Source: Desulfovibrio ferrophilus (lineage in GTDB: Bacteria > Desulfobacterota > Desulfovibrionia > Desulfovibrionales > Desulfovibrionaceae). Taken from it: a stretch of DNA of 64,000 nt. A program made the position numbers and the translations under genes. The notes beneath the pieces are model-generated. The model saw only the letters and a list, made by a program, of their open reading frames with translations. It searched no databases and was not told where the DNA came from. Positions 1 through 64,000 of the stretch are shown here, piece by piece; the stretch's first letter is position 1, and each line of letters begins with the position of its first letter. Location of the stretch: assembly GCF_003966735.1 (NCBI RefSeq), contig NZ_AP017378.1, positions 1,473,501-1,537,500 of the forward strand. Direction: 5' to 3'.

Positions 1-168
1 GAACATTCGGGGCAAGGCGCTGACCTTCTCGATTTTGTCGATGAATATGTCGAAGCTCGCGGTATCGTCAGCCGAAAACAGGACATCTATCGCATCAAGG
101 TTCAATCCTTCGAAGTCATGGATGCCCCCGAAGTTTACGACTGGGATGAAGAAGATGATTACTATTGA
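1..168 (+). CDS. C-terminal fragment of an unidentified protein (5' end outside the window)
   Basis: An open frame runs from the first base to a TGA at 166-168 and encodes the last 55 residues of a protein whose start lies upstream of the window. The tail is acidic and ends in a cluster of Asp, Glu, Trp and Tyr. I do not recognise the family. The frame overlaps the start of dksA by 14 bases, which suggests the two genes are co-transcribed and possibly translationally coupled. It is called as coding mainly because it is open to the window edge and lies in the same orientation as dksA, so this is a weak call. Confidence 0.5.
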   Translation, partial: EHSGQGADLLDFVDEYVEARGIVSRKQDIYRIKVQSFEVMDAPEVYDWDEEDDYY

Positions 169-580
169 TCAGGTTCGCCACTTCAAATTCCCAAAAGGAG
201 CTGAAGTCCGACCATTGAAGCCTGAGGAATTGGTACACATCAACAAGGAACTCAAACGAGTGCTTTCGGAGATATACAGCAAGGGAAAACTTACGGCTCA
301 ATATGCGCCTTCGGGATCCGAACAATTTGCAGATCCTGCAGACCGGGCGTCATCAGAGGAGGTGAACTCCGTTGTTTTTCGATTGCGAGATCGGGAGCAC
401 AAGATGATCCGAAAGATCAAAGGTGCGCTGAGCAGGATGGAAAACGGCGAATACGGAATCTGCGAAGAGTGTGGAGAGTATATCGCCCCGGCACGTCTGT
501 TAGCCCGTCCTGTCACTTCCTACTGCCTTACCTGCAAGACAGAACAGGAAGTCGAGGAAAAACTCCGCCAGGACTCATAG
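155..580 (+). CDS. dksA: DksA/TraR-family C4 zinc-finger RNA polymerase-binding regulator
   Basis: A 141-residue DksA-type protein, close to the 151 residues of Escherichia coli DksA. DksA enters the RNA polymerase secondary channel and, with ppGpp, adjusts transcription during nutrient stress. The coiled-coil tip motif DPADRAS keeps the two aspartates that DksA needs for activity. A C-terminal C4 zinc finger (CEEC, 17 residues, CLTC) follows. I chose ATG 155 (MITIDQ); ATG 146 is also possible, and the frame stays open back to position 35, but those residues do not look DksA-like. A strong hairpin at 664-695 ends the transcript. Confidence 0.88.
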   Translation: MITIDQVRHFKFPKGAEVRPLKPEELVHINKELKRVLSEIYSKGKLTAQYAPSGSEQFADPADRASSEEVNSVVFRLRDREHKMIRKIKGALSRMENGEYGICEECGEYIAPARLLARPVTSYCLTCKTEQEVEEKLRQDS

Positions 581-663
581 GGCTTCAAAGAAAACAGAAT
601 CAACCTGTGCAGGAGGATATCCCTCCGCCTTTTCGAACACGCAATCAAATTTCCCACATAAAA

Positions 664-695
664 AAAGGCCGGCTTTCCAGAGGAAGCCGGCCTTT
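664..695. terminator. Bidirectional intrinsic terminator between dksA and ssb
   Basis: A 14-bp GC-rich stem (AAAGGCCGGCTTTCC paired with GGAAGCCGGCCTTT) lies between two convergent genes. The stem carries A runs on its left and T runs on its right, so it can end transcription from both sides. Confidence 0.85.
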
Positions 696-709
696 ATGCT
701 GCAAAAAAA

Positions 710-1204
710 CTAGAACGGTACGTCGTCCATACCCGAAGCTTCGGAAGGGAACGCGGGGCCGAGGTCATCGTCCTGCTGCTGGGGCTGGGGAGCAGCCTGT
801 TGCTGCGGACGACCGCCGCCGCCCTGAGGAGCAGCCTGCTGACGCGGGGCGTCATAGCCACCCTGCGAAGCACCTTTGGGATCCAGGAACTGCACACGCT
901 GAGCCTTGATCTCGGTGGTGTAGCGAGTGGCACCGTTCTGATCTTCCCACTGGCGGGTCTGGAGGCCACCTTCAACATAGGCCATGCTGCCCTTGTGCAG
1001 GTAGTTGGCCACAGGCTCAGCCTGCTTGCCGAAAACCACAACGCGATGCCATTCGGTGCGCTCAACCATATTGCCATCCTGGCCGCGATACGACTCGTCA
1101 GTAGCCATGCGGAAGTTAGCCACAGGCTGACCATTCTGAGTGTAACGAAGCTCGGGGTCGATCCCGAGGCGGCCGATGAGCATCACTTTATTCAAAGAAG
1201 CCAT
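710..1204 (-). CDS. ssb: Single-stranded DNA-binding protein
   Basis: A 164-residue SSB that protects single-stranded DNA during replication, repair and recombination. Residues 1 to about 110 form the OB fold, starting [14 protein letters not shown] and including the TEWHRVV segment. A Gly/Gln/Pro-rich linker follows, then the acidic tip DDVPF, a slight variant of the usual DDIPF that recruits partner proteins. It starts at ATG 1204 behind a good ribosome-binding site (GGAGAATTCC). It is the last gene of a minus-strand block and ends at the terminator at 664-695. Confidence 0.96.
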
Positions 1205-1224
1205 GGAATTCTCCTGTTCAAAAT

Positions 1225-1605
1225 TTATTCAGGTGGAGATACGACAAAAGGACGCTCGGGGGCAAGCTTTTCAAGCTCCCTGAGTTTCTCCTCAAGCCGC
1301 TGGGCAAGACTCTCGGCCTCGGACGGTTTCCAATCAGCCAGAGCAGTTTCCAGCCCCGTCTTGAGCGCTGCGGCTTCTTCCAGCCCCGGTCCCAGGTCCT
1401 GCTTCACGCCTGCATCGTCAATGACGAAACGCAGACGATCGTACAAGGTGGTCACCAGCTCCAGCACTCCCCGCTTCTCCATGGCCGGGCCAGCCACTTC
1501 GGCTCGATGCGGCCAAGCCAGGGCAGACAATCGGGGCAGCGCCTGTTCCACATCCTCGGGACTATAGGTCTGAGCCATAACCCGGATTTGCAGCAGTCTG
1601 GCCAT
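1225..1605 (-). CDS. Hypothetical helical protein
   Basis: A 126-residue protein of unknown function, predicted to be almost entirely helical and rich in Glu, Leu and Ala. There is no signal peptide, membrane segment or motif I recognise. It starts directly after the stop of the upstream biotinyl-domain gene (TAG then ATG), which implies coupled translation. ATG 1578 (MAQTYS) is an alternative start. It lies 20 bases upstream of ssb. Its place beside the carboxylase genes suggests it could be an accessory protein, but nothing in the sequence shows this. Confidence 0.7.
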
Positions 1606-2256
1606 CTAGTCGCGCTCTTCCCATTCACTCTGAACGCGGCTGACCACGTCCTGAATCAATGACAGCTGATCCTCGGGGCAAACGCCAATCAATGGTGTCC
1701 CAGCCTCGATGCTCTCGTTGTGCTTGAAATACACGGCGTAGATCATGCCTTCGGGGCCGCTATAGACAAGTGGAGCCTCGCGCTTCATGCGCGAAACAAT
1801 AAACAACTCCATCCCGTCGTGTACCTTTACGGACTGCGGGCCTGAGGCCTTGATCTTGGTGTCCACCTCGGGGAAGAAATAGTACTTGGCCTGCTCGGGA
1901 GCATTGAACAGGTACAGAGTCTTCTTGAGGATGGCCTCGATAACCTCATCCTTGGTCAGATAATGTCGAATGGTCGCCAACAGCGTCCCGGCCTCGACAA
2001 AAGTACCATCCAACTCCTTGAAGGCCGTCTCGATCTCTCCCTTGAGCGGAGCGTACACAGGCTTCTTGTTGCGCTCGCGCTCCAGATTGAGCAACAGGGT
2101 TCCCGGCTTTTCACGCCAGGTCCCCCGAGCCCCAAAAACGCAAGTGCCGGGTTCGGTAGCCACGTATTCAACAACCCCGGTATGCGGGGCCACAATATCT
2201 ATCACCTTGAAGGGCGAAGCCTTCATTTCATCCAGTAGTGCCTTGACGTCTATCAC
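1606..2256 (-). CDS. Tandem biotinyl/lipoyl-domain protein, probable biotin carrier
   Basis: A 216-residue protein with two hammerhead-type biotinyl/lipoyl folds, at about residues 18-97 and 140-205. The second aligns with BCCP through VSRMK, then SGPEGMIYAVYFKHNESIEAGTPLIGV. Lys158 sits at the biotinylation position, although the usual EAMKM motif is replaced by SRMKRE. The first repeat has no equivalent MK. Its neighbours are biotin carboxylase and a fused carboxyltransferase, so it is probably the carrier subunit of that acyl-CoA carboxylase. Whether Lys158 is really biotinylated cannot be decided from sequence. A 183-base gap separates it from the transferase gene. Confidence 0.75.
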   Translation of the reverse strand: MIDVKALLDEMKASPFKVIDIVAPHTGVVEYVATEPGTCVFGARGTWREKPGTLLLNLERERNKKPVYAPLKGEIETAFKELDGTFVEAGTLLATIRHYLTKDEVIEAILKKTLYLFNAPEQAKYYFFPEVDTKIKASGPQSVKVHDGMELFIVSRMKREAPLVYSGPEGMIYAVYFKHNESIEAGTPLIGVCPEDQLSLIQDVVSRVQSEWEERD

Positions 2257-2439
2257 GATCTCTATCCAACCGTTTTCGTTCAGCCGCCCTGAGGCAGCTT
2301 GGTTTCGTAGTCCCGATCAGGGCATTCATCCCACACCGGCAAGAAGCCGGACCAGACAGAGGCAAAGCGTCAGCAACTGACGCCGGAAGTCTCGTTTCCG
2401 TTGCACAAGGCAACGAAAAGCCTCCCTCCGTTCTTACCG

Positions 2440-4707
2440 CTACCTGTAATACAGGTTGCGACCACCCATGGTTTGCAGGGCCTGATGCAGGTTCGCACGC
2501 AACTCGCGACGATCCCAAATGCCGTGGATATGCCCGCGCGACAGCGCCAGATGCGCGTCATGGTAGTTGGGCGGAATATCCATGCCTGTGGTCTCCTTGA
2601 TCACACCGGGTCCGGCAAAGCCAATATTGGCCGAGCGAATGGCGAACTGGTATGGCGAACAGCCCAGGAAACTTGCCAGGGGGCCAGCATAGGAGTTGGT
2701 ATCGTACACAACAATATACAACCCGCCAGCCTCAATGTAGCGCCGTACGGCCATGGTGCAACGCGGCATCTGGATAACGCCATTGACGCCTTCCTGGATA
2801 CGGATGCCAGCCGTGCCATGCACATAGGCAATAAGCGGGTAATGCTTGCGCCGCGCGCGTTCACAGGCGCGTACGAACTTCTCACCCTCGGCCGCACCAA
2901 CGGTGCCCCCACGGAACGAACCGACAAGGGTAGCGCAGACCACATTGATGTGCTTGATCCGAGCCTCGAAGGTGATGCAGGCACTTTTCAGACCGGTCTG
3001 AGCCTTGGCCTTCTCCAGCTTGGCGTCCAGTCCATCGTAGGACAGGGGGTTACCCGCCTCCACGTTGCGCGAAAACTCGAAGATGGAATTGTAGTCAAAC
3101 AGATTATGCATATACCACTGGTATTCCATGCGGAAATGATGTCCACAGTTGGAACACACACCACCGAAATCACGGAACAGATCGGGAGCCCAGAGGTCTT
3201 TGCAGCCATGGGTTGCCGAGTTGGGGCAGGTCACGGCGTAGTCCTCGCGAGCCTGGGGGCTCACATACGAGGCACCGGAACCGGGATCGCAGGCATCCTC
3301 GTCCCAACAGGACAATTCGGTCAGGCTTTTTTCAGTCTCTTCGATATTCTCCTGCTTGGAGGAAAGTGCCAGGGTCTCACGCACCCATCGCACAGGCACG
3401 GCAACCCGGTCCTTGACCACCTGAATTTCGCTGCCGATCTCCTCCATGACATGAGAGATCTTCTTCTGGTGCTTGCGCAGGAAATCGTACTTGAAGAAGG
3501 AGTAGATGCTCCACCCCGTCTCACGCATCAGCCGCTCCATCTTGCGATTGAACGGAGTACGATCGATAAACGCTCCCAGACTCATCTTGCGGAAACGCTG
3601 ATAACGCCGCCAGGCAAGCCGGGACCGCGCGCCAGCAGAAAGGCTCCAGCGGACATAAATGTCCTCGGCATTGGCACCCTTCTTCTTTTTGCGGGTCTGC
3701 ACAGTCATGGCCCGGAAGAATCTCCAGCCCTTGACGTTCAGCACAACTTCATCCGTCGCACCGATGACTTCGCTGCGAAGCAGCTTGAAGAATTCATAGT
3801 GTTCAGGGCGGGCACCCAAAGCAGGCTCGGGGATGACTCGGTCAATATAGCCCATGGCTCTGTTATCATCGGCCGTCATCTTCAGGCGCTGTGCACAAGT
3901 CTCAATAAGCTCGGCGGAGGCACGATCTCCGCCCCTCAAACGTCCCTCGATGGCAGCAGCACCTTCGGGGCTGATGACCGAGTAATAGCCATGGGATAGC
4001 ATCAGACGCACGTCTGCCAGCCCCACAGCTTCGGCTCCGCCAGAACCGCCTTCTGAGAACACGGCGATCATCGGAACGGTCAGCCCGGCCATCTCATAGA
4101 GGTTCTTGGCGATCTGCTGTGCTGCACCGGGATAGTCCTCGATGGGAAACGATCCGGGAGTAAACACATAGGTATGAATGGGGATGTTCTCGGTTTCGGC
4201 GACCTTCATGTAGTGCAAGGCCTTGGCATTACCCCAGGGCTTGACGGAACCGCCGTTGCGAAACTCTTCGCCATGGCCCTTTTCCTGACCAATGACCATC
4301 ACGGGCTGGTTGTAGACCTTGCCACCAACCAGACGCGAGATGTAGGCCCGCGCAATGAGCATGCTCGGGTCGATGTTGTACTCGCCCTCACCACCCAATT
4401 CGGTATAGTTATCGTATACGTTTTCCAGAATGTCCTTCAGACAGATGCGCTGCGGATGACGCACAATGCGCACCTTGTCCATGGCGGTCAGCTCGCGTTC
4501 GAGCTTTTTCTCCAGAAACACGTACAAATCTTCAAGAGCGGCAAGCTGCCTGGCCTGATCCTCTTCGGACAGGCCATTTTCGCGCTGATTGAAATCCGCA
4601 AGTTTGGATTCCAACAACTCGACGTTGACATTTTCCTTCTCGCCGAAGATGTCCTTAATGTATTGCAGCCTCTCGGTGAGGCTCAGTATTCTCTTTTCAA
4701 TATCCAT
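2440..4707 (-). CDS. Fused acetyl-CoA carboxylase carboxyltransferase, alpha domain then beta domain
   Basis: A 755-residue fusion of both carboxyltransferase subunits, which move CO2 from carboxybiotin to acetyl-CoA to make malonyl-CoA. Residues 1 to about 300 match AccA, with MVIGQEKGHG, then GSFPIEDYPGAAQ, SEGGSGGAEA and SPEGAAAI. Residues 480-755 match AccD and start with a C4 zinc ribbon (CPNSATHGC then CSNC) followed by the GSFRGGTVGAAEGEK region. A basic linker of about 180 residues joins them. In most bacteria these are separate accA and accD genes. The order alpha-beta is the reverse of the beta-alpha order seen in plastid-type and some bacterial fusions. It lies 75 bases downstream of accC. 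Confidence 0.9.
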   Translation of the reverse strand: MDIEKRILSLTERLQYIKDIFGEKENVNVELLESKLADFNQRENGLSEEDQARQLAALEDLYVFLEKKLERELTAMDKVRIVRHPQRICLKDILENVYDNYTELGGEGEYNIDPSMLIARAYISRLVGGKVYNQPVMVIGQEKGHGEEFRNGGSVKPWGNAKALHYMKVAETENIPIHTYVFTPGSFPIEDYPGAAQQIAKNLYEMAGLTVPMIAVFSEGGSGGAEAVGLADVRLMLSHGYYSVISPEGAAAIEGRLRGGDRASAELIETCAQRLKMTADDNRAMGYIDRVIPEPALGARPEHYEFFKLLRSEVIGATDEVVLNVKGWRFFRAMTVQTRKKKKGANAEDIYVRWSLSAGARSRLAWRRYQRFRKMSLGAFIDRTPFNRKMERLMRETGWSIYSFFKYDFLRKHQKKISHVMEEIGSEIQVVKDRVAVPVRWVRETLALSSKQENIEETEKSLTELSCWDEDACDPGSGASYVSPQAREDYAVTCPNSATHGCKDLWAPDLFRDFGGVCSNCGHHFRMEYQWYMHNLFDYNSIFEFSRNVEAGNPLSYDGLDAKLEKAKAQTGLKSACITFEARIKHINVVCATLVGSFRGGTVGAAEGEKFVRACERARRKHYPLIAYVHGTAGIRIQEGVNGVIQMPRCTMAVRRYIEAGGLYIVVYDTNSYAGPLASFLGCSPYQFAIRSANIGFAGPGVIKETTGMDIPPNYHDAHLALSRGHIHGIWDRRELRANLHQALQTMGGRNLYYR

Positions 4708-4782
4708 GTCGTCTCATACGCTCCAACGCCTCACGCCCTCAGACAGGGTTCAAGGACGGGGCGAGGCGTTATCGGTTCGGAA

Positions 4783-6201
4783 TCAGGAAAAAACGAGGAG
4801 GTCCGCAGTCTTTTTGCGCAGGAACTCCACGTTGGACTTCAGTCCTTCACCAGAAGAGTCTTTCCCCTCGAGCACGAGGTTGTCAAGAAACTCCAGGCCG
4901 CGTGACTTGGCCTCTGCAAGGTCCTTACCCCAAATAATTGCGAGCGCAAGGTTTGGGTCGAAATCAGTCGGAATCCGGTACGCAACATCAGTGGGGACCT
5001 GAGTGTACATGGACAGCCAGGACTCGTCCTTCCAGGCGAAGGAATCGATGACGCCGGACCAGGGGGTGAAGCGATTGTCAGGGTCTTCGGCAATGAGGCG
5101 ATACTCGATGCCAACCCCTTCGAATTCTATATCCTTCTGGGAGTAGCCGATTTCTTCGCCAAGTCCCAAACGAATCTGCTCCGCAATCAGGTCCACATCA
5201 CCCTTGCCATTAATACGCGAAATCACGGCAGACACACCGTTTTCCACCTGGATGCGGGTGTTGACTTCCATCAGAAATGGCTCGCCCTTGGGGGTCACGA
5301 TCCATTCCCAAGTGCCGACACTGTCGTATCCGGCTTCACGCGCGATGGCCAGGCTGTGATCCTTGATCTGCTCCAACACCTTGGCAGCGTCGAAAGCATA
5401 ATCGAGTTCCGCGGGAGCGAACCCGGGCGCAACCTCAACGCGTTTCTGACGTCCCGTGGACTGCACGGTGCAGTTGCGGCTGCCGAACTGCAACGGCTCA
5501 GAGCCATGGCGGTCACACAGAAGCTGAACTTCAAGGTGGTTGAAATCGAAAATCCGCTGCTCCACCAACACGCCTTCGTCACCAAACTGGCGCTTGGAGT
5601 AGTTGCGAATGCGGCGATATACGCTACGGAAAGCCTCGATGTCATGAATCTCATCGATACCCATTCCGCCGCCTCCCGCAGACGCCTTGACCAGAACTAC
5701 GGGGCGCTTGACCCCCTGCTCTTCCTGGAAGGCAAACAGGTTGCGGGCAATCGCCTCGGCTTCCATTTCATCATAGATGGGACGGTCGGAACCAGGGACG
5801 GTGGGCACGCCCAGCCCGCGGGCCAAACGCTTGGTGTTGATCTTGTCACCCAGTTCGCGAATCACTTTCCAGGAGGGTCCGATCCAGGTCAGCCCCTGCT
5901 TGCGCTGGGTGACTCGCCTGGCAAAGCGGAAATCTTCGGCAAAAAAACCATAACCGGGATGAACTGCAGTAGCTCCCGAGGCATCTGCGACAGCCAGGAT
6001 TTCATTATCATCCTGGTACGACGAGATGCGGTACAGGGATGTCTCCCCGCCCTTTTCACGAGCCAGACGGACATGCCCGGAGTCACGGTCGGTTTCGGTG
6101 TATACACAAACAAAATCCAGACCCAATTTAATGCAGGCCTGGACTATCCTAATGGCGATCTCGCCTCTATTTGCCACCAATACTTTTTCGTTGTTCGACA
6201 C
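4783..6201 (-). CDS. accC: Biotin carboxylase subunit of acetyl-CoA carboxylase
   Basis: A 472-residue ATP-grasp enzyme that carboxylates biotin on the carrier protein using ATP and bicarbonate. Visible motifs are the N-terminal VLVANRGEIAIRI, HPGYGFFAED, the glycine-rich ATP loop KASAGGGGMG, the SRNCTVQSTGRQK stretch and the catalytic EVNTRIQVENGV. Length is close to the family norm of about 450. It starts at GTG 6201 just after an AGGAA. It lies 18 bases downstream of the PilZ gene and upstream of the fused transferase, so the carboxylase subunits are clustered here. Confidence 0.93.
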   Translation of the reverse strand: MSNNEKVLVANRGEIAIRIVQACIKLGLDFVCVYTETDRDSGHVRLAREKGGETSLYRISSYQDDNEILAVADASGATAVHPGYGFFAEDFRFARRVTQRKQGLTWIGPSWKVIRELGDKINTKRLARGLGVPTVPGSDRPIYDEMEAEAIARNLFAFQEEQGVKRPVVLVKASAGGGGMGIDEIHDIEAFRSVYRRIRNYSKRQFGDEGVLVEQRIFDFNHLEVQLLCDRHGSEPLQFGSRNCTVQSTGRQKRVEVAPGFAPAELDYAFDAAKVLEQIKDHSLAIAREAGYDSVGTWEWIVTPKGEPFLMEVNTRIQVENGVSAVISRINGKGDVDLIAEQIRLGLGEEIGYSQKDIEFEGVGIEYRLIAEDPDNRFTPWSGVIDSFAWKDESWLSMYTQVPTDVAYRIPTDFDPNLALAIIWGKDLAEAKSRGLEFLDNLVLEGKDSSGEGLKSNVEFLRKKTADLLVFS

Positions 6202-6219
6202 TTCCTATGAATCCTATGC

Positions 6220-6606
6220 TTATTCTCGGGACTTTTTCTTGATTGCTATCAGCCGCTTCTGGACTTCAAGAACCAGTTTGTCCAGTTTAACTTCCTTGCG
6301 ATGGTCGACACCTTCGAAATTGCAACCGATAATCCCCTTGTCGAGGACACGCATCACCTTGGCCGTCAATTTATTCAGGAAGACTTTCTTGTTGATGAGC
6401 AGATCAAATTCGATAACCTGACCCTCGGTAAAGCCTTTGGCAGAGTCCATAAACGCCAACCCCATCGCTGACAAATCCGCAACATCGAACGTCTCTTTGC
6501 GGATGGGGACATACACTGCCACTCCGGGAATCTTGGCCCGAAAAGCTCGCCGCTGACTGCCGCCATCGTCGGCACCAATTGAAAAATCAAGGTCTGATGA
6601 AGACAC
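6220..6606 (-). CDS. PilZ-domain protein, candidate c-di-GMP receptor
   Basis: A 128-residue single PilZ domain. The c-di-GMP-binding motifs are both present: an RxxxR-type QRRAFRAKI at about residues 18-26 and DLSAMGL at about 44-50. Such proteins change conformation on c-di-GMP binding and often act on flagellar motors or pili. It starts at GTG 6606, only two bases after the motB stop, and is therefore probably translated with motAB. This supports a role in tuning the stator, by analogy with YcgR, but the target is inferred. Confidence 0.85.
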   Translation of the reverse strand: MSSSDLDFSIGADDGGSQRRAFRAKIPGVAVYVPIRKETFDVADLSAMGLAFMDSAKGFTEGQVIEFDLLINKKVFLNKLTAKVMRVLDKGIIGCNFEGVDHRKEVKLDKLVLEVQKRLIAIKKKSRE

Positions 6607-6608
6607 GG

Positions 6609-7340
6609 CTACTTACTCACTCTTTTTTCAAGCACGATTTCAACCCGCCGATTCCTGGCACGGTTTTCGGCCGTGTTGTTGGGGTACAGCGGTTCTAAAT
6701 CAGCCAACCCCGTGGCTGTCAACCTTTTCTGGTCGAGCCCGAGTTCCATAAGATATCGCAAAACATACACGGCCCGCAAGGAGGAAATCTCCCAGTTATC
6801 CTTGAACCGGCTATTCCGGCTAGGTGGTACGTCGTCGGTAAATCCTTTGATATTCATGTGTTGATCAACAGATTTAGCCAGAAAATCTTTAAGCGTCCTG
6901 ATGACCTTCTTGCCCTGAGGCCCAAGCTCAACCTGACCTGGAGCAAAAAGCACATCACCGGGGACTCGGAGTGTAATCTTGCCCTCTTCCAACACAGCAC
7001 CGACCACGCCCTCCACACCCTTGCGGGTAATGAACGTCCGAACATCGGAGAACACCTTGCGCTGGGACTCGATCAACTGCTTCTGCATGCGCACGGTATC
7101 GAGGATGGCGGCCTCCTCGGTCTTGACCCGCGCTGTCATCAGCTCCTTCTCTTTCTGGCCAAGGGCAACCTTCACAGCCAGAAACGAGTCCGTGAACTTC
7201 GTTTGGTCAATGGTGGACATGGAGAACAGCAGGATGAAGAACACCAACAACAACAGCGACATGTCTGCAAAGGTGGTTATCCACTCGTTGGATTCGACTA
7301 CCGGTTCTTCCGTGTCGAGTTCGTGGTGTTCATCGGCCAC
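6609..7340 (-). CDS. motB: MotB-family stator protein
   Basis: A 243-residue flagellar stator subunit that anchors the ion channel to peptidoglycan. A short cytoplasmic tail is followed by one membrane segment with the ion-conducting aspartate (Asp26 in TTFADMSLLLLVFFILL), a plug/linker and a C-terminal OmpA-like domain (FTDDVPP, then NWEISSLRA and NRRVEIV). I chose GTG 7340, which overlaps motA by 11 bases and has a strong ribosome-binding site (AGGAGC, 9-base spacing). The frame stays open to 7427 but those residues lie inside motA and look non-native. Confidence 0.92.
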   Translation of the reverse strand: MADEHHELDTEEPVVESNEWITTFADMSLLLLVFFILLFSMSTIDQTKFTDSFLAVKVALGQKEKELMTARVKTEEAAILDTVRMQKQLIESQRKVFSDVRTFITRKGVEGVVGAVLEEGKITLRVPGDVLFAPGQVELGPQGKKVIRTLKDFLAKSVDQHMNIKGFTDDVPPSRNSRFKDNWEISSLRAVYVLRYLMELGLDQKRLTATGLADLEPLYPNNTAENRARNRRVEIVLEKRVSK

Positions 7341-8088
7341 TGGACTTGCGCTCCTTCGGCGGTTCAAACGAAGACAGCTTCTCGTAGACGAGTCTGGGGT
7401 TGTTGTTCTCCAGAATCGACTTGGCACCTTCGAAGATGATCTGCAGATGCAGTTCTTCCATACTTGTGCGTGCGCGCATCTTGCCCGCGAACGGCAGGAA
7501 TACGAGGTTGGCCATGATGGTGCCGTAGAAGGTGGTCAGGATAGCGACGGCCATGGCAGGGCCAAGACTCTGGGGGTCATCAAGTTTGGCCAGCATCTGC
7601 ACCAGACCGATCAGGGTACCGATCATACCAAAAGCCGGGGCATAGCCCGCCAGCTTCTGAAAAACCTCGACGGAAATATTATGCCGTCGCTTCATGGTGG
7701 AAATTTCAATGGCAAGAGTATCGCGAATGATCTGAGGGTCGGCGTTGTCGGCAATGAGCTGGCAGGCCTTCTTGAGAATGGGGTTTTCGGTCTGAATGTT
7801 CTCCAGAGCGACCAGTCCCTCACGGCGACTGATTTCCGCGATGCGGACCATGATGTTTACAACATCCTCAACCTTGCCCTTTTTTTTCATGAACATGGAC
7901 AGCGCGCCCATGTGCGACTCGATCACATCGCCCAGAGGGAAGGTCACGCAGATGGCGGCAAAGGTACCGCCCACGACAATGAGCACACCGGGACCGTTCC
8001 AGAACAGAGAGAGTTCGCCGCCCATGACAATAGCGGAGACCACGAGAACGAAACCGATGATGGACCCAAAAAGAGTTGCAATATCCAT
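7330..8088 (-). CDS. motA: MotA-family stator protein
   Basis: A 252-residue inner-membrane stator subunit. Four hydrophobic segments are visible, at about residues 5-23, 30-50, 145-168 and 180-200. The conserved segment GYAPAFGMIGTLIGLV and the TTFYGTIMANLVFLP segment are typical of MotA/PomA. The basic/acidic cytoplasmic loop that contacts the rotor lies between segments two and three. It is the first gene of a motA-motB-pilZ operon and is transcribed away from the purine nucleoside phosphorylase gene, with 120 bases of shared upstream DNA. Confidence 0.92.
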   Translation of the reverse strand: MDIATLFGSIIGFVLVVSAIVMGGELSLFWNGPGVLIVVGGTFAAICVTFPLGDVIESHMGALSMFMKKKGKVEDVVNIMVRIAEISRREGLVALENIQTENPILKKACQLIADNADPQIIRDTLAIEISTMKRRHNISVEVFQKLAGYAPAFGMIGTLIGLVQMLAKLDDPQSLGPAMAVAILTTFYGTIMANLVFLPFAGKMRARTSMEELHLQIIFEGAKSILENNNPRLVYEKLSSFEPPKERKSSGR

Positions 8089-8208
8089 GTACTGAGCTCC
8101 GATGCCTCAAGGGCGTCATTGACAAGCCATGCGATTGCGCCGAAAATGGCTCGCGAATCAGGGGCGCCCCCGTTACGATGAATCCTTTATAAACACTATC
8201 AGAGATTT

Positions 8209-9033
8209 ATGCAAAATCCCCAACAAGTTAAAAGTGCAGCAGAATTTATCCGCGCCAGACTTGGCAAGCCTCACGATGCCAAGACAGCCATCATCCTGGG
8301 CACCGGCCTGGGCGACTGGGCCAAAGGACTGACCGAGGTCCAATCCTTCGACTATGCCGACATCCCCGGCTTCGTGCCTTCCACCGTACAGAGCCACGCC
8401 GGAAAATTGACGGCAGCCTTGGTGGGCGGATGCCCCGTATGGCTGCAACAGGGTCGCTTCCACCTTTATGAAGGCCGCACCCCAGACGAAGTCTGCATGG
8501 GCGTTCGCACCCTGGCCGAACTCGGAGCCGACAATCTGATTATCACCAATGCCGCCGGAGCTTTGAACCCGCAGTTCAATGCCGGGGGGCTGATGGGCAT
8601 CAGCGACCATATCAATTTTACGGGGCTGTCCCCGCTCACCGGTCCCAATCATGATGCCTGGGGCGACCGCTTCCCGGACATGAGCCGCGCCTATGACGAA
8701 GCCCTGCTCGAGCTTGCACACGCCAAGGCTCTTGAACTGGGCATCAGACTGGAACGTGGTATCTATATCGGCGTAACCGGGCCAAATCTTGAGACCCCTG
8801 CTGAAACCAGAGCGTTCAGAATGCTCGGCGCAGATGCCGTTGGCATGTCCACGGTGCTGGAAGTCATTGCTGCACACCACATGGGCCTCAGGGTTTTGGG
8901 CATCTCCTGTCTGACCAACAAGAACCTGCCAGATTGCATGGCCGAGACCTCCCTGGAAGAGGTTATCGCCACAGCAGGCGCAGCCGCCAACAAACTCAGC
9001 AAGCTGCTCAATTCAGTCATAACCGCATTATAA
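8209..9033 (+). CDS. punA: Purine nucleoside phosphorylase (PNP family I, trimeric type)
   Basis: A 274-residue enzyme that splits purine nucleosides with phosphate into base and ribose-1-phosphate for salvage. It has the phosphate loop GTGLGDWA, the QGRFHLYEG segment with the substrate-side histidine and glutamate, the TNAAGALN base-site segment, the signature GVTGPNLETPAETRAF, the VGMST segment and the purine-binding Asn in CLTNKN. Length and motifs fit the inosine/guanosine-type trimeric enzymes rather than hexameric DeoD. It stands alone and is followed by a terminator at 9074-9114. Confidence 0.93.
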   Translation: MQNPQQVKSAAEFIRARLGKPHDAKTAIILGTGLGDWAKGLTEVQSFDYADIPGFVPSTVQSHAGKLTAALVGGCPVWLQQGRFHLYEGRTPDEVCMGVRTLAELGADNLIITNAAGALNPQFNAGGLMGISDHINFTGLSPLTGPNHDAWGDRFPDMSRAYDEALLELAHAKALELGIRLERGIYIGVTGPNLETPAETRAFRMLGADAVGMSTVLEVIAAHHMGLRVLGISCLTNKNLPDCMAETSLEEVIATAGAAANKLSKLLNSVITAL

Positions 9034-9073
9034 TTCAGCAGCTTGAGCAGCCGAACTACCCACACACAAGCAA

Positions 9074-9114
9074 AGCCAGGGCCCGGAGCATTCCACTCCA
9101 GACCCTGGCTTTTC
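9074..9114 (+). terminator. Intrinsic terminator after purine nucleoside phosphorylase
   Basis: An AGCCAGGG / CCCTGGCT stem with an inner GGAG/CTCC pairing is followed by a short T run at 9110-9113. Confidence 0.7.
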
Positions 9115-9143
9115 AAATTCGTCAAGGAAGCAATCTCGCGTCA

Positions 9144-9527
9144 CTAGGAGTTCGGATAAGCCTGCACCACATCATCGATATTCAGCTGTTTGGATCTGAA
9201 TCCATCAGCCTCGATGACAAAACGCGTCAGGATGTTCTCCTCATGGTCAATCACATCCAGATTACTTTCAAATCCGTCGTCCATGGCGTCCATCACCCAC
9301 AACACGACATCTTCAATGCCTTCGTAGTGACCATCGTGCTCAATAACGACCACACCTTCGTCGTACCCGACCTCATCAAAATCCAGTAGTTCATCAAGTT
9401 TGCCAAAGGCTTCTTCTGAAACACCGCGAAACTCACCGAAAATCCTTATGCCTCTTCGCATATCGCAACCCTGCTTCAAGCCCGGCATGCCGGGGTTTTG
9501 GTCTGTAATCTTTTTTAAAAATTTCAT
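9144..9527 (-). CDS. Hypothetical acidic protein
   Basis: A 127-residue acidic protein that I do not recognise. The C-terminal half is strongly negative (LDFDEVGYDEG, IEHDGHYEGIEDVV, DAMDDGFE). There is no signal peptide or membrane segment. The start is uncertain: ATG 9527 (MKFLKK) is used here, ATG 9461 (MRRGIR) has a comparable CAGGG-type ribosome-binding site, and the frame stays open to 9635. A 14-bp perfect palindrome (9481-9494) falls inside the 5' part, which may mean the true start is the later one. Confidence 0.6.
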   Translation of the reverse strand: MKFLKKITDQNPGMPGLKQGCDMRRGIRIFGEFRGVSEEAFGKLDELLDFDEVGYDEGVVVIEHDGHYEGIEDVVLWVMDAMDDGFESNLDVIDHEENILTRFVIEADGFRSKQLNIDDVVQAYPNS

Positions 9528-9745
9528 TCCGGGTTGTCGAGAAAAATCTACTTCCCTGCCGACATTTTGGCGCGTCATCGACCAGCGCTGTGATTGCCCT
9601 TTCCAAAAAACAAATAAACACCAATAAATCAGCATGTTAAGAATATTGGCAAGGTGTTTGCTGTTGTCTAGCCAGCGCAGTCATGAACCAGGGCAGCGCT
9701 TGAACACACTCATCATTTCCAGCTGCGATACAAGGAGGATGCACC

Positions 9746-10069
9746 ATGCTTTCCCTGCTCAAGAAACCTGAACAAGAGACCCGGATGCCGGACAAGATCC
9801 AGAGCGCCAAGGATCTGTTCACCAGCGGCCAATTTCCTGTTGTCACCACCAAGGAAATGCCCGGCAAAAACGTCAAGCGCATCATCGGACTGGCCGCATT
9901 CCGCGGCTACGACATGGAGCAGGCTTTTTACGGCATGATCACCCGTGCCCTGTCCAATGGCGCCAACGCCATTATCGGGTACCGTGAAAACGTGGCCTTC
10001 CATCCCGATGGCAGCAAGTACATTTCCTGCTACGGAACAGCCGTTCGTCAGATCGAAGTCAAAGCCTAA
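9746..10069 (+). CDS. YbjQ/UPF0145-like protein
   Basis: A 107-residue small cytoplasmic protein resembling the YbjQ family (annotated elsewhere as putative heavy-metal-binding, function unproven). The matching parts are FPVVTTKEMPGKNVKRIIG near residues 30-48, and LSNGANAIIGYRENV with a C-terminal strand ending IEVKA. It has an ideal ribosome-binding site (AAGGAGG at 9732-9738). It is a single-gene unit ended by the hairpin at 10093-10132. The family match is moderate and no reaction can be assigned. Confidence 0.75.
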   Translation: MLSLLKKPEQETRMPDKIQSAKDLFTSGQFPVVTTKEMPGKNVKRIIGLAAFRGYDMEQAFYGMITRALSNGANAIIGYRENVAFHPDGSKYISCYGTAVRQIEVKA

Positions 10070-10092
10070 CAAGCCCAATTGCCATTTAAAAA

Positions 10093-10132
10093 AACAGGGT
10101 GCTCCCAAAAGGGGGCACCCTGTTATCGTTTT
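10093..10132. terminator. Bidirectional terminator between the YbjQ-like gene and a convergent lipoprotein gene
   Basis: A 13-bp stem (AACAGGGTGCTCCC with GGGGGCACCCTGTT) is preceded by an A run and followed by TATCGTTTT, serving both flanking genes. Confidence 0.85.
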
Positions 10133-10146
10133 ATAGTACGAGTCTC

Positions 10147-10692
10147 TTATTGCCGGGCCATCATCTCCAGCACTCCTCTGTAAATCTTCAGAGAGGCCAA
10201 GTCGGTAAAATCACGCCCGTCCAATATCACCCTGTCCAGAATGATACCGTCAATTTTGTGCCCTTCAATTTCGAAGTTCTTGAGCTTCATAAACATTTGA
10301 GCGTTTTTGAAACGTTCGGAGCCCAAATCAAAGGACATAGCATCCAACCGGAACTGTCCAGCCCCGATATACACAAGGCGCTTGGCCTCGCTCTTCTGTT
10401 CCACATACTTCTCAAAGTCAGCCAGAGTCATGCGACGGGCATACGCCTGAAGTTGCTCGGCCGACATCCCCTGATTCCCCATACGAATAATGACCAGACG
10501 CATGTCGCGGCCATCATCAAGGATGAACATCCGTTTCGACAGGTCCTGCATGGGATCAGTGGCCTTTTGGGGTGAAGCCTGTTCCATGGTTGACTTGGCA
10601 GGTTTGGACCCGGCTGTTTTGCAGGAGATCAAGCCAGCTGCCATACTCAGAGCCAATAAGGCGGTGAGACAAAATAAGACTGTATTGCGCAT
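10147..10692 (-). CDS. Putative lipoprotein of unknown function
   Basis: A 181-residue protein with a lipoprotein signal peptide: a hydrophobic stretch at residues 5-20 and a lipobox LISC with Cys24 as the lipidation site. After a low-complexity linker rich in Lys, Ser and Pro, a mixed alpha/beta domain of about 130 residues follows, with no motif I recognise. It has a good ribosome-binding site (GGAGGG). The ATG at 10692 is clear. It sits alone between the terminator at 10093-10132 and the tRNA gene. Confidence 0.8.
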   Translation of the reverse strand: MRNTVLFCLTALLALSMAAGLISCKTAGSKPAKSTMEQASPQKATDPMQDLSKRMFILDDGRDMRLVIIRMGNQGMSAEQLQAYARRMTLADFEKYVEQKSEAKRLVYIGAGQFRLDAMSFDLGSERFKNAQMFMKLKNFEIEGHKIDGIILDRVILDGRDFTDLASLKIYRGVLEMMARQ

Positions 10693-10861
10693 TCATTCCC
10701 TCCGGAATTTTCACTTCAGGCATTGCATACACTGTGGGCCCCGGTTTCGCCAACCCGCATTTCCAATGAAAAAATCCGTACCGTGAAAAAGAAAAACAAA
10801 ACCGCCACACAAAACAAATGGGACCTGCCCTACGGCAAGTCCCATTTGTATAAAATCTTAG

Positions 10862-10948
10862 TGGTACCGGGGGGGGGATTTGAACCCCCACGAGCGTGAA
10901 CCCGCTGGATTTTGAATCCAGTGCGTCTACCAATTCCGCCACCCCGGC
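10862..10948 (-). tRNA. tRNA-Leu(CAA)
   Basis: An 87-nt class II tRNA on the minus strand. The acceptor arms are GCCGGGG and CCCCGGT, followed by discriminator A and an encoded CCA. The anticodon stem CTGGA/TCCAG encloses the loop TTCAAAA, giving anticodon CAA, which reads the leucine codon UUG. The extra arm and the T arm (GGGGG-TTCAAAT-CCCCC) are intact. The nine-G run on the plus strand is simply the T stem adjoining the acceptor stem. Confidence 0.95.
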
Positions 10949-11368
10949 AACGAACGAAAATTGATAGGCAAACACGGAAGGAGAGTCAAGAAAAATCCAA
11001 AGGAAAAACACATCGCCCATCACAATCACCGAACTTCGCAACCGCCACAGCCACTTGACTACACCATGAAGAAAATCAACATCGCCGTCCTCTCAATAAT
11101 TCTTCTGTCCCAAAGGTCGCGTAGAACCAAAAAATAATTTCTCCAAATTTACCCACCAGATTTTGTTCGGTCAAACCAGCCCGAAACTCAACAATCATCA
11201 ACAGCGCAAACACCACCCACTCAAAACATCGAAAACAATCTACAGAACCTGACCAAAGAGGTTTCCGGAGGCAACACGATTAATGCTACTCCCCCTTGCC
11301 TTCATACTAACATACCACTAGCGAGGAGTGTCGAAACGACATGAATTGTCAGAAGGAGCACCTCACCA
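10949..11368. other. Intergenic region upstream of the first chemoreceptor gene
   Basis: About 420 bases without a credible gene, AT-richer than its surroundings. It contains a short inverted repeat TGTCG-AAA-CGACA at 11329-11341 and ends with the ribosome-binding site AGAAGGAG of the chemoreceptor. No convincing promoter was recognised, although the tRNA and chemoreceptor promoters must both lie here. Confidence 0.6.
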
Positions 11369-13408
11369 ATGATCAACAGCATCAAATCACACTTGATTCT
11401 CGGATTTTCAAGCCTCTGTGCAATCAGTCTCGCCATCGCCCTGTTCGGATTTATAGAAATCAAATCCATCGGTGAATCCGCCGATGTGCTGACGACGCGA
11501 TGCACCCAGCTTATCATCAGCGTGAAGAATCTGGAGATTCAAGCTCTCCAACTCAGAATCCATGAAAAAGAATACGCCCAAAACGTCAAGTCCCCAACTA
11601 CGCGTGCCCAAAGCAAGCAATATTTTAACCAGACCATGCAGGCTTTACTCAAGGACCTGGATTACGCCGAACCCCTTGCAGCCTCACTCAACGTCGTCAG
11701 TACTGAACAGCGTCAGCAATTCCGCGAAATACGCGTCAGATTTGAAAATTACCACAATCACTTCCTCTCCATTTCCCAACAGCTAGCCGCCAACGGAACG
11801 ACGGGAGACATCGCTATACAGCAGTTGTTTGCCCCCTTGGATAAGGACATCGAGAGTATCATTGAGGCTCTGGACAAGGCCAAGATCGACATCGCCATCC
11901 TCGACAGCACCGTTGATCAACTCAATGCCCAAAACCAGCACGCCATGTTTGTGTTCGCTGCCCTGACCCTGGCGGCACTGCTGGTCGCACTGCTGGCCCT
12001 TACCTTGACTCTCAAGGCCGTGGGAAGGCCCGTCAAACACATCGTCAGTCTGGCAAGCCAAGTTGCTGGGGGCGACCTCAACGCCAGGAACGAAGAAGCG
12101 ATGCCCAGAGAAATGATGTTGATTCGCAGTGCCCTGGAACAGATGGTCCACGAACTTAAATTCCGCATAGGATCGGCAGAAGGCGTTCTGGACAATCTCC
12201 CCATGCCCTTTCTGATGGTGGATGCCAAAGAACGGGTTGTGCGCACCAACCAGGCCTGTCTGGATATGCTGGAACTGGATGGCCCAGTACAGGCGCAGTA
12301 CGGTCTCAAACTGGGCGAGGTTTTCTACAACGATCCCACGCGCCAAACGGCTGTTGGCAAAAGCATCCATCATGGTGAAAAATTCGTAAACCTGAGCGTA
12401 CAGATCGCCGGGCACAAGGGAGGCTCTCTTGACGTTCTAGCCAACGTTTTCCCTCTGCACGACCTGGACGGGGAATGTATCGGCGGCGTCTGTATCTATC
12501 TCGACATGACCGCAAACAAGCAACAGGAACGTCAAATCATCGAACAGAACCAAGCCATTACCCGAACAGCCGAACAGGCGGGACGTATTTCCATGGAGAC
12601 GGCTGCTGCTGCCGAAGAACTTTCGGCACAGATCGAACAGACATCCCGAGGCGCTGAGCAGCAGAGCCAGAGGACACAGGAAGCCGCCACGGCCTTGGAA
12701 CAAATGAGCGCCTCCGTCATTGAGATCGCACGCAATTCAGGACTTTCAGCAGAATACGCCAAGGAAGCCAGCGCCAAGGCACAGTCGGGAAGGGACAGCA
12801 TGGAAGTCACCTTGACCTCCATGACCCGTCTGAGTGAACAATCGGCCGAACTCAAGACAAGCCTCACCAACCTCGGAGTCCAGGCGGAAAGCATTGGCTC
12901 AGTCATGGACGTCATCTCCGACATTGCGGACCAGACCAACCTGTTGGCGCTCAATGCCGCCATTGAGGCAGCACGAGCTGGCGATGCTGGTCGCGGCTTC
13001 GCCGTCGTGGCAGACGAGGTTCGCAAACTCGCGGAAAAAACAACCATCGCGACCAAGGAAGTGGGTGATGCAGTGGGCCGAATCCAACAGGAAACAAACC
13101 ACAACATCCAAGCCATGGAAGACACTCTGACCAGTATCAACGAAAGTTCTGGCTACGCCGAACAGGCCGGAAGTGCATTGCGCGAGATCGTCGACATCGT
13201 TGGCACCACCACCGAGCAAATTTTGAGCATTGCCGCAGCCAGCGAGGAACAATCCGCCGCCGTGGAAGAAATCTCCCATTCCATGGAAGACATCAACGGC
13301 ATCAGTGGGGAGAGCGCCAATTCAATGGTTCAAGCCTCCCAAGCCGTTATGGAGCTTTCTCAACTGACCCATGATCTGAACACGGTCATTGACGGCCTGC
13401 GAAGCTGA
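11369..13408 (+). CDS. Methyl-accepting chemotaxis protein with PAS domain
   Basis: A 679-residue chemoreceptor. Residues 8-28 form the first membrane segment and 29-190 a helical periplasmic sensor. Residues 192-214 are the second membrane segment, followed by a HAMP domain ([18 protein letters not shown]) and a cytoplasmic PAS domain at about 275-390 ([19 protein letters not shown]). The long coiled coil ends in the signalling tip with the conserved [18 protein letters not shown] and [14 protein letters not shown]. It should relay ligand and possibly redox or energy signals to CheA/CheW. The ligand is unknown. Ribosome-binding site AGAAGGAG; own terminator at 13440-13472. Confidence 0.94.
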
Positions 13409-13439
13409 CTCTGACAGCTGCCCACTGACACGAAAGAAG

Positions 13440-13472
13440 GCCGCCGTCCCATTCCGGGACAGCGGCTTTTTT
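13440..13472. terminator. Terminator between the chemoreceptor and thioesterase genes
   Basis: A GCCGCC-GTCCC-ATTCC-GGGAC-A-GCGGC hairpin is followed by six T bases on the plus strand. It also has a partial T run on the minus strand, so it may act in both directions. Confidence 0.85.
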
Positions 13473-13553
13473 CATTCAATGCTTCTGACAACTCGCGAAA
13501 GGCGGAAACAAAAGCGGAATTCAAGTCCATAAAATGAACGATTCCTACAAGAT

Positions 13554-13982
13554 TCAGGCCTTGTCTTTCTTGGCACTGACCAAAAAAGAAGCATCTGCCG
13601 AGGCCACGGCCAGCCCCTGACTGTCGACAATCTCAGCCCGGGTGAATATCACCCGGCTTCCTCGGCGAATCACAACGGCCTCGGCTCGCAGATCCTCCCC
13701 TGCCCCTGCAGGTGAAAGATAACGGACGGACATATCCACTGTTGCCGTCACTCGCCCATTGTTCAGGGTCGAAAGCACGGCATGGGCCATGGCTTCATCT
13801 GCCAGGGTGGCAAGCACACCACCACCGACCACACCCGCGCCCTGCAGCAATTTGCGATCATACGGCAGCCGCAACACGGCCTGACCCTCTCCAGCGCTCA
13901 GCACCTCGATCCCAAGGGTCGTCAGCAATGGATTGACGGCCTGATCCGCATGGACAACAGCTTCAAGATATTTCTCGGGCAC
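13554..13982 (-). CDS. Hotdog-fold thioesterase, PaaI/YbdB type
   Basis: A 142-residue single hotdog domain, probably a tetrameric acyl-CoA thioesterase. The PaaI-type region is visible as LQGAGVVGGGVLATLADEAMAHAV, where the Gly-Gly turn and the following acidic residue correspond to the active-site helix, and VDMSVRYLSPA forms the next strand. The substrate cannot be told. It begins at GTG 13982 with a good GGAGG ribosome-binding site. It lies downstream of icd on the same strand but is separated by a terminator at 14026-14054. Confidence 0.85.
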   Translation of the reverse strand: MPEKYLEAVVHADQAVNPLLTTLGIEVLSAGEGQAVLRLPYDRKLLQGAGVVGGGVLATLADEAMAHAVLSTLNNGRVTATVDMSVRYLSPAGAGEDLRAEAVVIRRGSRVIFTRAEIVDSQGLAVASADASFLVSAKKDKA

Positions 13983-14025
13983 GGGGCACCTCCGGGCAGA
14001 AATCAGTCAGTTTGCCAATCACATC

Positions 14026-14054
14026 AAAAAGCCGCCGCCCGTTAGGGCAGCGGC
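14026..14054 (-). terminator. Terminator after isocitrate dehydrogenase
   Basis: Read on the minus strand, an AGCCGC-TGCCC / GGGCG-GCGGCT hairpin with a four-base loop is followed by five T bases. Confidence 0.85.
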
Positions 14055-14084
14055 TCCATGGATATTTTACGGATCAACCAGTCA

Positions 14085-15236
14085 CTACAGGTTCTCACCC
14101 AGCAACTCGCCGAAAGCCTTACAGCCCACTACCTCGGCACCCTGAATCTGGGAAGCCAAGTCCACGGTCACTCTCTTGCCTGCGATCACCTTGTCCACGG
14201 CCTTGTGAATCAAAGCGGCAGCCTCGGGCAAACCGGCATGTTCCAGAAGCATGGCTCCGGACAAAATCAAACTGCCGGGGTTGGCCTTGTCCTGGCCGGC
14301 AATGGTCGGGGCAGTGCCATGAGTCGGCTCGAAAAACGCCAGATCATCGGACATATTCACACCGGGAGCCAATCCCAGCCCACCCACCTGCGCAGCCAAG
14401 GCGTCGGAGATATAATCTCCATTCAGGTTGGTGGTGGCGATGACGCTGTAGTCCCTGGGGTACATCAGCACGTTCTGGAACATGGCGTCAGAGATACGGT
14501 CCTTGATGATGACAGGCTTGGAGCCTCCCGCTGTGGCAGCGTCTTCAGTCATCACACTGTCCGCAAACTCCTCGGCAGCGACCTCGTATCCCCAGGCGCG
14601 GAACGCACCCTCGGTAAATTTCATGATATTGCCCTTGTGCGACAGGGTCACGCTGGGCTTGCCGTTGTCCACGGCGTGCTGCAACGCCTTGCGCACCAAG
14701 CGCTTGGACCCTTTGGCGGTCATGGGCTTGATGCCCACTCCGGCCTCGGCGTCGACGTTGGCACCCAGTTCGTCGCGCAAGAAAGCGATCAGACGTCTGG
14801 CTTCGTCAGTCCCGGCTGCGTACTCAATCCCGGCATAGACATCTTCGGTGTTCTCACGAAACACGATCATGTCCACATCCTGGGGGCGCTTCACCGGCGA
14901 CTCGACACCTTCATAATAGCGAATGGGGCGGATGCAGGCATAGAGGTCAAGGGTCTGGCGCATGGTCACGTTCAGGCTACGAAAGCCCTTGCCCACAGGC
15001 GTGGTCAACGGTCCCTTCATGGCCAGTTCGGCTTTCGCAAGTGTCTCCAGTGTGACCTGGGGCAAGTACTCGCCGGTTTCCTTGAAGGCCTTCTCACCAG
15101 CCAGCAGTTCCACCCACTCAAGCGAACGTTCACCTTTGTAGGCCTTGGCTACAGCAGCATCCAGAACAGGACGTCCGGCTGCCCAAACCTCAGCACCAAT
15201 GCCATCACCCTCGATGAAATATATGGTTCTATTCAT
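14085..15236 (-). CDS. icd: Isocitrate dehydrogenase, NADP-type
   Basis: A 383-residue enzyme that converts isocitrate to 2-oxoglutarate and CO2. Visible motifs are the N-terminal FIEGDGIGAEV, the isocitrate-binding segment SLNVTMRQTLDLYACIRP, the catalytic tyrosine region FRENTEDVYAGIE, the metal-site Asp region and the HGTAPTIAGQDKANP signature. It is shorter than the 416-residue E. coli enzyme. ATG 15236 has the ribosome-binding site TTGGAGG; the open frame extends to 15365, but that part would cross the upstream terminator. Substrate is assigned from motifs; cofactor is less certain. Confidence 0.92.
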   Translation of the reverse strand: MNRTIYFIEGDGIGAEVWAAGRPVLDAAVAKAYKGERSLEWVELLAGEKAFKETGEYLPQVTLETLAKAELAMKGPLTTPVGKGFRSLNVTMRQTLDLYACIRPIRYYEGVESPVKRPQDVDMIVFRENTEDVYAGIEYAAGTDEARRLIAFLRDELGANVDAEAGVGIKPMTAKGSKRLVRKALQHAVDNGKPSVTLSHKGNIMKFTEGAFRAWGYEVAAEEFADSVMTEDAATAGGSKPVIIKDRISDAMFQNVLMYPRDYSVIATTNLNGDYISDALAAQVGGLGLAPGVNMSDDLAFFEPTHGTAPTIAGQDKANPGSLILSGAMLLEHAGLPEAAALIHKAVDKVIAGKRVTVDLASQIQGAEVVGCKAFGELLGENL

Positions 15237-15323
15237 GCTTCCTCCAATAATCGATTTTTCAGCAAAGTGACCGCAAGGGATAGAGCAAAGAGTGGGATTT
15301 GTCCAACGCTCAAAGCATGACCG

Positions 15324-15360
15324 CAAAAAACGACCCGAAGCGCAGACATGTGCTTCGGGC
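15324..15360 (-). terminator. Terminator after the GGDEF-EAL protein gene
   Basis: On the minus strand the stem CCCGAAGC / GCTTCGGG with a ten-base loop is followed by GTCGTTTTTT. Confidence 0.8.
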
Positions 15361-15399
15361 CGCAAACAGCTTCAATTCATCGTTGTATACAAGTCAAAA

Positions 15400-17913
15400 T
15401 CAACTCTCCTGAGTTTCGCACACAGGTTCTGAGGTCTCTACTTTCGGCACTTCGTTTTTTGGAAATTCACAAACGGCAACCCCGGCATGCCCCGTAGCAT
15501 CAATAGCGATGGAGCAGTATTCTGGATCGGTTTCGGACTCCATGCCACTGATGGATCCGCGGCGGTCTCGCACATAGGAGTTCCCGGTGATCGACTTGGC
15601 GTATTTCTTCATCTCGGCTGCACGGTGCCCCAGCACTGAGAAATCACACAGGCCCTGGCAATCCACAATGGCCAGCGACACTGAAACCAAGGGGAACTGC
15701 TGGACGCATCCGTCACGACCTTTGGCCTCAATCCAGCCACGATCCCGGTCAGCGGGCATGTAGCAGCCCTTCACCAAACGTCCAAAACAACGCGTAATGG
15801 CCTTGGCAATGCGTTCCGAGCGTTCGGAGTTGCACATGATAACCAGATCGTCGCCTCCGATGTGCCCCACGAAATCTCGGGAGGAGTCACCATGGCGACG
15901 GGCAGCCCACTGAGTGACGGTGGCAATCAACTGGATGATTTTGTCACCATTCTTGAACCCATATGTGTCATTGTAGACCTTGAAATTGTCCAGATCAGCA
16001 TAGATGATGGCAAAGGATTCGCCAGAATTGCAACGGCGCTCAAGCTCTAGCTCAATGACCACATTCCCGGGCAGACCGGTCAATGGGTTGGCACCCTTGG
16101 CCATCTCCACCTGAGCCGTCGCAATGGTGTCCATCATGCGCTGCACCGAAACAACCCCCTGAAGACGCCCTCGCTCGGTAACCACAACGTGGTCAAAAAC
16201 AGTCGTTTTCTTGCGCTTCATGGCTTCTCGGGCCACATTCTCCACAGGGATCCCGTTTTCGGCATAGAGTGGTGACGGATCCATGATCAGGCTCACCGGA
16301 CGATTCAGGTAGAGCGAAAGACCGTACTGCGATGACAATGCGCTATCCAGATGATGACGCATGACCAACCCCACAGGTCGCCGTCCATTAACCACGACGG
16401 CCGCTCCCATGGGACCTGCTCCCTTAAGCAGTTCCTTGACTTCCATCACCGTGGTTTCGGGCTTGACGGAGGGCACACTCTCCACCAATTCACGCAGAGG
16501 AGAGGCAATGCGCCTGTCCCCCACCATGCCCCGGCCGGATTTCGAAAAATGATTCTGCACTTCCGGTGGCAACCCGGGCTTTGGATAAGCTGGTCGAGCC
16601 AGGAAGTACCCCTGACCATAATGGACCCCCATACGCATCAGTGTGGACAGTTCGTCCTCATTTTCGATGCCTTCGGCAATCAGACGGCAACCGATGTTGT
16701 CCGAAAAGGTCACCAGGGTTTCCATGAGCGCCCGCTTTACAGGATCACTATCGATGCCGCGTACCAGCGACATGTCCACCTTCAGATAATCAGGGCGAAT
16801 CTGCGCAATGGACCAGAGCCCGGAATATCCTGTACCCACATCATCCACCGCGACCTGAAAACCCTGGTTGCGGTAATGATCCAACGTTCTGTGGAACAGA
16901 TCGAAATCTCGTACACTGTGGCGTTCCGTGATTTCCAAAACAACGTCCGCGGCTTTGAGACCGACCTTTTCAAGCAGTTGCAAGGTCTTTCCCGGAGAAA
17001 ACTCCGGGTCCACAATCGTCCGGGGATGGATATTCAGGAAAAGCTTCTGATCCTGCCCCAGGGTTCCCAGTCTGTGTATGGCGCTCTCGCGGCAGGTTCG
17101 CTCCAGGCAAAAAACCTGATCCACCTCTTCGGCGAAATCAAACAACACGGCCGGAGAGCGAAAATGTGACTTCTTGGGCCCCCGGGTTAACGCTTCCCAG
17201 GATTTGATATTGCCCGTTTCCAGATCAACGATGGGTTGGAACACGCTTTCCAGCAGCCTGTCCGAAACGATCTCGCGAAACTCGCGAAGCAACGAGAGTT
17301 TGGTTACATCCAGAGTCCCGGCAGCTACCCGGCGGGCATCCGACAGAGCTCGATAAGCCGAATCTTCCAGCTTCGCATCAGTATCTTCAAGCATCCCATA
17401 CCCGGTTAGGACGTTCAGCCCCTGTCCGGTCACATTCAGGGTTTCCTGCTTGACCCGGCTCTTGAGCTTTAAGCGGAAGGTGAGCACCAGATCGCCCAAA
17501 TGCTCCTCCTGCCATTGGTCATCGCCGCACAGAATCAGAAATTTTCCCGGTTCCAACCGGTCAATGTAGCGCAATTTGCATTTGGACAATAACTCGTCAG
17601 ACAAGAGGCGAATCTCTTCCTCGATGATGGTCAGGATACGTCCGGCGATCATGCCTCCATAGATATCCAGAAAAACCTGAAAGTTCTCCACCTCGATGTA
17701 AAACAAGGCGACCACGCTTCCTGAATCAAGAAAGGCCTCGATACGCTCTCTACCACCTGGACGCATAAATGACAGGGACGATTCTCCCGGTTTGGTCAAT
17801 TCAATTCCCGTGGACGAATCTTTGGCAAACAATGCCGAGCCGAATCCTCGGACAGCTTCCAGCATGTTGACTCCAGTGGACAACGGATAGTTTTGGAACT
17901 CATGACTGCTCAT
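15400..17913 (-). CDS. Cyclic-di-GMP turnover protein: degenerate GGDEF, EAL, tandem CBS, GGDEF
   Basis: An 837-residue cytoplasmic signalling protein. Residues 55-200 resemble a GGDEF domain without its signature. Residues 215-450 form an EAL phosphodiesterase domain with the catalytic set intact: EALTRGP near 240, LFLNIHP, EITERHS, DDVGTGYSGL, KVDMSLV, AEGIEN and GQGYFLARP. Two CBS repeats follow at about 475-610, then a C-terminal GGDEF domain whose active-site loop reads GGDDL near 686. I expect c-di-GMP hydrolysis; cyclase activity is uncertain. The CBS pair suggests adenine-nucleotide sensing. It is monocistronic, with a terminator at 15324-15360. Confidence 0.92.
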   Translation of the reverse strand: MSSHEFQNYPLSTGVNMLEAVRGFGSALFAKDSSTGIELTKPGESSLSFMRPGGRERIEAFLDSGSVVALFYIEVENFQVFLDIYGGMIAGRILTIIEEEIRLLSDELLSKCKLRYIDRLEPGKFLILCGDDQWQEEHLGDLVLTFRLKLKSRVKQETLNVTGQGLNVLTGYGMLEDTDAKLEDSAYRALSDARRVAAGTLDVTKLSLLREFREIVSDRLLESVFQPIVDLETGNIKSWEALTRGPKKSHFRSPAVLFDFAEEVDQVFCLERTCRESAIHRLGTLGQDQKLFLNIHPRTIVDPEFSPGKTLQLLEKVGLKAADVVLEITERHSVRDFDLFHRTLDHYRNQGFQVAVDDVGTGYSGLWSIAQIRPDYLKVDMSLVRGIDSDPVKRALMETLVTFSDNIGCRLIAEGIENEDELSTLMRMGVHYGQGYFLARPAYPKPGLPPEVQNHFSKSGRGMVGDRRIASPLRELVESVPSVKPETTVMEVKELLKGAGPMGAAVVVNGRRPVGLVMRHHLDSALSSQYGLSLYLNRPVSLIMDPSPLYAENGIPVENVAREAMKRKKTTVFDHVVVTERGRLQGVVSVQRMMDTIATAQVEMAKGANPLTGLPGNVVIELELERRCNSGESFAIIYADLDNFKVYNDTYGFKNGDKIIQLIATVTQWAARRHGDSSRDFVGHIGGDDLVIMCNSERSERIAKAITRCFGRLVKGCYMPADRDRGWIEAKGRDGCVQQFPLVSVSLAIVDCQGLCDFSVLGHRAAEMKKYAKSITGNSYVRDRRGSISGMESETDPEYCSIAIDATGHAGVAVCEFPKNEVPKVETSEPVCETQES

Positions 17914-18347
17914 ATTCGGAACCTCCGAACCGAGAGTGGATTCGAACTATCCCGGATTCTCAAGAGAGCTGGGGTCATTCCGGTGATAATTCCGTGACGT
18001 TTTCATGTCGCCACGGCAACTTCATATTGAATTCCCCCATGCCACCAGTCCGCAATATTGCCAGAAATAACATTGAGCCAAAGGAGTTGTCGCAAGGCTG
18101 TAACCGTTCCCGCGACCTTTGCCTGACAACACATCTAGTGACCTTGCGCACAATTCAGGATCTCGCAATTCCGATTCTCAAAAAAATGATCGTCCTTGAA
18201 TTCTAGAATCAAGTATTCCCGATACGACTATTTTTTGATACTTTGACCAGAAGCGGCATCGGTTCCAACGTATTGAAGATGCCCTGACAGTCCAGATCAC
18301 TGCGATACATAGGCCTGAGAATACATTTGGAGAGAAGGGGAACCCCC
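17914..18347. other. Divergent intergenic region between the EAL gene and a receiver gene
   Basis: About 430 bases with no credible gene and lower GC. It must hold both promoters. A near-palindrome CTTGAATTCTAGAATCAAG at 18195-18213 could be an operator. Nothing else was recognised. Confidence 0.55.
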
Positions 18348-18746
18348 ATGGATGACTTGAGCGGAATCACCGTTCTGGTTCTTGATGATGAGCAGATGGT
18401 CCGTGAGAATCTGGAGGCCTTCCTCGAAGATGAGGGACTCAATCCCTTGACCGCAACCAACGGTGAAGAGGCTCTGACTGTCCTGGCCAAAAACGAAGTT
18501 CACGTCGGCATCATCGATATGCGGCTTCCCGGAATGGCGGGCAGCGAATTCATCGTCAAAGGGCACAAGGTCAGTCCCCAGACCCGCTTTATTGTGCATA
18601 CGGGGTCGACCAACTACAAACTGCCCCGAGAAATCCGGGACTGTGGCGTCACCCATGACGACGTATTCATCAAGCCGCTGGCAGACATGAACATCGTCAT
18701 GGAGGCCATCCACCGCCTTGTGAACCAAGGCGTAAGCAACACCTGA
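18348..18746 (+). CDS. Single-domain response regulator (receiver only)
   Basis: A 132-residue stand-alone receiver domain. The acidic pocket is DDE at residues 13-15, the phospho-acceptor is Asp57 in GIIDMRLPG, the switch Thr is in FIVHTGS, and the conserved Lys is in FIKPL. It carries no output domain, so it likely acts by protein-protein contact, as CheY or Spo0F do. I chose ATG 18348 with the AGAGAAGGGG ribosome-binding site; the frame could also start at an upstream TTG. It faces the double-receiver gene at 18805-20025 across a shared terminator. Confidence 0.9.
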   Translation: MDDLSGITVLVLDDEQMVRENLEAFLEDEGLNPLTATNGEEALTVLAKNEVHVGIIDMRLPGMAGSEFIVKGHKVSPQTRFIVHTGSTNYKLPREIRDCGVTHDDVFIKPLADMNIVMEAIHRLVNQGVSNT

Positions 18747-18752
18747 CCAATC

Positions 18753-18779
18753 AAAAAGCCGCTTTCAAAGCGGCTTTTT
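18753..18779. terminator. Bidirectional terminator between two receiver-domain genes
   Basis: A 13-bp stem, AAAAAGCCGCTTT paired with AAAGCGGCTTTTT around a single-base loop core, has A and T runs on both sides. Confidence 0.88.
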
Positions 18780-18804
18780 CAATCAATAATCCAGAAGACA
18801 ACGA

Positions 18805-20025
18805 TTACAGCATCGTCAGACTGCCTTTTGCCCGTCCAGGTCTCGTCAAGGCATCCATCAACGCCCGAACAGCCTCGGTAACCGTTTTGCATCCATCTCC
18901 TGCCACAGCAGCCCCGGCACTCAGCCCTCCATCAAGGGAAACAAGCAAGGCGTTCAAGGACTGCCCGACCTGTTCACGCGGTGCATGAGCCATCACGTAG
19001 ATCATGGACCCCAGTCGACCGGTTGCTCCAGCATTGGGAAAATGCATCCGCACAGCCGAAGCCACACGTTCCACTGCATCATCTCCGGCTTCAAAACCCT
19101 GCTGGGCATGAATCGAAGGCAGACCTTCCAGAAAAATACCTGCGATGGAGCACTGTTCGCCCCCCACCTTGGAAAACTCGAACTCCGGCCCAGCCTGCTG
19201 CACAAAATGCTTCAAGGTCAAAAAACCCGTCAGGGCGTCACGGCGGAAGGCGTCGCGAATCTGCTGAATTCGTTCCAGTTCCGTCATGTTCTTGTTGACC
19301 CGCCAAGTAAACTCTTCAGCTTCGAATGGTTTCTTCAAAAAGTCATTGGCACCGCTCTTCAGGAACTTGGCAGTCAACGCCCCCGAATTATGAGCCGAGA
19401 CGCCCAGAATGGCCAACTCCTCCCGCGAATACTGCTCACGAATCTTGCGAATCAATTCCAGGCCATCCATGCCGGGCATTTCGTAATCGGTAATCACCAT
19501 ATGGATATCGGATTCTGAGCCCAGAATCTCCATGGCCTGCTCGCCGTCAACCGCAGCGTGGACCTGATAATTCTGATTCTCAAGCAGGCGAACCATCATA
19601 TTGCGAACGGTGGCAGCGTCATCAACGACCAAGACCGCCGTATCGCGGTTGCGCCAGACCCTGCGTACAAGATCCACCAGGGTCTCCAACTCACCGGGAG
19701 CCCCCTTGATAAAGAAGTCGAGAACCCGTTTTTCGAGATACCGATTCCGAAGTTCCTCATCAAAGGTCGAGGTCAATACAATCACGGGGAGGTTCTGAGA
19801 AAGAAGCAGTTCAACGGCTTCGCCATCAGGCGCACCCTTGAGGCTCAGGTTGCACACAGCAAGAAAGATCTCGTCACCGCGTTCATCCAGCAACCGCTCA
19901 ACGTCATCCATTGAAGAGGCCAGGATCGTTCCAAAGCGAGCCATGTCTTCAATATGTTCACTGATGATACGCGCCTGAACAGCGCTGTTTTCAACAACCA
20001 GAACCTTATTGGCAACCACGCTCAT
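18805..20025 (-). CDS. Two receiver domains plus degenerate GGDEF output
   Basis: A 406-residue PleD-like protein. The first receiver is degenerate: the acidic pocket reads VENS and Asn59 replaces the phospho-acceptor (LAVCNLSLKG). The second receiver, at about residues 128-245, is intact (VVDDAAT, then VITDYEMPGMDG and FLKKPF). The C-terminal domain begins with the GGDEF-type entry RRDALTGFLTLKHF, but the signature is replaced by GRLGSMIYVM, so it cannot make c-di-GMP by the usual mechanism. It may be a scaffold or binder. ATG 20025 follows an AAGGAAG ribosome-binding site. Confidence 0.88.
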   Translation of the reverse strand: MSVVANKVLVVENSAVQARIISEHIEDMARFGTILASSMDDVERLLDERGDEIFLAVCNLSLKGAPDGEAVELLLSQNLPVIVLTSTFDEELRNRYLEKRVLDFFIKGAPGELETLVDLVRRVWRNRDTAVLVVDDAATVRNMMVRLLENQNYQVHAAVDGEQAMEILGSESDIHMVITDYEMPGMDGLELIRKIREQYSREELAILGVSAHNSGALTAKFLKSGANDFLKKPFEAEEFTWRVNKNMTELERIQQIRDAFRRDALTGFLTLKHFVQQAGPEFEFSKVGGEQCSIAGIFLEGLPSIHAQQGFEAGDDAVERVASAVRMHFPNAGATGRLGSMIYVMAHAPREQVGQSLNALLVSLDGGLSAGAAVAGDGCKTVTEAVRALMDALTRPGRAKGSLTML

Positions 20026-20192
20026 TCGTCTTCCTTTTGATATGGTGAACGGATTCGGGCTGCCCACGCAGATCTCTGAAAAATCCGCAGTTCACAGAAT
20101 CAACAGCTCGTTTCATATCAAAAAGTACTCGGAGCTTCGAGACTTGGCAAGCCCCGCAGCTCCGGCCGAAGTCTTAACCTCTCAGAAACAAA

Positions 20193-21056
20193 TCAGAAAT
20201 GATAACCGATGGAGAACGAACCACCCACGGTGGCCCCACTATTATAGGAATTCTGCTCATCGCCATCACTGTTATAAAATGTTGTCTCACGAGCAAAGAT
20301 GAACTCGGGACCAAAGCGCACAAACAACTCTTTCGTAGGAGTCCAGTCTCCATACAACCCCACACGAATTCCGGATTCTTCAAGGTAGCCCTTGCTACGC
20401 ACGGTACTATCATCAGCCAGGCGCCAAAGGTCGTACTCAACCCTACCTGCAAGATGAACCGCCCACTGCGGATCAAACCGATAGACCAATTCGGCCTCAG
20501 GAAATCCAATACGAGCCGAAAAGCCCTGCTCGACACCCTGATTCCACATCACCCCGAGAATAGGCACAACCGCCCAACGAATCTTATGCCCTGCTACCCC
20601 CACCCCCATTTGCACTGCCCAGGCGTCGCTCAGGGCATAACTTGCTCCACCACCGACGAACATGCCCAACGAGTCGTCCATCTCCTCTTCGTAGGCTGCA
20701 GAAACACCAGCCACATAGAACCAACCCCACTCAGAGTTGATACGACCTCTGTCATGCGCGGACAATTCAATTTCATGGAGTTGATCCCAAGGATCATCGA
20801 CACCATTGCCAAAAGGCAATCCTGTCCTGTCATTCCAGTCGTAGCTGCGTACCCCATAGGACAACCGCAGAATGTCATACGTCATGGACACATCGGCCTG
20901 AAGAACCGAAAAACCACCTTCACGATCGTCATAATCCGCATCCGATACTATTCCGGTTTCGACCGAAATGGAGACCGGGCAGCCCCCGTCCTGCCCGCCA
21001 AGTGCAACAGTAGCGGCCAGCAACACGAGTAAACATCCCAATATGGAACACCTCAT
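20193..21056 (-). CDS. Predicted outer membrane beta-barrel protein
   Basis: A 287-residue exported protein of unknown role. It has a signal peptide (hydrophobic core LLVLLAATVALG) and a series of alternating aromatic/glycine strands. The last residues SIGYHF end in phenylalanine, the usual signal for the outer membrane barrel assembly machinery. About 10-12 strands are plausible. ATG 21056 is preceded by AGAGGAGA; the frame is open to 21125, but those residues would add an unlikely cytoplasmic tail. No specific family was recognised. Confidence 0.8.
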   Translation of the reverse strand: MRCSILGCLLVLLAATVALGGQDGGCPVSISVETGIVSDADYDDREGGFSVLQADVSMTYDILRLSYGVRSYDWNDRTGLPFGNGVDDPWDQLHEIELSAHDRGRINSEWGWFYVAGVSAAYEEEMDDSLGMFVGGGASYALSDAWAVQMGVGVAGHKIRWAVVPILGVMWNQGVEQGFSARIGFPEAELVYRFDPQWAVHLAGRVEYDLWRLADDSTVRSKGYLEESGIRVGLYGDWTPTKELFVRFGPEFIFARETTFYNSDGDEQNSYNSGATVGGSFSIGYHF

Positions 21057-21266
21057 ACATTCAATCTCCTCTAAAAATGAAAACATCTCATCCCTAAAAC
21101 ATCGAATGTAAGGTAAATCAATCATTTCTCCCTGATTTTACATTTATTTACTGATTAAAACAGATAGGGAATCCCGCAAACAATCCCGTCATACAAAACG
21201 CTCTTATTCTACCGAAAACAACAATTTCGGCCTGAGACAGCCACTTTAGGAGCCCTCAATTATCCA

Positions 21267-21296
21267 TTGTAAAACACTCTGAATCCAGCGTATAAG
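21267..21296 (+). promoter_or_regulatory. Candidate sigma-70-type promoter for the DJ-1/PfpI gene
   Basis: TTGTAA at 21267-21272 and TATAAG at 21291-21296 are separated by 18 bases and lie about 48 bases before the start codon. This is a pattern match only. Confidence 0.4.
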
Positions 21297-21343
21297 AATT
21301 TTCGTTCATCTCATCTATTCCAATCCTTTAGGAGCGTATCTCA

Positions 21344-21955
21344 ATGCATGCATTTCGTTTCACTATGATCAAGGCACTCGGCTTGTTGCTTGCTCTTCTC
21401 CTGCTGATCCCGGCCGCATCTGCGCAGGCCTCTGCACAGGGCAAAAAAATATTGCTCATCGTCGCCAAGGCCGACTTCGAGCAGAGCGAATACTCCAACA
21501 CCCGCTCGACTCTTGAAGATGCTGGTGCAATCTGTACGGTTGCCAGCACCAAAATTGGTACCCTCAAGGGCAACAAGGGCAAACGCATTGAGTCCGAACT
21601 GGAACTGACACAGGTTCAAACCGCCGAATATGACGGCGTGGTTGTCATTGGCGGGAATGGAATCAAAAAAGAATGGAAGAATGAAGACGCACACCGCATC
21701 CTGCGCGAAGCTCAGCAACAGGGCAAAATCATTGGCGCCATCTGCGCCGGCCCGGGAGTCCTCGCCTACGCCGGAGTCCTTGACGGCAAAAACGCCACAG
21801 CCCATCCTAAGAGCGGCGCAAGCTTCCCCATGAAGGATCATGGCTGCAGTTATACCAAGAAAAGTGTTGTGGTTGACGGAAACATCGTCACCGCTGATGG
21901 CCCCAAATCGGCCAAGGCCTTTGGAAAGGCACTGGTCGAGGTGCTGAGCAACTAG
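21344..21955 (+). CDS. Exported DJ-1/PfpI-family protein
   Basis: A 203-residue member of the DJ-1/PfpI superfamily with a clear signal peptide (hydrophobic core at about 10-24, cleavage near ASAQA). The Rossmann-like core begins KKILLIVAKADFEQSEY, where an acidic residue sits at the position that tunes the active-site cysteine. VVVIGGNGIKKEW follows, then the nucleophile elbow GAICAGPGVLA with the expected cysteine. Most family members are cytoplasmic proteases, deglycases or chaperones, so a periplasmic version is less usual. Ribosome-binding site TAGGAGCG; own terminator at 21981-22012. Confidence 0.88.
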   Translation: MHAFRFTMIKALGLLLALLLLIPAASAQASAQGKKILLIVAKADFEQSEYSNTRSTLEDAGAICTVASTKIGTLKGNKGKRIESELELTQVQTAEYDGVVVIGGNGIKKEWKNEDAHRILREAQQQGKIIGAICAGPGVLAYAGVLDGKNATAHPKSGASFPMKDHGCSYTKKSVVVDGNIVTADGPKSAKAFGKALVEVLSN

Positions 21956-21980
21956 ATCAGTACCACTCCGGTAAATTACC

Positions 21981-22012
21981 AAGGCCCTTCTCGAACAGGA
22001 GGGCCTTTTTTT
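21981..22012 (+). terminator. Terminator after the DJ-1/PfpI gene
   Basis: An AAGGCCCT / AGGGCCTT stem is followed by seven T bases. Confidence 0.88.
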
Positions 22013-22072
22013 CAGCCTTGCTCTTCTCCATCCCGCTCCTCTAGGGGAAAAGGCCTCTCAAGCCCCACATTG

Positions 22073-22087
22073 TCTAATTTTTTTAGA
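22073..22087. repeat. 15-bp element, copy 1 (upstream of the sigma-54 activator gene)
   Basis: TCTAA-TTTTT-TTAGA, a perfect 5-bp inverted repeat around five T bases. It ends 17 bases before the start codon of the activator gene, a position suited to autoregulation. Three further copies lie at 23538, 23669 and 23763. Confidence 0.7.
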
Positions 22088-22104
22088 TAGCATACATTGA
22101 TTTC

Positions 22105-23487
22105 ATGCAGGCCAATATATTGCTCATAGAAGACGATGCAGCCTTCCGAGGCATGATTGAGGAAGCCCTTAAAGCACGAAACTACGAGGTGTCCGCCGCC
22201 GGGCGTGCCGAGGATGGAATCAGCATTGCCGGGAGTGGAGCCTTTGATCTGATCCTGACAGACGTCAAATTACCGGGCATGTCCGGTGTTGAGGCCATCC
22301 CCAAGCTCAAGGAAGCGGCCCCGGACGCTGACATCATTGTCATGACGGCCTACTCCGCCAAGGAAACAGCAGTGGAAGCCGTGCGCCAGGGAGCCTACGA
22401 TTTCTTCTCAAAACCTTTCAGCCTGTCCGAGCTGGACGTGGTTATCCGCCGCGCGCTGGACAAACGCCGCCTGCAAAATGAAGTTGTGGCTCTACGTGAA
22501 ACCTTACGTAGCGAAGGCCCTTCCATGCGAATCCTTGGGGATTCGCACCCCATGCGCGAGGTCAAGGCGCTGGTCGAACGCATCGCCCCGCTGGACACCA
22601 CTGTTCTTGTCATCGGTGAATCCGGCACAGGTAAGGAATTGATTTCAGACACCATCCGAGCCTTGTCCGGGCGTTCATCGGGTCCATTTGTCAAGGTCAA
22701 CTGCGCCGCCATCCCTGAGCACCTGTTTGAAAATGAACTATTCGGCCATGAAAAAGGCGCATTCACCGGAGCCTCCAATGCTCAGCCCGGAAAATTCGAG
22801 CTGGCACACGGTGGGACCATCATGCTTGATGAAATCGGCGACATGCCACTCCCCATCCAGCCCAAGCTCCTACGTGCCGTTGAGCAGAAGCAGGTTGAGC
22901 GCCTTGGCGCACGTCGTCCCGTAGATGTTGATGTACGCATCATCGCAGCAACCAACCAGAACCTGCAAGAACGTGTTCGGGACAAAGCCTTCCGCGAAGA
23001 CCTCTATTACAGATTGAGTATTGCAGTGGTTGAACTGCCCCCTCTTCGGCAACGCAAAAGCGACATCCCACTCCTTGCCCAGCACTTCATCAAGAGAATC
23101 AATGCCACCATCGGCCTGCCCGTAAAATCGGCATCCCCCGACGCCCTGGCCGCCCTGAAGAAACAGGATTGGCCGGGCAACGTCCGCCAGTTGGCCAACA
23201 CCCTTGAGCGTGCGGCCATACATGCGGGCTCAGACATCATCAGTGCCCAGGATATTGCGTCTGCCCTTGGTGGCCCCAAACCTACCATGGCAGACGGTGA
23301 TGATATCGACCAAGGAGCTATCGATCTGCGCACCACCATGCGTGAAGTGGAACGCAACTTGATCGTGGGTGCTTTGACCAGGGCCGGAGGTCTGCAGACC
23401 GAAGCAGCCACCCTGCTGGGACTGACCCCCAAGAACCTCTGGGCAAAAATCAAGAAGCACGGCATCGATCCCAAAGCCCCGCACTGA
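22105..23487 (+). CDS. Sigma-54-dependent response regulator (NtrC/AtoC type), probable Tad pilus activator
   Basis: A 460-residue bacterial enhancer-binding protein. The receiver domain at 1-120 has phospho-acceptor Asp53 (LTDVKLPG). The AAA+ domain has Walker A GESGTGKE near 171, the sigma-54-contacting GAFTGA near 219 and the DLYYRLS and WPGNVRQL motifs. A Fis-type helix-turn-helix ends the protein (TEAATLLGLTPKNLWAKIKKH). No cognate kinase is adjacent. It lies directly upstream of the pilus locus, which starts with a sigma-54 promoter, so I infer that it switches on pilus expression. It lacks an obvious ribosome-binding site, and a 15-bp repeat sits just upstream. Confidence 0.93.
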   Translation: MQANILLIEDDAAFRGMIEEALKARNYEVSAAGRAEDGISIAGSGAFDLILTDVKLPGMSGVEAIPKLKEAAPDADIIVMTAYSAKETAVEAVRQGAYDFFSKPFSLSELDVVIRRALDKRRLQNEVVALRETLRSEGPSMRILGDSHPMREVKALVERIAPLDTTVLVIGESGTGKELISDTIRALSGRSSGPFVKVNCAAIPEHLFENELFGHEKGAFTGASNAQPGKFELAHGGTIMLDEIGDMPLPIQPKLLRAVEQKQVERLGARRPVDVDVRIIAATNQNLQERVRDKAFREDLYYRLSIAVVELPPLRQRKSDIPLLAQHFIKRINATIGLPVKSASPDALAALKKQDWPGNVRQLANTLERAAIHAGSDIISAQDIASALGGPKPTMADGDDIDQGAIDLRTTMREVERNLIVGALTRAGGLQTEAATLLGLTPKNLWAKIKKHGIDPKAPH

Positions 23488-23537
23488 TTCAAGCACAAGC
23501 CTTCTCCACCTTTCTCAACTCGCCCTCCCCATCGAAA

Positions 23538-23552
23538 TCTATTTTTTATAGA
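23538..23552. repeat. 15-bp element, copy 2
   Basis: TCTAT-TTTTT-ATAGA, a perfect 5-bp inverted repeat around five T bases. Confidence 0.7.
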
Positions 23553-23668
23553 TCAGATGCATGATCTCAAAAACTTGCTGATTACGCCCATGGCTTGGGA
23601 GCTTTCCCCTGTTCACAGATAAACTTCCACTATGATTTCTCCCACAAACTTCTCCCACCCGCCCCCAG

Positions 23669-23683
23669 TCTATTTTTTTTAGA
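23669..23683. repeat. 15-bp element, copy 3
   Basis: TCTAT-TTTTT-TTAGA, 131 bases downstream of copy 2, with one mismatch between arms. Confidence 0.7.
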
Positions 23684-23762
23684 TAAAGCATCACTCTTAA
23701 TATTACTTGAATAATTAAAGACACTTACTTAAGCCAACCCTTCGCTCTTCGACCAAATCAAA

Positions 23763-23777
23763 TCTCATTTTTTTAGA
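23763..23777. repeat. 15-bp element, copy 4
   Basis: TCTCA-TTTTT-TTAGA, 94 bases downstream of copy 3 and 134 bases before the sigma-54 promoter. Two arm positions deviate. Confidence 0.65.
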
Positions 23778-23910
23778 TTTCAGCCCATCTAAGGGCATCG
23801 GAGTTTGCCCCCGCCAGACAAGGCTCCAGAGTTTTGTGGTTTTTTATTACCCATAATTACAGCAGTTTAGAGATTAAATTATTCAACTATAGCCCTACTA
23901 AAACACTTCG

Positions 23911-23925
23911 TGGCACACGCCTTGC
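23911..23925 (+). promoter_or_regulatory. Sigma-54 (-24/-12) promoter of the Tad pilus operon
   Basis: TGGCAC-ACGCC-TTGC matches the sigma-54 consensus TGGCAC-N5-TTGC exactly, with GG and GC ten bases apart. The expected transcription start is near 23937, giving a 5' leader of about 70 bases before the pilin start codon. Confidence 0.8.
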
Positions 23926-24007
23926 CTTGTGGAGTTCATCAACGGCAAAGGATCCATCCCCAAGCCATAACAAGAATCGGGAACTTTCTAACATGAGGAG
24001 AAGAACC

Positions 24008-24172
24008 ATGAAGACCTTGATGAACCTTATCCGTAACGAAGAAGGCGTCACCGCTCTCGAATACGGCATGATTGCCGCCCTGATCGCCGCTGTTATCGCC
24101 GCTACCGTCGGCCTGCTTGGCACCGGCATCAACACCGCTTTCCAAACCGTGCTGACCGCCATTGGCGGCTAA
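24008..24172 (+). CDS. flp: Flp-family type IVb major pilin
   Basis: A 54-residue prepilin, the main building block of the Tad/Flp pilus. The leader MKTLMNLIRNEEG ends at the prepilin peptidase site, and the mature part begins VTALEYGMIAALIAAV with the conserved Glu at +5 and Tyr at +6. The rest is one hydrophobic helix. ATG 24008 has the ribosome-binding site GAGGAGAAG; an upstream in-frame extension is discarded because it lacks pilin character. It is the first gene of the operon, 70 bases after the predicted start of transcription, and is followed by a hairpin at 24234-24272. Confidence 0.95.
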   Translation: MKTLMNLIRNEEGVTALEYGMIAALIAAVIAATVGLLGTGINTAFQTVLTAIGG

Positions 24173-24233
24173 GTACACGCATCCACACCTTGCGCGGGAC
24201 ACAATTTATGCGCTTTTTCCCCAGCGCAGAGCG

Positions 24234-24272
24234 GACGGAGCCGGATTTCCCCTCATCCCCCCCGGCTCCGTC
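24234..24272 (+). promoter_or_regulatory. Hairpin between the pilin and prepilin peptidase genes
   Basis: An 11-bp perfect GACGGAGCCGG / CCGGCTCCGTC stem with a 17-base loop and no T run behind it. It looks like an mRNA-stabilising or partial read-through element rather than a full terminator, and would favour pilin over assembly proteins. Confidence 0.65.
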
Positions 24273-24325
24273 TGCATCCCGGGCAACCCCCACCCCCGGG
24301 CGTCCCGCCTCCAAAGGAGAATCTC

Positions 24326-24877
24326 ATGGACGCCCTGCACTACATCATCCTCACCTTCATCCTCCTGATCGCGACGGTCACTGACCTGCGTGAACGAAGG
24401 ATACCTAACAAGCTGACGTATCCCGCCATGCTGCTGGCCCTATGCTGGCACTACGTGATGACCGGCGCTGACGGTCTCGTCTTTGCCTCCATCGGCCTTG
24501 CTGCGGGTTTCGGCACCATGCTCATCCCCTTCCTGATGGGATACATGGGCGCCGGAGACGTCAAGCTCATGGCCGTCGCTGGAGCCTTTCTGGGCCCCGC
24601 TGGCGCGCTCAAGGCATTTCTGTTTACCAGCCTCGTTGGCGGTGTCTACGCCGTGGCCGTTGTTGCCTGGCGCTCTCCCCTGACCACGATGCTGGCCTCT
24701 GCCATGAAGGACTCAAAGGGACTGCTGGCTGGCGCTGGCACCTGGGTTCAGAATCTTCAAGGCAGATCGCAGGGCGTTCCCCAACTCGCATACGGAGCCG
24801 CCATCGCGGCCGGAACCATCATTTCCGTAATCAGTGATTACGGGATGAATGCTTTTGTTCCGGTCTGGTGGGCATAG
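24326..24877 (+). CDS. cpaA: Prepilin peptidase, CpaA/TadV type
   Basis: A 183-residue aspartic membrane peptidase that removes the leader from Flp and the TadE-type pseudopilins. The first catalytic Asp is in ATVTDLRERRIPN near residue 20 and the second in the GxGD motif YMGAGDVKLMA near residue 78. About six hydrophobic segments are visible. It lacks the N-terminal methylase domain of type IVa enzymes, as is normal for TadV. Ribosome-binding site AAAGGAG. It lies 12 bases before cpaB. Confidence 0.92.
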   Translation: MDALHYIILTFILLIATVTDLRERRIPNKLTYPAMLLALCWHYVMTGADGLVFASIGLAAGFGTMLIPFLMGYMGAGDVKLMAVAGAFLGPAGALKAFLFTSLVGGVYAVAVVAWRSPLTTMLASAMKDSKGLLAGAGTWVQNLQGRSQGVPQLAYGAAIAAGTIISVISDYGMNAFVPVWWA

Positions 24878-24889
24878 GAGGACAACGCC

Positions 24890-25714
24890 ATGCGTAAGAC
24901 CGCAGTTATCCAAATCGTTATCGCCCTGGTCCTGTCGCTGATCGCCGGTGTGCTCGTCTTCAAGTGGATGAACGCCCGTCTGGGCGCAAAGCAACAGGAA
25001 GACGCAAGCTCGCAAGTCACGATCATCGTTGCCGCAAAGGACATTGCCAAGGGTGAAAAGCTCACTGAAGAATTACTCAAGCAAGCCAGATTCCTGAAGG
25101 AAAATGCTCCCTCAGGAACATATGCCGAAGTCGAATCCCTGACCAACCGCGTTGCGGCTTTCCCCATTGGCGAAGGCGAGGCCATCACAGCCTCACGCCT
25201 TGTCAGTGACGAAGCCTTCTCGGGTGTCAGCACCCTGATCGCCCCGGGCAAGCGCGCCGTGGCCGTCAAGGGCAACAAGGTTTTGGGACTGTCCGGATTC
25301 ATTCGCCCCGGCAATCACGTGGATGTGCTGGTGACCATGGATATCCAGGACAAGAACAAGGATGAATACTCCTTCTCCAAGACCGTGCTTGAAGACATCA
25401 AGGTCATCGCCACGGGCACCGAACTGGAGCCCGAGGGCGACGACGGCGAAACCTCATCCATGGACACATACACCCTGGAACTGAGTAGCGAAGAAAGTGA
25501 AAAGCTTGCTCTGGCCGCCTCCAGAGGGACTCTGCATTTTGCTCTGCGCAATCCCGCAGACGTCAAGGACGTTCGCACCGAAGGCATCGATGTTCCCAAG
25601 CTGATGTCATCGCTCAAGCAACCCAAAGGCAAGAGCGGCAAGCCCAAGTATGTGGGAGTGGAAGTCATCACCGGCACCAGCCGCAAGACAGTGAGGTTTG
25701 CACGTCATGACTAG
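24890..25714 (+). CDS. cpaB: Flp pilus assembly protein CpaB/RcpC
   Basis: A 274-residue periplasmic assembly protein with one N-terminal membrane segment (residues 6-26). A SAF-type domain follows (IIVAAKDIAKGEKLTEELLK, then EAITASRLV), and then the RcpC/CpaB region with IAPGKRAVAVKG and IRPGNHVDVLVTM. It is thought to stabilise or gate the secretin. Ribosome-binding site AGGAGGAC. Its stop overlaps the start of cpaC by eight bases. Confidence 0.92.
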   Translation: MRKTAVIQIVIALVLSLIAGVLVFKWMNARLGAKQQEDASSQVTIIVAAKDIAKGEKLTEELLKQARFLKENAPSGTYAEVESLTNRVAAFPIGEGEAITASRLVSDEAFSGVSTLIAPGKRAVAVKGNKVLGLSGFIRPGNHVDVLVTMDIQDKNKDEYSFSKTVLEDIKVIATGTELEPEGDDGETSSMDTYTLELSSEESEKLALAASRGTLHFALRNPADVKDVRTEGIDVPKLMSSLKQPKGKSGKPKYVGVEVITGTSRKTVRFARHD

Positions 25715-27176
25715 TAGCAACATCGTCCGCAAGACGGTCTTGCTGACCGTCGCATTCCTGACCCTGTCCTGCACCGGTGCTGTTGCGGGCACGAATTTCG
25801 CGACCGAATCCATTGAACTGACCAAGAGCAAGTCCATGGTCCTGAACAGTCAGATTCCCATCAAGCGGCTGTCCGTGGCTGACCCGGAAATTGCCGAAAT
25901 CCTGTTGCTCTCGCCCAATCAGATCTACCTCACGGGCAAGGCACCCGGCGCCACCAACCTGACCCTGTGGGGTCATGACGGTCGTGTCTCGCACATCTAC
26001 GACATCTCCGTGACCCCGGACATTGCTCAACTAAAGCAGATGCTGCACCGCGTGCTCCCCGATGAGCGCAACCTGAAGGTCATGGCCGCCGGTGAATCCA
26101 TCACTCTGTCCGGCGTTGTCAGCAGCACAGGCAACCTGAGCACCGCTCTGGATCTGGCCGAACTCTATGCCCCGGAAAAGGTAACCAATCTGATGAGCGT
26201 CGGTGGCGTGCATCAGGTCATGCTCGAGGTCAAGGTCGCTGAGATGCACCGCAATGTGCTGGAACGCCTGGGCGTGGACCTGGCCTTCGCATCCAATGGC
26301 AATCTGGCCTACACCTTGCTGAACAACCTGATTTCCCTGGATAACCAGAACCCTGCCCTGACAGGCGGAACCAATACTCCAGGCTTGCTCTACAATACCG
26401 AGACCACCACAGCGATCGGTCGCACCGCCATCGGCAGCACCAACATCACGGGCTTTCTGGATGTGCTCAAGCAAAACGGACTGGTCAAGGTCCTGGCCGA
26501 ACCCACTCTCATCTGCCGCAGTGGCGAAGAAGCCCAATTCCTGGCCGGTGGCGAGATTCCCGTGCCCATTCCGCAGGGACTCGGCACCGTGGCCATCGAG
26601 TACAAGCCCTACGGTGTGGCCCTGGCCTTCACCCCGGTCGTACTCTCGCAGGGCCGCATCAGCCTGAAGGTGTTCCCCGAAGTTTCCGAGCTGGATTACG
26701 CCAATGCCCTGAACATTTCGGGCTTCACCATCCCGGCACTGACCAGTCGCCGCGCCTCCACCACCGTGGAACTGGGCGACGGTCAGAGCTTTGCCATCGC
26801 CGGACTGTTGCAGGACGAAATCCGCGAAGACATCAAGAAGTATCCAGGACTGGGCGACATCCCCATCCTCGGGACCCTGTTCCGATCCAGTAATTTCCAG
26901 AAGTCGGAAACCGAACTGGTGATCATCGTCACACCGCATCTGGCCAAGCCCATGGAAGTGGTGGACGGCTCATTACCTACCGATCATTTCGTTGAACCCA
27001 GCGAACTGGAATTCTTCATCTACGGCAAGATGGAAGGTGAACGTGACCCTGATCTTCCGGCCCCGGCCAAGACCAGTGTCCGCCCGGCGTCCACAGTACC
27101 CGCCGCTGGCGGAGCAACCCCCTCCGGCCCGGATGCGGGCATGGAAGGCGACTTCGGACACATCCTGAAGCCATAG
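25707..27176 (+). CDS. cpaC: Tad secretin CpaC/RcpA
   Basis: A 489-residue outer membrane secretin through which the pilus exits. It has a signal peptide (hydrophobic core LLTVAFLTLSC, then GAVAG), an N-terminal pilus-assembly domain with KRLSVADPEIAEILLLSPNQ, and a BON-like region. The secretin core includes LEVKVAEMHRNVLERLGVDL, LAEPTLICRSGEEAQFLAGGEIPV and the final VIIVTPHLAKP. A Pro/Ala-rich tail of about 60 residues follows. The start is taken as ATG 25707; a TTG nine bases upstream is possible. Confidence 0.94.
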   Translation: MTSSNIVRKTVLLTVAFLTLSCTGAVAGTNFATESIELTKSKSMVLNSQIPIKRLSVADPEIAEILLLSPNQIYLTGKAPGATNLTLWGHDGRVSHIYDISVTPDIAQLKQMLHRVLPDERNLKVMAAGESITLSGVVSSTGNLSTALDLAELYAPEKVTNLMSVGGVHQVMLEVKVAEMHRNVLERLGVDLAFASNGNLAYTLLNNLISLDNQNPALTGGTNTPGLLYNTETTTAIGRTAIGSTNITGFLDVLKQNGLVKVLAEPTLICRSGEEAQFLAGGEIPVPIPQGLGTVAIEYKPYGVALAFTPVVLSQGRISLKVFPEVSELDYANALNISGFTIPALTSRRASTTVELGDGQSFAIAGLLQDEIREDIKKYPGLGDIPILGTLFRSSNFQKSETELVIIVTPHLAKPMEVVDGSLPTDHFVEPSELEFFIYGKMEGERDPDLPAPAKTSVRPASTVPAAGGATPSGPDAGMEGDFGHILKP

Positions 27177-27192
27177 AGACAAGGAGACGATC

Positions 27193-27474
27193 ATGCGACA
27201 TCTCATCCATATATCCCTGGCCATTCTGGCCCTGTTGGCACTCTCCGGTTGGAGTTGGGATCAAAAGCCCCGCGCCTTCGGTGATTCCTTTCGCATGCAG
27301 TTGAATGCCCAGAAGGTGAATCCCGAACCACGTATTGCTCCTGACGCCCCGGTGGAAGGAATCAATGGCCGTGTGGCCGCCGATGCCATGGAAGGCTATC
27401 GCGCTCCCGACCCCAAGGACAAGGGACCGAGCTTTGCCGATGCCATTGAAAGCCTCATGGATACGGAAAAGTAG
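27193..27474 (+). CDS. Small exported protein of the Tad locus
   Basis: A 93-residue protein with a signal peptide (IHISLAILALLALSG) and no lipobox cysteine. The mature part is short, basic at first and acidic at the end, with VEGINGRVAADAMEGYRAPDPKD in the middle. It sits where other Tad loci encode RcpB or the CpaD lipoprotein, between the secretin and CpaE. It resembles neither in length. I infer a periplasmic accessory role for the secretin. Ribosome-binding site AAGGAG, with 16 bases to the gene before and 12 to the next. Confidence 0.85.
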   Translation: MRHLIHISLAILALLALSGWSWDQKPRAFGDSFRMQLNAQKVNPEPRIAPDAPVEGINGRVAADAMEGYRAPDPKDKGPSFADAIESLMDTEK

Positions 27475-27486
27475 GGGGATATACAT

Positions 27487-28716
27487 ATGAGTACCACCTA
27501 CCCCACCAATCTTGTTCTCCAGAGCCCCAAGGCAGCCAAGCATCTCGGCGCTCTGGTCGCCACGCATCCGCGCTTTGACGTTGGCCAGTCCAAGAACGGC
27601 CCTGCCGGCCTGGTCATCTACGAATTGGGACGCGACACAGCCAGCGATCTGGATCGCATCCATCGTCTGGTGTCCGGTGGTCGCGTGGCCGAAGTGTTTG
27701 TTTCCGCCACCGTTAAGGACCCGGACCTGATCATCGCCGCCATGCGCGCCGGTGTCACCGAGTTCCTGCCTTGGCCCATGGAATCCGAAGATCTTACCGC
27801 AGCTCTGAACCGCTTTGTCGAGCGCAGGGAAACGGCCTCAACCAGACAGCCCAGCCTGGCCTCCGAAGGCCCCAAGGGACGCATTATCCATGTTCTGGGC
27901 GTCAAGGGAGGCGTGGGAGCAACCACCCTGGCCGTAAACCTTGCCGTGGAAACGGCGCGGCTCGATCCTTCGCGCCCTGTGGCTCTTGTGGACGCAGCCC
28001 TTCCAGCAGGAGAAATCCCGCTGTTCCTGGACTTCGACTACACTTACACCTGGGCCGAAGCCGTACGCGACGTCAAGCGCCTGGACACCACCTTCCTGGA
28101 AAGCCTCATGACCCGCCACGGAAGTGGCGTGGACGTGCTCGCCGCCCCGGATCGCCTGGAAGATACGGAGGCCCTGTCCGCCGAGGGCATGAAGACCATG
28201 CTGGAGCTGATGCGCGGTATGTACGGCACCGTGGTCGTGGATGGCAGCCCTTATCTCGATCCTCCGTCTCTGGCCGCCCTGGAAGCTGCTGACGAAATCC
28301 TGCTCACCACCGAACTGTCTCTGCCCTGCCTGTCCCTGGTGCGGCGCCTACTGGAGTCCTTTGCCAATCTGGACGGCAATATCGAAAACAAGATCCGACT
28401 GGTGGTCACCCGCCATCAGGCTCAGGGAGGCATCACCCCCAACGAGGCCGAAGAACTGCTGGGCATCAAGGTCCACTGGCTCATCGACAACGACTATTCC
28501 GGAACCCTGGAAGCCATCAACCTCGGGCGCCCGCTTTATGAGTCCGCTCCCAAGTCTGCCGCAGCCCGGTCCATCGTCAAGCTCGCGGCCCGCTACACGG
28601 CTCCCGCATCGGCACAGACAGGTGGGAAGTCCGGTCTGCTGAAGCGCTTTTTGGGCAGAAAGAAGAACGAGTCCTGTTCCATCCCGTCCGGAATCAATCT
28701 CCAGGTGGAGGGCTAA
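27487..28716 (+). CDS. cpaE: Tad polar localisation ATPase CpaE/TadZ
   Basis: A 409-residue MinD/ParA-type protein. An N-terminal receiver-like domain (1-120) without a clear phospho-site is followed by the ATPase domain. That domain has the deviant Walker A motif GVKGGVGATTLA near residues 138-149 and the VVDGSPYLD Walker B-like strand. In other systems TadZ/CpaE marks the cell pole for pilus assembly. Ribosome-binding site TAGGGGGATATACAT; the gene ends three bases before the cpaF start. Confidence 0.92.
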   Translation: MSTTYPTNLVLQSPKAAKHLGALVATHPRFDVGQSKNGPAGLVIYELGRDTASDLDRIHRLVSGGRVAEVFVSATVKDPDLIIAAMRAGVTEFLPWPMESEDLTAALNRFVERRETASTRQPSLASEGPKGRIIHVLGVKGGVGATTLAVNLAVETARLDPSRPVALVDAALPAGEIPLFLDFDYTYTWAEAVRDVKRLDTTFLESLMTRHGSGVDVLAAPDRLEDTEALSAEGMKTMLELMRGMYGTVVVDGSPYLDPPSLAALEAADEILLTTELSLPCLSLVRRLLESFANLDGNIENKIRLVVTRHQAQGGITPNEAEELLGIKVHWLIDNDYSGTLEAINLGRPLYESAPKSAAARSIVKLAARYTAPASAQTGGKSGLLKRFLGRKKNESCSIPSGINLQVEG

Positions 28717-28719
28717 GCC

Positions 28720-30354
28720 ATGAGTCTCGCCGACAGACTGAACCGTAGCGCCCGCATGGGCGGCATCGCCCGAGCCCCAAGACCGGCACCGGCACCTCTG
28801 CGCCCTGAACAGCCCGTAGCAGAACCCTCCGTGGAATCCACAATTCCTGAGGACGAGTTCCTGTTTGAAACACCTGCGGGGGAACAGTCCATTCCCGGAG
28901 AACATCACGCACCAGAGGCTCCCGTTGCACCTGTAGAGCCCGTTGCTCCTCGTATGTCTGCGGCAGCTCCCGTCAGTCAGGTGGAGACCACCCGCCCCGT
29001 TCTCGCAAAGCCCATGGAAACCCCAGAAATCGGCAGCGGCGATCCTGGCATTACCCACAATGAAGATTACTACGACATCAAGGCCAAACTGCATGAACGC
29101 CTCATCGAAAGCCTGGACCTGTCGGCGGTGGACGAGTTGGCCCCCGAACGCCTGCGCGACGAAATCGCCCGCTTGGTCGGTCGTATTCTGCGCGATGAGT
29201 TCCGCCATGCCCCCCTGAACGCAGCCGAACGCCGCCAGGCCATCGCGGAAATTCAAGACGAAGTCCTTGGACTGGGACCTCTGGAGCCCTTGCTTCAGGA
29301 CCCCAGCGTGTCGGATATTCTGGTCAACAACCACCGCCAGATTTACGTGGAACGCAGGGGCAAGCTGCAACGAGTAAGTACCCGTTTCCGTGATGATGAG
29401 CACCTGAAGAAGATCATCGACCGCATCGTTTCGCGCATCGGACGCCGCGTAGACGAATCCTCTCCCATGGTGGACGCCCGCCTGGAAGATGGCTCGCGCG
29501 TCAACGCCATTATCCCGCCTCTGGCCCTGGACGGACCGAGTATGTCCATCCGGCGCTTCTCACGCGACCCACTGGAACTGGAAGACCTCATAAATTACGG
29601 AGCGTTGACCCCTGCGATGGGCGAAGTGCTCAAGGGCATCGTTCGCGCCCGCTTGAACATCATCGTCTCCGGCGGAACCGGCTCGGGCAAGACCACCATG
29701 CTCAACTGTCTGTCGCGCTTCGTGCCTCACGACGAACGTGTCGTGACCATCGAGGACGCCGCCGAGCTGCAACTCAAGCAGGACCATGTGGTGCGCCTGG
29801 AAACCCGCCCGCCCAATATTGAAGGCGAAGGCGAAGTCACGGCCCGCGATCTAGTCAAGAACTGCCTGCGCATGCGCCCCGACCGCATCATCGTTGGCGA
29901 GGTCCGTGGCGGCGAGGTTCTGGACATGCTCCAAGCCATGAACACCGGCCATGATGGCTCCCTGACCACCGTTCACGCCAACAGCCCACGCGATGCTCTG
30001 ATGCGCATGGAAACCATGGTCGCCATGGCAGGTCTGAACATCACAGGCTCGTCACTGAAGCGTTACATTTCTTCGGCAGTGGACGTCATCGTGCAGGTCA
30101 GCCGCCTGTCCGACGGTTCACGCAAGATCATCAGCCTGTCCGAGATTGCCGGCATGGAAGGGGAAGCCATCACCATGCAGGAAATCTTCGCCTTCAAGCA
30201 GGAAGGCATCGGCCCTGACGGCAAGGTTATTGGCGAATCCAAGGCCATGGGAATCCGACCCAAGTTCGCTCCGCGCCTTGAGGCTGCAGGCATCCATTTC
30301 GACGGTGCCATCTTCGATCCGAAGCTGGCGGATGAAGGAGGTTGGTCCTCATGA
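28720..30354 (+). CDS. cpaF: Tad secretion ATPase CpaF/TadA
   Basis: A 544-residue hexameric ATPase that powers pilus assembly. The N-terminal 115 residues are a Pro/Glu-rich, poorly conserved extension. The core holds [15 protein letters not shown], Walker [10 protein letters not shown] near 317-325, Asp box EDAAELQL, Walker [14 protein letters not shown] near 387-399 and the His box region [15 protein letters not shown]. Ribosome-binding site GGAGGGC. Its stop overlaps the tadB start in an ATGA arrangement. Confidence 0.95.
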
Positions 30355-31316
30355 TTGCTCTGGTCGCCTTTGTCATCATCATCGCCATGTTTGCCATGTC
30401 CATGGGCATCCTGGATCTGTTCTTCGCCAAAAAGCGTGCAAACCGGGCTCGCGTTGGCAAGCGCCTGACCGCTTTGAATCAGAACGTGAGTACCGGCGAG
30501 CAGGTGAATATCGAACGCACGCGCAGCCTGTCTGACGTGGACTGGCTGAACAGGGCCCTGAAGCAGCAATCCTGGAGCCAACGCCTGGACAACATCCTGG
30601 AACAGGCCCAGGTGAGGGTCAATGTTTCAACTCTGGTGCTGACTTCTCTGGTGGGTGCAACCACGGCACTGTTCATTACTCAGGCCATGACGGAAAACTT
30701 TTTCATCCGCTTGATCCCGACGGCGATCTTCTTCTACGCCCCGTTCTTCTGGGTCAGACGGCGCAAGGCCAAGCGTATGCACAAGTTCAATGCCCAACTG
30801 GCCGATGCCCTGGACCTCATTGCCCGGGCGCTCAAGGCTGGGCACGCCTTTTCACAGGGCATGCGCATGGTGGCTGACGAATTCGAAGACCCCATCGGTC
30901 CTGAATTCTCCAAGACTCTGGACGAAATCAACTTTGGAATCTCCGTCGGCCAGGCATTGCTCAACCTGACCCAGCGCGTGGACTGCACGGACCTCAAATT
31001 CTTCGTGGTTTCGGTCAATATCCAACGCGAGACGGGCGGCAACCTCTCCGAGATCGTGGGCAATATCGCCCGCCTGGTTCGGGAACGCTTCAGATTCGCC
31101 GGCAAGGTCCAGGTTCTGGCTGCCGAGGGCAAGCTCACAGCCTACATCCTGCTCTCGCTGCCCTTTGCAATCGGTTTTGCAATCACTGCCATCAACCCCG
31201 ACTACATGAGCGAAATGCACACCACGGAGGCTGGCCGCAACCTCATCACGGGAGCACTCATCCTCATGGGCTGCGGCGCTGCAGTGCTCAAGAAACTCAT
31301 CACCATCAGGGTCTAG
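30351..31316 (+). CDS. tadB: Tad inner membrane platform protein TadB
   Basis: A 321-residue integral membrane protein of the GspF superfamily. One N-terminal segment, two central segments (near 85-130) and two C-terminal segments surround the cytoplasmic T2SSF domain, which reads [32 protein letters not shown]. It works with TadC as the platform for CpaF. ATG 30351 has a strong AAGGAGG at nine bases; an upstream TTG in frame is less likely. Confidence 0.93.
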
Positions 31317-31328
31317 GGAGGGATAGCC

Positions 31329-32261
31329 ATGAACGACACCATGCTTCTGCCTCTTGCCGCCGCCGGGCTGGCCTTTGCCTCGATCCTGCTTCTGACGCTT
31401 GGCGTCTCCGGGATGGTGGGCAACAAGAACCGCGTCTCACGCCTGCGTGAACGACTGGAAGGCAAGCGCGCGCCGAAGAAGCCCGGACTCACGGCCACCC
31501 TGACTCAGGGCGCACGCCAGTTGGGCGAACGCCTCGGCCCCAAGGATGAAAGCGAACTTTCTGAAACCGGCGAAATGCTGATCCAGGCGGGATACCGCAA
31601 TAGCACGGCACCCAAGATTTTCTGGGGCGTGAAGGTCTGTCTGACACTGATGGGCCTCATCGCCGCGCTGGGAGCAAAGATGCTGGCCCCGGTGCAAATC
31701 CCCAACGGTTTGCTGGCGCTGCTGTTCGTGGTCCCCATGTTCATGGGCATGTACCTGCCCAACATCTGGTTGCGCATCAAGGTCAAGAAGCGCCGCCGCG
31801 AAATCATCAACGCCATGCCCGATGCGCTGGACCTTTTGGTGGTCTGCGTGGAAGCAGGCATGGGCCTGGACCAGGCCCTGGCGCGCGTCAGCAACGAAAT
31901 GCGACTGACCAGCCCCATCCTGGCCAGCGAACTGCACACCGTGATTCTTGAACTGCGCGCAGGCAAGACCCGAGCCGACGCCCTGCGTAACCTGGCTGGG
32001 CGAGTAGGCGTGGATGACGTCACAAGCCTGGTGACGCTTCTTGTCCAGGCCGACTCCTTCGGCACCAGCGTAGCCCAGACTTTGCGCGTGTACTCGGATG
32101 CCTTGCGTACCACCCGTTATCAACGCGCCGAGGAAATCGCAGCCAAGATGCCCGTAAAAATTCTATTCCCGCTGATCTTCTTCATTCTGCCCTCATTGCT
32201 CGTGGCCATCATGGGCCCGGCAGGACTGAAGATGGTGAAATTGTTTGCAACGATGAAATAG
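31329..32261 (+). CDS. tadC: Tad inner membrane platform protein TadC
   Basis: A 310-residue paralogue of TadB and second platform subunit. The T2SSF domain is recognisable in INAMPDALDLLVVCVEAGMGLDQALARVSNE and in the second half TLLVQADSFGTSVAQTLRVYSD. An N-terminal membrane segment, a central pair and a C-terminal segment (LIFFILPSLLVAIMG) are visible. Ribosome-binding site GGGAGGG. Confidence 0.93.
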   Translation: MNDTMLLPLAAAGLAFASILLLTLGVSGMVGNKNRVSRLRERLEGKRAPKKPGLTATLTQGARQLGERLGPKDESELSETGEMLIQAGYRNSTAPKIFWGVKVCLTLMGLIAALGAKMLAPVQIPNGLLALLFVVPMFMGMYLPNIWLRIKVKKRRREIINAMPDALDLLVVCVEAGMGLDQALARVSNEMRLTSPILASELHTVILELRAGKTRADALRNLAGRVGVDDVTSLVTLLVQADSFGTSVAQTLRVYSDALRTTRYQRAEEIAAKMPVKILFPLIFFILPSLLVAIMGPAGLKMVKLFATMK

Positions 32262-32273
32262 GAGGACTCCGCC

Positions 32274-33974
32274 ATGTTAAGAACCATATCAACCATCGTG
32301 ATCATCGCCGCCCTGACGGCCAGCACGCTGCCAGGATGCTCCTCCAAGGCACCAAAGGCATCCGACCTGACGCTCATGGAGCGTTACCACAGCGGCATGT
32401 CGCTGGTCGGCGACGACGGCAACCTGAGCAGTGAGCAGGAACAAGCCAGAGCTCACCTTTCCCGCGGGATGCACTTTGCCGGACAGCAGCGCTATGAGTT
32501 GGCCTTCGAGCAATACACGAGAGCCACGGTCCTCGACCCGACTCTGGCCGAAGCCCGCTATCGCCGTGGCCTGATCCTCATGGAAAACGGCATGCACGAC
32601 CAGGCTCTGGCCGAATTTGCCGCCGTGAGCGAACAGATGCCCGACTTCGCCCCCGCCCATGAGGCCGCCGGACTGGTCTACTTCAAGAGTGCATTGTATC
32701 TTGAATCCGAGCAGCATTTAATCCGCGCCCTGAGCCTGAATCCAAACCTGGTGAGGGCCCACGTGCATATCGGCGTGATTCGCAATTATGCCAAGGATTA
32801 TGAAGGAGCGCTCAAGTCCTTCAGTTCCGCCCTGATGGTCGCCCCCAACGATGGCAGCATCTACAACAACATCGGCATGACCCAATCCATGATGGGCAAT
32901 GACGAAGACGCCGTGCAGGCCTTCAACATGGCCCTGCGCATGGGCGCTCCATCGGCCAAGGCATACAACAACATGGGATTGGCCCTGGCCCGTCTGCAAC
33001 GCTGGGACGAGGCTCTGGAAGCCTTCCGTTGCGGCAATGGCGAGGCCGCAGCCTATAACAACATCGGCTATCTCTACTTCCTGGATGGCATGTATCCGCA
33101 GGCCATCGCCTCATTCGAGCGTGCCATTGAGCTGGAACCTCAATACTACGTCCGCGCCAGTGAGAACCTGAAGCGCGCCCGACTGGCACTGAGTTTTGCC
33201 GATAACGCTGCCCCGCGTAGCGCCCCGGTCCGTGGCACGACCTCCATCCCCAGCCTGATGGCCCCCGCTTCCGTATCTCCCGGCCCGCTGGTGCCCGCTG
33301 GTGGCGCCCCCGGCCCGGAGCTGGAATCGGCCTACCCCACACCCGGTGCCCCGGCCATGAAGACACCTCAACCCCAGTCGTTCGACTCCGAAAGCGTCAA
33401 GCCCGTGGTACCCATCGATCACAACTCCGGCCTGACAAGCTCCGGTCTCGTGTCCAAGGCGCAGGCGGTGGTTACGACCCCAATCATGCCTCGCAGCAAC
33501 GGGCTCATGACCACTGCATCGGTTAGCCATGCCTCCCTTTCCGGCAGCGGACTGCCCATGGCACAGACCGTTGCTTTTTCACCTGTTCCGTCAACCATGA
33601 ACCGGCCGCCCATGGCCTCTCCCGTTGCGCACCCCATCGCCACTGGGGACACCCCGGAACCGACGCCCAGCGTTGATTTGTCGGAATACATCCCGGGACC
33701 CATGCCCGCAAAGCCAGTGTACACATTGCACGTCAGCTCCTGGCGGACCCCGGAACATGCCTTACGCCATGCAGACAACCTGAAGGCCCAGGGCCAGACG
33801 CCCTACATTCTGCATGTGCATCTGCCCGAGAAGGGCGACTGGTATCGCGTGACCATCGGCATGTACGACTCATTGGCCACCGCACGGGAAAGTCTTGAGT
33901 CCCATAGGCAGGAAAACGAATTCAAGGGATTGCGCATTGTCCGTAGCCAGCGTCATCTGCTGCCCCAAGGTTAG
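32274..33974 (+). CDS. tadD: TadD-type TPR lipoprotein fused to a SPOR domain
   Basis: A 566-residue outer membrane lipoprotein with lipobox LPGC and lipidated Cys22. Residues 60-310 contain about seven TPR repeats (for example YNNIGMTQSMMGNDEDAVQAF). About 175 residues of Pro/Ser/Ala-rich linker follow. The last 80 residues form a SPOR peptidoglycan-binding fold (YTLHVSSWRTPEHALRHADN, then GDWYRVTIGMYDS). Ordinary TadD proteins are about 250 residues and end after the TPRs. TadD is a pilotin-like assembly factor for the secretin; the added SPOR domain would let it bind denuded peptidoglycan. Confidence 0.88.
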   Translation: MLRTISTIVIIAALTASTLPGCSSKAPKASDLTLMERYHSGMSLVGDDGNLSSEQEQARAHLSRGMHFAGQQRYELAFEQYTRATVLDPTLAEARYRRGLILMENGMHDQALAEFAAVSEQMPDFAPAHEAAGLVYFKSALYLESEQHLIRALSLNPNLVRAHVHIGVIRNYAKDYEGALKSFSSALMVAPNDGSIYNNIGMTQSMMGNDEDAVQAFNMALRMGAPSAKAYNNMGLALARLQRWDEALEAFRCGNGEAAAYNNIGYLYFLDGMYPQAIASFERAIELEPQYYVRASENLKRARLALSFADNAAPRSAPVRGTTSIPSLMAPASVSPGPLVPAGGAPGPELESAYPTPGAPAMKTPQPQSFDSESVKPVVPIDHNSGLTSSGLVSKAQAVVTTPIMPRSNGLMTTASVSHASLSGSGLPMAQTVAFSPVPSTMNRPPMASPVAHPIATGDTPEPTPSVDLSEYIPGPMPAKPVYTLHVSSWRTPEHALRHADNLKAQGQTPYILHVHLPEKGDWYRVTIGMYDSLATARESLESHRQENEFKGLRIVRSQRHLLPQG

Positions 33975-34004
33975 GAGCGCAATCCCATGACTGGAGGAAT
34001 TGCC

Positions 34005-34394
34005 ATGCTACGCAAACTCATTGGATCCAACAGAGGCGTCTCGGCCCTGGAAGCGGCACTGTTGCTGCCGGTCCTGGCAGGACTCCTGTACGTGGTCGTC
34101 GAGGGAGCCGGAGCACTGATCACTTATTCATCGCTGTCAGAAGCCAGCAGTGTGGCTGCTCGCCAAGTACTCATGACCGGTGAAAGTTCGCACATCCCGG
34201 ATCTGGTCAATGCACTGCTGCCAGACCTTGATCCCTCAGACATCGTCACAACCGTAACTTTTGAAGATGCTGGAAGCACAGTGACCGTGGAGGTGACTTA
34301 TGACTATCAAACACAGCTCGGTGGAAACCCGCTTAGTGACACGAGTTCTGACCTGCTTACGCTCGTTGCGAGCACGAGCATGCCGGTTCCCTAA
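34005..34394 (+). CDS. tadE: TadE-like pseudopilin
   Basis: A 129-residue type IVb pseudopilin. The N-terminus MLRKLIGSNRG followed by VSALEAALLLPVLAG has the prepilin peptidase site after Gly with Glu at +5, then a hydrophobic helix. The rest is a small periplasmic domain. I chose ATG 34005 because TGGAGGAA lies seven bases upstream; ATG 33987 with GGAGCG is an alternative that adds six residues. The last 95 bases overlap tadG in another frame. Confidence 0.86.
   Translation: MLRKLIGSNRGVSALEAALLLPVLAGLLYVVVEGAGALITYSSLSEASSVAARQVLMTGESSHIPDLVNALLPDLDPSDIVTTVTFEDAGSTVTVEVTYDYQTQLGGNPLSDTSSDLLTLVASTSMPVP
34289..34296 (+). promoter_or_regulatory. Strong ribosome-binding site of tadG inside tadE
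   Basis: GGAGGTGA lies four bases before ATG 34300 and is embedded in the coding sequence of tadE. It matches the anti-Shine-Dalgarno sequence over eight bases and fixes the tadG start despite the long overlap. Confidence 0.75.
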
Positions 34395-35640
34395 GCAACT
34401 CATCACCGACACACGTGGTGCGACAGCGGTCTTCGTGGCAGCTGCCATCCCGACTCTGGTCGGCCTTGCCGGACTGGGGCTGGACTCGGCCCTGCTGTAT
34501 CAGGCCCATGGCCGCCTGCAATCCGCTGTGGATTCCGCAGCACTGGCAGGTAGCCTGGAGCTGCCCTACGATCCCGACATGACCAAGGGCATCGTGGAAG
34601 CCGCTGCCGTGGAATATCTGGAAAAGAATTATCCCGAAGCTCAACTCAAAAGTCTGGGTTCCGGCACCGAAGCCCGAAGCGTGACGGTTGAAGGCGAAGC
34701 CGTGGTGGACCTGTTGCTCCTGGATGCTCTGGGCCTCTCGGATACGGTCATCACCGCCAAGGCCACTGCCGGATTCAACAACCTGGAAATAGTGTTCGTC
34801 ATTGACAACTCGGGCAGCATGAAGGGCGCCCCCATCACCGAGACCAACGAGGCATCAGTGAATCTGGTGAACCTGATCATGCCTGCGGGCATGGAGTCTT
34901 CGGTCAAGGTCGGCCTGGTGCCTTTCCGCGGCAAAGTTCGCATCCCGGCCAACGTGGACGGACTGCCTGCTGGTTGCCGGAATGCGGACGGTACATTCAA
35001 CTGGGACCTGGATGAAGAATACTACAAGACTGAGTATCGCTATCCGGTCGGAAGCTACCTGCGCGTGAGCAGTGGCACCTGCTCCGGCATCCCCGAGACC
35101 CAGGGATTGACTCATGACCGCAGCTCCATCGTTACGGCCATCGAGGATCAGGATGCACGAGGCACGGCTTCGGGCACGGTCATCTCTGAAGGGCTCAAGT
35201 GGGCGCGACACGTTCTGACCCCGGAAGCTCCGTTCACCGAAGGTTCTGACAAGGATGATATGCGCAAGATCATCATCCTGCTGACCGATGGCGACACCGA
35301 AGACGGCATGTGCGGCGGCAACTATGACGTCAGTTACACACCGAACGTCTACTGGACCAATGCCTATTACGGCATGCTGGACATGGAGTCGCACTGTGAC
35401 AATGGTGGCGTACTAAACCAGGCGATGCTTGATGAAGCCCAGCTCGCCAAGGACGCTGGAATCGAGATCTTTGCCGTACGCTATGGCAATTCGGATTCCA
35501 CAGATGTGACGCTCATGAAGCAGGTGGCTTCGAGCAAGGCTGGCACGGATGATCATTTCTATGATGCCCCGTCGCCCTACGACATTGACGACATATTCAA
35601 GAAGATCGGGCGTCAGCTCGGTTGGAGACTGCTCAACTAG
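34300..35640 (+). CDS. tadG: TadG-like protein with von Willebrand A domain
   Basis: A 446-residue protein with an N-terminal anchor (TRGATAVFVAAAIPTLVGLAGLG) near residues 38-60 and a TadG-type pilus region. The VWA domain starts near residue 163 with the metal-binding DNSGSMKG and a later Thr/Asp loop (LLTDGDTEDG). Several cysteines in the VWA domain could form disulfides. It overlaps tadE by 95 bases, which is unusual but supported by its ribosome-binding site. The VWA domain suggests adhesion or surface binding; this is inference. Confidence 0.9.
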   Translation: MTIKHSSVETRLVTRVLTCLRSLRARACRFPKQLITDTRGATAVFVAAAIPTLVGLAGLGLDSALLYQAHGRLQSAVDSAALAGSLELPYDPDMTKGIVEAAAVEYLEKNYPEAQLKSLGSGTEARSVTVEGEAVVDLLLLDALGLSDTVITAKATAGFNNLEIVFVIDNSGSMKGAPITETNEASVNLVNLIMPAGMESSVKVGLVPFRGKVRIPANVDGLPAGCRNADGTFNWDLDEEYYKTEYRYPVGSYLRVSSGTCSGIPETQGLTHDRSSIVTAIEDQDARGTASGTVISEGLKWARHVLTPEAPFTEGSDKDDMRKIIILLTDGDTEDGMCGGNYDVSYTPNVYWTNAYYGMLDMESHCDNGGVLNQAMLDEAQLAKDAGIEIFAVRYGNSDSTDVTLMKQVASSKAGTDDHFYDAPSPYDIDDIFKKIGRQLGWRLLN

Positions 35641-35661
35641 GAGCGGTCGGGAGAAATTGCC

Positions 35662-36156
35662 ATGCGGCATCGGGCAGAGACCAGCTTGGCGGCACATTGC
35701 AGGGCTCGCCGTGGCGAACAGGGGACCAGCGTGCTGGAGTTTGCCCTGGTCCTGCCCGTGCTGCTGGCCATGATCTTCGGCATTGTGGAATTGGGATACA
35801 TCTACTTCGCCCGCGCGACCGTAGGCAAGGCCGCCCAGGTGGCGGTCCGCTATGCGGTGACTGGAAACGGAGACGATGATGGAACACGCCTGACCAAGGT
35901 CATTGAAGAGGCGCAGCGGATCATTGAAGTCCTACCCGGCAGCGCTACGGTCACGGTCAGCAGTTGGGAAACCTATACCGGAGCCACGGGTACCGGCCGC
36001 ATCAATGATGCCGGTGCTCCCTGCGAACTGGTACAGGTGGAGGTACGCTACCCGTATGAAGCACTGACCCCCATCATAGGGGATCTGGTACCCGATGACA
36101 TGGTCCTGACAGGCAGAGAGCGAATGGTCAACGAGCCATGGCTCCCCTGCAACTGA
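35662..36156 (+). CDS. Second TadE-like pseudopilin
   Basis: A 164-residue pseudopilin with a longer basic leader (MRHRAETSLAAHCRARRGEQG), then TSVLEFALVLPVLLAMIFGIVELG. The peptidase site is after Gly with Glu at +5 and Phe at +6. The C-terminal domain has two cysteines. It is the last gene of the locus, 21 bases after tadG, with the ribosome-binding site CGGGAGAAA. It could be TadE or TadF by position; the FxxVLPVL pattern favours TadE. Confidence 0.87.
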   Translation: MRHRAETSLAAHCRARRGEQGTSVLEFALVLPVLLAMIFGIVELGYIYFARATVGKAAQVAVRYAVTGNGDDDGTRLTKVIEEAQRIIEVLPGSATVTVSSWETYTGATGTGRINDAGAPCELVQVEVRYPYEALTPIIGDLVPDDMVLTGRERMVNEPWLPCN

Positions 36157-36158
36157 AT

Positions 36159-36180
36159 CGGCGGCCCGCAAGGGCCGCCG
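36159..36180. terminator. Hairpin at the end of the Tad locus
   Basis: CGGCGGCCC-GCAA-GGGCCGCCG is a very stable 9-bp stem with a tetraloop between convergent genes. There is no T run, so it may work as a roadblock or processing signal rather than a classical terminator. Confidence 0.65.
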
Positions 36181-36197
36181 ATGGATTCAAAAACGGG

Positions 36198-36692
36198 CTA
36201 AGCCATTCCGTTTTTCAAATTCTTCAGGAACTCACTGCGGCTCTGCACCGCCTGAGTGAACTCTTCATACGTAAAGTCGGAAACATCCTTTTCCAGGCCA
36301 CGCAGGCGAAGGAAATGATTGGTGAAAGTCAAAACAGACCCGGGATACAAGGCCTTGCGCAGTTCCGCAGGGCTGCGCACGGCGTGAAACGGCTTGTTCA
36401 ACCCGGCCATCAAATCGATATTGGCCTTGCCTTCGCCTTCCTGAATAAACCCCAGGATATTGAATTTCTTGACCTGATCACGGAAGGACTCGGGCAAACC
36501 GCCCTTTGAAAGTACTTCCTTGGCGGGACGAAACAGATACGCCGCCTTGAACTTGGGTGTGTTGACGGCCACGGCCACAAAGCTCGTTGTCTCGCCGCGG
36601 CGCTTGTAATCCATAATCATGGCGTACAAGTCCGACGCCTGAGAATCGATGATGTACTTGGCCACAAGCGGATCAATATTGGGGGCTTCCAT
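36198..36692 (-). CDS. Hypothetical protein
   Basis: A 164-residue soluble protein without signal peptide or membrane segment. It is mixed alpha/beta with a charged C-terminal helix (YEEFTQAVQSRSEFLKNLKNG). I do not recognise the family. ATG 36692 has a good AGGAGT ribosome-binding site. It faces the end of the Tad operon and is not part of it. Confidence 0.75.
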   Translation of the reverse strand: MEAPNIDPLVAKYIIDSQASDLYAMIMDYKRRGETTSFVAVAVNTPKFKAAYLFRPAKEVLSKGGLPESFRDQVKKFNILGFIQEGEGKANIDLMAGLNKPFHAVRSPAELRKALYPGSVLTFTNHFLRLRGLEKDVSDFTYEEFTQAVQSRSEFLKNLKNGMA

Positions 36693-36925
36693 GTCTTTTC
36701 ATACTCCTTATGCGCTGCTCGATACCCCAAACAGGGGGCGAGGAACCTCCATAGCCCGCTGGTCGGCAAAAGGAAAGCCCGGGCCTACCGCCCCGCAAGC
36801 GACCTTTGATGTACGGATTGTCCTTCAACCTGCCATCTGATATCATGATGAATACCCAATTTATAGAAAACACAGGGCCTTCCGCCCTTGTCACGGCTAC
36901 GGAGAACCTCTTAGGGGAACCCTCA

Positions 36926-39232
36926 ATGGACGCTCGCTTCAGCCTGCTCATCGCCACATCATCCGAAGACAATGCAGCGGACTTGACCCAAATTCTGGGG
37001 CAAGCGGGACTTCGACCTGCCTATACCGTAGCAACCACCCTCGACGACTTCTCCCGCGCACTGGCTGATGAACCTTGGGACATGGTGCTTTGCGACGAAT
37101 GGCTAGGCGAACTCAGCTGGACCGAGGCCATGGCCATGGCCCGTGCCGAACGCCAGGACGTTCCCTTTCTCCTCCTGACGAATGAGGCCGACCCCAAAGC
37201 CGCCCTTGCAGCCATGGAAGCCGGTGCTGACGATGTGCTCATTCCTGGTGACTGGAAAACAGCCGGCACCATGACCCGAATTCTGCGCCAGGCCCGAGAG
37301 CACCGCACCCTATCCGACCGCTGGAACAAGCTGCGCAGCAATGAGCGTACCTACCGGGGCATGATCGACAACTCCGTGCTTGGCATTTTCCAATGCGCCC
37401 CGTGGGGAGACCTGATCGCCTTCAATCCTTCTTTCGCCCGCATCCTGGGCTATGAATCCGTCGAACAGTTGGACCAGACCCTTCAAGGCAACAGGCTCCT
37501 GCCCCACCTGGATCCCCAGGCTATGGAAGCCCTGTTGTTCATGGTCCGCTCCCATGACAGGGTTTCGGATTTTGAAACCATGATCACCCGTCCCGATGGC
37601 TCGCGCATCTGGGTCTCCATCAGCGCCAGGGCGATTCGCGGCGAAGAAAACGAGATTTCGGCCATCGAAGGCACCTTCGAGGATATTCAAAAGCGCAAGA
37701 CCGTCGAGTCGATGATCATCCGCGCCAAACAGGAATGGGAAAAGACCTTCGACAGCGTCCCGGACATCATCCTCATTCTGGACCAGAATTTCCGGGTACG
37801 GCGAATGAACATGACCTTGGCACAGCGCCTTGGGGTGCACCCCAAGGACCTGGTGGGCAAGCCATGCTCGGAACTCTTCCCTCTGCAGGGAGAGGAAAAC
37901 GACATCTGCGACCGCGTCAAGGTGATGTCGAAAAGTGGTTCCCAGGCCGAGGAAATGCAAATCCCGGCACTGGGCGGCTGGTTCCTGGTGACGGTTTCCC
38001 CCTTCTTCGTGGACGGTGACACCGAACAACCCGCAGGCTCGGTGGTCGTTGCCCACGACGTCAGCAATCGCAAGGACCTGGAGATCAAGCTTCGCCAATC
38101 ACAGAAGATGGAAGCCATCGGCACCCTGGCTGGCGGCATCGCTCATGATTTCAACAATATTCTCGGCGTCATGATGGGCTATACCGAAATGAGCCTGGAA
38201 GAAGCCGAGGACGGAGCCCCGGCCCAACGCAGGTTGACCGAGGTGCTCTCCGCCGGACGACGAGCCCGAGACCTGATTCACCAGATTCTGACGTTCAGCC
38301 GTCAGGAGGAACTGGACCTCCAGCCCCTGGATTTGGGCAGCGTGGTCAAGGAAGTGGTCAAGCTGCTGCGGGCGTCTCTGCCCTCGAGTATCGACATCCG
38401 CCTGGACCTCAACGACAACACGGGCACCGTGCGAGCCAATCTGTCCCAGATTCATCAGGTGCTGATGAATCTCTGCACAAACGCCGCTCATGCCATGCGA
38501 GACAACGGTGGCACCCTGACCATTAAACTGTCTCACGTCCCGGCCGGGAGCGCACTGCCCGGACAGGACGGCAACATTTCCGACGCGCCTCATGCTCGCC
38601 TGTCTGTCTCCGACCAGGGGCACGGCATTGCTGCGGACATCGTAGACAAGATCTTTGATCCTTTCTTCACCACCAAGGGACCCGACGAAGGCACGGGGAT
38701 GGGACTGGCCATGGTGCATGGCATCGTGACCGGGCATGGTGGCGTGGTCACTGTTCAAAGTGTGCTCGGCGAAGGCACCCATTTTGATATCCTGCTGCCC
38801 GTAGTCGAAGACAACGATCAGAGCCTGCTGCGCGTTCCGCATTCAGTGCCACAGCAGCACAGTGGTCGGGCCTTGTTTGTGGATGATGAAGCTCCTCTGG
38901 CAGCCGTGGGGGGCGAGATGCTGGAGACCATGGGGTTTACGGTGGATGTGGAAACCGACCCGAAAGCCGCATGGAAACGGTTCCAGTCGGCTCCCCACGA
39001 CTATGACTTGATCGTTACCGATCAAACCATGCCCGGTGTCACCGGAGCCGAGCTTGCACAGCAAATTCTGAACCTGAGGCCGGATATCGCTGTCATCATG
39101 TGCACTGGTTTTTCCGATGAAATGTCAGCCGAACGAGCGAAAAAGATGGGCCTCAAGGGGTATTTGCTCAAGCCGGTACTCAAGAAAGACCTCGCCGCGT
39201 CTGTCCACGAGGCTATGAAAACGATCATCTGA
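36926..39232 (+). CDS. Hybrid histidine kinase: receiver, two PAS, kinase, receiver
   Basis: A 768-residue cytoplasmic hybrid sensor kinase with no membrane segment. The N-terminal receiver-like domain (1-125) has an Asp in LCDEWLG. PAS domains lie at about 145-265 and 275-390. The HisKA box GGIAHDFNNILG carries His407, the ATPase domain has DQGHGIAADIVDKIFDPFFTTK and GTGMGLAMVHG, and the C-terminal receiver has an acceptor Asp near 699 (VTDQTMPG). I chose ATG 36926 with AGGGGA upstream; earlier in-frame starts down to 36806 have no ribosome-binding site. The partner regulator is not adjacent. Confidence 0.9.
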   Translation: MDARFSLLIATSSEDNAADLTQILGQAGLRPAYTVATTLDDFSRALADEPWDMVLCDEWLGELSWTEAMAMARAERQDVPFLLLTNEADPKAALAAMEAGADDVLIPGDWKTAGTMTRILRQAREHRTLSDRWNKLRSNERTYRGMIDNSVLGIFQCAPWGDLIAFNPSFARILGYESVEQLDQTLQGNRLLPHLDPQAMEALLFMVRSHDRVSDFETMITRPDGSRIWVSISARAIRGEENEISAIEGTFEDIQKRKTVESMIIRAKQEWEKTFDSVPDIILILDQNFRVRRMNMTLAQRLGVHPKDLVGKPCSELFPLQGEENDICDRVKVMSKSGSQAEEMQIPALGGWFLVTVSPFFVDGDTEQPAGSVVVAHDVSNRKDLEIKLRQSQKMEAIGTLAGGIAHDFNNILGVMMGYTEMSLEEAEDGAPAQRRLTEVLSAGRRARDLIHQILTFSRQEELDLQPLDLGSVVKEVVKLLRASLPSSIDIRLDLNDNTGTVRANLSQIHQVLMNLCTNAAHAMRDNGGTLTIKLSHVPAGSALPGQDGNISDAPHARLSVSDQGHGIAADIVDKIFDPFFTTKGPDEGTGMGLAMVHGIVTGHGGVVTVQSVLGEGTHFDILLPVVEDNDQSLLRVPHSVPQQHSGRALFVDDEAPLAAVGGEMLETMGFTVDVETDPKAAWKRFQSAPHDYDLIVTDQTMPGVTGAELAQQILNLRPDIAVIMCTGFSDEMSAERAKKMGLKGYLLKPVLKKDLAASVHEAMKTII

Positions 39233-39288
39233 AAGCCCAGCGACCAGTGATGGCGCTGCGGAGCTGCTCTCACGGGCACAGAAAGAAC

Positions 39289-39384
39289 CTATCCCCTTAG
39301 TTCAAACAACAGAACGCCCCGGACGAAGACTCGTCCGGGGCGTTCAAATTGGATAGGTCCCCGTCAATATAATTGCCGGGGACC
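39289..39384 (+). terminator. Compound terminator region after the hybrid kinase
   Basis: A 14-bp stem (AACGCCCCGGACGA / TCGTCCGGGGCGTT, 39313-39343) is enclosed by outer arms ACCTATCC (39289) and GGATAGGT (39351). A second hairpin GGTCCCCG / CGGGGACC spans 39357-39384. T runs are short, so strength comes from the stems. The end of the outer stem and the start of the second hairpin overlap and cannot form together. Confidence 0.65.
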
Positions 39385-39466
39385 CTTGCTGGTTCGATCT
39401 GTCTCGGCTGTGGCGCCGATGTGCAGCCACAAGCCAGACTGGTCCCCCCCCCCTGCTAAAACAACG

Positions 39467-39742
39467 CTAGCAAATAGCGCCTTTGACCCGTTTCCCCATG
39501 GTGTATTTGACCACTTTACACTCGGGAATACGAATCATCTCACCGGTACCGGGATTCCGGCCGGTGCGGGCTGCACGCTGAACGACCTTGAAAGATCCAA
39601 AGCCGGTAAAGATTGCGCTGTCCCCTTCAAGCAGAGCATCACGGGCGGACTCGACGATCGTATCCAAAACCATCTCGGCCTGGACCTTGGTGTTCAGGCC
39701 AGCTTTGTCCTTGATCCTTTCGACAAGTCCAGCTTTAGTCAT
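39467..39742 (-). CDS. hup: HU-family DNA-binding protein
   Basis: A 91-residue histone-like protein that bends and compacts DNA as a dimer. The signature GFGSFKVVQRAARTGRNPGTGE with the proline at the DNA-intercalating arm tip is intact. It starts MTKAGLVERI at ATG 39742 with the ribosome-binding site AAGGAGAAGG. It is a single gene with 270 bases of upstream DNA. An IHF subunit role cannot be excluded, but the length and motif fit HU. Confidence 0.93.
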   Translation of the reverse strand: MTKAGLVERIKDKAGLNTKVQAEMVLDTIVESARDALLEGDSAIFTGFGSFKVVQRAARTGRNPGTGEMIRIPECKVVKYTMGKRVKGAIC

Positions 39743-40015
39743 GATCCCTTCTCCTTGTTTGAAACTGAATGTGGCTTCCCAATGCGATCTCTACGAAATC
39801 ACCGTGCTTACTGTACATAGGGAGATAAACCAAATCTCTGGGGCTTCTCCTCAGCACACAATGGAACATCTGTGCATTTCCAAGCACAAAACAGAAAAAA
39901 ACCCTCTGGCCACAGGCCTTCGGGCTTATTAAGCAACACAGAATAGGGATTTTCCCTAGGAGATGCCGGGATATCATCCCGTCACAAACAACATACTCCT
40001 AGTAATGCGCAAGGA

Positions 40016-40711
40016 TTAAAGCGGTTCTCCCGAATCAATCCATAAATCGAGATCAATGAGCCCCAACCGGGCAGCATAACGGATTAATTCAATATTACTA
40101 TGGAGATTGAGCTTCTTCATCAGGTTTGCCCGATGGTTCTCAGCAGTTTTCGGACTGATGAACAATTTTTCAGCGATTTCACGTGAAGACAACCCTTCGG
40201 CAAGCAGCCTCATGACTTCCTGCTCACGCGGGGTCAACGTCCCGTAGTCAACATCACGGGACGGACCTTTTTGCAACGGGGCATTCATCAAACTCTCCAC
40301 CACAGTGGGCGAGACAGAACTGTCCAGGAAATATTCGCCCCGAACCACATTATTCAGGCCCTTGAGCAACCCCTCAGATGCAGATTCCTTGACAAGATAC
40401 CCCGAAGCTCCGGCTTTGAAGGCCTCGGCAATATGCTCAATCTTGGAATGCATGCTGACAATGATCACGCGCAGTTCAGGGAGTAATTGCTTGAGGTCGC
40501 GGGTCAGACGAATACCATTCAGATCAGGAAGCGAAATATCCACCAGGGCCATGTCAGGATGGAAATCCTTGGCCGCGACCAGCCCATCCCGCCCATTACC
40601 GGCTTCAGCAACAACCTCGTAGCGGGAATCCCGCTTCAGGATGGCTTTGAGTCCTTCGCGAAACATTGGGTGATCGTCAATAATCAGGATGCTGATGGTC
40701 TCCTTATCCAC
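40016..40711 (-). CDS. NarL/FixJ-family response regulator
   Basis: A 231-residue regulator with a receiver domain (Asp58 in ALVDISLPD, switch residues VSMHS, Lys in YLVKES) and a LuxR-type helix-turn-helix (LTPREQEVMRLLAEGLSSREIAEKLFISPKTAENH). It starts at GTG 40711 with AAGGAGAAGAGG and overlaps the upstream kinase gene by eight bases, so the two form a coupled pair. Target genes are unknown. Confidence 0.93.
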   Translation of the reverse strand: MDKETISILIIDDHPMFREGLKAILKRDSRYEVVAEAGNGRDGLVAAKDFHPDMALVDISLPDLNGIRLTRDLKQLLPELRVIIVSMHSKIEHIAEAFKAGASGYLVKESASEGLLKGLNNVVRGEYFLDSSVSPTVVESLMNAPLQKGPSRDVDYGTLTPREQEVMRLLAEGLSSREIAEKLFISPKTAENHRANLMKKLNLHSNIELIRYAARLGLIDLDLWIDSGEPL

Positions 40712-43103
40712 GCCTCTTCTCCTTGTACGGCACTTTTACAAAAATTCTCGTCCCCTTACCGGGAACAGATGTGATGGAGAACTCCCCATCCAGAAGTTTC
40801 GCTCGTTCTTCCATGCTCTGCAACCCCATGCGCCGCTCATCAACGGCTTCGGTCTTGCGCTTGGGGATATCAAATCCATTCCCGTCGTCCTCCACACGCA
40901 TCAAAATATGCGGGGAGGACGCCACGAGTTTGACCAGAACCGTCTGGGCTCCAGAATGCCGGGCAGCATTGCGAAGTGCCTCCTGAGCCAACCGGTACAA
41001 ATTAATCTCGATATCGGAGTCCGGCTCAAGGTTGTCCATTCCGGCTGAACTTAGAACAATTTCCATCTCTCTGCCACCGGAAAGCTCCCGGCAGAACTGA
41101 TCCAATGATTTCACAAGCCCAAGCTGGTCCAGCCCGGAGGGACGCAAATCGTAGGAGAGATTGCGTACCGCCGCAATACAGCCCTGCAGGTTGCGGGATA
41201 ACTCACCGGCCCGCTTGCGCAATTCGGAGGAAACCCCACTGACCCCATCAAAAAGAGTCTCAGACGAAATCTTCAATGAAGACAGATTCTGTGCCACATT
41301 ATCGTGCAGGTCTAGAGCGATACGTTGCCGTTCGCTCTCCTGGGCGCGCATCAACTCATGAGTCAGCGTGTGGATACGCATCTCGGATTTCTTGGCCCTG
41401 GTCACATCAATGCCCGTCTCCCAGGATTCCCACCCCGGTTCAGGCGATGCGTATTGGACGGTGGACCATTTGATGGTGCGCACCTCGCCCGAGGCTGTCA
41501 CGACATCCGTCTCCATATCAACAAAGGGTGTACCGTGCATTCGAACAACCTGAGCTCTGTATTCCGGATCAGGATATAGTTTACTCTTAAAATTCGGTGT
41601 ATTGACAACGTCCTGCGCCGAATATCCCAGCACTCGTTCGCTCTCTCTGTTCCAGAACACGAAATCCCCGTTCTGATCATGGGCATGAATCAAGACCGGC
41701 ATGGTGTCGATAATCATCCTGTGGCGCCGTTCGCTGTCCCGGAGTTGCAGTTCAACCTGTTCGCGATCTGAAATCTCCTTTTTCAGCTGCCTGTTGGATT
41801 CGCCAAGTTCCAGCGTCCGCTCATCGACACGTTGCTCAAGTTCATCCCGAGCACGCTCCAATTCGCGCTCCATATGCCTGCGCTCTGAAATATCGATCAG
41901 TGACACCACAACCCGGCCCAAGGTCTTGCGGTCTTCAGGGGCCACGTTGAAATGGACAGCCACTCGGATTATGCGCCCCGTAAGGGTCATGTGGTCCAAT
42001 TCGCCAGCGTACCTATGTCCGCCATTGGCAAGCAATGCAAACTCGTCACGCGCCACCCGCAATGAATCCTCGGTAAACACTTTGTCCAGGCCACCGAACA
42101 GCTCGTCCTTGCTCTGCGCATCCAGCATGTCCAAAGTCGCCTGATTGACGTCGATGATTTTCACCCGACGCACGCACTCCAACAAATCCTCCACGTTCGC
42201 GCCGAAGTGTTCATGAAAGTCCTCAACGCCACGCTCACGCAGTTCGTCAAAGAAGGCCTTTACGTCTGAAAGGTCCTCCTCCCACAATGAAATCGGGCTA
42301 TTATGAAATAGGCTGCGATAACGGTTTTCCTCGCTGGACAGTGCATTCTGCACACGAATGCGTTTGGTGATGTCACGCACATAGGCAGTCGTGTATTCCT
42401 CTCCGTCGAGCACCAGCATGTTGAAGACTACTTCGACGGGAATCAATCTTCCGCCGCTGGCCAACAACTGGGACTCGGCCACAAAGGACTGCTCGCGCCG
42501 AAGGCGTTCCCACACCTCGGGCCAGTCACTACGTTTGAGCGCATGATCGATATCGAACAGGCTCATGATCCTGAGTTCTCGTGGTGCGTACCCCAGCATC
42601 CTCCCGGCAGCGTCGTTCACATAGAAAAACCGCCCCAGAGAATCGATCCAGAACACCGCCTCGGCAGCCTGCTCGATGGAAAACTGGGTAAATCGAAGGA
42701 ATTTGTGTTCACGCGCCTGGTGCTGCACTCGACTGGAATACTCCAGAGCGGAATTCACAACCTCGTTCAGGCGGGACCGTCCATCCCAAGGCAAATAATC
42801 GAATGCACCCTGGCGCATGGCCTCCACGGCGCACTCCATGGCGGGACTTCCGGTCACAACAATCAGCGGAGGAGGAGACTTGCGCATTGCCAGGCTGGCC
42901 TGCACGTCGCGCAACGTAATACCGGACATGACCGTATCCGAGATGATCACATCCCACGGCCAACCGATCACTGACCCCAGGTCGTTTCTATCACCCGCGC
43001 ACACGTATTCGGGTTGATAGCCACCTCTGCGCAGCTCAGCGACGAGAATCTCGGCCCGGTCCAACGACCCGTAAACGAACAAGACCTGTAGTGGTGTCTT
43101 CAT
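40704..43103 (-). CDS. PAS-rich histidine kinase of the NarL-partner (HisKA_3) type
   Basis: A 799-residue cytoplasmic sensor kinase. A receiver-like N-terminal domain (VLFVYGSLDRAEIL, with Asp in IISDTVMSG) is followed by three or four PAS domains, a coiled coil (ERARDELEQRVDERTLELGE) and the HisKA_3 box ERQRIALDLHDN with the phospho-His near 600. The ATPase domain ends GMGLQSMEERAKLLDG-like. I chose ATG 43103 (MKTPLQVL); the frame is open to 43262. It should phosphorylate the overlapping NarL-type regulator. The lack of membrane segments suggests an internal signal such as redox or gas. Confidence 0.91.
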   Translation of the reverse strand: MKTPLQVLFVYGSLDRAEILVAELRRGGYQPEYVCAGDRNDLGSVIGWPWDVIISDTVMSGITLRDVQASLAMRKSPPPLIVVTGSPAMECAVEAMRQGAFDYLPWDGRSRLNEVVNSALEYSSRVQHQAREHKFLRFTQFSIEQAAEAVFWIDSLGRFFYVNDAAGRMLGYAPRELRIMSLFDIDHALKRSDWPEVWERLRREQSFVAESQLLASGGRLIPVEVVFNMLVLDGEEYTTAYVRDITKRIRVQNALSSEENRYRSLFHNSPISLWEEDLSDVKAFFDELRERGVEDFHEHFGANVEDLLECVRRVKIIDVNQATLDMLDAQSKDELFGGLDKVFTEDSLRVARDEFALLANGGHRYAGELDHMTLTGRIIRVAVHFNVAPEDRKTLGRVVVSLIDISERRHMERELERARDELEQRVDERTLELGESNRQLKKEISDREQVELQLRDSERRHRMIIDTMPVLIHAHDQNGDFVFWNRESERVLGYSAQDVVNTPNFKSKLYPDPEYRAQVVRMHGTPFVDMETDVVTASGEVRTIKWSTVQYASPEPGWESWETGIDVTRAKKSEMRIHTLTHELMRAQESERQRIALDLHDNVAQNLSSLKISSETLFDGVSGVSSELRKRAGELSRNLQGCIAAVRNLSYDLRPSGLDQLGLVKSLDQFCRELSGGREMEIVLSSAGMDNLEPDSDIEINLYRLAQEALRNAARHSGAQTVLVKLVASSPHILMRVEDDGNGFDIPKRKTEAVDERRMGLQSMEERAKLLDGEFSITSVPGKGTRIFVKVPYKEKRRG

Positions 43104-43248
43104 CAGTCCCCCAACCTCTGCCAGCCCGGCACGAAGCAAGGGCAGACTACACGCCCCGAATAGGGGACGCAACCCGTTGAGCCTCCATGGTTGCTCATGA
43201 GAATCAACGGCTTGCGACAACGCTTCAGCCCTCTTGGGGGAAGCGGAT

Positions 43249-43710
43249 TTATTCGGATTCAATCAAAAGAGGCAATCGCATCTCATTGGTGGGATCAAAA
43301 CCAAAACGGCTGTATACTGACCGGCCTGCCTCGGTGCTATGCAGCGACAGGTGTGACGCACCACATTGCCGGGCAAACTCCACAGCCAGTTCCATGATCT
43401 GACGTCCAACCCCCTGCCGCCGATATTCCGGCTCCGTCCACATACTGGACAGGTAGGCATAGGGAGTCTTCAGCGAGAACGGTTTGGGGGGCAAGTGATA
43501 CAAGCTCAAAGCACCGCAGGCCACCGCCCGTGCTTCGTCTTCGGCCAGCCAGAAGGCAGCATCTCCCCGCGACATGGCAGAAAGAAAGAAGTCCTGATCG
43601 GCAGCAGCCAAGGTCTGAGGATCAGTGTCATAAAACGTGGCGAACATCCTGGCTCGCAGCATGGACAAAGTCTTCAGATCATCGGGCCCGCCCCGGCGAA
43701 TTTCGACCAT
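43249..43710 (-). CDS. GNAT-family N-acetyltransferase
   Basis: A 153-residue acetyltransferase with the acetyl-CoA loop RRQGVGRQI near residues 97-105 and the fold landmarks VEIRRGGPDDL, YLSSMWTEPEYR and AGRSVYSRFGF. The substrate is unknown. Ribosome-binding site AAGGGGA. It lies 145 bases upstream of the kinase start and may share its transcript. A terminator at 43742-43780 separates it from the aminomutase operon upstream. Confidence 0.87.
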   Translation of the reverse strand: MVEIRRGGPDDLKTLSMLRARMFATFYDTDPQTLAAADQDFFLSAMSRGDAAFWLAEDEARAVACGALSLYHLPPKPFSLKTPYAYLSSMWTEPEYRRQGVGRQIMELAVEFARQCGASHLSLHSTEAGRSVYSRFGFDPTNEMRLPLLIESE

Positions 43711-43741
43711 TGCATCCCCTTCATCGACTTATACGGATCAT

Positions 43742-43780
43742 CAAAAAACCCCGTCGCAACCAACGATGGTTGCGACGGGG
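43742..43780 (-). terminator. Terminator of the ATP-grasp/aminomutase/peptidase operon
   Basis: On the minus strand a 14-bp CCCCGTCGCAACCA / TGGTTGCGACGGGG stem is followed by six T bases. Confidence 0.9.
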
Positions 43781-43806
43781 CTTGAATTATTCAAATGCAC
43801 AAAGAA

Positions 43807-45006
43807 TCATCCGAACAGATTTCCCCGGTCATATTCCGCCCACAGGCGTTCCAGCGCCACGGCAGTCAAGGCAGCGCGCTGCACCAGGGACTCAATGACC
43901 ATGAATTCCTTGGGTGAATGATCTCCTGCGCCGATCGGTCCCATGCCGTCTATGACCGGGCAACCCACGTGGGCGATATAATTGGCATCGGAAACACCGC
44001 CACGGAAATCCTCCTTTACGGGGACGTCCAGTCCGGTCCCGGTTTCGCGCACAAAGTCAAACAGTTTGCGGTTTGCGGCGGTCTGTTCCATGGGCGGTCG
44101 CCCGGGGATCACCTCGACCTCAAGAGTCGTCCCTAGCACATCGGGCGAAGTGGTCATGGCCGTCACGGCAGCAATCAGACCATCGGCGTCCGAGGCATTC
44201 CGATACCGACACTCCACAACAGCTTCGGCGCTAGGTGCGATGGTATTCGGGCCAAGGCCACCAGAAACAAGCCCCACATTCACGGACACGTCGCGCGCAG
44301 GATCATTCAAGGCTTCCAAGGCTACTGTCTTATGGGCCAGTTCCAGAATCGCCGTGGGCTTGGGCCCGGACAAATTCCCAGCATGCCCGGCCTGCCCCAG
44401 AGCCTTGAGCTTGAAGGTCGTCTTCCCCTTACGCCCTGTCGTGGTCTCACCCTCGAGCCCGGCGCATTCAAAAACCATTGCAAACGCGCTCTTGCGGGCC
44501 TCGTCCATCACCAGATCGCGAGACTGGTAGGACCCTGTCTCTTCATCTGAATTAAAGATGAACGCCACAGGCATCTGCTCCAACAGACCGGTTTCGGCAA
44601 GGGCCTTCAGGGCATAAATTCCCACGACCAGCCCGCCTTTCATATCCACGATACCGGGACCGATGACGCGCTTCTCACTCCGCTCGAAGCAATCAAAACT
44701 CCCGTCGTCGGGAAATACCGTATCCATGTGCCCACAAAACAGCACCTGCCTCGCGTCTGGGGCCAGACTCCGCGCAGCCGCATTGCGGGCCACGAGATTG
44801 TCGCCCACTTCACCCTGGACATGGACTTCCACATCAAAGTCCATGTCGTGCATGACCTCGGTCATTACCGCGCCCACAGCGTCCACCCCCGCCTTGTTCG
44901 GCGTGTGGGAATTGATGCGCACGATACGCTCCAGCAGCGAAAGCATCTCCGGCTCCCGCTGCTCAAGCCATTCCATGATCTTGGCCGCGGCAGGCGCACT
45001 CATCAT
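43807..45006 (-). CDS. M20-family metallopeptidase (glutamate carboxypeptidase/ArgE-like)
   Basis: A 399-residue co-catalytic zinc hydrolase. The metal and catalytic set is intact: CGHMDTVF (His and Asp), GIVDMKGG (bridging Asp), SDEETGS (catalytic and ligand Glu) and the C-terminal ligand GAGDHSPKEF. A dimerisation domain fills residues 185-300. Family members remove terminal amino acids or acyl groups. It starts directly after the stop of the aminomutase fragment (TAG then ATGATG), so it is the last gene of that operon. It may release or trim the operon's product. Confidence 0.92.
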   Translation of the reverse strand: MMSAPAAAKIMEWLEQREPEMLSLLERIVRINSHTPNKAGVDAVGAVMTEVMHDMDFDVEVHVQGEVGDNLVARNAAARSLAPDARQVLFCGHMDTVFPDDGSFDCFERSEKRVIGPGIVDMKGGLVVGIYALKALAETGLLEQMPVAFIFNSDEETGSYQSRDLVMDEARKSAFAMVFECAGLEGETTTGRKGKTTFKLKALGQAGHAGNLSGPKPTAILELAHKTVALEALNDPARDVSVNVGLVSGGLGPNTIAPSAEAVVECRYRNASDADGLIAAVTAMTTSPDVLGTTLEVEVIPGRPPMEQTAANRKLFDFVRETGTGLDVPVKEDFRGGVSDANYIAHVGCPVIDGMGPIGAGDHSPKEFMVIESLVQRAALTAVALERLWAEYDRGNLFG

Positions 45007-45549
45007 CTATTCGTCCTTGCCATATTTGTTGAACGCGAAATCCGCATCTTCATTATACAGTTCGGGCACGGCGTCCGGATAGGCGGTTTCCTCACCACTC
45101 CAAGGCTTGCGCAGGATGACATTGCCATCCTCGTGGCGAACCAGATTATCGCGATGCAGTGGAATCTTGCCGCCCGCAGCCGCGATATAACGCGGGATGG
45201 CATCACCGGAGATATTTCCGTACATGCCCTCGATGATATCCCTGCCCTGCTCCACGGGGACACGCATATGCGTGTACTGGGGATTTCGGTAGGAGCAGTT
45301 GAAGACGTAGTAAGGCCGCACATAGGCTTCCTGAATGGTCTCCACCAGCTTCCACATCTTGGGTTTGGAGTCGTTGATGCCACGCATCAACACGGCCTGG
45401 TTGAGCACAGCCATGACCCGCTTACTGATATCCTTGAAGGCCTGCTTGGACACGGGAGTAATTTCCTGAGCCGTGTTGATCTGCGTGACCACACGCACCG
45501 GTCCCTTGTCGTTGGACTCCTCCAGAATATCGAGAAGTTCGTTGTTCAC
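45007..45549 (-). CDS. C-terminal half of a KamA-family aminomutase, displaced by a frameshift
   Basis: A 180-residue frame that continues the upstream radical SAM gene in the -1 register. It aligns to the second half of lysine 2,3-aminomutase: VLMRGIND, RPYYVFNCSY, RVPVEQGRDIIEGM, the PLP-lysine loop AAAGGKIPL and GNVILRKPWSGEETAYPD. It can only start independently at GTG 45549, which lacks its own clear ribosome-binding site. Reading -1 at the C run joins it to the first half as TTPQRVNNELLDIL, the expected family sequence. So this is either a broken gene, a recoded gene or a sequencing error. Confidence 0.85.
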   Translation of the reverse strand: MNNELLDILEESNDKGPVRVVTQINTAQEITPVSKQAFKDISKRVMAVLNQAVLMRGINDSKPKMWKLVETIQEAYVRPYYVFNCSYRNPQYTHMRVPVEQGRDIIEGMYGNISGDAIPRYIAAAGGKIPLHRDNLVRHEDGNVILRKPWSGEETAYPDAVPELYNEDADFAFNKYGKDE

Positions 45550-46577
45550 ACGCTGGGGGTGGTTACAGGCACACGGGTACCGAGGCGCTTGATCTTGATG
45601 TGATCAATCTCGTCCAGACGGCCCAACAGCCAACGCAGGTTCTCGTTATTCAGCATAAAGGCATCGCCACCGGTAATCAGCACGTCGCGGATTCGATCAT
45701 TGGCGGCAATATAGTCCAGAGCCTCGCCGTAGGCCTTCTTGGAGAAGGTACGATCGGACTTGCCGATATGAGCAATGCGCAGACAATGCGTACAGTACAT
45801 GGCGCAGATATTGGTCACCTTGACAGCCACGACCCGTGGATAGAATTGGTCGATCAGGCGCGCGGGGGAATGGTCGGAGGCCACAGGGGGCAGTTCCACG
45901 CCCACATTGTCCACCATCTCTGCGGTGGGCACGGCCTGCAGCAATACCGGATCGTTGGCAACACCGGGCTGAATCAGGCTGGCGTAGTAGGGGGTCAAAC
46001 GCATGCGATATTTTTCGGTAATGCGGGTCACGTCCCGAATGGCATCAGCCGGGAGATCAATACACTTGGCCAGAGTCTCCACGTCGTTGATGGCATTGCC
46101 GAGCTGACCACTGAAAGAATTCCAGGTGGCGTCATCCAGATTCAGGGCTTTCTTGATGCGGGCCTGATTCTCCAGAATTTGATCCCACAATTCGATACCG
46201 CTGGGAGCCTCTTCGGTTTTGGCGGAGAGATATTCTTCCACACGGGGATTAGCCTGTGCCATTACTTCCAATGCACGGCCCACACGACCGCCCACGGTGA
46301 CACAATGCTCATCGATCTCTACATGCTTGGAACACAGGGCAAGCAGTTGCTCACGGGAAAAGCCCAGGCCCTCGAAGCCGACGCCGGCTTCACCCTTGGC
46401 GTCCTTCAGGGCACTGAAGAACCGGACAATGGGGGCCGTACCCTCGCCTTGTTCAGCCGCTTCGTGCAATTCGGTCAACTTCTCGACCAACCCGGCCGGA
46501 GCGTTACCGCCCCCGGAAATCTCCTGCAGCAGATCCTTGGTAAAACCGTCCAGGCCTGCTTGGTTGTCCAGCGCCAC
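45546..46577 (-). CDS. N-terminal half of a KamA-family radical SAM aminomutase (frameshifted)
   Basis: A 343-residue frame. The first 235 or so residues are a helical extension, roughly 145 longer than in lysine 2,3-aminomutase. The radical SAM cluster motif CAMYCTHC (Cys258, 262, 265) binds the 4Fe-4S cluster, followed by DVLITGGDAFML and KRLGTRVPV. It ends early at TTPSV because one C is missing from the run at 45555-45559. The start is GTG 46577 behind AGGAGGG; ATG 46610 would overlap the upstream gene. Alone it lacks the PLP lysine. Confidence 0.88.
   Translation of the reverse strand: MALDNQAGLDGFTKDLLQEISGGGNAPAGLVEKLTELHEAAEQGEGTAPIVRFFSALKDAKGEAGVGFEGLGFSREQLLALCSKHVEIDEHCVTVGGRVGRALEVMAQANPRVEEYLSAKTEEAPSGIELWDQILENQARIKKALNLDDATWNSFSGQLGNAINDVETLAKCIDLPADAIRDVTRITEKYRMRLTPYYASLIQPGVANDPVLLQAVPTAEMVDNVGVELPPVASDHSPARLIDQFYPRVVAVKVTNICAMYCTHCLRIAHIGKSDRTFSKKAYGEALDYIAANDRIRDVLITGGDAFMLNNENLRWLLGRLDEIDHIKIKRLGTRVPVTTPSV
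45555..45559 (-). other. Frameshift site in the aminomutase gene
   Basis: On the minus strand the reading is ACC ACC CCC AGC GTG TGA. A sixth C would restore ACC ACC CCC CAG CGT GTG, the family sequence TTPQRV. A tRNA-Pro slip of -1 on CCC would also reach the correct frame. Confidence 0.8.
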
Positions 46578-46596
46578 GTGAATCCCTCCTAATGTA

Positions 46597-47985
46597 TTAT
46601 GCATCCGCAATACAGGATGCGAGCTTCTTCTTACCTCGATTCAGAGCCATCTGCATACCTCGTCGCGATGAACTCACTGCCGCCACTCGTCCCATGAACG
46701 TTCCGGGCAACACATCAACATCGGCACCAACATGCTCCAAAACAACATGCCCTCCGGCACCGCCACTGGCGACTCTTTTGAAAAGATCGCGCTCCTTCAG
46801 GCGTTGTGGAAGTTCATCTCTAGTGCGAACACATTGCCCCTCGACCTTATAATTGAACGTCCCCCAATGAATGTCCAACTCAGCTGCACGATGCTGATCG
46901 GGGTAAACGGTGTTCCCGGGGAACCGGTTATCCAGCACAGCCCCAATCTCCAGCGCTGGCAGATTTGCCGCGCCTTCGGGCAACAGGTGCTCCATGGTAC
47001 AGCAATATTCCATGGTCGTACCCTGTTTACGGGGGTTAACCTCGATGAAAAAAATATTACCTTTGGCATCCACGATATAGTCACAGCCAAAAATGCCTCG
47101 GAAACCAAGAGCACCGAGCTTGCGCCCTATGGCGGCAGTATACTCCGCCAGTTGTGTCTGGACGGCAGCGGACAATTGCGAAGGGTAGGTTGAACCTCTG
47201 AACTTGTTTCCATCCACGATGGTCATATCAGCCACGCCAGCAACAAAAACATCGTTCTCGTTCCCCACAACCCCCAGCACCGTGGGGTCCCAGACATGGG
47301 GCTTGTAGGCGCTGACCAGATATTTCCCGCCCGGGTCCGTAAACTTACACTCGGCGTCCTCGATTCTATGCACGACCTTGGAGGAGACTCCGCCAGCGCT
47401 GTAGTCGCAGGAGACGAAGACTCCATGCGGACTGCGCTTGGCAAAATCGGCACAGCACGAGAGCATATCGTCGCGGCCTCGGCAAATCCTGAAATCCACC
47501 ACAGGGGCAATCTCTTTGAACGTTTCATACTGCCAGGTCTTGTCATTCAGTTGGTGAACCAAGGCGGGGTCCGGCCCCAGCAGGGTGACTCCATCCATCT
47601 CCTGAAGCAGAAACTCGGGGCGTGATTCGAACATCCAGACGTAGACCCCGTCCTGTCGTTCACGCAATAGTCGCACCAACGACTTCACATAACGGCTGGC
47701 AGAAACATGAGCGACAAAAGGCCCCACGCTCACCCGCTCAGCCTCGCCGCGCTGTGAGATCACGCGCGGGCGTTTGGCCCAGGGGTTGATCACCACCACA
47801 TTATCATAAGGATATTGGCGCAAAATATCTGGACAGATGCCAATGGGTCTGACTGGTCGTCCAAGTCGGCGCTCAAGCCCCTGGCTGACAAATTCGCTCA
47901 GTCCAAAGGCCTTGATCTCACCAATATACAAAAAATAATCAACACCCGACTCCAGCCGGATATTTTCAAAACAGACGTGTTCCAT
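46597..47985 (-). CDS. ATP-grasp ligase
   Basis: A 462-residue ATP-grasp protein. An N-terminal domain of about 150 residues precedes the ATP-binding core, which has VSCDYSAGGVSSKVV as the flexible loop and a magnesium-binding GCDYIVDAKGNIFFIEVNPRKQGTT. Such enzymes join a carboxylate to an amine or thiol through an acyl phosphate. The substrate is unknown. It is the first gene of an operon with the split aminomutase (19 bases downstream) and M20 peptidase. Ribosome-binding site AGAGAGG. An inverted repeat lies 52 bases upstream. Confidence 0.85.
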   Translation of the reverse strand: MEHVCFENIRLESGVDYFLYIGEIKAFGLSEFVSQGLERRLGRPVRPIGICPDILRQYPYDNVVVINPWAKRPRVISQRGEAERVSVGPFVAHVSASRYVKSLVRLLRERQDGVYVWMFESRPEFLLQEMDGVTLLGPDPALVHQLNDKTWQYETFKEIAPVVDFRICRGRDDMLSCCADFAKRSPHGVFVSCDYSAGGVSSKVVHRIEDAECKFTDPGGKYLVSAYKPHVWDPTVLGVVGNENDVFVAGVADMTIVDGNKFRGSTYPSQLSAAVQTQLAEYTAAIGRKLGALGFRGIFGCDYIVDAKGNIFFIEVNPRKQGTTMEYCCTMEHLLPEGAANLPALEIGAVLDNRFPGNTVYPDQHRAAELDIHWGTFNYKVEGQCVRTRDELPQRLKERDLFKRVASGGAGGHVVLEHVGADVDVLPGTFMGRVAAVSSSRRGMQMALNRGKKKLASCIADA

Positions 47986-48036
47986 AGGGCCTCTCTAGCT
48001 TTGTTCCAACCGTGATATGGACTGCCCGGTCGGAAC

Positions 48037-48063
48037 GCAACCCCGACAGGACAGTGGGGTTGC
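48037..48063. repeat. Inverted repeat in the ATP-grasp leader
   Basis: GCAACCCC and GGGGTTGC are perfect 8-bp arms with an 11-base spacer, 52 bases upstream of the ATP-grasp start. It could be an operator or a leader RNA hairpin. Confidence 0.6.
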
Positions 48064-48196
48064 CCCCCCGGTCCGGTTTTGGCCCAAAGACAAGTACCGG
48101 ACGCCACTGCATTGGTATTTCACAGTTTTTCATCGATTATCTTCAAATTCAATTGGAGAACGCCCAAGAAGACCCCTTCCAAAGTGGCGTACGGGA

Positions 48197-48221
48197 GTGC
48201 CGATAATCAAATCATCGGCAC
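48197..48221. repeat. Inverted repeat in the divergent region
   Basis: GTGCCGAT and ATCGGCAC are perfect 8-bp arms around a nine-base AT-rich spacer, without a T run. This is typical of a dimeric regulator site. Confidence 0.6.
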
Positions 48222-48610
48222 CAATCAGCTTGAATCATGTATAAAAAAGGGCCAATATTTCAACCCTGCAGACCTCAAAAAATCGACAAATTGGCCGACA
48301 AAACGATGCGATCACGATCATTACAAGTTACATTATTCGTATTTCCTCTGCCAAATTTTCACCAAATTGTTCACGATCACACATCAAAATTCACTTCTCA
48401 TCGCCATGAAAAATGAGTCAACCATCCGCGATCAAAATTTATGCAAGCGACTACACCGCTCTCTCAACACGAGCACTATCCATCCATACATACCACCGCA
48501 TCCTCTTACATATCACCGAAAAACGTTCGGTAATTCCAACAAACAAGCAATCAAATATCGAGCCAAAGCACTGACGACTAATCCAAATTTATCAGAACAA
48601 CATTGCTTTT

Positions 48611-48625
48611 TGGCAACAGATTTGC
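48611..48625 (+). promoter_or_regulatory. Candidate sigma-54 promoter of the TRAP transporter operon
   Basis: TGGCAA-CAGAT-TTGC differs from the consensus TGGCAC-N5-TTGC at one base and keeps the invariant GG and GC ten bases apart. It lies 160 bases before the binding-protein gene. Confidence 0.55.
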
Positions 48626-48784
48626 TAACCATTTTGCTTCAATAGGACGATTTCCACCCGTCATATCCTGCTGTAAACGAAGGATCGTACATGGGGAATC
48701 ATCCCGGGGGCTTTCCTCGGGACTCTGTTTTAGGCCAGCCCATGGGGGGACGGCCAAAGTTTTTAACAAGGACAGGAGGCTAGA

Positions 48785-49765
48785 ATGCGGAGAACTCTCT
48801 CTCTCGTAGCGGTCATGATCCTCGGCCTGGCTCTGTGCGGCTTCGCTCCGGCGCCCGCCCAGGCCAAGACCACTTTCGTGACCATCGGAACCGGCGGCAT
48901 CACTGGTGTGTATTACCCCACTGGCGGCGCCATCGCCCGTATCGTCAACAAAAAGAAAGACCAGTACGGCATTCGCTGCACCGTTGAATCCACCGGTGGC
49001 TCCGTATTCAACGTGAACGCCGTCATGGCCGGCGACCTCGAGTTCGGCGTTGTCCAGTCCGACCGCCAGTACCAGGCCATCAATGGCATGGCTGAATGGG
49101 AAGGCAAAGCTCAGAAAAAACTGCGCGCCGTATTCTCCATCCACCCCGAGACCGTGACTCTGGTCGCTGCCGAAGATGCTGGCATCAAGAACATTGCCGA
49201 CGTCAAAGGCAAAGTTATCAACATCGGTAACCCCGGTTCCGGCCAGCGCCAGAACTCCATCGATGCCCTCGAAGCCGCCGGTATCAATTTCGAAACGGAC
49301 ATCAAGGCTGAAGGTATCAAAGCCGCTGAAGCTCCTGGCCTGTTGCAGGACGGCCGTATTGACGCATTCTTCTACACCGTTGGTCATCCCAACGGCTCCA
49401 TGAAAGAAGCCACTGCTGGCGCACGCAAGGTTCGCTTCGTGTCCATCACCGGCGCTGGCGTTGACAAGCTCATCAAGGCTAAGCCTTACTACGCCAAGGC
49501 TTTTGTTCCTATGAAGAACTACCCCGCTGCTGTGAACAAGGAAGACGTGGACACCTTTGGCGTGAAGGCCACCTTCGTGACCTCCGCCGACGTGCCTGAC
49601 GAAGTTGTTTACGCCGTGACCAAGGAAGTTTTCGAGAACTTCGAAGACTTCAAGAAGCTGCACCCCGCGTACGCAGTGCTGACCAAGAAGGCCATGCTTG
49701 AAGGCCTGTCCGCACCGATTCACCCCGGTGCCATGAAGTATTACAAGGAAGCTGGCCTGATGTAG
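48785..49765 (+). CDS. TRAP transporter solute-binding protein, TAXI family
   Basis: A 326-residue periplasmic binding protein. A signal peptide (residues 1-27, ending AQA) is followed by the TAXI signature FVTIGTGGITGVYYPTGGAIARIVN. Further family landmarks are GDLEFGVVQSD, GKVINIGNPGSGQR and DGRIDAFFYTVGHPNGS. TAXI proteins carry organic acids such as glutamate or dicarboxylates to the permease; the ligand here is unknown. Strong ribosome-binding site AGGAGGC. A hairpin after the gene probably raises its yield over the permease. Confidence 0.94.
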   Translation: MRRTLSLVAVMILGLALCGFAPAPAQAKTTFVTIGTGGITGVYYPTGGAIARIVNKKKDQYGIRCTVESTGGSVFNVNAVMAGDLEFGVVQSDRQYQAINGMAEWEGKAQKKLRAVFSIHPETVTLVAAEDAGIKNIADVKGKVINIGNPGSGQRQNSIDALEAAGINFETDIKAEGIKAAEAPGLLQDGRIDAFFYTVGHPNGSMKEATAGARKVRFVSITGAGVDKLIKAKPYYAKAFVPMKNYPAAVNKEDVDTFGVKATFVTSADVPDEVVYAVTKEVFENFEDFKKLHPAYAVLTKKAMLEGLSAPIHPGAMKYYKEAGLM

Positions 49766-49772
49766 TTTCCTT

Positions 49773-49810
49773 TGCGGCCGGACCTTCGGGTTCGGCCGCA
49801 TCATTTTTTT
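49773..49810 (+). terminator. Partial terminator between binding protein and permease genes
   Basis: A TGCGGCCG / CGGCCGCA stem with an inner GACC/GGGT pairing is followed by seven T bases. Because permease genes continue beyond, some read-through is expected. Confidence 0.8.
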
Positions 49811-49923
49811 CGCATTTTTCAGGGGGCACACCCCATTTGAGCGCGATGCATGGGTATGGGTAGATGCACCGCCCACCAGTTTACATTCACAGGCTACACC
49901 ACAATCCGGAGCGTCCAGATTCC

Positions 49924-52095
49924 ATGGAAAAGGTAAAAAAACACTCCAAGGATAAGAAAGCATCCTACGAGGATAACGACATCAAGGGCGTCGAATACGC
50001 CAAGGAGTTGGCCGAGGCCGAACACGGTCTCCAAGGTGAAGCCGCAGGCATCACCGCCAACCTGACCATGCTGGTGGCCATTACATGGTCCCTGTTCCAA
50101 CTTTCCATTGCCAGCTGGTTGCTTATCGACACCGTCTTCATCCGAGCCATTCACCTGGCCTTCGGCATGTTCCTCATCTTCCTGAACATTCCAATGTTCA
50201 AGTTCACCCCGACATGGAGGCCGGACCTAAGGTTCTTCCTGGCCATGCACCGGGTCACTATCCTTGACTACATCCTAGGAATTCTGGCGGTCATCACAGC
50301 ACTCTACATTTTTATTGATTATGATGGCATTGCCACGCGTTATGGGCAGCCCACCACACGAGACATCGTGATGGGCCTGATGCTTGTCGTGCTGCTGCTG
50401 GAGGCCACACGCCGGGTTATTGGCCCCGCGTTGCCCCTGATTGCCCTCATGTTCGTCGGCTACAGTTTTGTCTCAGAGATGGATTTCATGCCCGAAGTCC
50501 TGCTGCAAAAGGCTGTATCCCTGAATCGTTTCGTGGGCCAGATCACCATGTCCACCGAAGGTATTTACGGTATCCCACTGGATGTTTCAGCGACCATTGT
50601 CTTCCTCTTCGTGCTGTTCGGCACGATGCTGGAAAAGGCAGGAGCAGGTAACTTTTTCATTCGCCTGGCCCTATGCCTGCTTGGCGGTTTCAAGGGTGGC
50701 CCGGCCAAAGCCGCCATCCTTGGTTCAGGCCTGACGGGTATGGTCTCCGGCTCATCCATCGCCAACATTGTGACCACCGGAACCTTTACCATCCCGCTGA
50801 TGAAGAAAGTCGGCTACCCTGCGACCAAGGCCGGCGCCATCGAAGTGGCCGCCTCCACTGACGGCCAGTTGGCTCCGCCCATCATGGGTGCAGCGGCGTT
50901 CATTATTGCCGAATACGTCAACGTTCCCTACATCGAAGTGGTCAAGGCTGCTGCAATTCCAGCCTTTGTATCCTACGCCGCACTCCTCTACATCTCGCAC
51001 ATCGAAGCTTCCAAACTGGGCCTGGAAGGCATCCCCCGCAAGGAACTGCCCAAGTTCTTCCCCACGCTCATTTCCGGTCTGCATTTCATGCTGCCTCTGG
51101 GCATGTTGCTCTGGGAACTCATCGTGACCCGGCACAGCCCGGAACTGGCCGCCTTCCGCGCCATCATGGTGCTGGTGGTGATCATGCTGGTCCAGCATCC
51201 GATCCTCGCAATCAGTAAAGGCAAAAAGAACGGTGACACGAGAATCGACCTCAAGTCCTTAAAAGATCCGTTTATTCTGGGCTGCAAGGAACTGATCAAC
51301 TCCCTGGCCGAAGGTGCTCGCAACATGGCCGGAGTAGCCATGGCAACAGCTGCAGCAGGCATCATTGTCGGTATCGTGGCTATGGGACTTGGCGGCCTGA
51401 TCACTCAGGTCATTGACGTGCTCTCGGGCGGAAACATCTTCCTGATGCTTGCCATCACGGCATTTGCCAGCCTGCTGATCGGCATGGGCCTGCCCACTAC
51501 GGCAACCTACATCGTCATGGCTTCGCTGACGGCTCCGGCCATTGTCAGCTTGGGCGGACTGCACAACTTCATCGTGCCGCTCATGGCCGCGCACCTGTTC
51601 TGCTTCTACTTCGGCATCCTGGCGGACGACACGCCACCTGTGGGGCTTGCGGCATACGCCGCAGCGGCCATCGCCGAGGCAGACCCGATACGAACAGGAC
51701 TTCAGGGGTTCATGTACGATATTCGAACAGCCATCCTGCCGTTCATGTTCATCTTCAACACCGAACTGATCCTGCACGGCGTCAATAGCTGGGCACAGGG
51801 CCTGCTGATCTTCGGCATGGCCTGCATCGGCAACTTCGCCTTTGCCTCGGCCACGCAAGGCTGGTTCATCACGCGCAACAGGATATGGGAATTCCCACTG
51901 CTGCTCTGCGTGACATACATCATGATGCAGCCACAATACGTGGCTGAATTCATCGGACTGCCGCATGACCTGCGCTATCTGAGTTACCTTATCGGTCTCA
52001 CTCTGTGGGGTCTGATCTGGCTGATGCAGCGCCCCCGTGCGGCTCAGGACAAACTCACCACGGCGCAAAACAAACTCGTGGCTCAATCCGCATAA
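49924..52095 (+). CDS. TRAP transporter fused permease (4TM/12TM)
   Basis: A 723-residue inner membrane permease joining the small (DctQ-like) and large (DctM-like) subunits, as is usual for TAXI systems. After a charged cytoplasmic N-terminus of about 50 residues, roughly 16 membrane segments follow. The large-subunit signature includes GSGLTGMVSGSSIANIVTTG and the TDGQLAPPIMGAAAFI motif, and ADDTPPVGLAAYAAAAIAEADP marks the second half. ATG 49924 has CGGAGCG upstream; the frame is open to 49864. Transport is driven by an ion gradient. Confidence 0.93.
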   Translation: MEKVKKHSKDKKASYEDNDIKGVEYAKELAEAEHGLQGEAAGITANLTMLVAITWSLFQLSIASWLLIDTVFIRAIHLAFGMFLIFLNIPMFKFTPTWRPDLRFFLAMHRVTILDYILGILAVITALYIFIDYDGIATRYGQPTTRDIVMGLMLVVLLLEATRRVIGPALPLIALMFVGYSFVSEMDFMPEVLLQKAVSLNRFVGQITMSTEGIYGIPLDVSATIVFLFVLFGTMLEKAGAGNFFIRLALCLLGGFKGGPAKAAILGSGLTGMVSGSSIANIVTTGTFTIPLMKKVGYPATKAGAIEVAASTDGQLAPPIMGAAAFIIAEYVNVPYIEVVKAAAIPAFVSYAALLYISHIEASKLGLEGIPRKELPKFFPTLISGLHFMLPLGMLLWELIVTRHSPELAAFRAIMVLVVIMLVQHPILAISKGKKNGDTRIDLKSLKDPFILGCKELINSLAEGARNMAGVAMATAAAGIIVGIVAMGLGGLITQVIDVLSGGNIFLMLAITAFASLLIGMGLPTTATYIVMASLTAPAIVSLGGLHNFIVPLMAAHLFCFYFGILADDTPPVGLAAYAAAAIAEADPIRTGLQGFMYDIRTAILPFMFIFNTELILHGVNSWAQGLLIFGMACIGNFAFASATQGWFITRNRIWEFPLLLCVTYIMMQPQYVAEFIGLPHDLRYLSYLIGLTLWGLIWLMQRPRAAQDKLTTAQNKLVAQSA

Positions 52096-52119
52096 CCTGC
52101 TAGGACAAGGAGATACGCT

Positions 52120-52527
52120 ATGGCAGTTCAGTCAGACGTGATTATCAAAACCGTCCTGCGGTGCGAAAAGTGCGGGGAGTCCTTCTCCGACTCCTTTGAG
52201 CAATGCCCCAAGTGCGGGAGCAGACGCTTTGAAGGATACACCGTGGTCAATCCCATATCCCGACTGCCCATGGAATCCATGCTGCGTTTTGTTGGGCACG
52301 CCATGTGGCTGATGGGCACTGCGATCTGCATTGCCTTTCTGTGGAATACCAACACGAATGATCTTACCCACAACTTGTGGATGATCGCGGCAGGATTCGG
52401 CGTTCTTGGGCTCTCGGTGGTCGCGGCCATCGCCCTCTTCGCCCTTGGAGAAATGCTCAAACGCATCATCCGCGTGCAACGGCGTGTTCGAGCCATGATG
52501 GATGAACACTCCAGCCAGGGCGGTTAA
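52120..52527 (+). CDS. Zinc-ribbon membrane protein of the TRAP operon
   Basis: A 135-residue protein with an N-terminal zinc ribbon (CEKC, then CPKC) at residues 15-32 and two membrane segments at about 58-76 and 86-110. The C-terminal tail is basic. I do not recognise a family. It lies 24 bases downstream of the permease with a good AAGGAG and is followed by a hairpin, so it is the third gene of the transporter operon. A regulatory or assembly role for the permease is plausible but inferred. Confidence 0.82.
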   Translation: MAVQSDVIIKTVLRCEKCGESFSDSFEQCPKCGSRRFEGYTVVNPISRLPMESMLRFVGHAMWLMGTAICIAFLWNTNTNDLTHNLWMIAAGFGVLGLSVVAAIALFALGEMLKRIIRVQRRVRAMMDEHSSQGG

Positions 52528-52546
52528 ACCGCTCCGCAATACCAAT

Positions 52547-52576
52547 ATAGCCCGCCGCCAATAGGCGGCGGGCTAT
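52547..52576. terminator. Hairpin at the end of the TRAP operon
   Basis: ATAGCCCGCCGCC-AATA-GGCGGCGGGCTAT is a 13-bp stem with a tetraloop. A T run is absent. Confidence 0.7.
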
Positions 52577-52721
52577 CACGACTCAATCATAAGACCCTCA
52601 GTTTTGGGTCCCGGTTCAAGAATCTACATCTGCTCTGCTCTGCCATCCCGCCCCCTGAACTCTTCTCCGGGATGGACCATAGAACCAGGACATCCGTGCA
52701 CCCCAACCAAGGAGACGCGCG

Positions 52722-53219
52722 ATGGCCATACAAATCACACGCATCCTCGCCATAGCATTCGCAGTCCTGCTGCTTGCCCACGCATCCCTGTCTGCTGGTG
52801 ACCGTTTTACCGACAATGAAGACGGTACCATCAGCGACCATGAGCTTGGATTGATGTGGTCCAAAATCGATAATCAGGGGAATGTCACCTGGCAGGATGC
52901 CCAGCGCTGGGTCCGATTCACCTTTCCCACCACCATTCTGGCCCAGTATGACGATTGGCGCCTGCCAACCACCGAGGAACTGGCCAGCTTATATAACGAC
53001 AGCAAATACTACGATGGCTACGAATCCGACTGCGGAGCAGAGGTCAAAATCGTCAGGCAATTCGATTTATCCTGCGCCTGGGTCTGGGCTGCGGAAGAGG
53101 CCCCTGTCACAGCAAGGCTCTATGACTTCCGCAAAGGGCAAACCTACATGGATCGCAAGGCCAAAAAACGTGGATACCGGGCACTGGCCGTGCGCCCACT
53201 CGGGCCAAACAAAAAGTAA
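52722..53219 (+). CDS. Exported DUF1566 (Lcl C-terminal-like) protein
   Basis: A 165-residue exported protein with a signal peptide (residues 1-25) and a DUF1566 domain: FTDNEDGTISDHELGLMWSK at the start, DWRLPTTEELASLYN in the middle and RGYRALAVRPL at the end. In some bacteria the domain occurs in adhesion-related proteins and lipoproteins; the function here is unknown. Ribosome-binding site AAGGAG. It stands alone after the TRAP operon. Confidence 0.87.
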   Translation: MAIQITRILAIAFAVLLLAHASLSAGDRFTDNEDGTISDHELGLMWSKIDNQGNVTWQDAQRWVRFTFPTTILAQYDDWRLPTTEELASLYNDSKYYDGYESDCGAEVKIVRQFDLSCAWVWAAEEAPVTARLYDFRKGQTYMDRKAKKRGYRALAVRPLGPNKK

Positions 53220-53271
53220 CCGCTTAGGCAAGATGCCATCGATAAATTCTTGTGCCTGCACATACGCAAGA

Positions 53272-53574
53272 TCATGAGAACTCGATGGATATTGTTTCGT
53301 CATCATTTTCAATCAAATCATACTGACCTTTCGGGGTCACGGTCAGACCGCGGCAAACGCCACCTCTGATGATGGCTGAGGCAAGCCGTTGCCGTTCTGC
53401 GTCCTTACACTGGGTATTGAAATACAAATCCACAAATGCCCCCTGCCCCGTGAATTGAAACAAAAAAGCATTATGCCCCACAAAAACCAGATCATCGTAG
53501 GCATAACTCACTTCCTGTCCCAAATCCTCGAGGAGATCCTTTATCAACCCAAGAGGTCGTACCGGTGTATCCAT
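53272..53574 (-). CDS. Hypothetical small protein
   Basis: A 100-residue protein, mostly beta with a short N-terminal helix (PLGLIKDLLEDLG). The sequence VSYAYDDLVFVGHNAFLFQFTGQG and an acidic C-terminus suggest a small compact fold. It is unrecognised. ATG 53574 has AAGGAG at nine bases; the frame is open to 53625. About 290 bases of gene-free DNA lie upstream. Confidence 0.75.
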   Translation of the reverse strand: MDTPVRPLGLIKDLLEDLGQEVSYAYDDLVFVGHNAFLFQFTGQGAFVDLYFNTQCKDAERQRLASAIIRGGVCRGLTVTPKGQYDLIENDDETISIEFS

Positions 53575-53863
53575 TGTCTGTCTCCTTGAATGGTTTGATG
53601 ACAGCGTTGGTATTACTCGAATCATGCCAAAATATGAGTTTCACCAAGACAACGCCCCTCCAAGCCCCATGATCATCCTAACATCCTAGAAAAACACACC
53701 ATCTAAGAGCCAACAAAGCAGGATAGAACGTCGACTGAACCAACAGCAAGAGCCACCCGCCACAAAAACAGACATATTGGTAGGCCACGCCTCAAAACAA
53801 CCTACAAAAGTGTTGGTCGTACTGCTCTTGCCCCCCGAGCATGATGCAAGCTACAACCTCGCC

Positions 53864-54436
53864 ATGCTCATCAGCCACACCATCAGCTTCGTCAAAATCA
53901 TCATGGAAAAGGTCATCCTGCCCGGTGACATCGTTGTTGATGCCACAACGGGCAATGGAATCGACACCCTTTTCCTGTCCCAATGCGTTGGCCCCGAAGG
54001 CCACGTATTCGGGTTCGATGTCCAGCAGCAGGCGCTGGACCAGACCCGCAAACGACTCAACATCAAGAATGCCCCCGACAATGTGACCCTGCTCCAGGTC
54101 GGGCATGAACTCATGGCACGAATGCTACCCGACGAATTCCATGGGCAGGTCATGGCTGTCATGTTCAACCTCGGCTACCTGCCCGGCAGCAATGAGAACA
54201 TTGTCACCTGCGCTGCAACCACCTGTCCGGCCATTGATTCCGCACTATCCGTCATGAAGCCCGGCGGAGTCATCTCCATTGTCATGTATACGGGCCACCC
54301 AGGCGGTCAGAAAGAAGCAGTCGCCGTGGACAAACATTGCGCCACGCTGTCACCCAACCTAGCGCGGGTCAGGCGCTGCACCATGCACAATCACCCCGCT
54401 GCTCAGACCCATCTGCTGCTCATCGAAAGACGCTGA
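53864..54436 (+). CDS. Class I SAM methyltransferase of the YtqB/rRNA-methylase-like family
   Basis: A 190-residue methyltransferase. The SAM-binding motif I is VVDATTGNGIDTLFLS, motif II HVFGFDVQQQAL, and the family-specific FNLGYLPGSNE is present near residue 100, as in YtqB-type proteins. The substrate is not certain (rRNA in family naming; some members act on tRNA). ATG 53864 is chosen because the family begins shortly before motif I; the frame is open to 53777 but no ribosome-binding site marks either start. Confidence 0.82.
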   Translation: MLISHTISFVKIIMEKVILPGDIVVDATTGNGIDTLFLSQCVGPEGHVFGFDVQQQALDQTRKRLNIKNAPDNVTLLQVGHELMARMLPDEFHGQVMAVMFNLGYLPGSNENIVTCAATTCPAIDSALSVMKPGGVISIVMYTGHPGGQKEAVAVDKHCATLSPNLARVRRCTMHNHPAAQTHLLLIERR

Positions 54437-54559
54437 GCGTCCTCACTCCTCTCCAAACCTCCCATGTTTAAGACATGTTAAGCGGCACAGCCTGTGCATT
54501 CAAAGCTGTTCAACGGCGTATATCCTTTTCATGTCGGGAGGGGACAGAGGAGGAAAAGC

Positions 54560-54949
54560 ATGAGAGTTACAGGTGGTTACGGGATGAATCAGTCAATGGA
54601 CATCCCCATGACCGAGGAGCAAAAGACCACTGCAGAGGAAATTCTTGCCAAGTATGACCCGGAAAATATGACCCGGGATGACATGTTGGCCATGCGAAAG
54701 GAATTTCACGAAGCCGGAATTCCGCGCTCAAGAGAGCTGCAGCAAATGTTGCAGGAGAGCGGATTCAAAGGCCCACGCAAGGAAAACGAAAACGCATTGC
54801 AGGCTCAGGGCAACCAGTTCGGCACCAAAAGGGGAGCCCTCTGGCAATTGTACCAGCAGTTCCAATCCGGTGAACTCAACGAAGAGGAATTCATCGAGCA
54901 GATCAAGAACACACCCATCACCGGGCAATTGGTCAACTTTCTTTCTTAA
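54560..54949 (+). CDS. Hypothetical helical protein
   Basis: A 129-residue helical protein without signal peptide. It has a repeated helix-turn look (MTEEQKTTAEEILAKYDP, then MTRDDMLAMRKEFHEAG and NEEEFIEQIKN) that resembles EF-hand-like packing but lacks the calcium loop. The start at ATG 54560 is firm because GAGGAGG lies ten bases upstream; the frame is open to 54494. It ends at a strong terminator. The function is unknown. Confidence 0.8.
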   Translation: MRVTGGYGMNQSMDIPMTEEQKTTAEEILAKYDPENMTRDDMLAMRKEFHEAGIPRSRELQQMLQESGFKGPRKENENALQAQGNQFGTKRGALWQLYQQFQSGELNEEEFIEQIKNTPITGQLVNFLS

Positions 54950-54970
54950 CCTGCTTCACGGCGCGCATGA

Positions 54971-55006
54971 AAAAGCCCGGAAGGATTATTATCCTTCCGG
55001 GCTTTT
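54971..55006. terminator. Bidirectional terminator
   Basis: AAAAGCCCGGAAGGAT-TATT-ATCCTTCCGGGCTTTT is a 16-bp perfect stem with A and T runs between convergent genes. Confidence 0.92.
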
Positions 55007-55027
55007 CGTCTGGCGTTGGCAGGTAAA

Positions 55028-55768
55028 CTAATTCTTGCGGGCGGACATGATCACATCCTTGCCAAGCAACAGCTCGGTGGAGGTGATGGCCTCGTAGATC
55101 TCTCGATTATAGGCCACGAATTCCGGCTTGTCCTTGCGGTGTTCCTGAGCCTTTTTCTTGTACTGAAACAGGAAATACCACGTCAGCAGGCGCACAACGG
55201 GAATCAGCGGCGCGGTTAGCCAGGCTCCGGGGCGAATGTCACTGGAACGACCGACCACCTGAGACATGCCGCTGTCGCGCAGTAGGTAGTCCATCTCATG
55301 GTAGGAGATCAGATTGACATGGGCCTCGCCAAAGAACACGCCCGGATTGATGGGCGATTTCAGACCGTTATAAAAGCCCGTAAACAGATGGTACAGGCGC
55401 GATGGCAGCGAAAGTTTATTTGGGAAGGTCAGAATCAGAGTTCCACCGGGGCGCAGGCAACGGGCGAATTCCTTGAGCAAGGGCAGATTGCAGGCGATGT
55501 GCTCGATCACCTCGCGGCAGATGATGACGTCGAAGCTGGCGTCTTCATAGGGCAGTCCGGCTTCCAGATTGACAATGTCCTCTGGGATATCGAACTGGAG
55601 GGAACCAGGCTTGAAATTGGAGACCCGGACCCTGTGCTCGGCGTCTTGCAGTTCGATGGCCAACTCGCCACGCCCGGCGCTGCTCTCGAAGATGTCCAAC
55701 CCCGTATTGGCGGGGAGCATGGACTTGATGATGGAATCCTTTGCTACGTCTCGTCTGTGCTTGGCCAC
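55028..55768 (-). CDS. Class I SAM-dependent methyltransferase
   Basis: A 246-residue methyltransferase of the Methyltransf_11/25 type. Motif I reads LDIFESSAGRGELA, a variant of the usual glycine-rich loop. DVIICREVIEHI is motif post-II, and LRPGGTLILTFPNK is motif III. The C-terminal part has a hydrophobic stretch (LIPVVRLLTWYFLF) then a basic cluster, suggesting membrane contact, as seen in enzymes acting on lipids or quinones. GTG 55768 with AAAGGAGC is the likely start; the frame is open to 55819. Confidence 0.85.
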   Translation of the reverse strand: MAKHRRDVAKDSIIKSMLPANTGLDIFESSAGRGELAIELQDAEHRVRVSNFKPGSLQFDIPEDIVNLEAGLPYEDASFDVIICREVIEHIACNLPLLKEFARCLRPGGTLILTFPNKLSLPSRLYHLFTGFYNGLKSPINPGVFFGEAHVNLISYHEMDYLLRDSGMSQVVGRSSDIRPGAWLTAPLIPVVRLLTWYFLFQYKKKAQEHRKDKPEFVAYNREIYEAITSTELLLGKDVIMSARKN

Positions 55769-55996
55769 GGTTGCTCCTTTTGGGCTCCTGGCACCAGCAC
55801 GGACAAACGGCGGCACCAACGATGCGCTTCATTACCTTAGTCACCGTCGATACTCAACCATCAATCAGGAAGAAGCTGTGCCCATAATCGGATGACTTAG
55901 GCAGCCATGAACGGCCCAAAAGGCTAGTCTACTCACTCCGAATCAGTCTTCGCGCCCTGTCGCGCCCCCTGTCCCCGCACACAAGAACGGACACGA

Positions 55997-56845
55997 TCAA
56001 CCCAGCTCAAAAGATGTCACCCCGAAGATACGATCTACCGGGATGTCCGGAACCTGCCCCGCATACATTCTGGCTGTCTCAAACACCACCGACATGTCAT
56101 GGCCCTGTGCCAGTGAAACAGCCTGCGAGTTCACCTCCGGCACATCCAGATACAGAGGGACTTCAGCGCTATAGCCCGATCGCAACGCCTGAAACAGAAC
56201 TTCGGCATAGTCATCATTATCGGCAAACAACGGGCCTATCTTGTAGCCGGACCGGCATTGTCGAATCACGCCGTATCCCGCCAACCTGCCCTCAGCCAGT
56301 ATTCCGAAAGCCTTGGCCCGAGGTTGGCTAAGCCATGCCCGCAGAAACTGCGCCCGGTCATCAGGGAAAAACTGCCGATCATACGCCACCGCACTTTCCA
56401 GAGACTGACCAGAGATATCCACGAGCCCGGAATGCTCGGGGGCAACGCCTCCGCATCTGCCCTCGTAACGAACATTGCGGTAAGCCGGTTCAAAGCCTGA
56501 TTTCCTGTAGTTACCCTGCTGCGCCACAACACCATCAAGACCTACAACCCGTCCGGCAAGGGCCTGCATGGCGGCGTCCCAGAGCCGAAGGCCATACCCC
56601 TTCCCCCGATATTCCGACTGAACGATATAGAACCCCACAAACCCAAAAGTCTTTCCGTATTTCACGGCGGAAATCGTGGCGATGGGTTCACCATCCAAAA
56701 GCCCCACAAGAAATCCCTGCGGATCGGCCTTGAAGAACAGTCCGGCATCATCCAGCCCGGGATTCCAACCCTCCTGCGCGGCCCACTGAACGGCCAGGGG
56801 AACCTCGTCCGCACGCATGGTCCTGACGGTGTAGTTGTCCTGCAT
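55997..56845 (-). CDS. Two-domain GNAT acetyltransferase, YitH-like
   Basis: A 282-residue protein with an N-terminal GNAT domain (VRTMRADEVPLAVQWAAQEGWNPG, acetyl-CoA loop YRGKGYGLRLW near 95-105) and a C-terminal domain of about 130 residues resembling a degenerate second GNAT fold. The form is typical of YitH/YoaJ-type enzymes with unknown substrate. ATG 56845 has GGAGAGGAG upstream. It lies 63 bases downstream of the ICMT-like gene on the same strand. Confidence 0.87.
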   Translation of the reverse strand: MQDNYTVRTMRADEVPLAVQWAAQEGWNPGLDDAGLFFKADPQGFLVGLLDGEPIATISAVKYGKTFGFVGFYIVQSEYRGKGYGLRLWDAAMQALAGRVVGLDGVVAQQGNYRKSGFEPAYRNVRYEGRCGGVAPEHSGLVDISGQSLESAVAYDRQFFPDDRAQFLRAWLSQPRAKAFGILAEGRLAGYGVIRQCRSGYKIGPLFADNDDYAEVLFQALRSGYSAEVPLYLDVPEVNSQAVSLAQGHDMSVVFETARMYAGQVPDIPVDRIFGVTSFELG

Positions 56846-56908
56846 TTCACTCTCCTCTCCTGACGATCCAATTCCCGGCGCACGGTCCTTTTCCCCAACG
56901 GACAATCG

Positions 56909-57511
56909 CTATGGTTCACGTCTGTCCCGGCGCGGAAAAATCGCTCCAGTACGGCGATAATAGTTCACATAGACATCCCCATGGCGCAGAACAAGATCGC
57001 GTTCTTCGGCCTGAACCATCATGACCCAGACAGGCAAATAGACAAAAGAGAACACAAACAGAAAAGGCGAGTGCAGGACGAGAGCCAGCCCCCACCAGAA
57101 GAAGACCTCGTAGAACTGCGGATGGCGTATCCATCGATAAATACCACCGAACAAGCTCTGATCCTTTTGCGGTGTCATGGTCTCCCGTCCAGCTGCTCTG
57201 GCCCCTGCCATCATAATGCCCCCCGCCGGCACCATGATCAGCAGAGCCAAGACCAGGGAAACCCACCAGGGCCAGGGGAAGTCCTCGGGCAGAGGCACGG
57301 GCAATGGAAAAATACGATAGAGTGCAAAGCACACGACGCTGAGCCCCATGGGGATCACAACCAACCATCGTAACCGCCCGCATCGTTTGTACGTTTCGGA
57401 TTCGCCAGTCAACCGTTCTCTGGCTGCCGGGGAGACACTCTGCTCATAAAGATAAAGAATCGCCACAGCGCTACCCAACAGCACCGCAAAATTGATCCAG
57501 GCAATGACCAT
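56909..57511 (-). CDS. Isoprenylcysteine carboxylmethyltransferase/PEMT-like membrane methyltransferase
   Basis: A 200-residue membrane protein with five hydrophobic segments. The C-terminal half carries the ICMT/PEMT pattern GGIYRWIRHPQFYEV, then VMMVQAEERDLVLRHGDVYVNYYRR and a proline. Related bacterial proteins methylate lipids, but many are untested. ATG 57511 has a strong AAGGAGGAGG; the frame is open to 57607. It is probably co-transcribed with the downstream GNAT gene. Confidence 0.83.
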   Translation of the reverse strand: MVIAWINFAVLLGSAVAILYLYEQSVSPAARERLTGESETYKRCGRLRWLVVIPMGLSVVCFALYRIFPLPVPLPEDFPWPWWVSLVLALLIMVPAGGIMMAGARAAGRETMTPQKDQSLFGGIYRWIRHPQFYEVFFWWGLALVLHSPFLFVFSFVYLPVWVMMVQAEERDLVLRHGDVYVNYYRRTGAIFPRRDRREP

Positions 57512-57617
57512 GCCTCCTCCTTTTTGCCGAGTGATATTCAAAATTATTAGGTTCAGCATACTGGAACCGGAAATCAAGGCCAAGCGTGGCCGTCCAACTC
57601 GGCCCACCCAAACGCAC

Positions 57618-57647
57618 AGAGGCCCGAGGATTTCTCCTCGGGCCTCT
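57618..57647. terminator. Hairpin upstream of the ICMT-like gene
   Basis: AGAGGCCCGAGGA and TCCTCGGGCCTCT form a perfect 13-bp stem with a four-base loop. It has no adjacent T run, lies upstream of the minus-strand ICMT-like gene and may end transcription of an unannotated RNA or be a leader structure. Confidence 0.5.
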
Positions 57648-57837
57648 TAGGGCCAGAGCGTAAAACATGAAACCTGAGGATTGGCATCAACAATCCAATT
57701 TCATTTGAATTACTCGGGTTAAAAGAGACTCGACAAAGCGATTCCAAGACAATATTGAACCGCTTGGCCAAACTGACAACCGCAAAACGCGGCGCAACTT
57801 CTTTACGCCTTCAGCAGACAGCTTTCATTGCAAGGAC

Positions 57838-58665
57838 ATGACTCAAGCCATGAAGACCAAAATCGCTGCCAGACTCGTACTCGTACTCATCTGCCTGATG
57901 AACCTTGCTTTCCCGTGTCAGGCCAAAGAGCTCTTCCCGCCCAGTGAATTCAAGCTGGCCTACGAGACCATGTACATGTTCTATGACGAGCCAAACGTCA
58001 TGCACGAAGAAGGGTTTCTGAACGGTCTGTCCGGTTCGTGGACCGGCGACTTTACGGACAATCACCTCATGGCTTCGGTGGAGCTCGGGGCCGTCGGTGG
58101 TTCAATGGATTATGTCGGCCACTACTCGAACGGCACCTCATTGCGCTGCTCAACCAACGACACCCTGCTGACCGCACGGGCCATCGTAGGCAAGGGGTTC
58201 GACTTCCGCGGGACCGGAGTCACGCCATTTGTGGGCCTGAGTGCCCGCCACTGGTATGACAAAATCAAGGTCCAGGGTGGTTACGAACGCTTCATCACCC
58301 AGTTGCATCTGACTGCTGGAGTGAACGTCATTTCACGGCCCTGGGAGAACTGGTCCTTGGGTGGCTCATTGGAAGGCAATCTCCTGCTCATGGGTGGAGT
58401 GGAGTCCAAGCTTTCCCAAGCTGGCCCCGGTTACGAAGATGCCTTCAACAGGCAACGATTTGGCAACGGAGGCGGGGCCCGCCTGTCCATCTTCGCTGAA
58501 TACGACTTCGGTGATTATTCCCTGGGTGCCGAGCCGTATTTCCGGTATTGGCACTTTGCCGACTCCAAGAAGGATCGCATTTCCTTCGGTGGAGTGAAGG
58601 GGAGGGTCATGGAGCCGGAAAACGATTTCTATATCAGTGGACTGAAGCTCTACATCAAATTCTAA
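57838..58665 (+). CDS. Predicted outer membrane beta-barrel protein
   Basis: A 275-residue exported protein with a signal peptide (hydrophobic core LVLVLICLMNLAF, cleavage near CQAKE). Glycine- and aromatic-rich strands alternate throughout, and the C-terminus LKLYIKF ends in phenylalanine, the outer membrane insertion signal. About ten strands are plausible. It is not homologous at sight to the other barrel at 20193-21056. ATG 57838 sits close to AAGGA; ATG 57850 is an alternative. Confidence 0.8.
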   Translation: MTQAMKTKIAARLVLVLICLMNLAFPCQAKELFPPSEFKLAYETMYMFYDEPNVMHEEGFLNGLSGSWTGDFTDNHLMASVELGAVGGSMDYVGHYSNGTSLRCSTNDTLLTARAIVGKGFDFRGTGVTPFVGLSARHWYDKIKVQGGYERFITQLHLTAGVNVISRPWENWSLGGSLEGNLLLMGGVESKLSQAGPGYEDAFNRQRFGNGGGARLSIFAEYDFGDYSLGAEPYFRYWHFADSKKDRISFGGVKGRVMEPENDFYISGLKLYIKF

Positions 58666-58777
58666 TAACATCTTTGTCGTTTCCAAATCGAGAAACAACA
58701 AGGCCCGAGGATAAACTTGGGCCATGGAAAGGTAGTATTCTACCAAAAGAGATGTCCGCCTCGAGAACTCGCCGTCG

Positions 58778-59524
58778 TTAGCTACTCATGGGGCAGAACC
58801 GAGGCCAGCCCATCAACTCCGCAGCAGCGGCAATGGTGGTGCCATAAAAGAGTACATCGGCACCATTTTTGGCCTTGCCTGAAAGATCAATGAAATCATC
58901 GATGCTGCCATTGGCCAGGGTTGTACCTGTGATCATCAACAAATCAGCCCAGGCCAGGGCCTCCGCCGCAGTATCCGGGCCTTCCACCAGCACACCGCGT
59001 TTGATTTGCCCCACGTTGTCGGGGTCCAGATCAAGCACCCGCAGCTTGAAATGCGCATTAACGGCCTCGATCATGGCTGGCTGAAACCCCACCAGCGTAA
59101 TGCGAGGCTCTCCATATTCTCCACGCAAATATCCCGGCAAAGCCAGGGAGCATTCGTGTGGCCCCTGATCCCGGCAATGTACGGTATTTCCAGCTCGGCC
59201 CAGGCTGCACATGGCAGCATTGAAGGCTGCAACAAACACAGCCCGATTGAAATTGGAATCAAAAGGCAATTGTGCGATCTCTCCCAACGTGGCGGAATGG
59301 GCACCGAAATCATCGGTAAAAGCCTGCCCGCGCGCATCCCCGAATCCGGCCTCCATTAGCCGCTCCTTGCCCTGCTGAATGGGAAAATCATCACCCTCTG
59401 GGTTTCCAATGGCTTCCTTGACATTCAAGGGACCGGTGAACACTCGGACGCTCCGGTCCAGCATGTTCTCCTGCTTCCACACCTTGACGGCCCGTTCCCG
59501 GACTTCATTGAGAATCTGATTCAT
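58778..59524 (-). CDS. DUF364/DUF4213 protein (putative heavy-metal chelation domain)
   Basis: A 248-residue protein with an N-terminal DUF4213-like region and a C-terminal Rossmann-like DUF364 domain (ITLVGFQPAMIEAV, then LRVLDLDPDNVGQIKRG and DLLMITGTTLANGSIDDF). The family is annotated as putative heavy-metal chelation; some members lie near molybdenum or nitrogenase genes. No such neighbour is seen here. Start ATG 59524; upstream DNA lacks an obvious strong ribosome-binding site. Confidence 0.82.
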   Translation of the reverse strand: MNQILNEVRERAVKVWKQENMLDRSVRVFTGPLNVKEAIGNPEGDDFPIQQGKERLMEAGFGDARGQAFTDDFGAHSATLGEIAQLPFDSNFNRAVFVAAFNAAMCSLGRAGNTVHCRDQGPHECSLALPGYLRGEYGEPRITLVGFQPAMIEAVNAHFKLRVLDLDPDNVGQIKRGVLVEGPDTAAEALAWADLLMITGTTLANGSIDDFIDLSGKAKNGADVLFYGTTIAAAAELMGWPRFCPMSS

Positions 59525-60167
59525 ATCAATACCACACGCGGCTTTACCGTAGACTAACGTTTCAACGGGAAAAAGGCTCTCAACACGAGCACACCAATAA
59601 GGCCCGACAGGACCTCAGCAACAGTTTCAACTCCCGCGGCGCAGACATGTATTCCCGTCTTTTCACAACAACCCGACGAACTCTGCCAAACACCGAAACA
59701 GACAAAAATCACATCCCAGTGACTAAAACACGCACATCCAGATTCAGCCGCAGTCCACGCCTTGTAATCAAAAGACAAACGACGGAATAGATTACACCTT
59801 AGGAGCCCCACTCCTTGACCACAACCAAGTCACGCCAACATCTATAAGCGTGACCGTGCCGTCAGGACAGAGGCAGATGGCCACAAGGACGGCATTGAAT
59901 TTTAGATGGAACCGCCACCACAAACGCTCTCATTCCCCAACAAAAGGAGCCCATGCCCCCTTCTTTCTGAAGCCCCTGCACACTAAAGGCCCGGGGACGA
60001 ATCCCCGGGCCTGTGTGAACATCGCCAGTCGAAAGTGTGGGTTGGTTTCGCAGAGCCCAAAGAGGCTCAAATAAGTGCTCCCCCGCACAATGGGGAGCCC
60101 ATACCCGTCACACCGAACCACCCGACAGGAGCCAGCCAGGCAGTTGGGGGTGACCACTTCCCTGGCG
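59525..60167. other. Gene-free region with several hairpins
   Basis: About 640 bases without a credible gene. A strong hairpin AGGCCCGGGGA / TCCCCGGGCCT lies at 59987-60012, possibly extended by CACAC/GTGTG arms. A second, GCTCCCC / GGGGAGC, lies at 60077-60098. One of them probably terminates the chemoreceptor transcript read on the minus strand. No known riboswitch class was recognised. Confidence 0.5.
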
Positions 60168-62183
60168 TTATTGTCTTATGGCTTCGACAGGTTCTCCCAT
60201 CAGGTCCACATGCATGTCCTCCGAACGCAAGGTGCCGATGATGCCCTGCAACTGCTGAGACATCGAAGCCAGCTTTGTGGTCGAGTCGTTGGAGACATCC
60301 ACAATCTTGGCAAACTCACCGGCAATGGTCGCCACTTCGTTTACCACAGCACTGATTTCATTGGAGGCCTGGGATTGTTCCTCGGAAGCAGAAGCGATGC
60401 CCTGCACCAGCGAGGCAGCAGCTTCCGTACTATCCAGAATATCCATCAATGCCTGCCCTGCTTCGCGAACAGTGGCATTGGCTGCGGCAACATCCTTGCT
60501 GGTCTTGTCAACACTGGCCATATTCCTGCGCGTCGCCTTCTGGATGGTACTGACCTTGGTTTCCACTTCCTTGGTGGCATTCATGGTCTTCTCAGCCAGC
60601 TTGCGCACCTCATCAGCCACAACGGCGAAGCCCTTGCCCGCTTCTCCTGCCCGAGCGGCTTCAATGGCTGCGTTCAAGGCAAGCAGATTGGTCTGATCGG
60701 CAATCTCGTTGATGACTTCCATCACCTGCCCGATGGACTCGGCTTCGGTGTTCAGTTCATTCATATCCCGCAACAGCAAGGCCGTGGCTTCAGCCACCTC
60801 TGACATGACCGTTTCCGTACCACCGACGACCTGCCTGCCGTGCTCAGCCTTGGCCCTGGAATGCTCCGTGGTTCCGGCTGCTTCCAGAGCATTTCTGGAA
60901 ACCTCAAGCACCGTCGCATTCATCTGATCCATGGCCGTAGCCATTTCAGTCATCCGATCCCGCTGCACCTGTGCGCCCTTACTGATCTGCTCCGATTGGC
61001 ATGAGAGTGACATTGCGGCATTCGAGAGATCGCCGACAATATCCTCCGCTTCCATCGAGGACGACTCCATCAATTCCACAAGGCCTTGCGAATGCTCGGT
61101 CTGTTTGTCTGCACGGATTCTGGCCTGTTCCGCAGCCTTGGCCTGTGCTCTGGCCTCCGCTTGCTTTTCCTCGGCCTGGGCAATGAAATCCTTGAGGCTC
61201 GTGACCATTGCCGTAACATCGTTGGTCAAATCCAGGAACTCGGCTGAGAAGTCACCATCCGGCTGCTCCTCAAGATTTCCTGAAGCCACAGCCTGAGTAT
61301 AACTACTCAATGCTTCCAGCTGCTTCGAAATGCTGACCACAAGCATGAGGATAAGGAGGATAATACCCACTGCCATGGTCCCCTCGACGCCATAGACGCA
61401 ATACTTGACGATGGTGGCCGTACGCTTTGCACCTTGAGCGAAGTGTTCTTCAACGGAGACAAAGAATGGTTCAAGAGCGGAGGCGTGCTCTTGCAGTTTT
61501 GCCATCAAGCCTGTCATTGTCTCAATGCTTTCGCGGTATTGGCGGAAAGACACAGTATAAGCCTCCAGGGCGACGAGAAGATCCTGGCGGGTCGCTGGCG
61601 GAAAAGCAGCCTGCTGGATTTGCTGTTCCAGTCTTTCGCGCTCGACCATGGTCTTGTTCCAGTACTTTTCAGTAACCCGGATCATGTAGTTCTTTTCCTG
61701 CCTGCGAAGCTGCAACAGGCGGATGGTAAATCCGTCTTCATCCGTGGCATCCTTGAAGACAGCCTCCAGATGACGGGCAGCATCGACAAAAACCTTTCGC
61801 AGGCCCTGGGTTTCGTCATAGCCGATGTGCTGCTGCAGGTTCACGACATCGGTAAACGTGCTGCGGTAGGCGGAAAGCAGCGACTGGGCCTGTTCGAAAT
61901 TGACATTCGTATCCGAAGCCAAATCGCGGATGGCGGCTACATCCTCACCAGCGCGCACAATATCTTCACCCACACGGATCGCGGCCTCCTTGTCCTTGAG
62001 CAGGAGGTAGCTTTTCTCCCAACTCCGCGCCTGAAGGATCAGCGTGTTGCTTTCAGCGGCCAGCGCAAGGGCATGGTCGGCCCTCTCCAGAGTCCTGTCG
62101 CCATACCAACGTGCAGCAAAAACGGCAGTAAAACCGAAGAATGCCACAAAAAGGACGGTGAGTAGTTTTGCTTTGACTGTCAT
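60168..62183 (-). CDS. Methyl-accepting chemotaxis protein
   Basis: A 671-residue chemoreceptor. A first membrane segment lies at residues 6-24, then a long helical periplasmic sensor of about 250 residues (helical bimodular type), a second membrane segment near 275-298, a HAMP-like region ([19 protein letters not shown]) and the signalling domain with the tip [18 protein letters not shown] and [14 protein letters not shown]. The start is ATG 62183, seven bases from AAGGAG; ATG 62189 is too close to it. It is 172 bases from the downstream end of the kinase/regulator pair on the same strand. Confidence 0.93.
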
Positions 62184-62354
62184 TGTCATCTCCTTACAAA
62201 TGAGGCGCGACCATCAAAAAATCATCATGATGTCAGGTAGGTACAACTCACGCTGCCTATGCCTAACGCCGGTGCACAAACCGCACTCTGGGGCAATTGG
62301 CCGCAGGGCATTCTCACGACAGAGTCCACCCTGCCCCGGCATACGTTGTCGCAA

Positions 62355-62777
62355 TCAGTCCATGTCCGACTTCATGTTTCTTGAGGCCGAGCGTTTATTA
62401 CGTTGTCTTTTCTTTTCTCCTGCCAGCTTGACCTTACGCAGCATCTCACTCACGGAGGCCGGCTTGAGCAGGTAATCAAATGCGCCAAGTTCCATCATGC
62501 TGAGCGCCCCTGAAACGGAGGCATGGCCCGTGAGCACCACAACTTCGGCATCGATGCCAGTGCTGCGCATGCTCCTCAGGGTTCCTTCGCCGCTGAGCCC
62601 CGGCATTTTCATATCCAACAGGATCACGTCGAATTCATATTCCTTCACAAGGTTCAGGGCTTGTTCCCCGTCCTCGGCACCTTCTGCTTCCAGACCACAA
62701 TCATTGAGAATTCGAACAATGTTCTCGCGGAAACGATCTTCGTCATCTACCACCAACACTCGAATACTCTTATTCAT
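62355..62777 (-). CDS. Single-domain response regulator
   Basis: A 140-residue receiver with acidic pocket DDED at residues 11-14, phospho-acceptor Asp55 (ILLDMKMPG), switch Thr in VVLTGHA and Lys in LLKPAS. A 25-residue basic tail rich in Lys and Arg follows, which may bind nucleic acid or membrane. ATG 62777 has GGGAGG upstream; the frame is open to 62807. It follows the kinase gene after 26 bases and is its likely partner. Confidence 0.92.
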   Translation of the reverse strand: MNKSIRVLVVDDEDRFRENIVRILNDCGLEAEGAEDGEQALNLVKEYEFDVILLDMKMPGLSGEGTLRSMRSTGIDAEVVVLTGHASVSGALSMMELGAFDYLLKPASVSEMLRKVKLAGEKKRQRNKRSASRNMKSDMD

Positions 62778-62803
62778 GGATACCTCCCGACCGACTCTGC
62801 GGT

Positions 62804-64000
62804 TCACAATGCCTCGTCTGTTTCAGCGGCTGGCAGAGTAATGGTGAATTCCGAGCCCTGCCCAAGCTTGCTGGCCACAGTTACCTCGCCACCCAACCGC
62901 TGTATGGTCGAATATATGATTGAAAGTCCCAGCCCGGTGCCTTCGCCCACCGCCTTCGTCGTGAAGAAGGGGTCAAAGACCTTGGGCAAATTTTCCTCGG
63001 ATATCCCCACCCCTGTGTCCTGAACGCTCAAGGCAACGGCCTTGCCCATGCGATAGGTGTGCAGGGTAAGAACTCCATCCTGAGTCATGGCGTCGATGGC
63101 GTTCTCCATGAGATTCAAGATCACCTGCTGCACCTGGTTGGCATCCGTGGTCACGCCGGGAAGGGCTTCATCGAGATTGAAAACGATCTCGATGCCGCGG
63201 TGCAACGCCTCACTTTCAAGAAAAGCAAAGGTCTGCCTGGTCAGCGCATTGATATCCACGTTCTCCTGAAGAGGTTCCATGCGCCGGGCAAAGCCAAGCA
63301 TTCGATGTGTAACCTTGCCAGCCCGCTCCACATGGCGATCAATGTCATCCACAGCTTGGGCCAGTTCCTCGACAATCTTCGATTCACCCAGTTCGCCGTC
63401 ACTGATGACGTCACGCATCCATCCGGCACTTTCGCGGATGATCGTCAGAGGATTGTTGATTTCGTGCGCCACGCCAGCAGCGAGCTTGCCCAACGAGGCC
63501 ATCTTGCTGGACTGCACCACAGAGGCATCCAGCAAGGCTTTTTCCTTTTCGGCCTGCATGAGCTTCGTGATGACTGATCCGGTGCTCAGGTATGACCCAC
63601 CCAGAATGGTGAGCACACCCAGTCCCAACAGCCCAAGTGTTATGGATTGCGTCTTGATGAGTGGAGACATCTCTTCGGTCGGTGATTCGGCAACGACCAG
63701 TCGCCACCCCGTCGCGGGTACATTCGTCACCCCCGCGATCATGATATCCCGACCATCCATCCACTCCATGAAATTAACACCCTGCCCGGGATCGACCACG
63801 GGAACAGACACGGAGGCCACGGACAGAACATTCTCTGCAAACCGTGACGGAGTTTGAAGAATCTGACCACTATTGACTAAAAAGGCATCGCCCTTTCGCC
63901 CCACCTGAACACTTCGCACCAGCGACGTGAACACGTCCGAATCAATGGTCGCCCGCAAGATCCATGAGCGCTCTCCTTCCTGACGGCGCACTGCGATGAT
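62804..64000 (-). CDS. Sensor histidine kinase with extracellular sensor (5' end outside the window)
   Basis: The last 398 residues of a kinase that is cut by the window end. The visible part has the C-terminal half of a Cache-type periplasmic sensor (GRKGDAFLVNSGQILQTPSR, ATGWRLVVAESP), a membrane segment (SITLGLLGLGVLTILGGSYL), a coiled coil, the HisKA box GKLAAGVAHEINNPL and the ATPase domain with NLMENAIDAM, DTGVGISEENLPKVFDPFFTTK and GTGLGLSI. This NtrB-like core pairs with the receiver at 62355-62777. Confidence 0.93.
   Translation of the reverse strand: MIAVRRQEGERSWILRATIDSDVFTSLVRSVQVGRKGDAFLVNSGQILQTPSRFAENVLSVASVSVPVVDPGQGVNFMEWMDGRDIMIAGVTNVPATGWRLVVAESPTEEMSPLIKTQSITLGLLGLGVLTILGGSYLSTGSVITKLMQAEKEKALLDASVVQSSKMASLGKLAAGVAHEINNPLTIIRESAGWMRDVISDGELGESKIVEELAQAVDDIDRHVERAGKVTHRMLGFARRMEPLQENVDINALTRQTFAFLESEALHRGIEIVFNLDEALPGVTTDANQVQQVILNLMENAIDAMTQDGVLTLHTYRMGKAVALSVQDTGVGISEENLPKVFDPFFTTKAVGEGTGLGLSIIYSTIQRLGGEVTVASKLGQGSEFTITLPAAETDEAL

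Follow-up and report, generated by a model that had tools for sequence, protein, structure and literature searches.

A SPOR-type domain with an altered binding site on the TadD lipoprotein of Desulfovibrionaceae suggests a link between the Tad pilus machine and the cell wall

In the Tad system of Pseudomonas aeruginosa, the last residues of the secretin RcpA are reported to bind the groove of the TPR lipoprotein TadD and to be needed for secretin assembly, and the RcpA rings have 13- or 14-fold symmetry (PMC10499894). That text makes no mention of SPOR or peptidoglycan and gives a size of 27 kDa for tagged TadD; hence, as far as this source goes, no SPOR-type tail is described for the P. aeruginosa protein. 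CpaO, the TadD orthologue of Caulobacter, is reported to be dispensable for pili and is at odds with the map of the machine; the same 2026 paper proposes a wall anchor for this Tad system, namely the lipoprotein CpaD, which is predicted to adopt an OmpA-like fold, is encoded by a separate gene and would tie the Tad secretin to peptidoglycan (PMC13170226). According to another recent paper, no wall hydrolase has been reported for Tad (PMC12307814). In other machines, the wall-binding domain is described on the secretin itself: in P. aeruginosa and Myxococcus, type IVa machines are guided to septa and poles by AMIN domains that PilQ carries at its N terminus (PMC5285504, PMC10653833), and the type II secretin LspD of Legionella carries a predicted N-terminal SPOR domain (PMC9239104, PMC6617341). 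A literature search of partial coverage returned no account of a TadD-SPOR fusion.

We analyzed a window of 64,000 nucleotides from Desulfovibrio ferrophilus (contig NZ_AP017378.1, positions 1,473,501 to 1,537,500), which contains such a fusion within a complete tad operon (Table 1). The gene order is Flp pilin, tadV, rcpC, rcpA, a small protein, tadZ-like, tadA, tadB, tadC, tadD and tadE/G/F-like genes, and the fusion is thus encoded in the same operon as its secretin. As in P. aeruginosa, a TPR lipoprotein stands beside a Tad secretin whose tail presumably lies in the TPR groove; unlike what is described there, the lipoprotein is extended by a SPOR tail. As for PilQ and LspD, a domain of a peptidoglycan-binding type is associated with the secretin complex, but here it is located at the C terminus of the pilotin instead of on the secretin, and a role in placement is only predicted. 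The likeness to CpaD lies in a lipoprotein that would connect the Tad secretin to peptidoglycan, whereas the fold differs and the domain is not encoded by a gene of its own.

Table 1. Features of the tad locus, with positions in the window
Feature	Position	Strand	Evidence
Flp pilin; translation probably starts further into the listed ORF	23834..24172	+	Pfam Flp_Fap, 48.3 bits
tadV, prepilin peptidase	24326..24877	+	Pfam Peptidase_A24
rcpC/cpaB, alignment complex	24890..25714	+	NCBIfam pilus_cpaB, 227.7 bits (cut-off 71)
rcpA, Tad secretin	25698..27176	+	Pfam Secretin, 151.8 bits; best PDB match RcpA 8odn, E 2.9e-57
Small protein of 93 aa with signal-like N terminus, between rcpA and tadZ	27193..27474	+	No Pfam match
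tadZ/cpaE-like, MinD-type ATPase	27487..28716	+	Pfam AAA_31 above cut-off; assigned by position
tadA, ATPase	28720..30354	+	Pfam T2SSE, 232.6 bits
tadB	30342..31316	+	Pfam T2SSF
tadC	31329..32261	+	Pfam T2SSF
tadD-SPOR gene	32274..33974	+	566 aa ORF; Pfam TPR and SPOR
Signal peptide and lipobox LPGC, presumed lipidated Cys22	32274..32339	+	Sequence; invariant Cys22 column
TPR superhelix, residues 53-312, presumed secretin-docking groove	32430..33209	+	Pfam TPR; AF2 pLDDT mostly >90
Pro/Ser/Ala linker, residues 318-463, predicted disordered	33225..33662	+	AF2 pLDDT <50; composition
SPOR domain, residues 482-558; Trp523 and Arg525 retained, His486 where Gln is usual	33717..33947	+	Pfam, model, alignment
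tadE-like pseudopilin	33987..34394	+	Pfam TadE
tadG-like, with VWA domain; the start listed lies inside tadE and is probably too early	34300..35640	+	Pfam Tad and VWA
tadE/F-like pseudopilin	35662..36156	+	Pfam TadE, 51.3 bits

The original prediction, made from the DNA letters, described a TadD lipoprotein whose TPR repeats are followed by a long Pro/Ser/Ala linker and a SPOR fold. This was borne out by Pfam, which recognizes TPR repeats between residues 59 and 291 as well as the SPOR domain, and by a full-length AF2 model, in which a confident TPR part, a disordered linker and a SPOR domain follow each other with the boundaries given in Table 1. The ORF is therefore a TadD-type, that is pilotin-type, TPR lipoprotein fused to a genuine SPOR fold. 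The region between residues 304 and 478 consists of 18% Pro, 14% Ser and 12% Ala; the linker of the window protein is about 150 residues long, and across 26 of the 27 SPOR-tailed proteins the corresponding arm was measured at roughly 50 to 190 residues. As judged from the alignment, Cys22 is invariant in all 56 TadD rows. The proline at position -2 of the window lipobox is unusual under the lipobox rule. No TadD-specific model was found among the 25 NCBIfam matches listed, the nearest ones (MamA, PrsT, PilW and Tgl) all scoring below cut-off. The 50 matches listed for the TPR superhelix were TPR proteins of other kinds, and the solved TadD was not among them. Plasmid and phage searches with TadD gave no record at 80% of the query, and the matches listed concerned the TPR part.

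The identity of the tail was supported from several sides. Pfam SPOR (PF05036) matched residues 482 to 541 of the full protein with 29.8 bits (cut-off 21), and the last 87 residues searched alone reached 34.0 bits (E 3.8e-8). An AlphaFold2 model of the tail, built from eight sequences, showed the beta-alpha-beta-beta-alpha-beta order of an RNP-like fold with a mean pLDDT of 83.2. The structural likeness to SPOR that had been expected was also found: the top six Foldseek rows were the CwlC SPOR domain, two chains of the Burkholderia exported protein 6ozd, two entries of the RlpA SPOR domain and the DedD SPOR domain, with a probability of 1.00 and modest E-values (3.3e-3 to 3.8e-2, none below 0.001). 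We count 6ozd as SPOR-like because it matches the TadD-tail profile. VIA-align gave the same picture, with Z scores against the tail model of 9.9 for 6ozd, 8.8 for RlpA, 8.5 for DedD, 8.1 for CwlC and 5.8 for DamX, the first unrelated chain scoring 4.6 and the FtsN SPOR domain only 3.8. A profile of 28 TadD tails searched against the PDB matched 6ozd (E 1.4e-5), FtsN 1uta (6.5e-5), CwlC (0.017) and, weakly, DamX (0.54), and a single-sequence PDB search with TadD found no SPOR chain. This last result and a best Foldseek E-value of only 3.3e-3 are what speaks for the SPOR call being a model artefact on a low-complexity C terminus. Against it stand the profile score above cut-off, the SPOR domains that lead both structure comparisons, the FtsN profile match and the selection on the domain described below, and we regard an artefact as extremely improbable. 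Taken together, the Pfam score, the predicted fold and the structure and tail-profile matches make the tail more than a chance match, and a chance match of a Pro-rich C terminus was discarded as an explanation.

To compare the selective constraints on the three parts, we used the genus relative in locus L041, whose TadD is 70% identical overall to the window protein. The dN/dS ratio was 0.118 for the TPR part, 0.511 for the linker (residues 304 to 478) and 0.174 for the SPOR domain; these values are rough, since they were obtained from a single pair by simple counting, at about 0.5 synonymous differences per site, but the contrast is clear. The SPOR domain of TadD is thus under purifying selection.

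TadD is assigned here as the presumed pilotin of RcpA by analogy with P. aeruginosa. RcpA of the window ends with the tail GMEGDFGHILKP (27138-27173), which contains a GxFGH-like motif and is probably the peptide on which TadD docks. It differs from the end of P. aeruginosa RcpA, L414-S415-D416 (PMC10499894). A loose G.[FYLV]G motif was present within the last 45 residues of all 44 usable RcpA proteins of Desulfovibrionaceae (two more were too short), and the stricter FG[HY] in 28 of these 44. Among 40 usable RcpA proteins of other families, FG[HY] occurred in 25/25 loci with TadD versus 1/15 without, and the single exception, L130, lies on a 3.3-kb contig that ends before the place of tadD. 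As a control, the motif was counted in further Tad proteins of these loci and occurred in 6/112 TadA, 0/108 TadZ, 0/111 TadB, 0/111 TadC and 0/103 RcpC proteins. These counts are to be read with the knowledge that the motif was chosen after the tails were known, that the loci are related and that loci without a BLAST-detectable TadD may hold a divergent one. A motif so tied to the presence of TadD could help to tell the Tad secretins that have a TadD pilotin from the others.

The prediction had further linked the fusion to a polar TadZ ATPase encoded three genes upstream. The tadZ-like gene is actually the fourth upstream of tadD, with tadA, tadB and tadC in between. It encodes a MinD-type ATPase whose polar action is putative, the TadZ_N match (16.5 bits) being below the cut-off of 26.4. 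A part of TadZ in polar targeting has been proposed on the grounds of homology between TadZ and MinD (PMC10499894). As for the other genes of the region, ORFs related to the 93-aa protein (27193-27474) are found in many tad loci of Desulfovibrionaceae. The operon is flanked by genes for a sigma-54 response regulator (22105-23487) and a hybrid PAS histidine kinase (36806-39232), which may control it.

We then surveyed TadD homologues for the tail. A TadD search of 149 Desulfovibrionaceae genomes gave matches in 59 of them, at 63 places; 60 of the 62 places outside the genome of the window were analyzed, two being left out (in G049 and G005). Together with the window, 56 TadD proteins adjoin tadA, tadB and tadC, and five without these neighbors were dropped. 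A SPOR tail was detected by Pfam (E 0.01) in 27 of the 56, which represent 27 genomes and 13 genus codes and include Halodesulfovibrio sp. SZUA-473 and Pseudodesulfovibrio pelocollis. A local SPOR model gave the same 27/56, an agreement that is partly circular since the model was built from 21 of the same tails. The TadD-SPOR fusion is thus real and conserved, and the idea of a one-genome oddity was ruled out. Of the remaining proteins, two have an AMIN domain, two are cut by contig ends (L071 and L087) and 25 have neither tail, which implies that Tad systems in general can do without it. AMIN replaces SPOR in L079 (8887-10518; 22.6 bits) and L093 (8927-10819; 20.3 bits, against a cut-off of 20.5), and a TadD with AMIN was also found in a different bacterial family (L136, 6721-8181; 32.1 bits). 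Judged by these matches, AMIN is a second, different domain of predicted peptidoglycan-binding type at the same place on the TadD pilotin. The tail of L098 can be aligned to it but has no Pfam match, and for this reason L098 was left out of the AMIN count. Scanning same-strand ORFs of at least 90 aa in 20 of the 29 tad loci without SPOR, we found no replacement peptidoglycan binder among the best 25 of 35 Pfam families, the other ten having few members.

Beyond this family, CpaB was detected in 88 of 395 genomes of a sample of the phylum. In 60 CpaB regions from other families, 26 of which contain a TadD-like ORF (two weak matches in L147 are probably not TadD), no SPOR-tailed TadD was found at E < 0.01 with a SPOR model that was trained on Desulfovibrionaceae tails and could miss divergent SPOR domains. 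The tail was also absent from 16 more named tad loci with TadD (L167-L215), the only match to the SPOR model there being one of 8.6 bits to a short opposite-strand ORF of L176. When 40 TadD proteins from these regions and loci were scanned with Pfam, the list comprised only families with at least 12 members, so that the zero for SPOR in this set is unproven; 10 long-tailed or large ones, scanned singly, had no SPOR among the matches listed, the lists of three of them being cut before the weaker matches. In this sample there was no sign of a tail common to Tad systems at large, and the SPOR-tailed TadD is, as far as sampled, restricted to Desulfovibrionaceae. The TadD-tail profile itself finds SPOR-like places in 167 of 297 genomes of the phylum and is therefore not TadD specific. 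A quick tree was built from TadA, TadB and TadC with 69 rows; it warns of long branches. On this tree, the SPOR label changed 4 times compared to a mean of 22.1 after shuffling, and the AMIN label 3 times. The four changes fit a single gain of SPOR followed by a few losses, without proving that history.

CpaD was considered as an alternative wall anchor and rejected: Pilus_CpaD (PF09476) had no match at E 0.001 in the genome of the window, and it is rare in the family (4/149 genomes, one above cut-off). That one match (G045:C9:79042-79647, 86.6 bits) perhaps belongs to a separately acquired Tad system.

We next examined the residues expected to contact glycan. RlpA grips glycan with the side chains of Q270, R302 and R309, and in FtsN, changes at Q251, S254, W283, R285 and I313 reduced septal localization, S254A being an exception (PMC6895207). 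With positions mapped by alignment to FtsN 1uta, 28 TadD tails (the 27 and L162) were compared to 45 other SPOR places from 15 of 16 relatives, after three TadD places had been set apart from the 48 listed. The tails share with RlpA and FtsN the fold and, on the glycan face, the Arg and hydrophobic positions. However, where these two proteins keep Gln (RlpA Q270, FtsN Q251), the TadD tails have His (22), Leu (5) or Met (1) and never Gln (0/28); the window protein has His486. Gln was found in 41 of the 45 other SPOR domains, with the caveat that the Pfam model by which this set was collected itself favors Gln, as judged from a SPOR profile described in PMC6895207. Conversely, the equivalents of FtsN W283 (window Trp523) and of FtsN R285/RlpA R309 (window Arg525) are Trp and Arg in 28/28 TadD tails, versus 16/45 and 28/45 of the other domains. 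Position 520 is Lys or Arg in 26/28 tails versus 0/45, but it falls in a loop with gaps, which makes its alignment less certain. The aligned rows being related, these counts are not independent events; at the level of sequence, the site of the TadD SPOR domain is altered in a way that is consistent across the tails. The two other SPOR proteins of the same genome, RlpA-like and FtsN-like, keep Gln. The former (L001) combines DPBB and SPOR domains and the latter (L003) lies beside an argS-like ORF, argS and the FtsN-like protein having been named by eye.

These data do not uphold the original prediction in one respect: it had the tail bind glycan strands stripped of peptides, and the hallmark Gln for this is absent in 28/28 tails. 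Standard SPOR specificity can hence not be assumed, and we do not file the TadD tail as a canonical binder of denuded glycan. The fusion itself is supported, as are its place in one operon with the secretin, its recurrence among homologues and the selection on it. A placement of the secretin at septal or new-pole wall, as the prediction proposed, would be in line with the placement of type IVa machines at septa and poles by peptidoglycan-binding domains of the secretin (PMC5285504, PMC10653833).

An altered SPOR tail on the pilotin suggests a mechanism by which the Tad machine would be tied to the cell wall. TadD would act as an outer membrane lipoprotein and pilotin of RcpA, its TPR groove holding the C-terminal tail of the secretin; since each RcpA tail would be held in this way, 13 to 14 copies would ring the secretin, as in P. 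aeruginosa. The SPOR domain, on its flexible arm, could then reach the peptidoglycan, and the ring of such domains would tether the secretin to glycan strands and steady the machine against the forces of the pilus. We consider it fairly probable that the SPOR tails tether the secretin ring to peptidoglycan. In favor of the tether are the SPOR profile and fold, the selection, the clustering on the tree, the invariant Trp and Arg, the AMIN domain at the same place, the RcpA tail motif with regard to the pilotin role, and the missing CpaD match; against it are the loss of Gln in 28/28 tails, the 25/56 TadD proteins with neither tail, the lack of a substitute binder among the families listed for neighbors of tailless TadD genes, the dispensable CpaO, the FtsN Z score of 3.8 and the modest Foldseek E-values. 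The tether would also favor assembly where suitable glycan is exposed, at the septum or new pole, and the two Amidase_3 proteins of this genome could provide such exposure. Placement by the SPOR tail is plausible, if speculative, and we consider it less likely than not.

Possibly, though again less likely than not, the tail binds glycan over the entire cell and serves merely to steady the secretin, whose position other factors would set. Such an anchor shares the tether step with the explanation that we favor and differs from it on placement, and the probabilities of the two overlap. The loss of the hallmark Gln may indeed relax specificity, and a purely anchoring function would match that proposed in Caulobacter for CpaD with its predicted OmpA-like fold (PMC13170226), matches to which are missing or rare in these genomes, as reported above. 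On the other hand, those SPOR domains of known function that PMC6895207 describes recognize denuded septal glycan. The residue pattern can also be read as a change of ligand. If glycan binding were lost, the domain could dock a protein such as RcpC, the N domain of the secretin or a cell wall enzyme, and the replacement of Gln in every tail together with the nearby Lys/Arg would form a family-specific surface for it; but Trp523 and Arg525 are invariant in precisely the tails that lost Gln, while other SPOR domains vary there, and FtsN changes at the equivalent positions reduced septal localization (PMC6895207), which makes this loss of glycan binding unlikely in our view. Somewhat less doubtful, though still far from probable, is that the Tad pilotin of Desulfovibrionaceae acquired, in a single event, a re-specified kind of SPOR domain, in which Gln gave way to His and a Lys/Arg was gained and which reads a feature of the wall other than denuded septal glycan. 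With 13 to 14 copies around each secretin, it would form a multivalent wall-sensing collar, and as this collar would decide where and when the Tad secretin assembles, the pilotin would be the address tag of the machine. Finally, TadD might be an accessory protein instead of a working pilotin, as CpaO is dispensable in Caulobacter (PMC13170226), the SPOR tail then having a separate role in the envelope. However, tadD lies within the operon, flanked by tadC and tadE, and the tail motif of RcpA goes with the presence of TadD; both argue against this, and we judge it quite improbable.

Returning to the tether that we favor, a TadD with a tail of wall-binding type offers a direct and deletable handle on the question of what attaches a Tad machine to the cell wall and determines its place there. 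Moreover, because a whole clade has replaced the conserved SPOR Gln and kept the other residues of the site, the TadD tail is a natural test of the role of this Gln. One genome of the survey, G131, contains two tad loci, with a SPOR tail on the TadD of one (L045) and none on that of the other (L075), which represents a natural comparison within a single cell.
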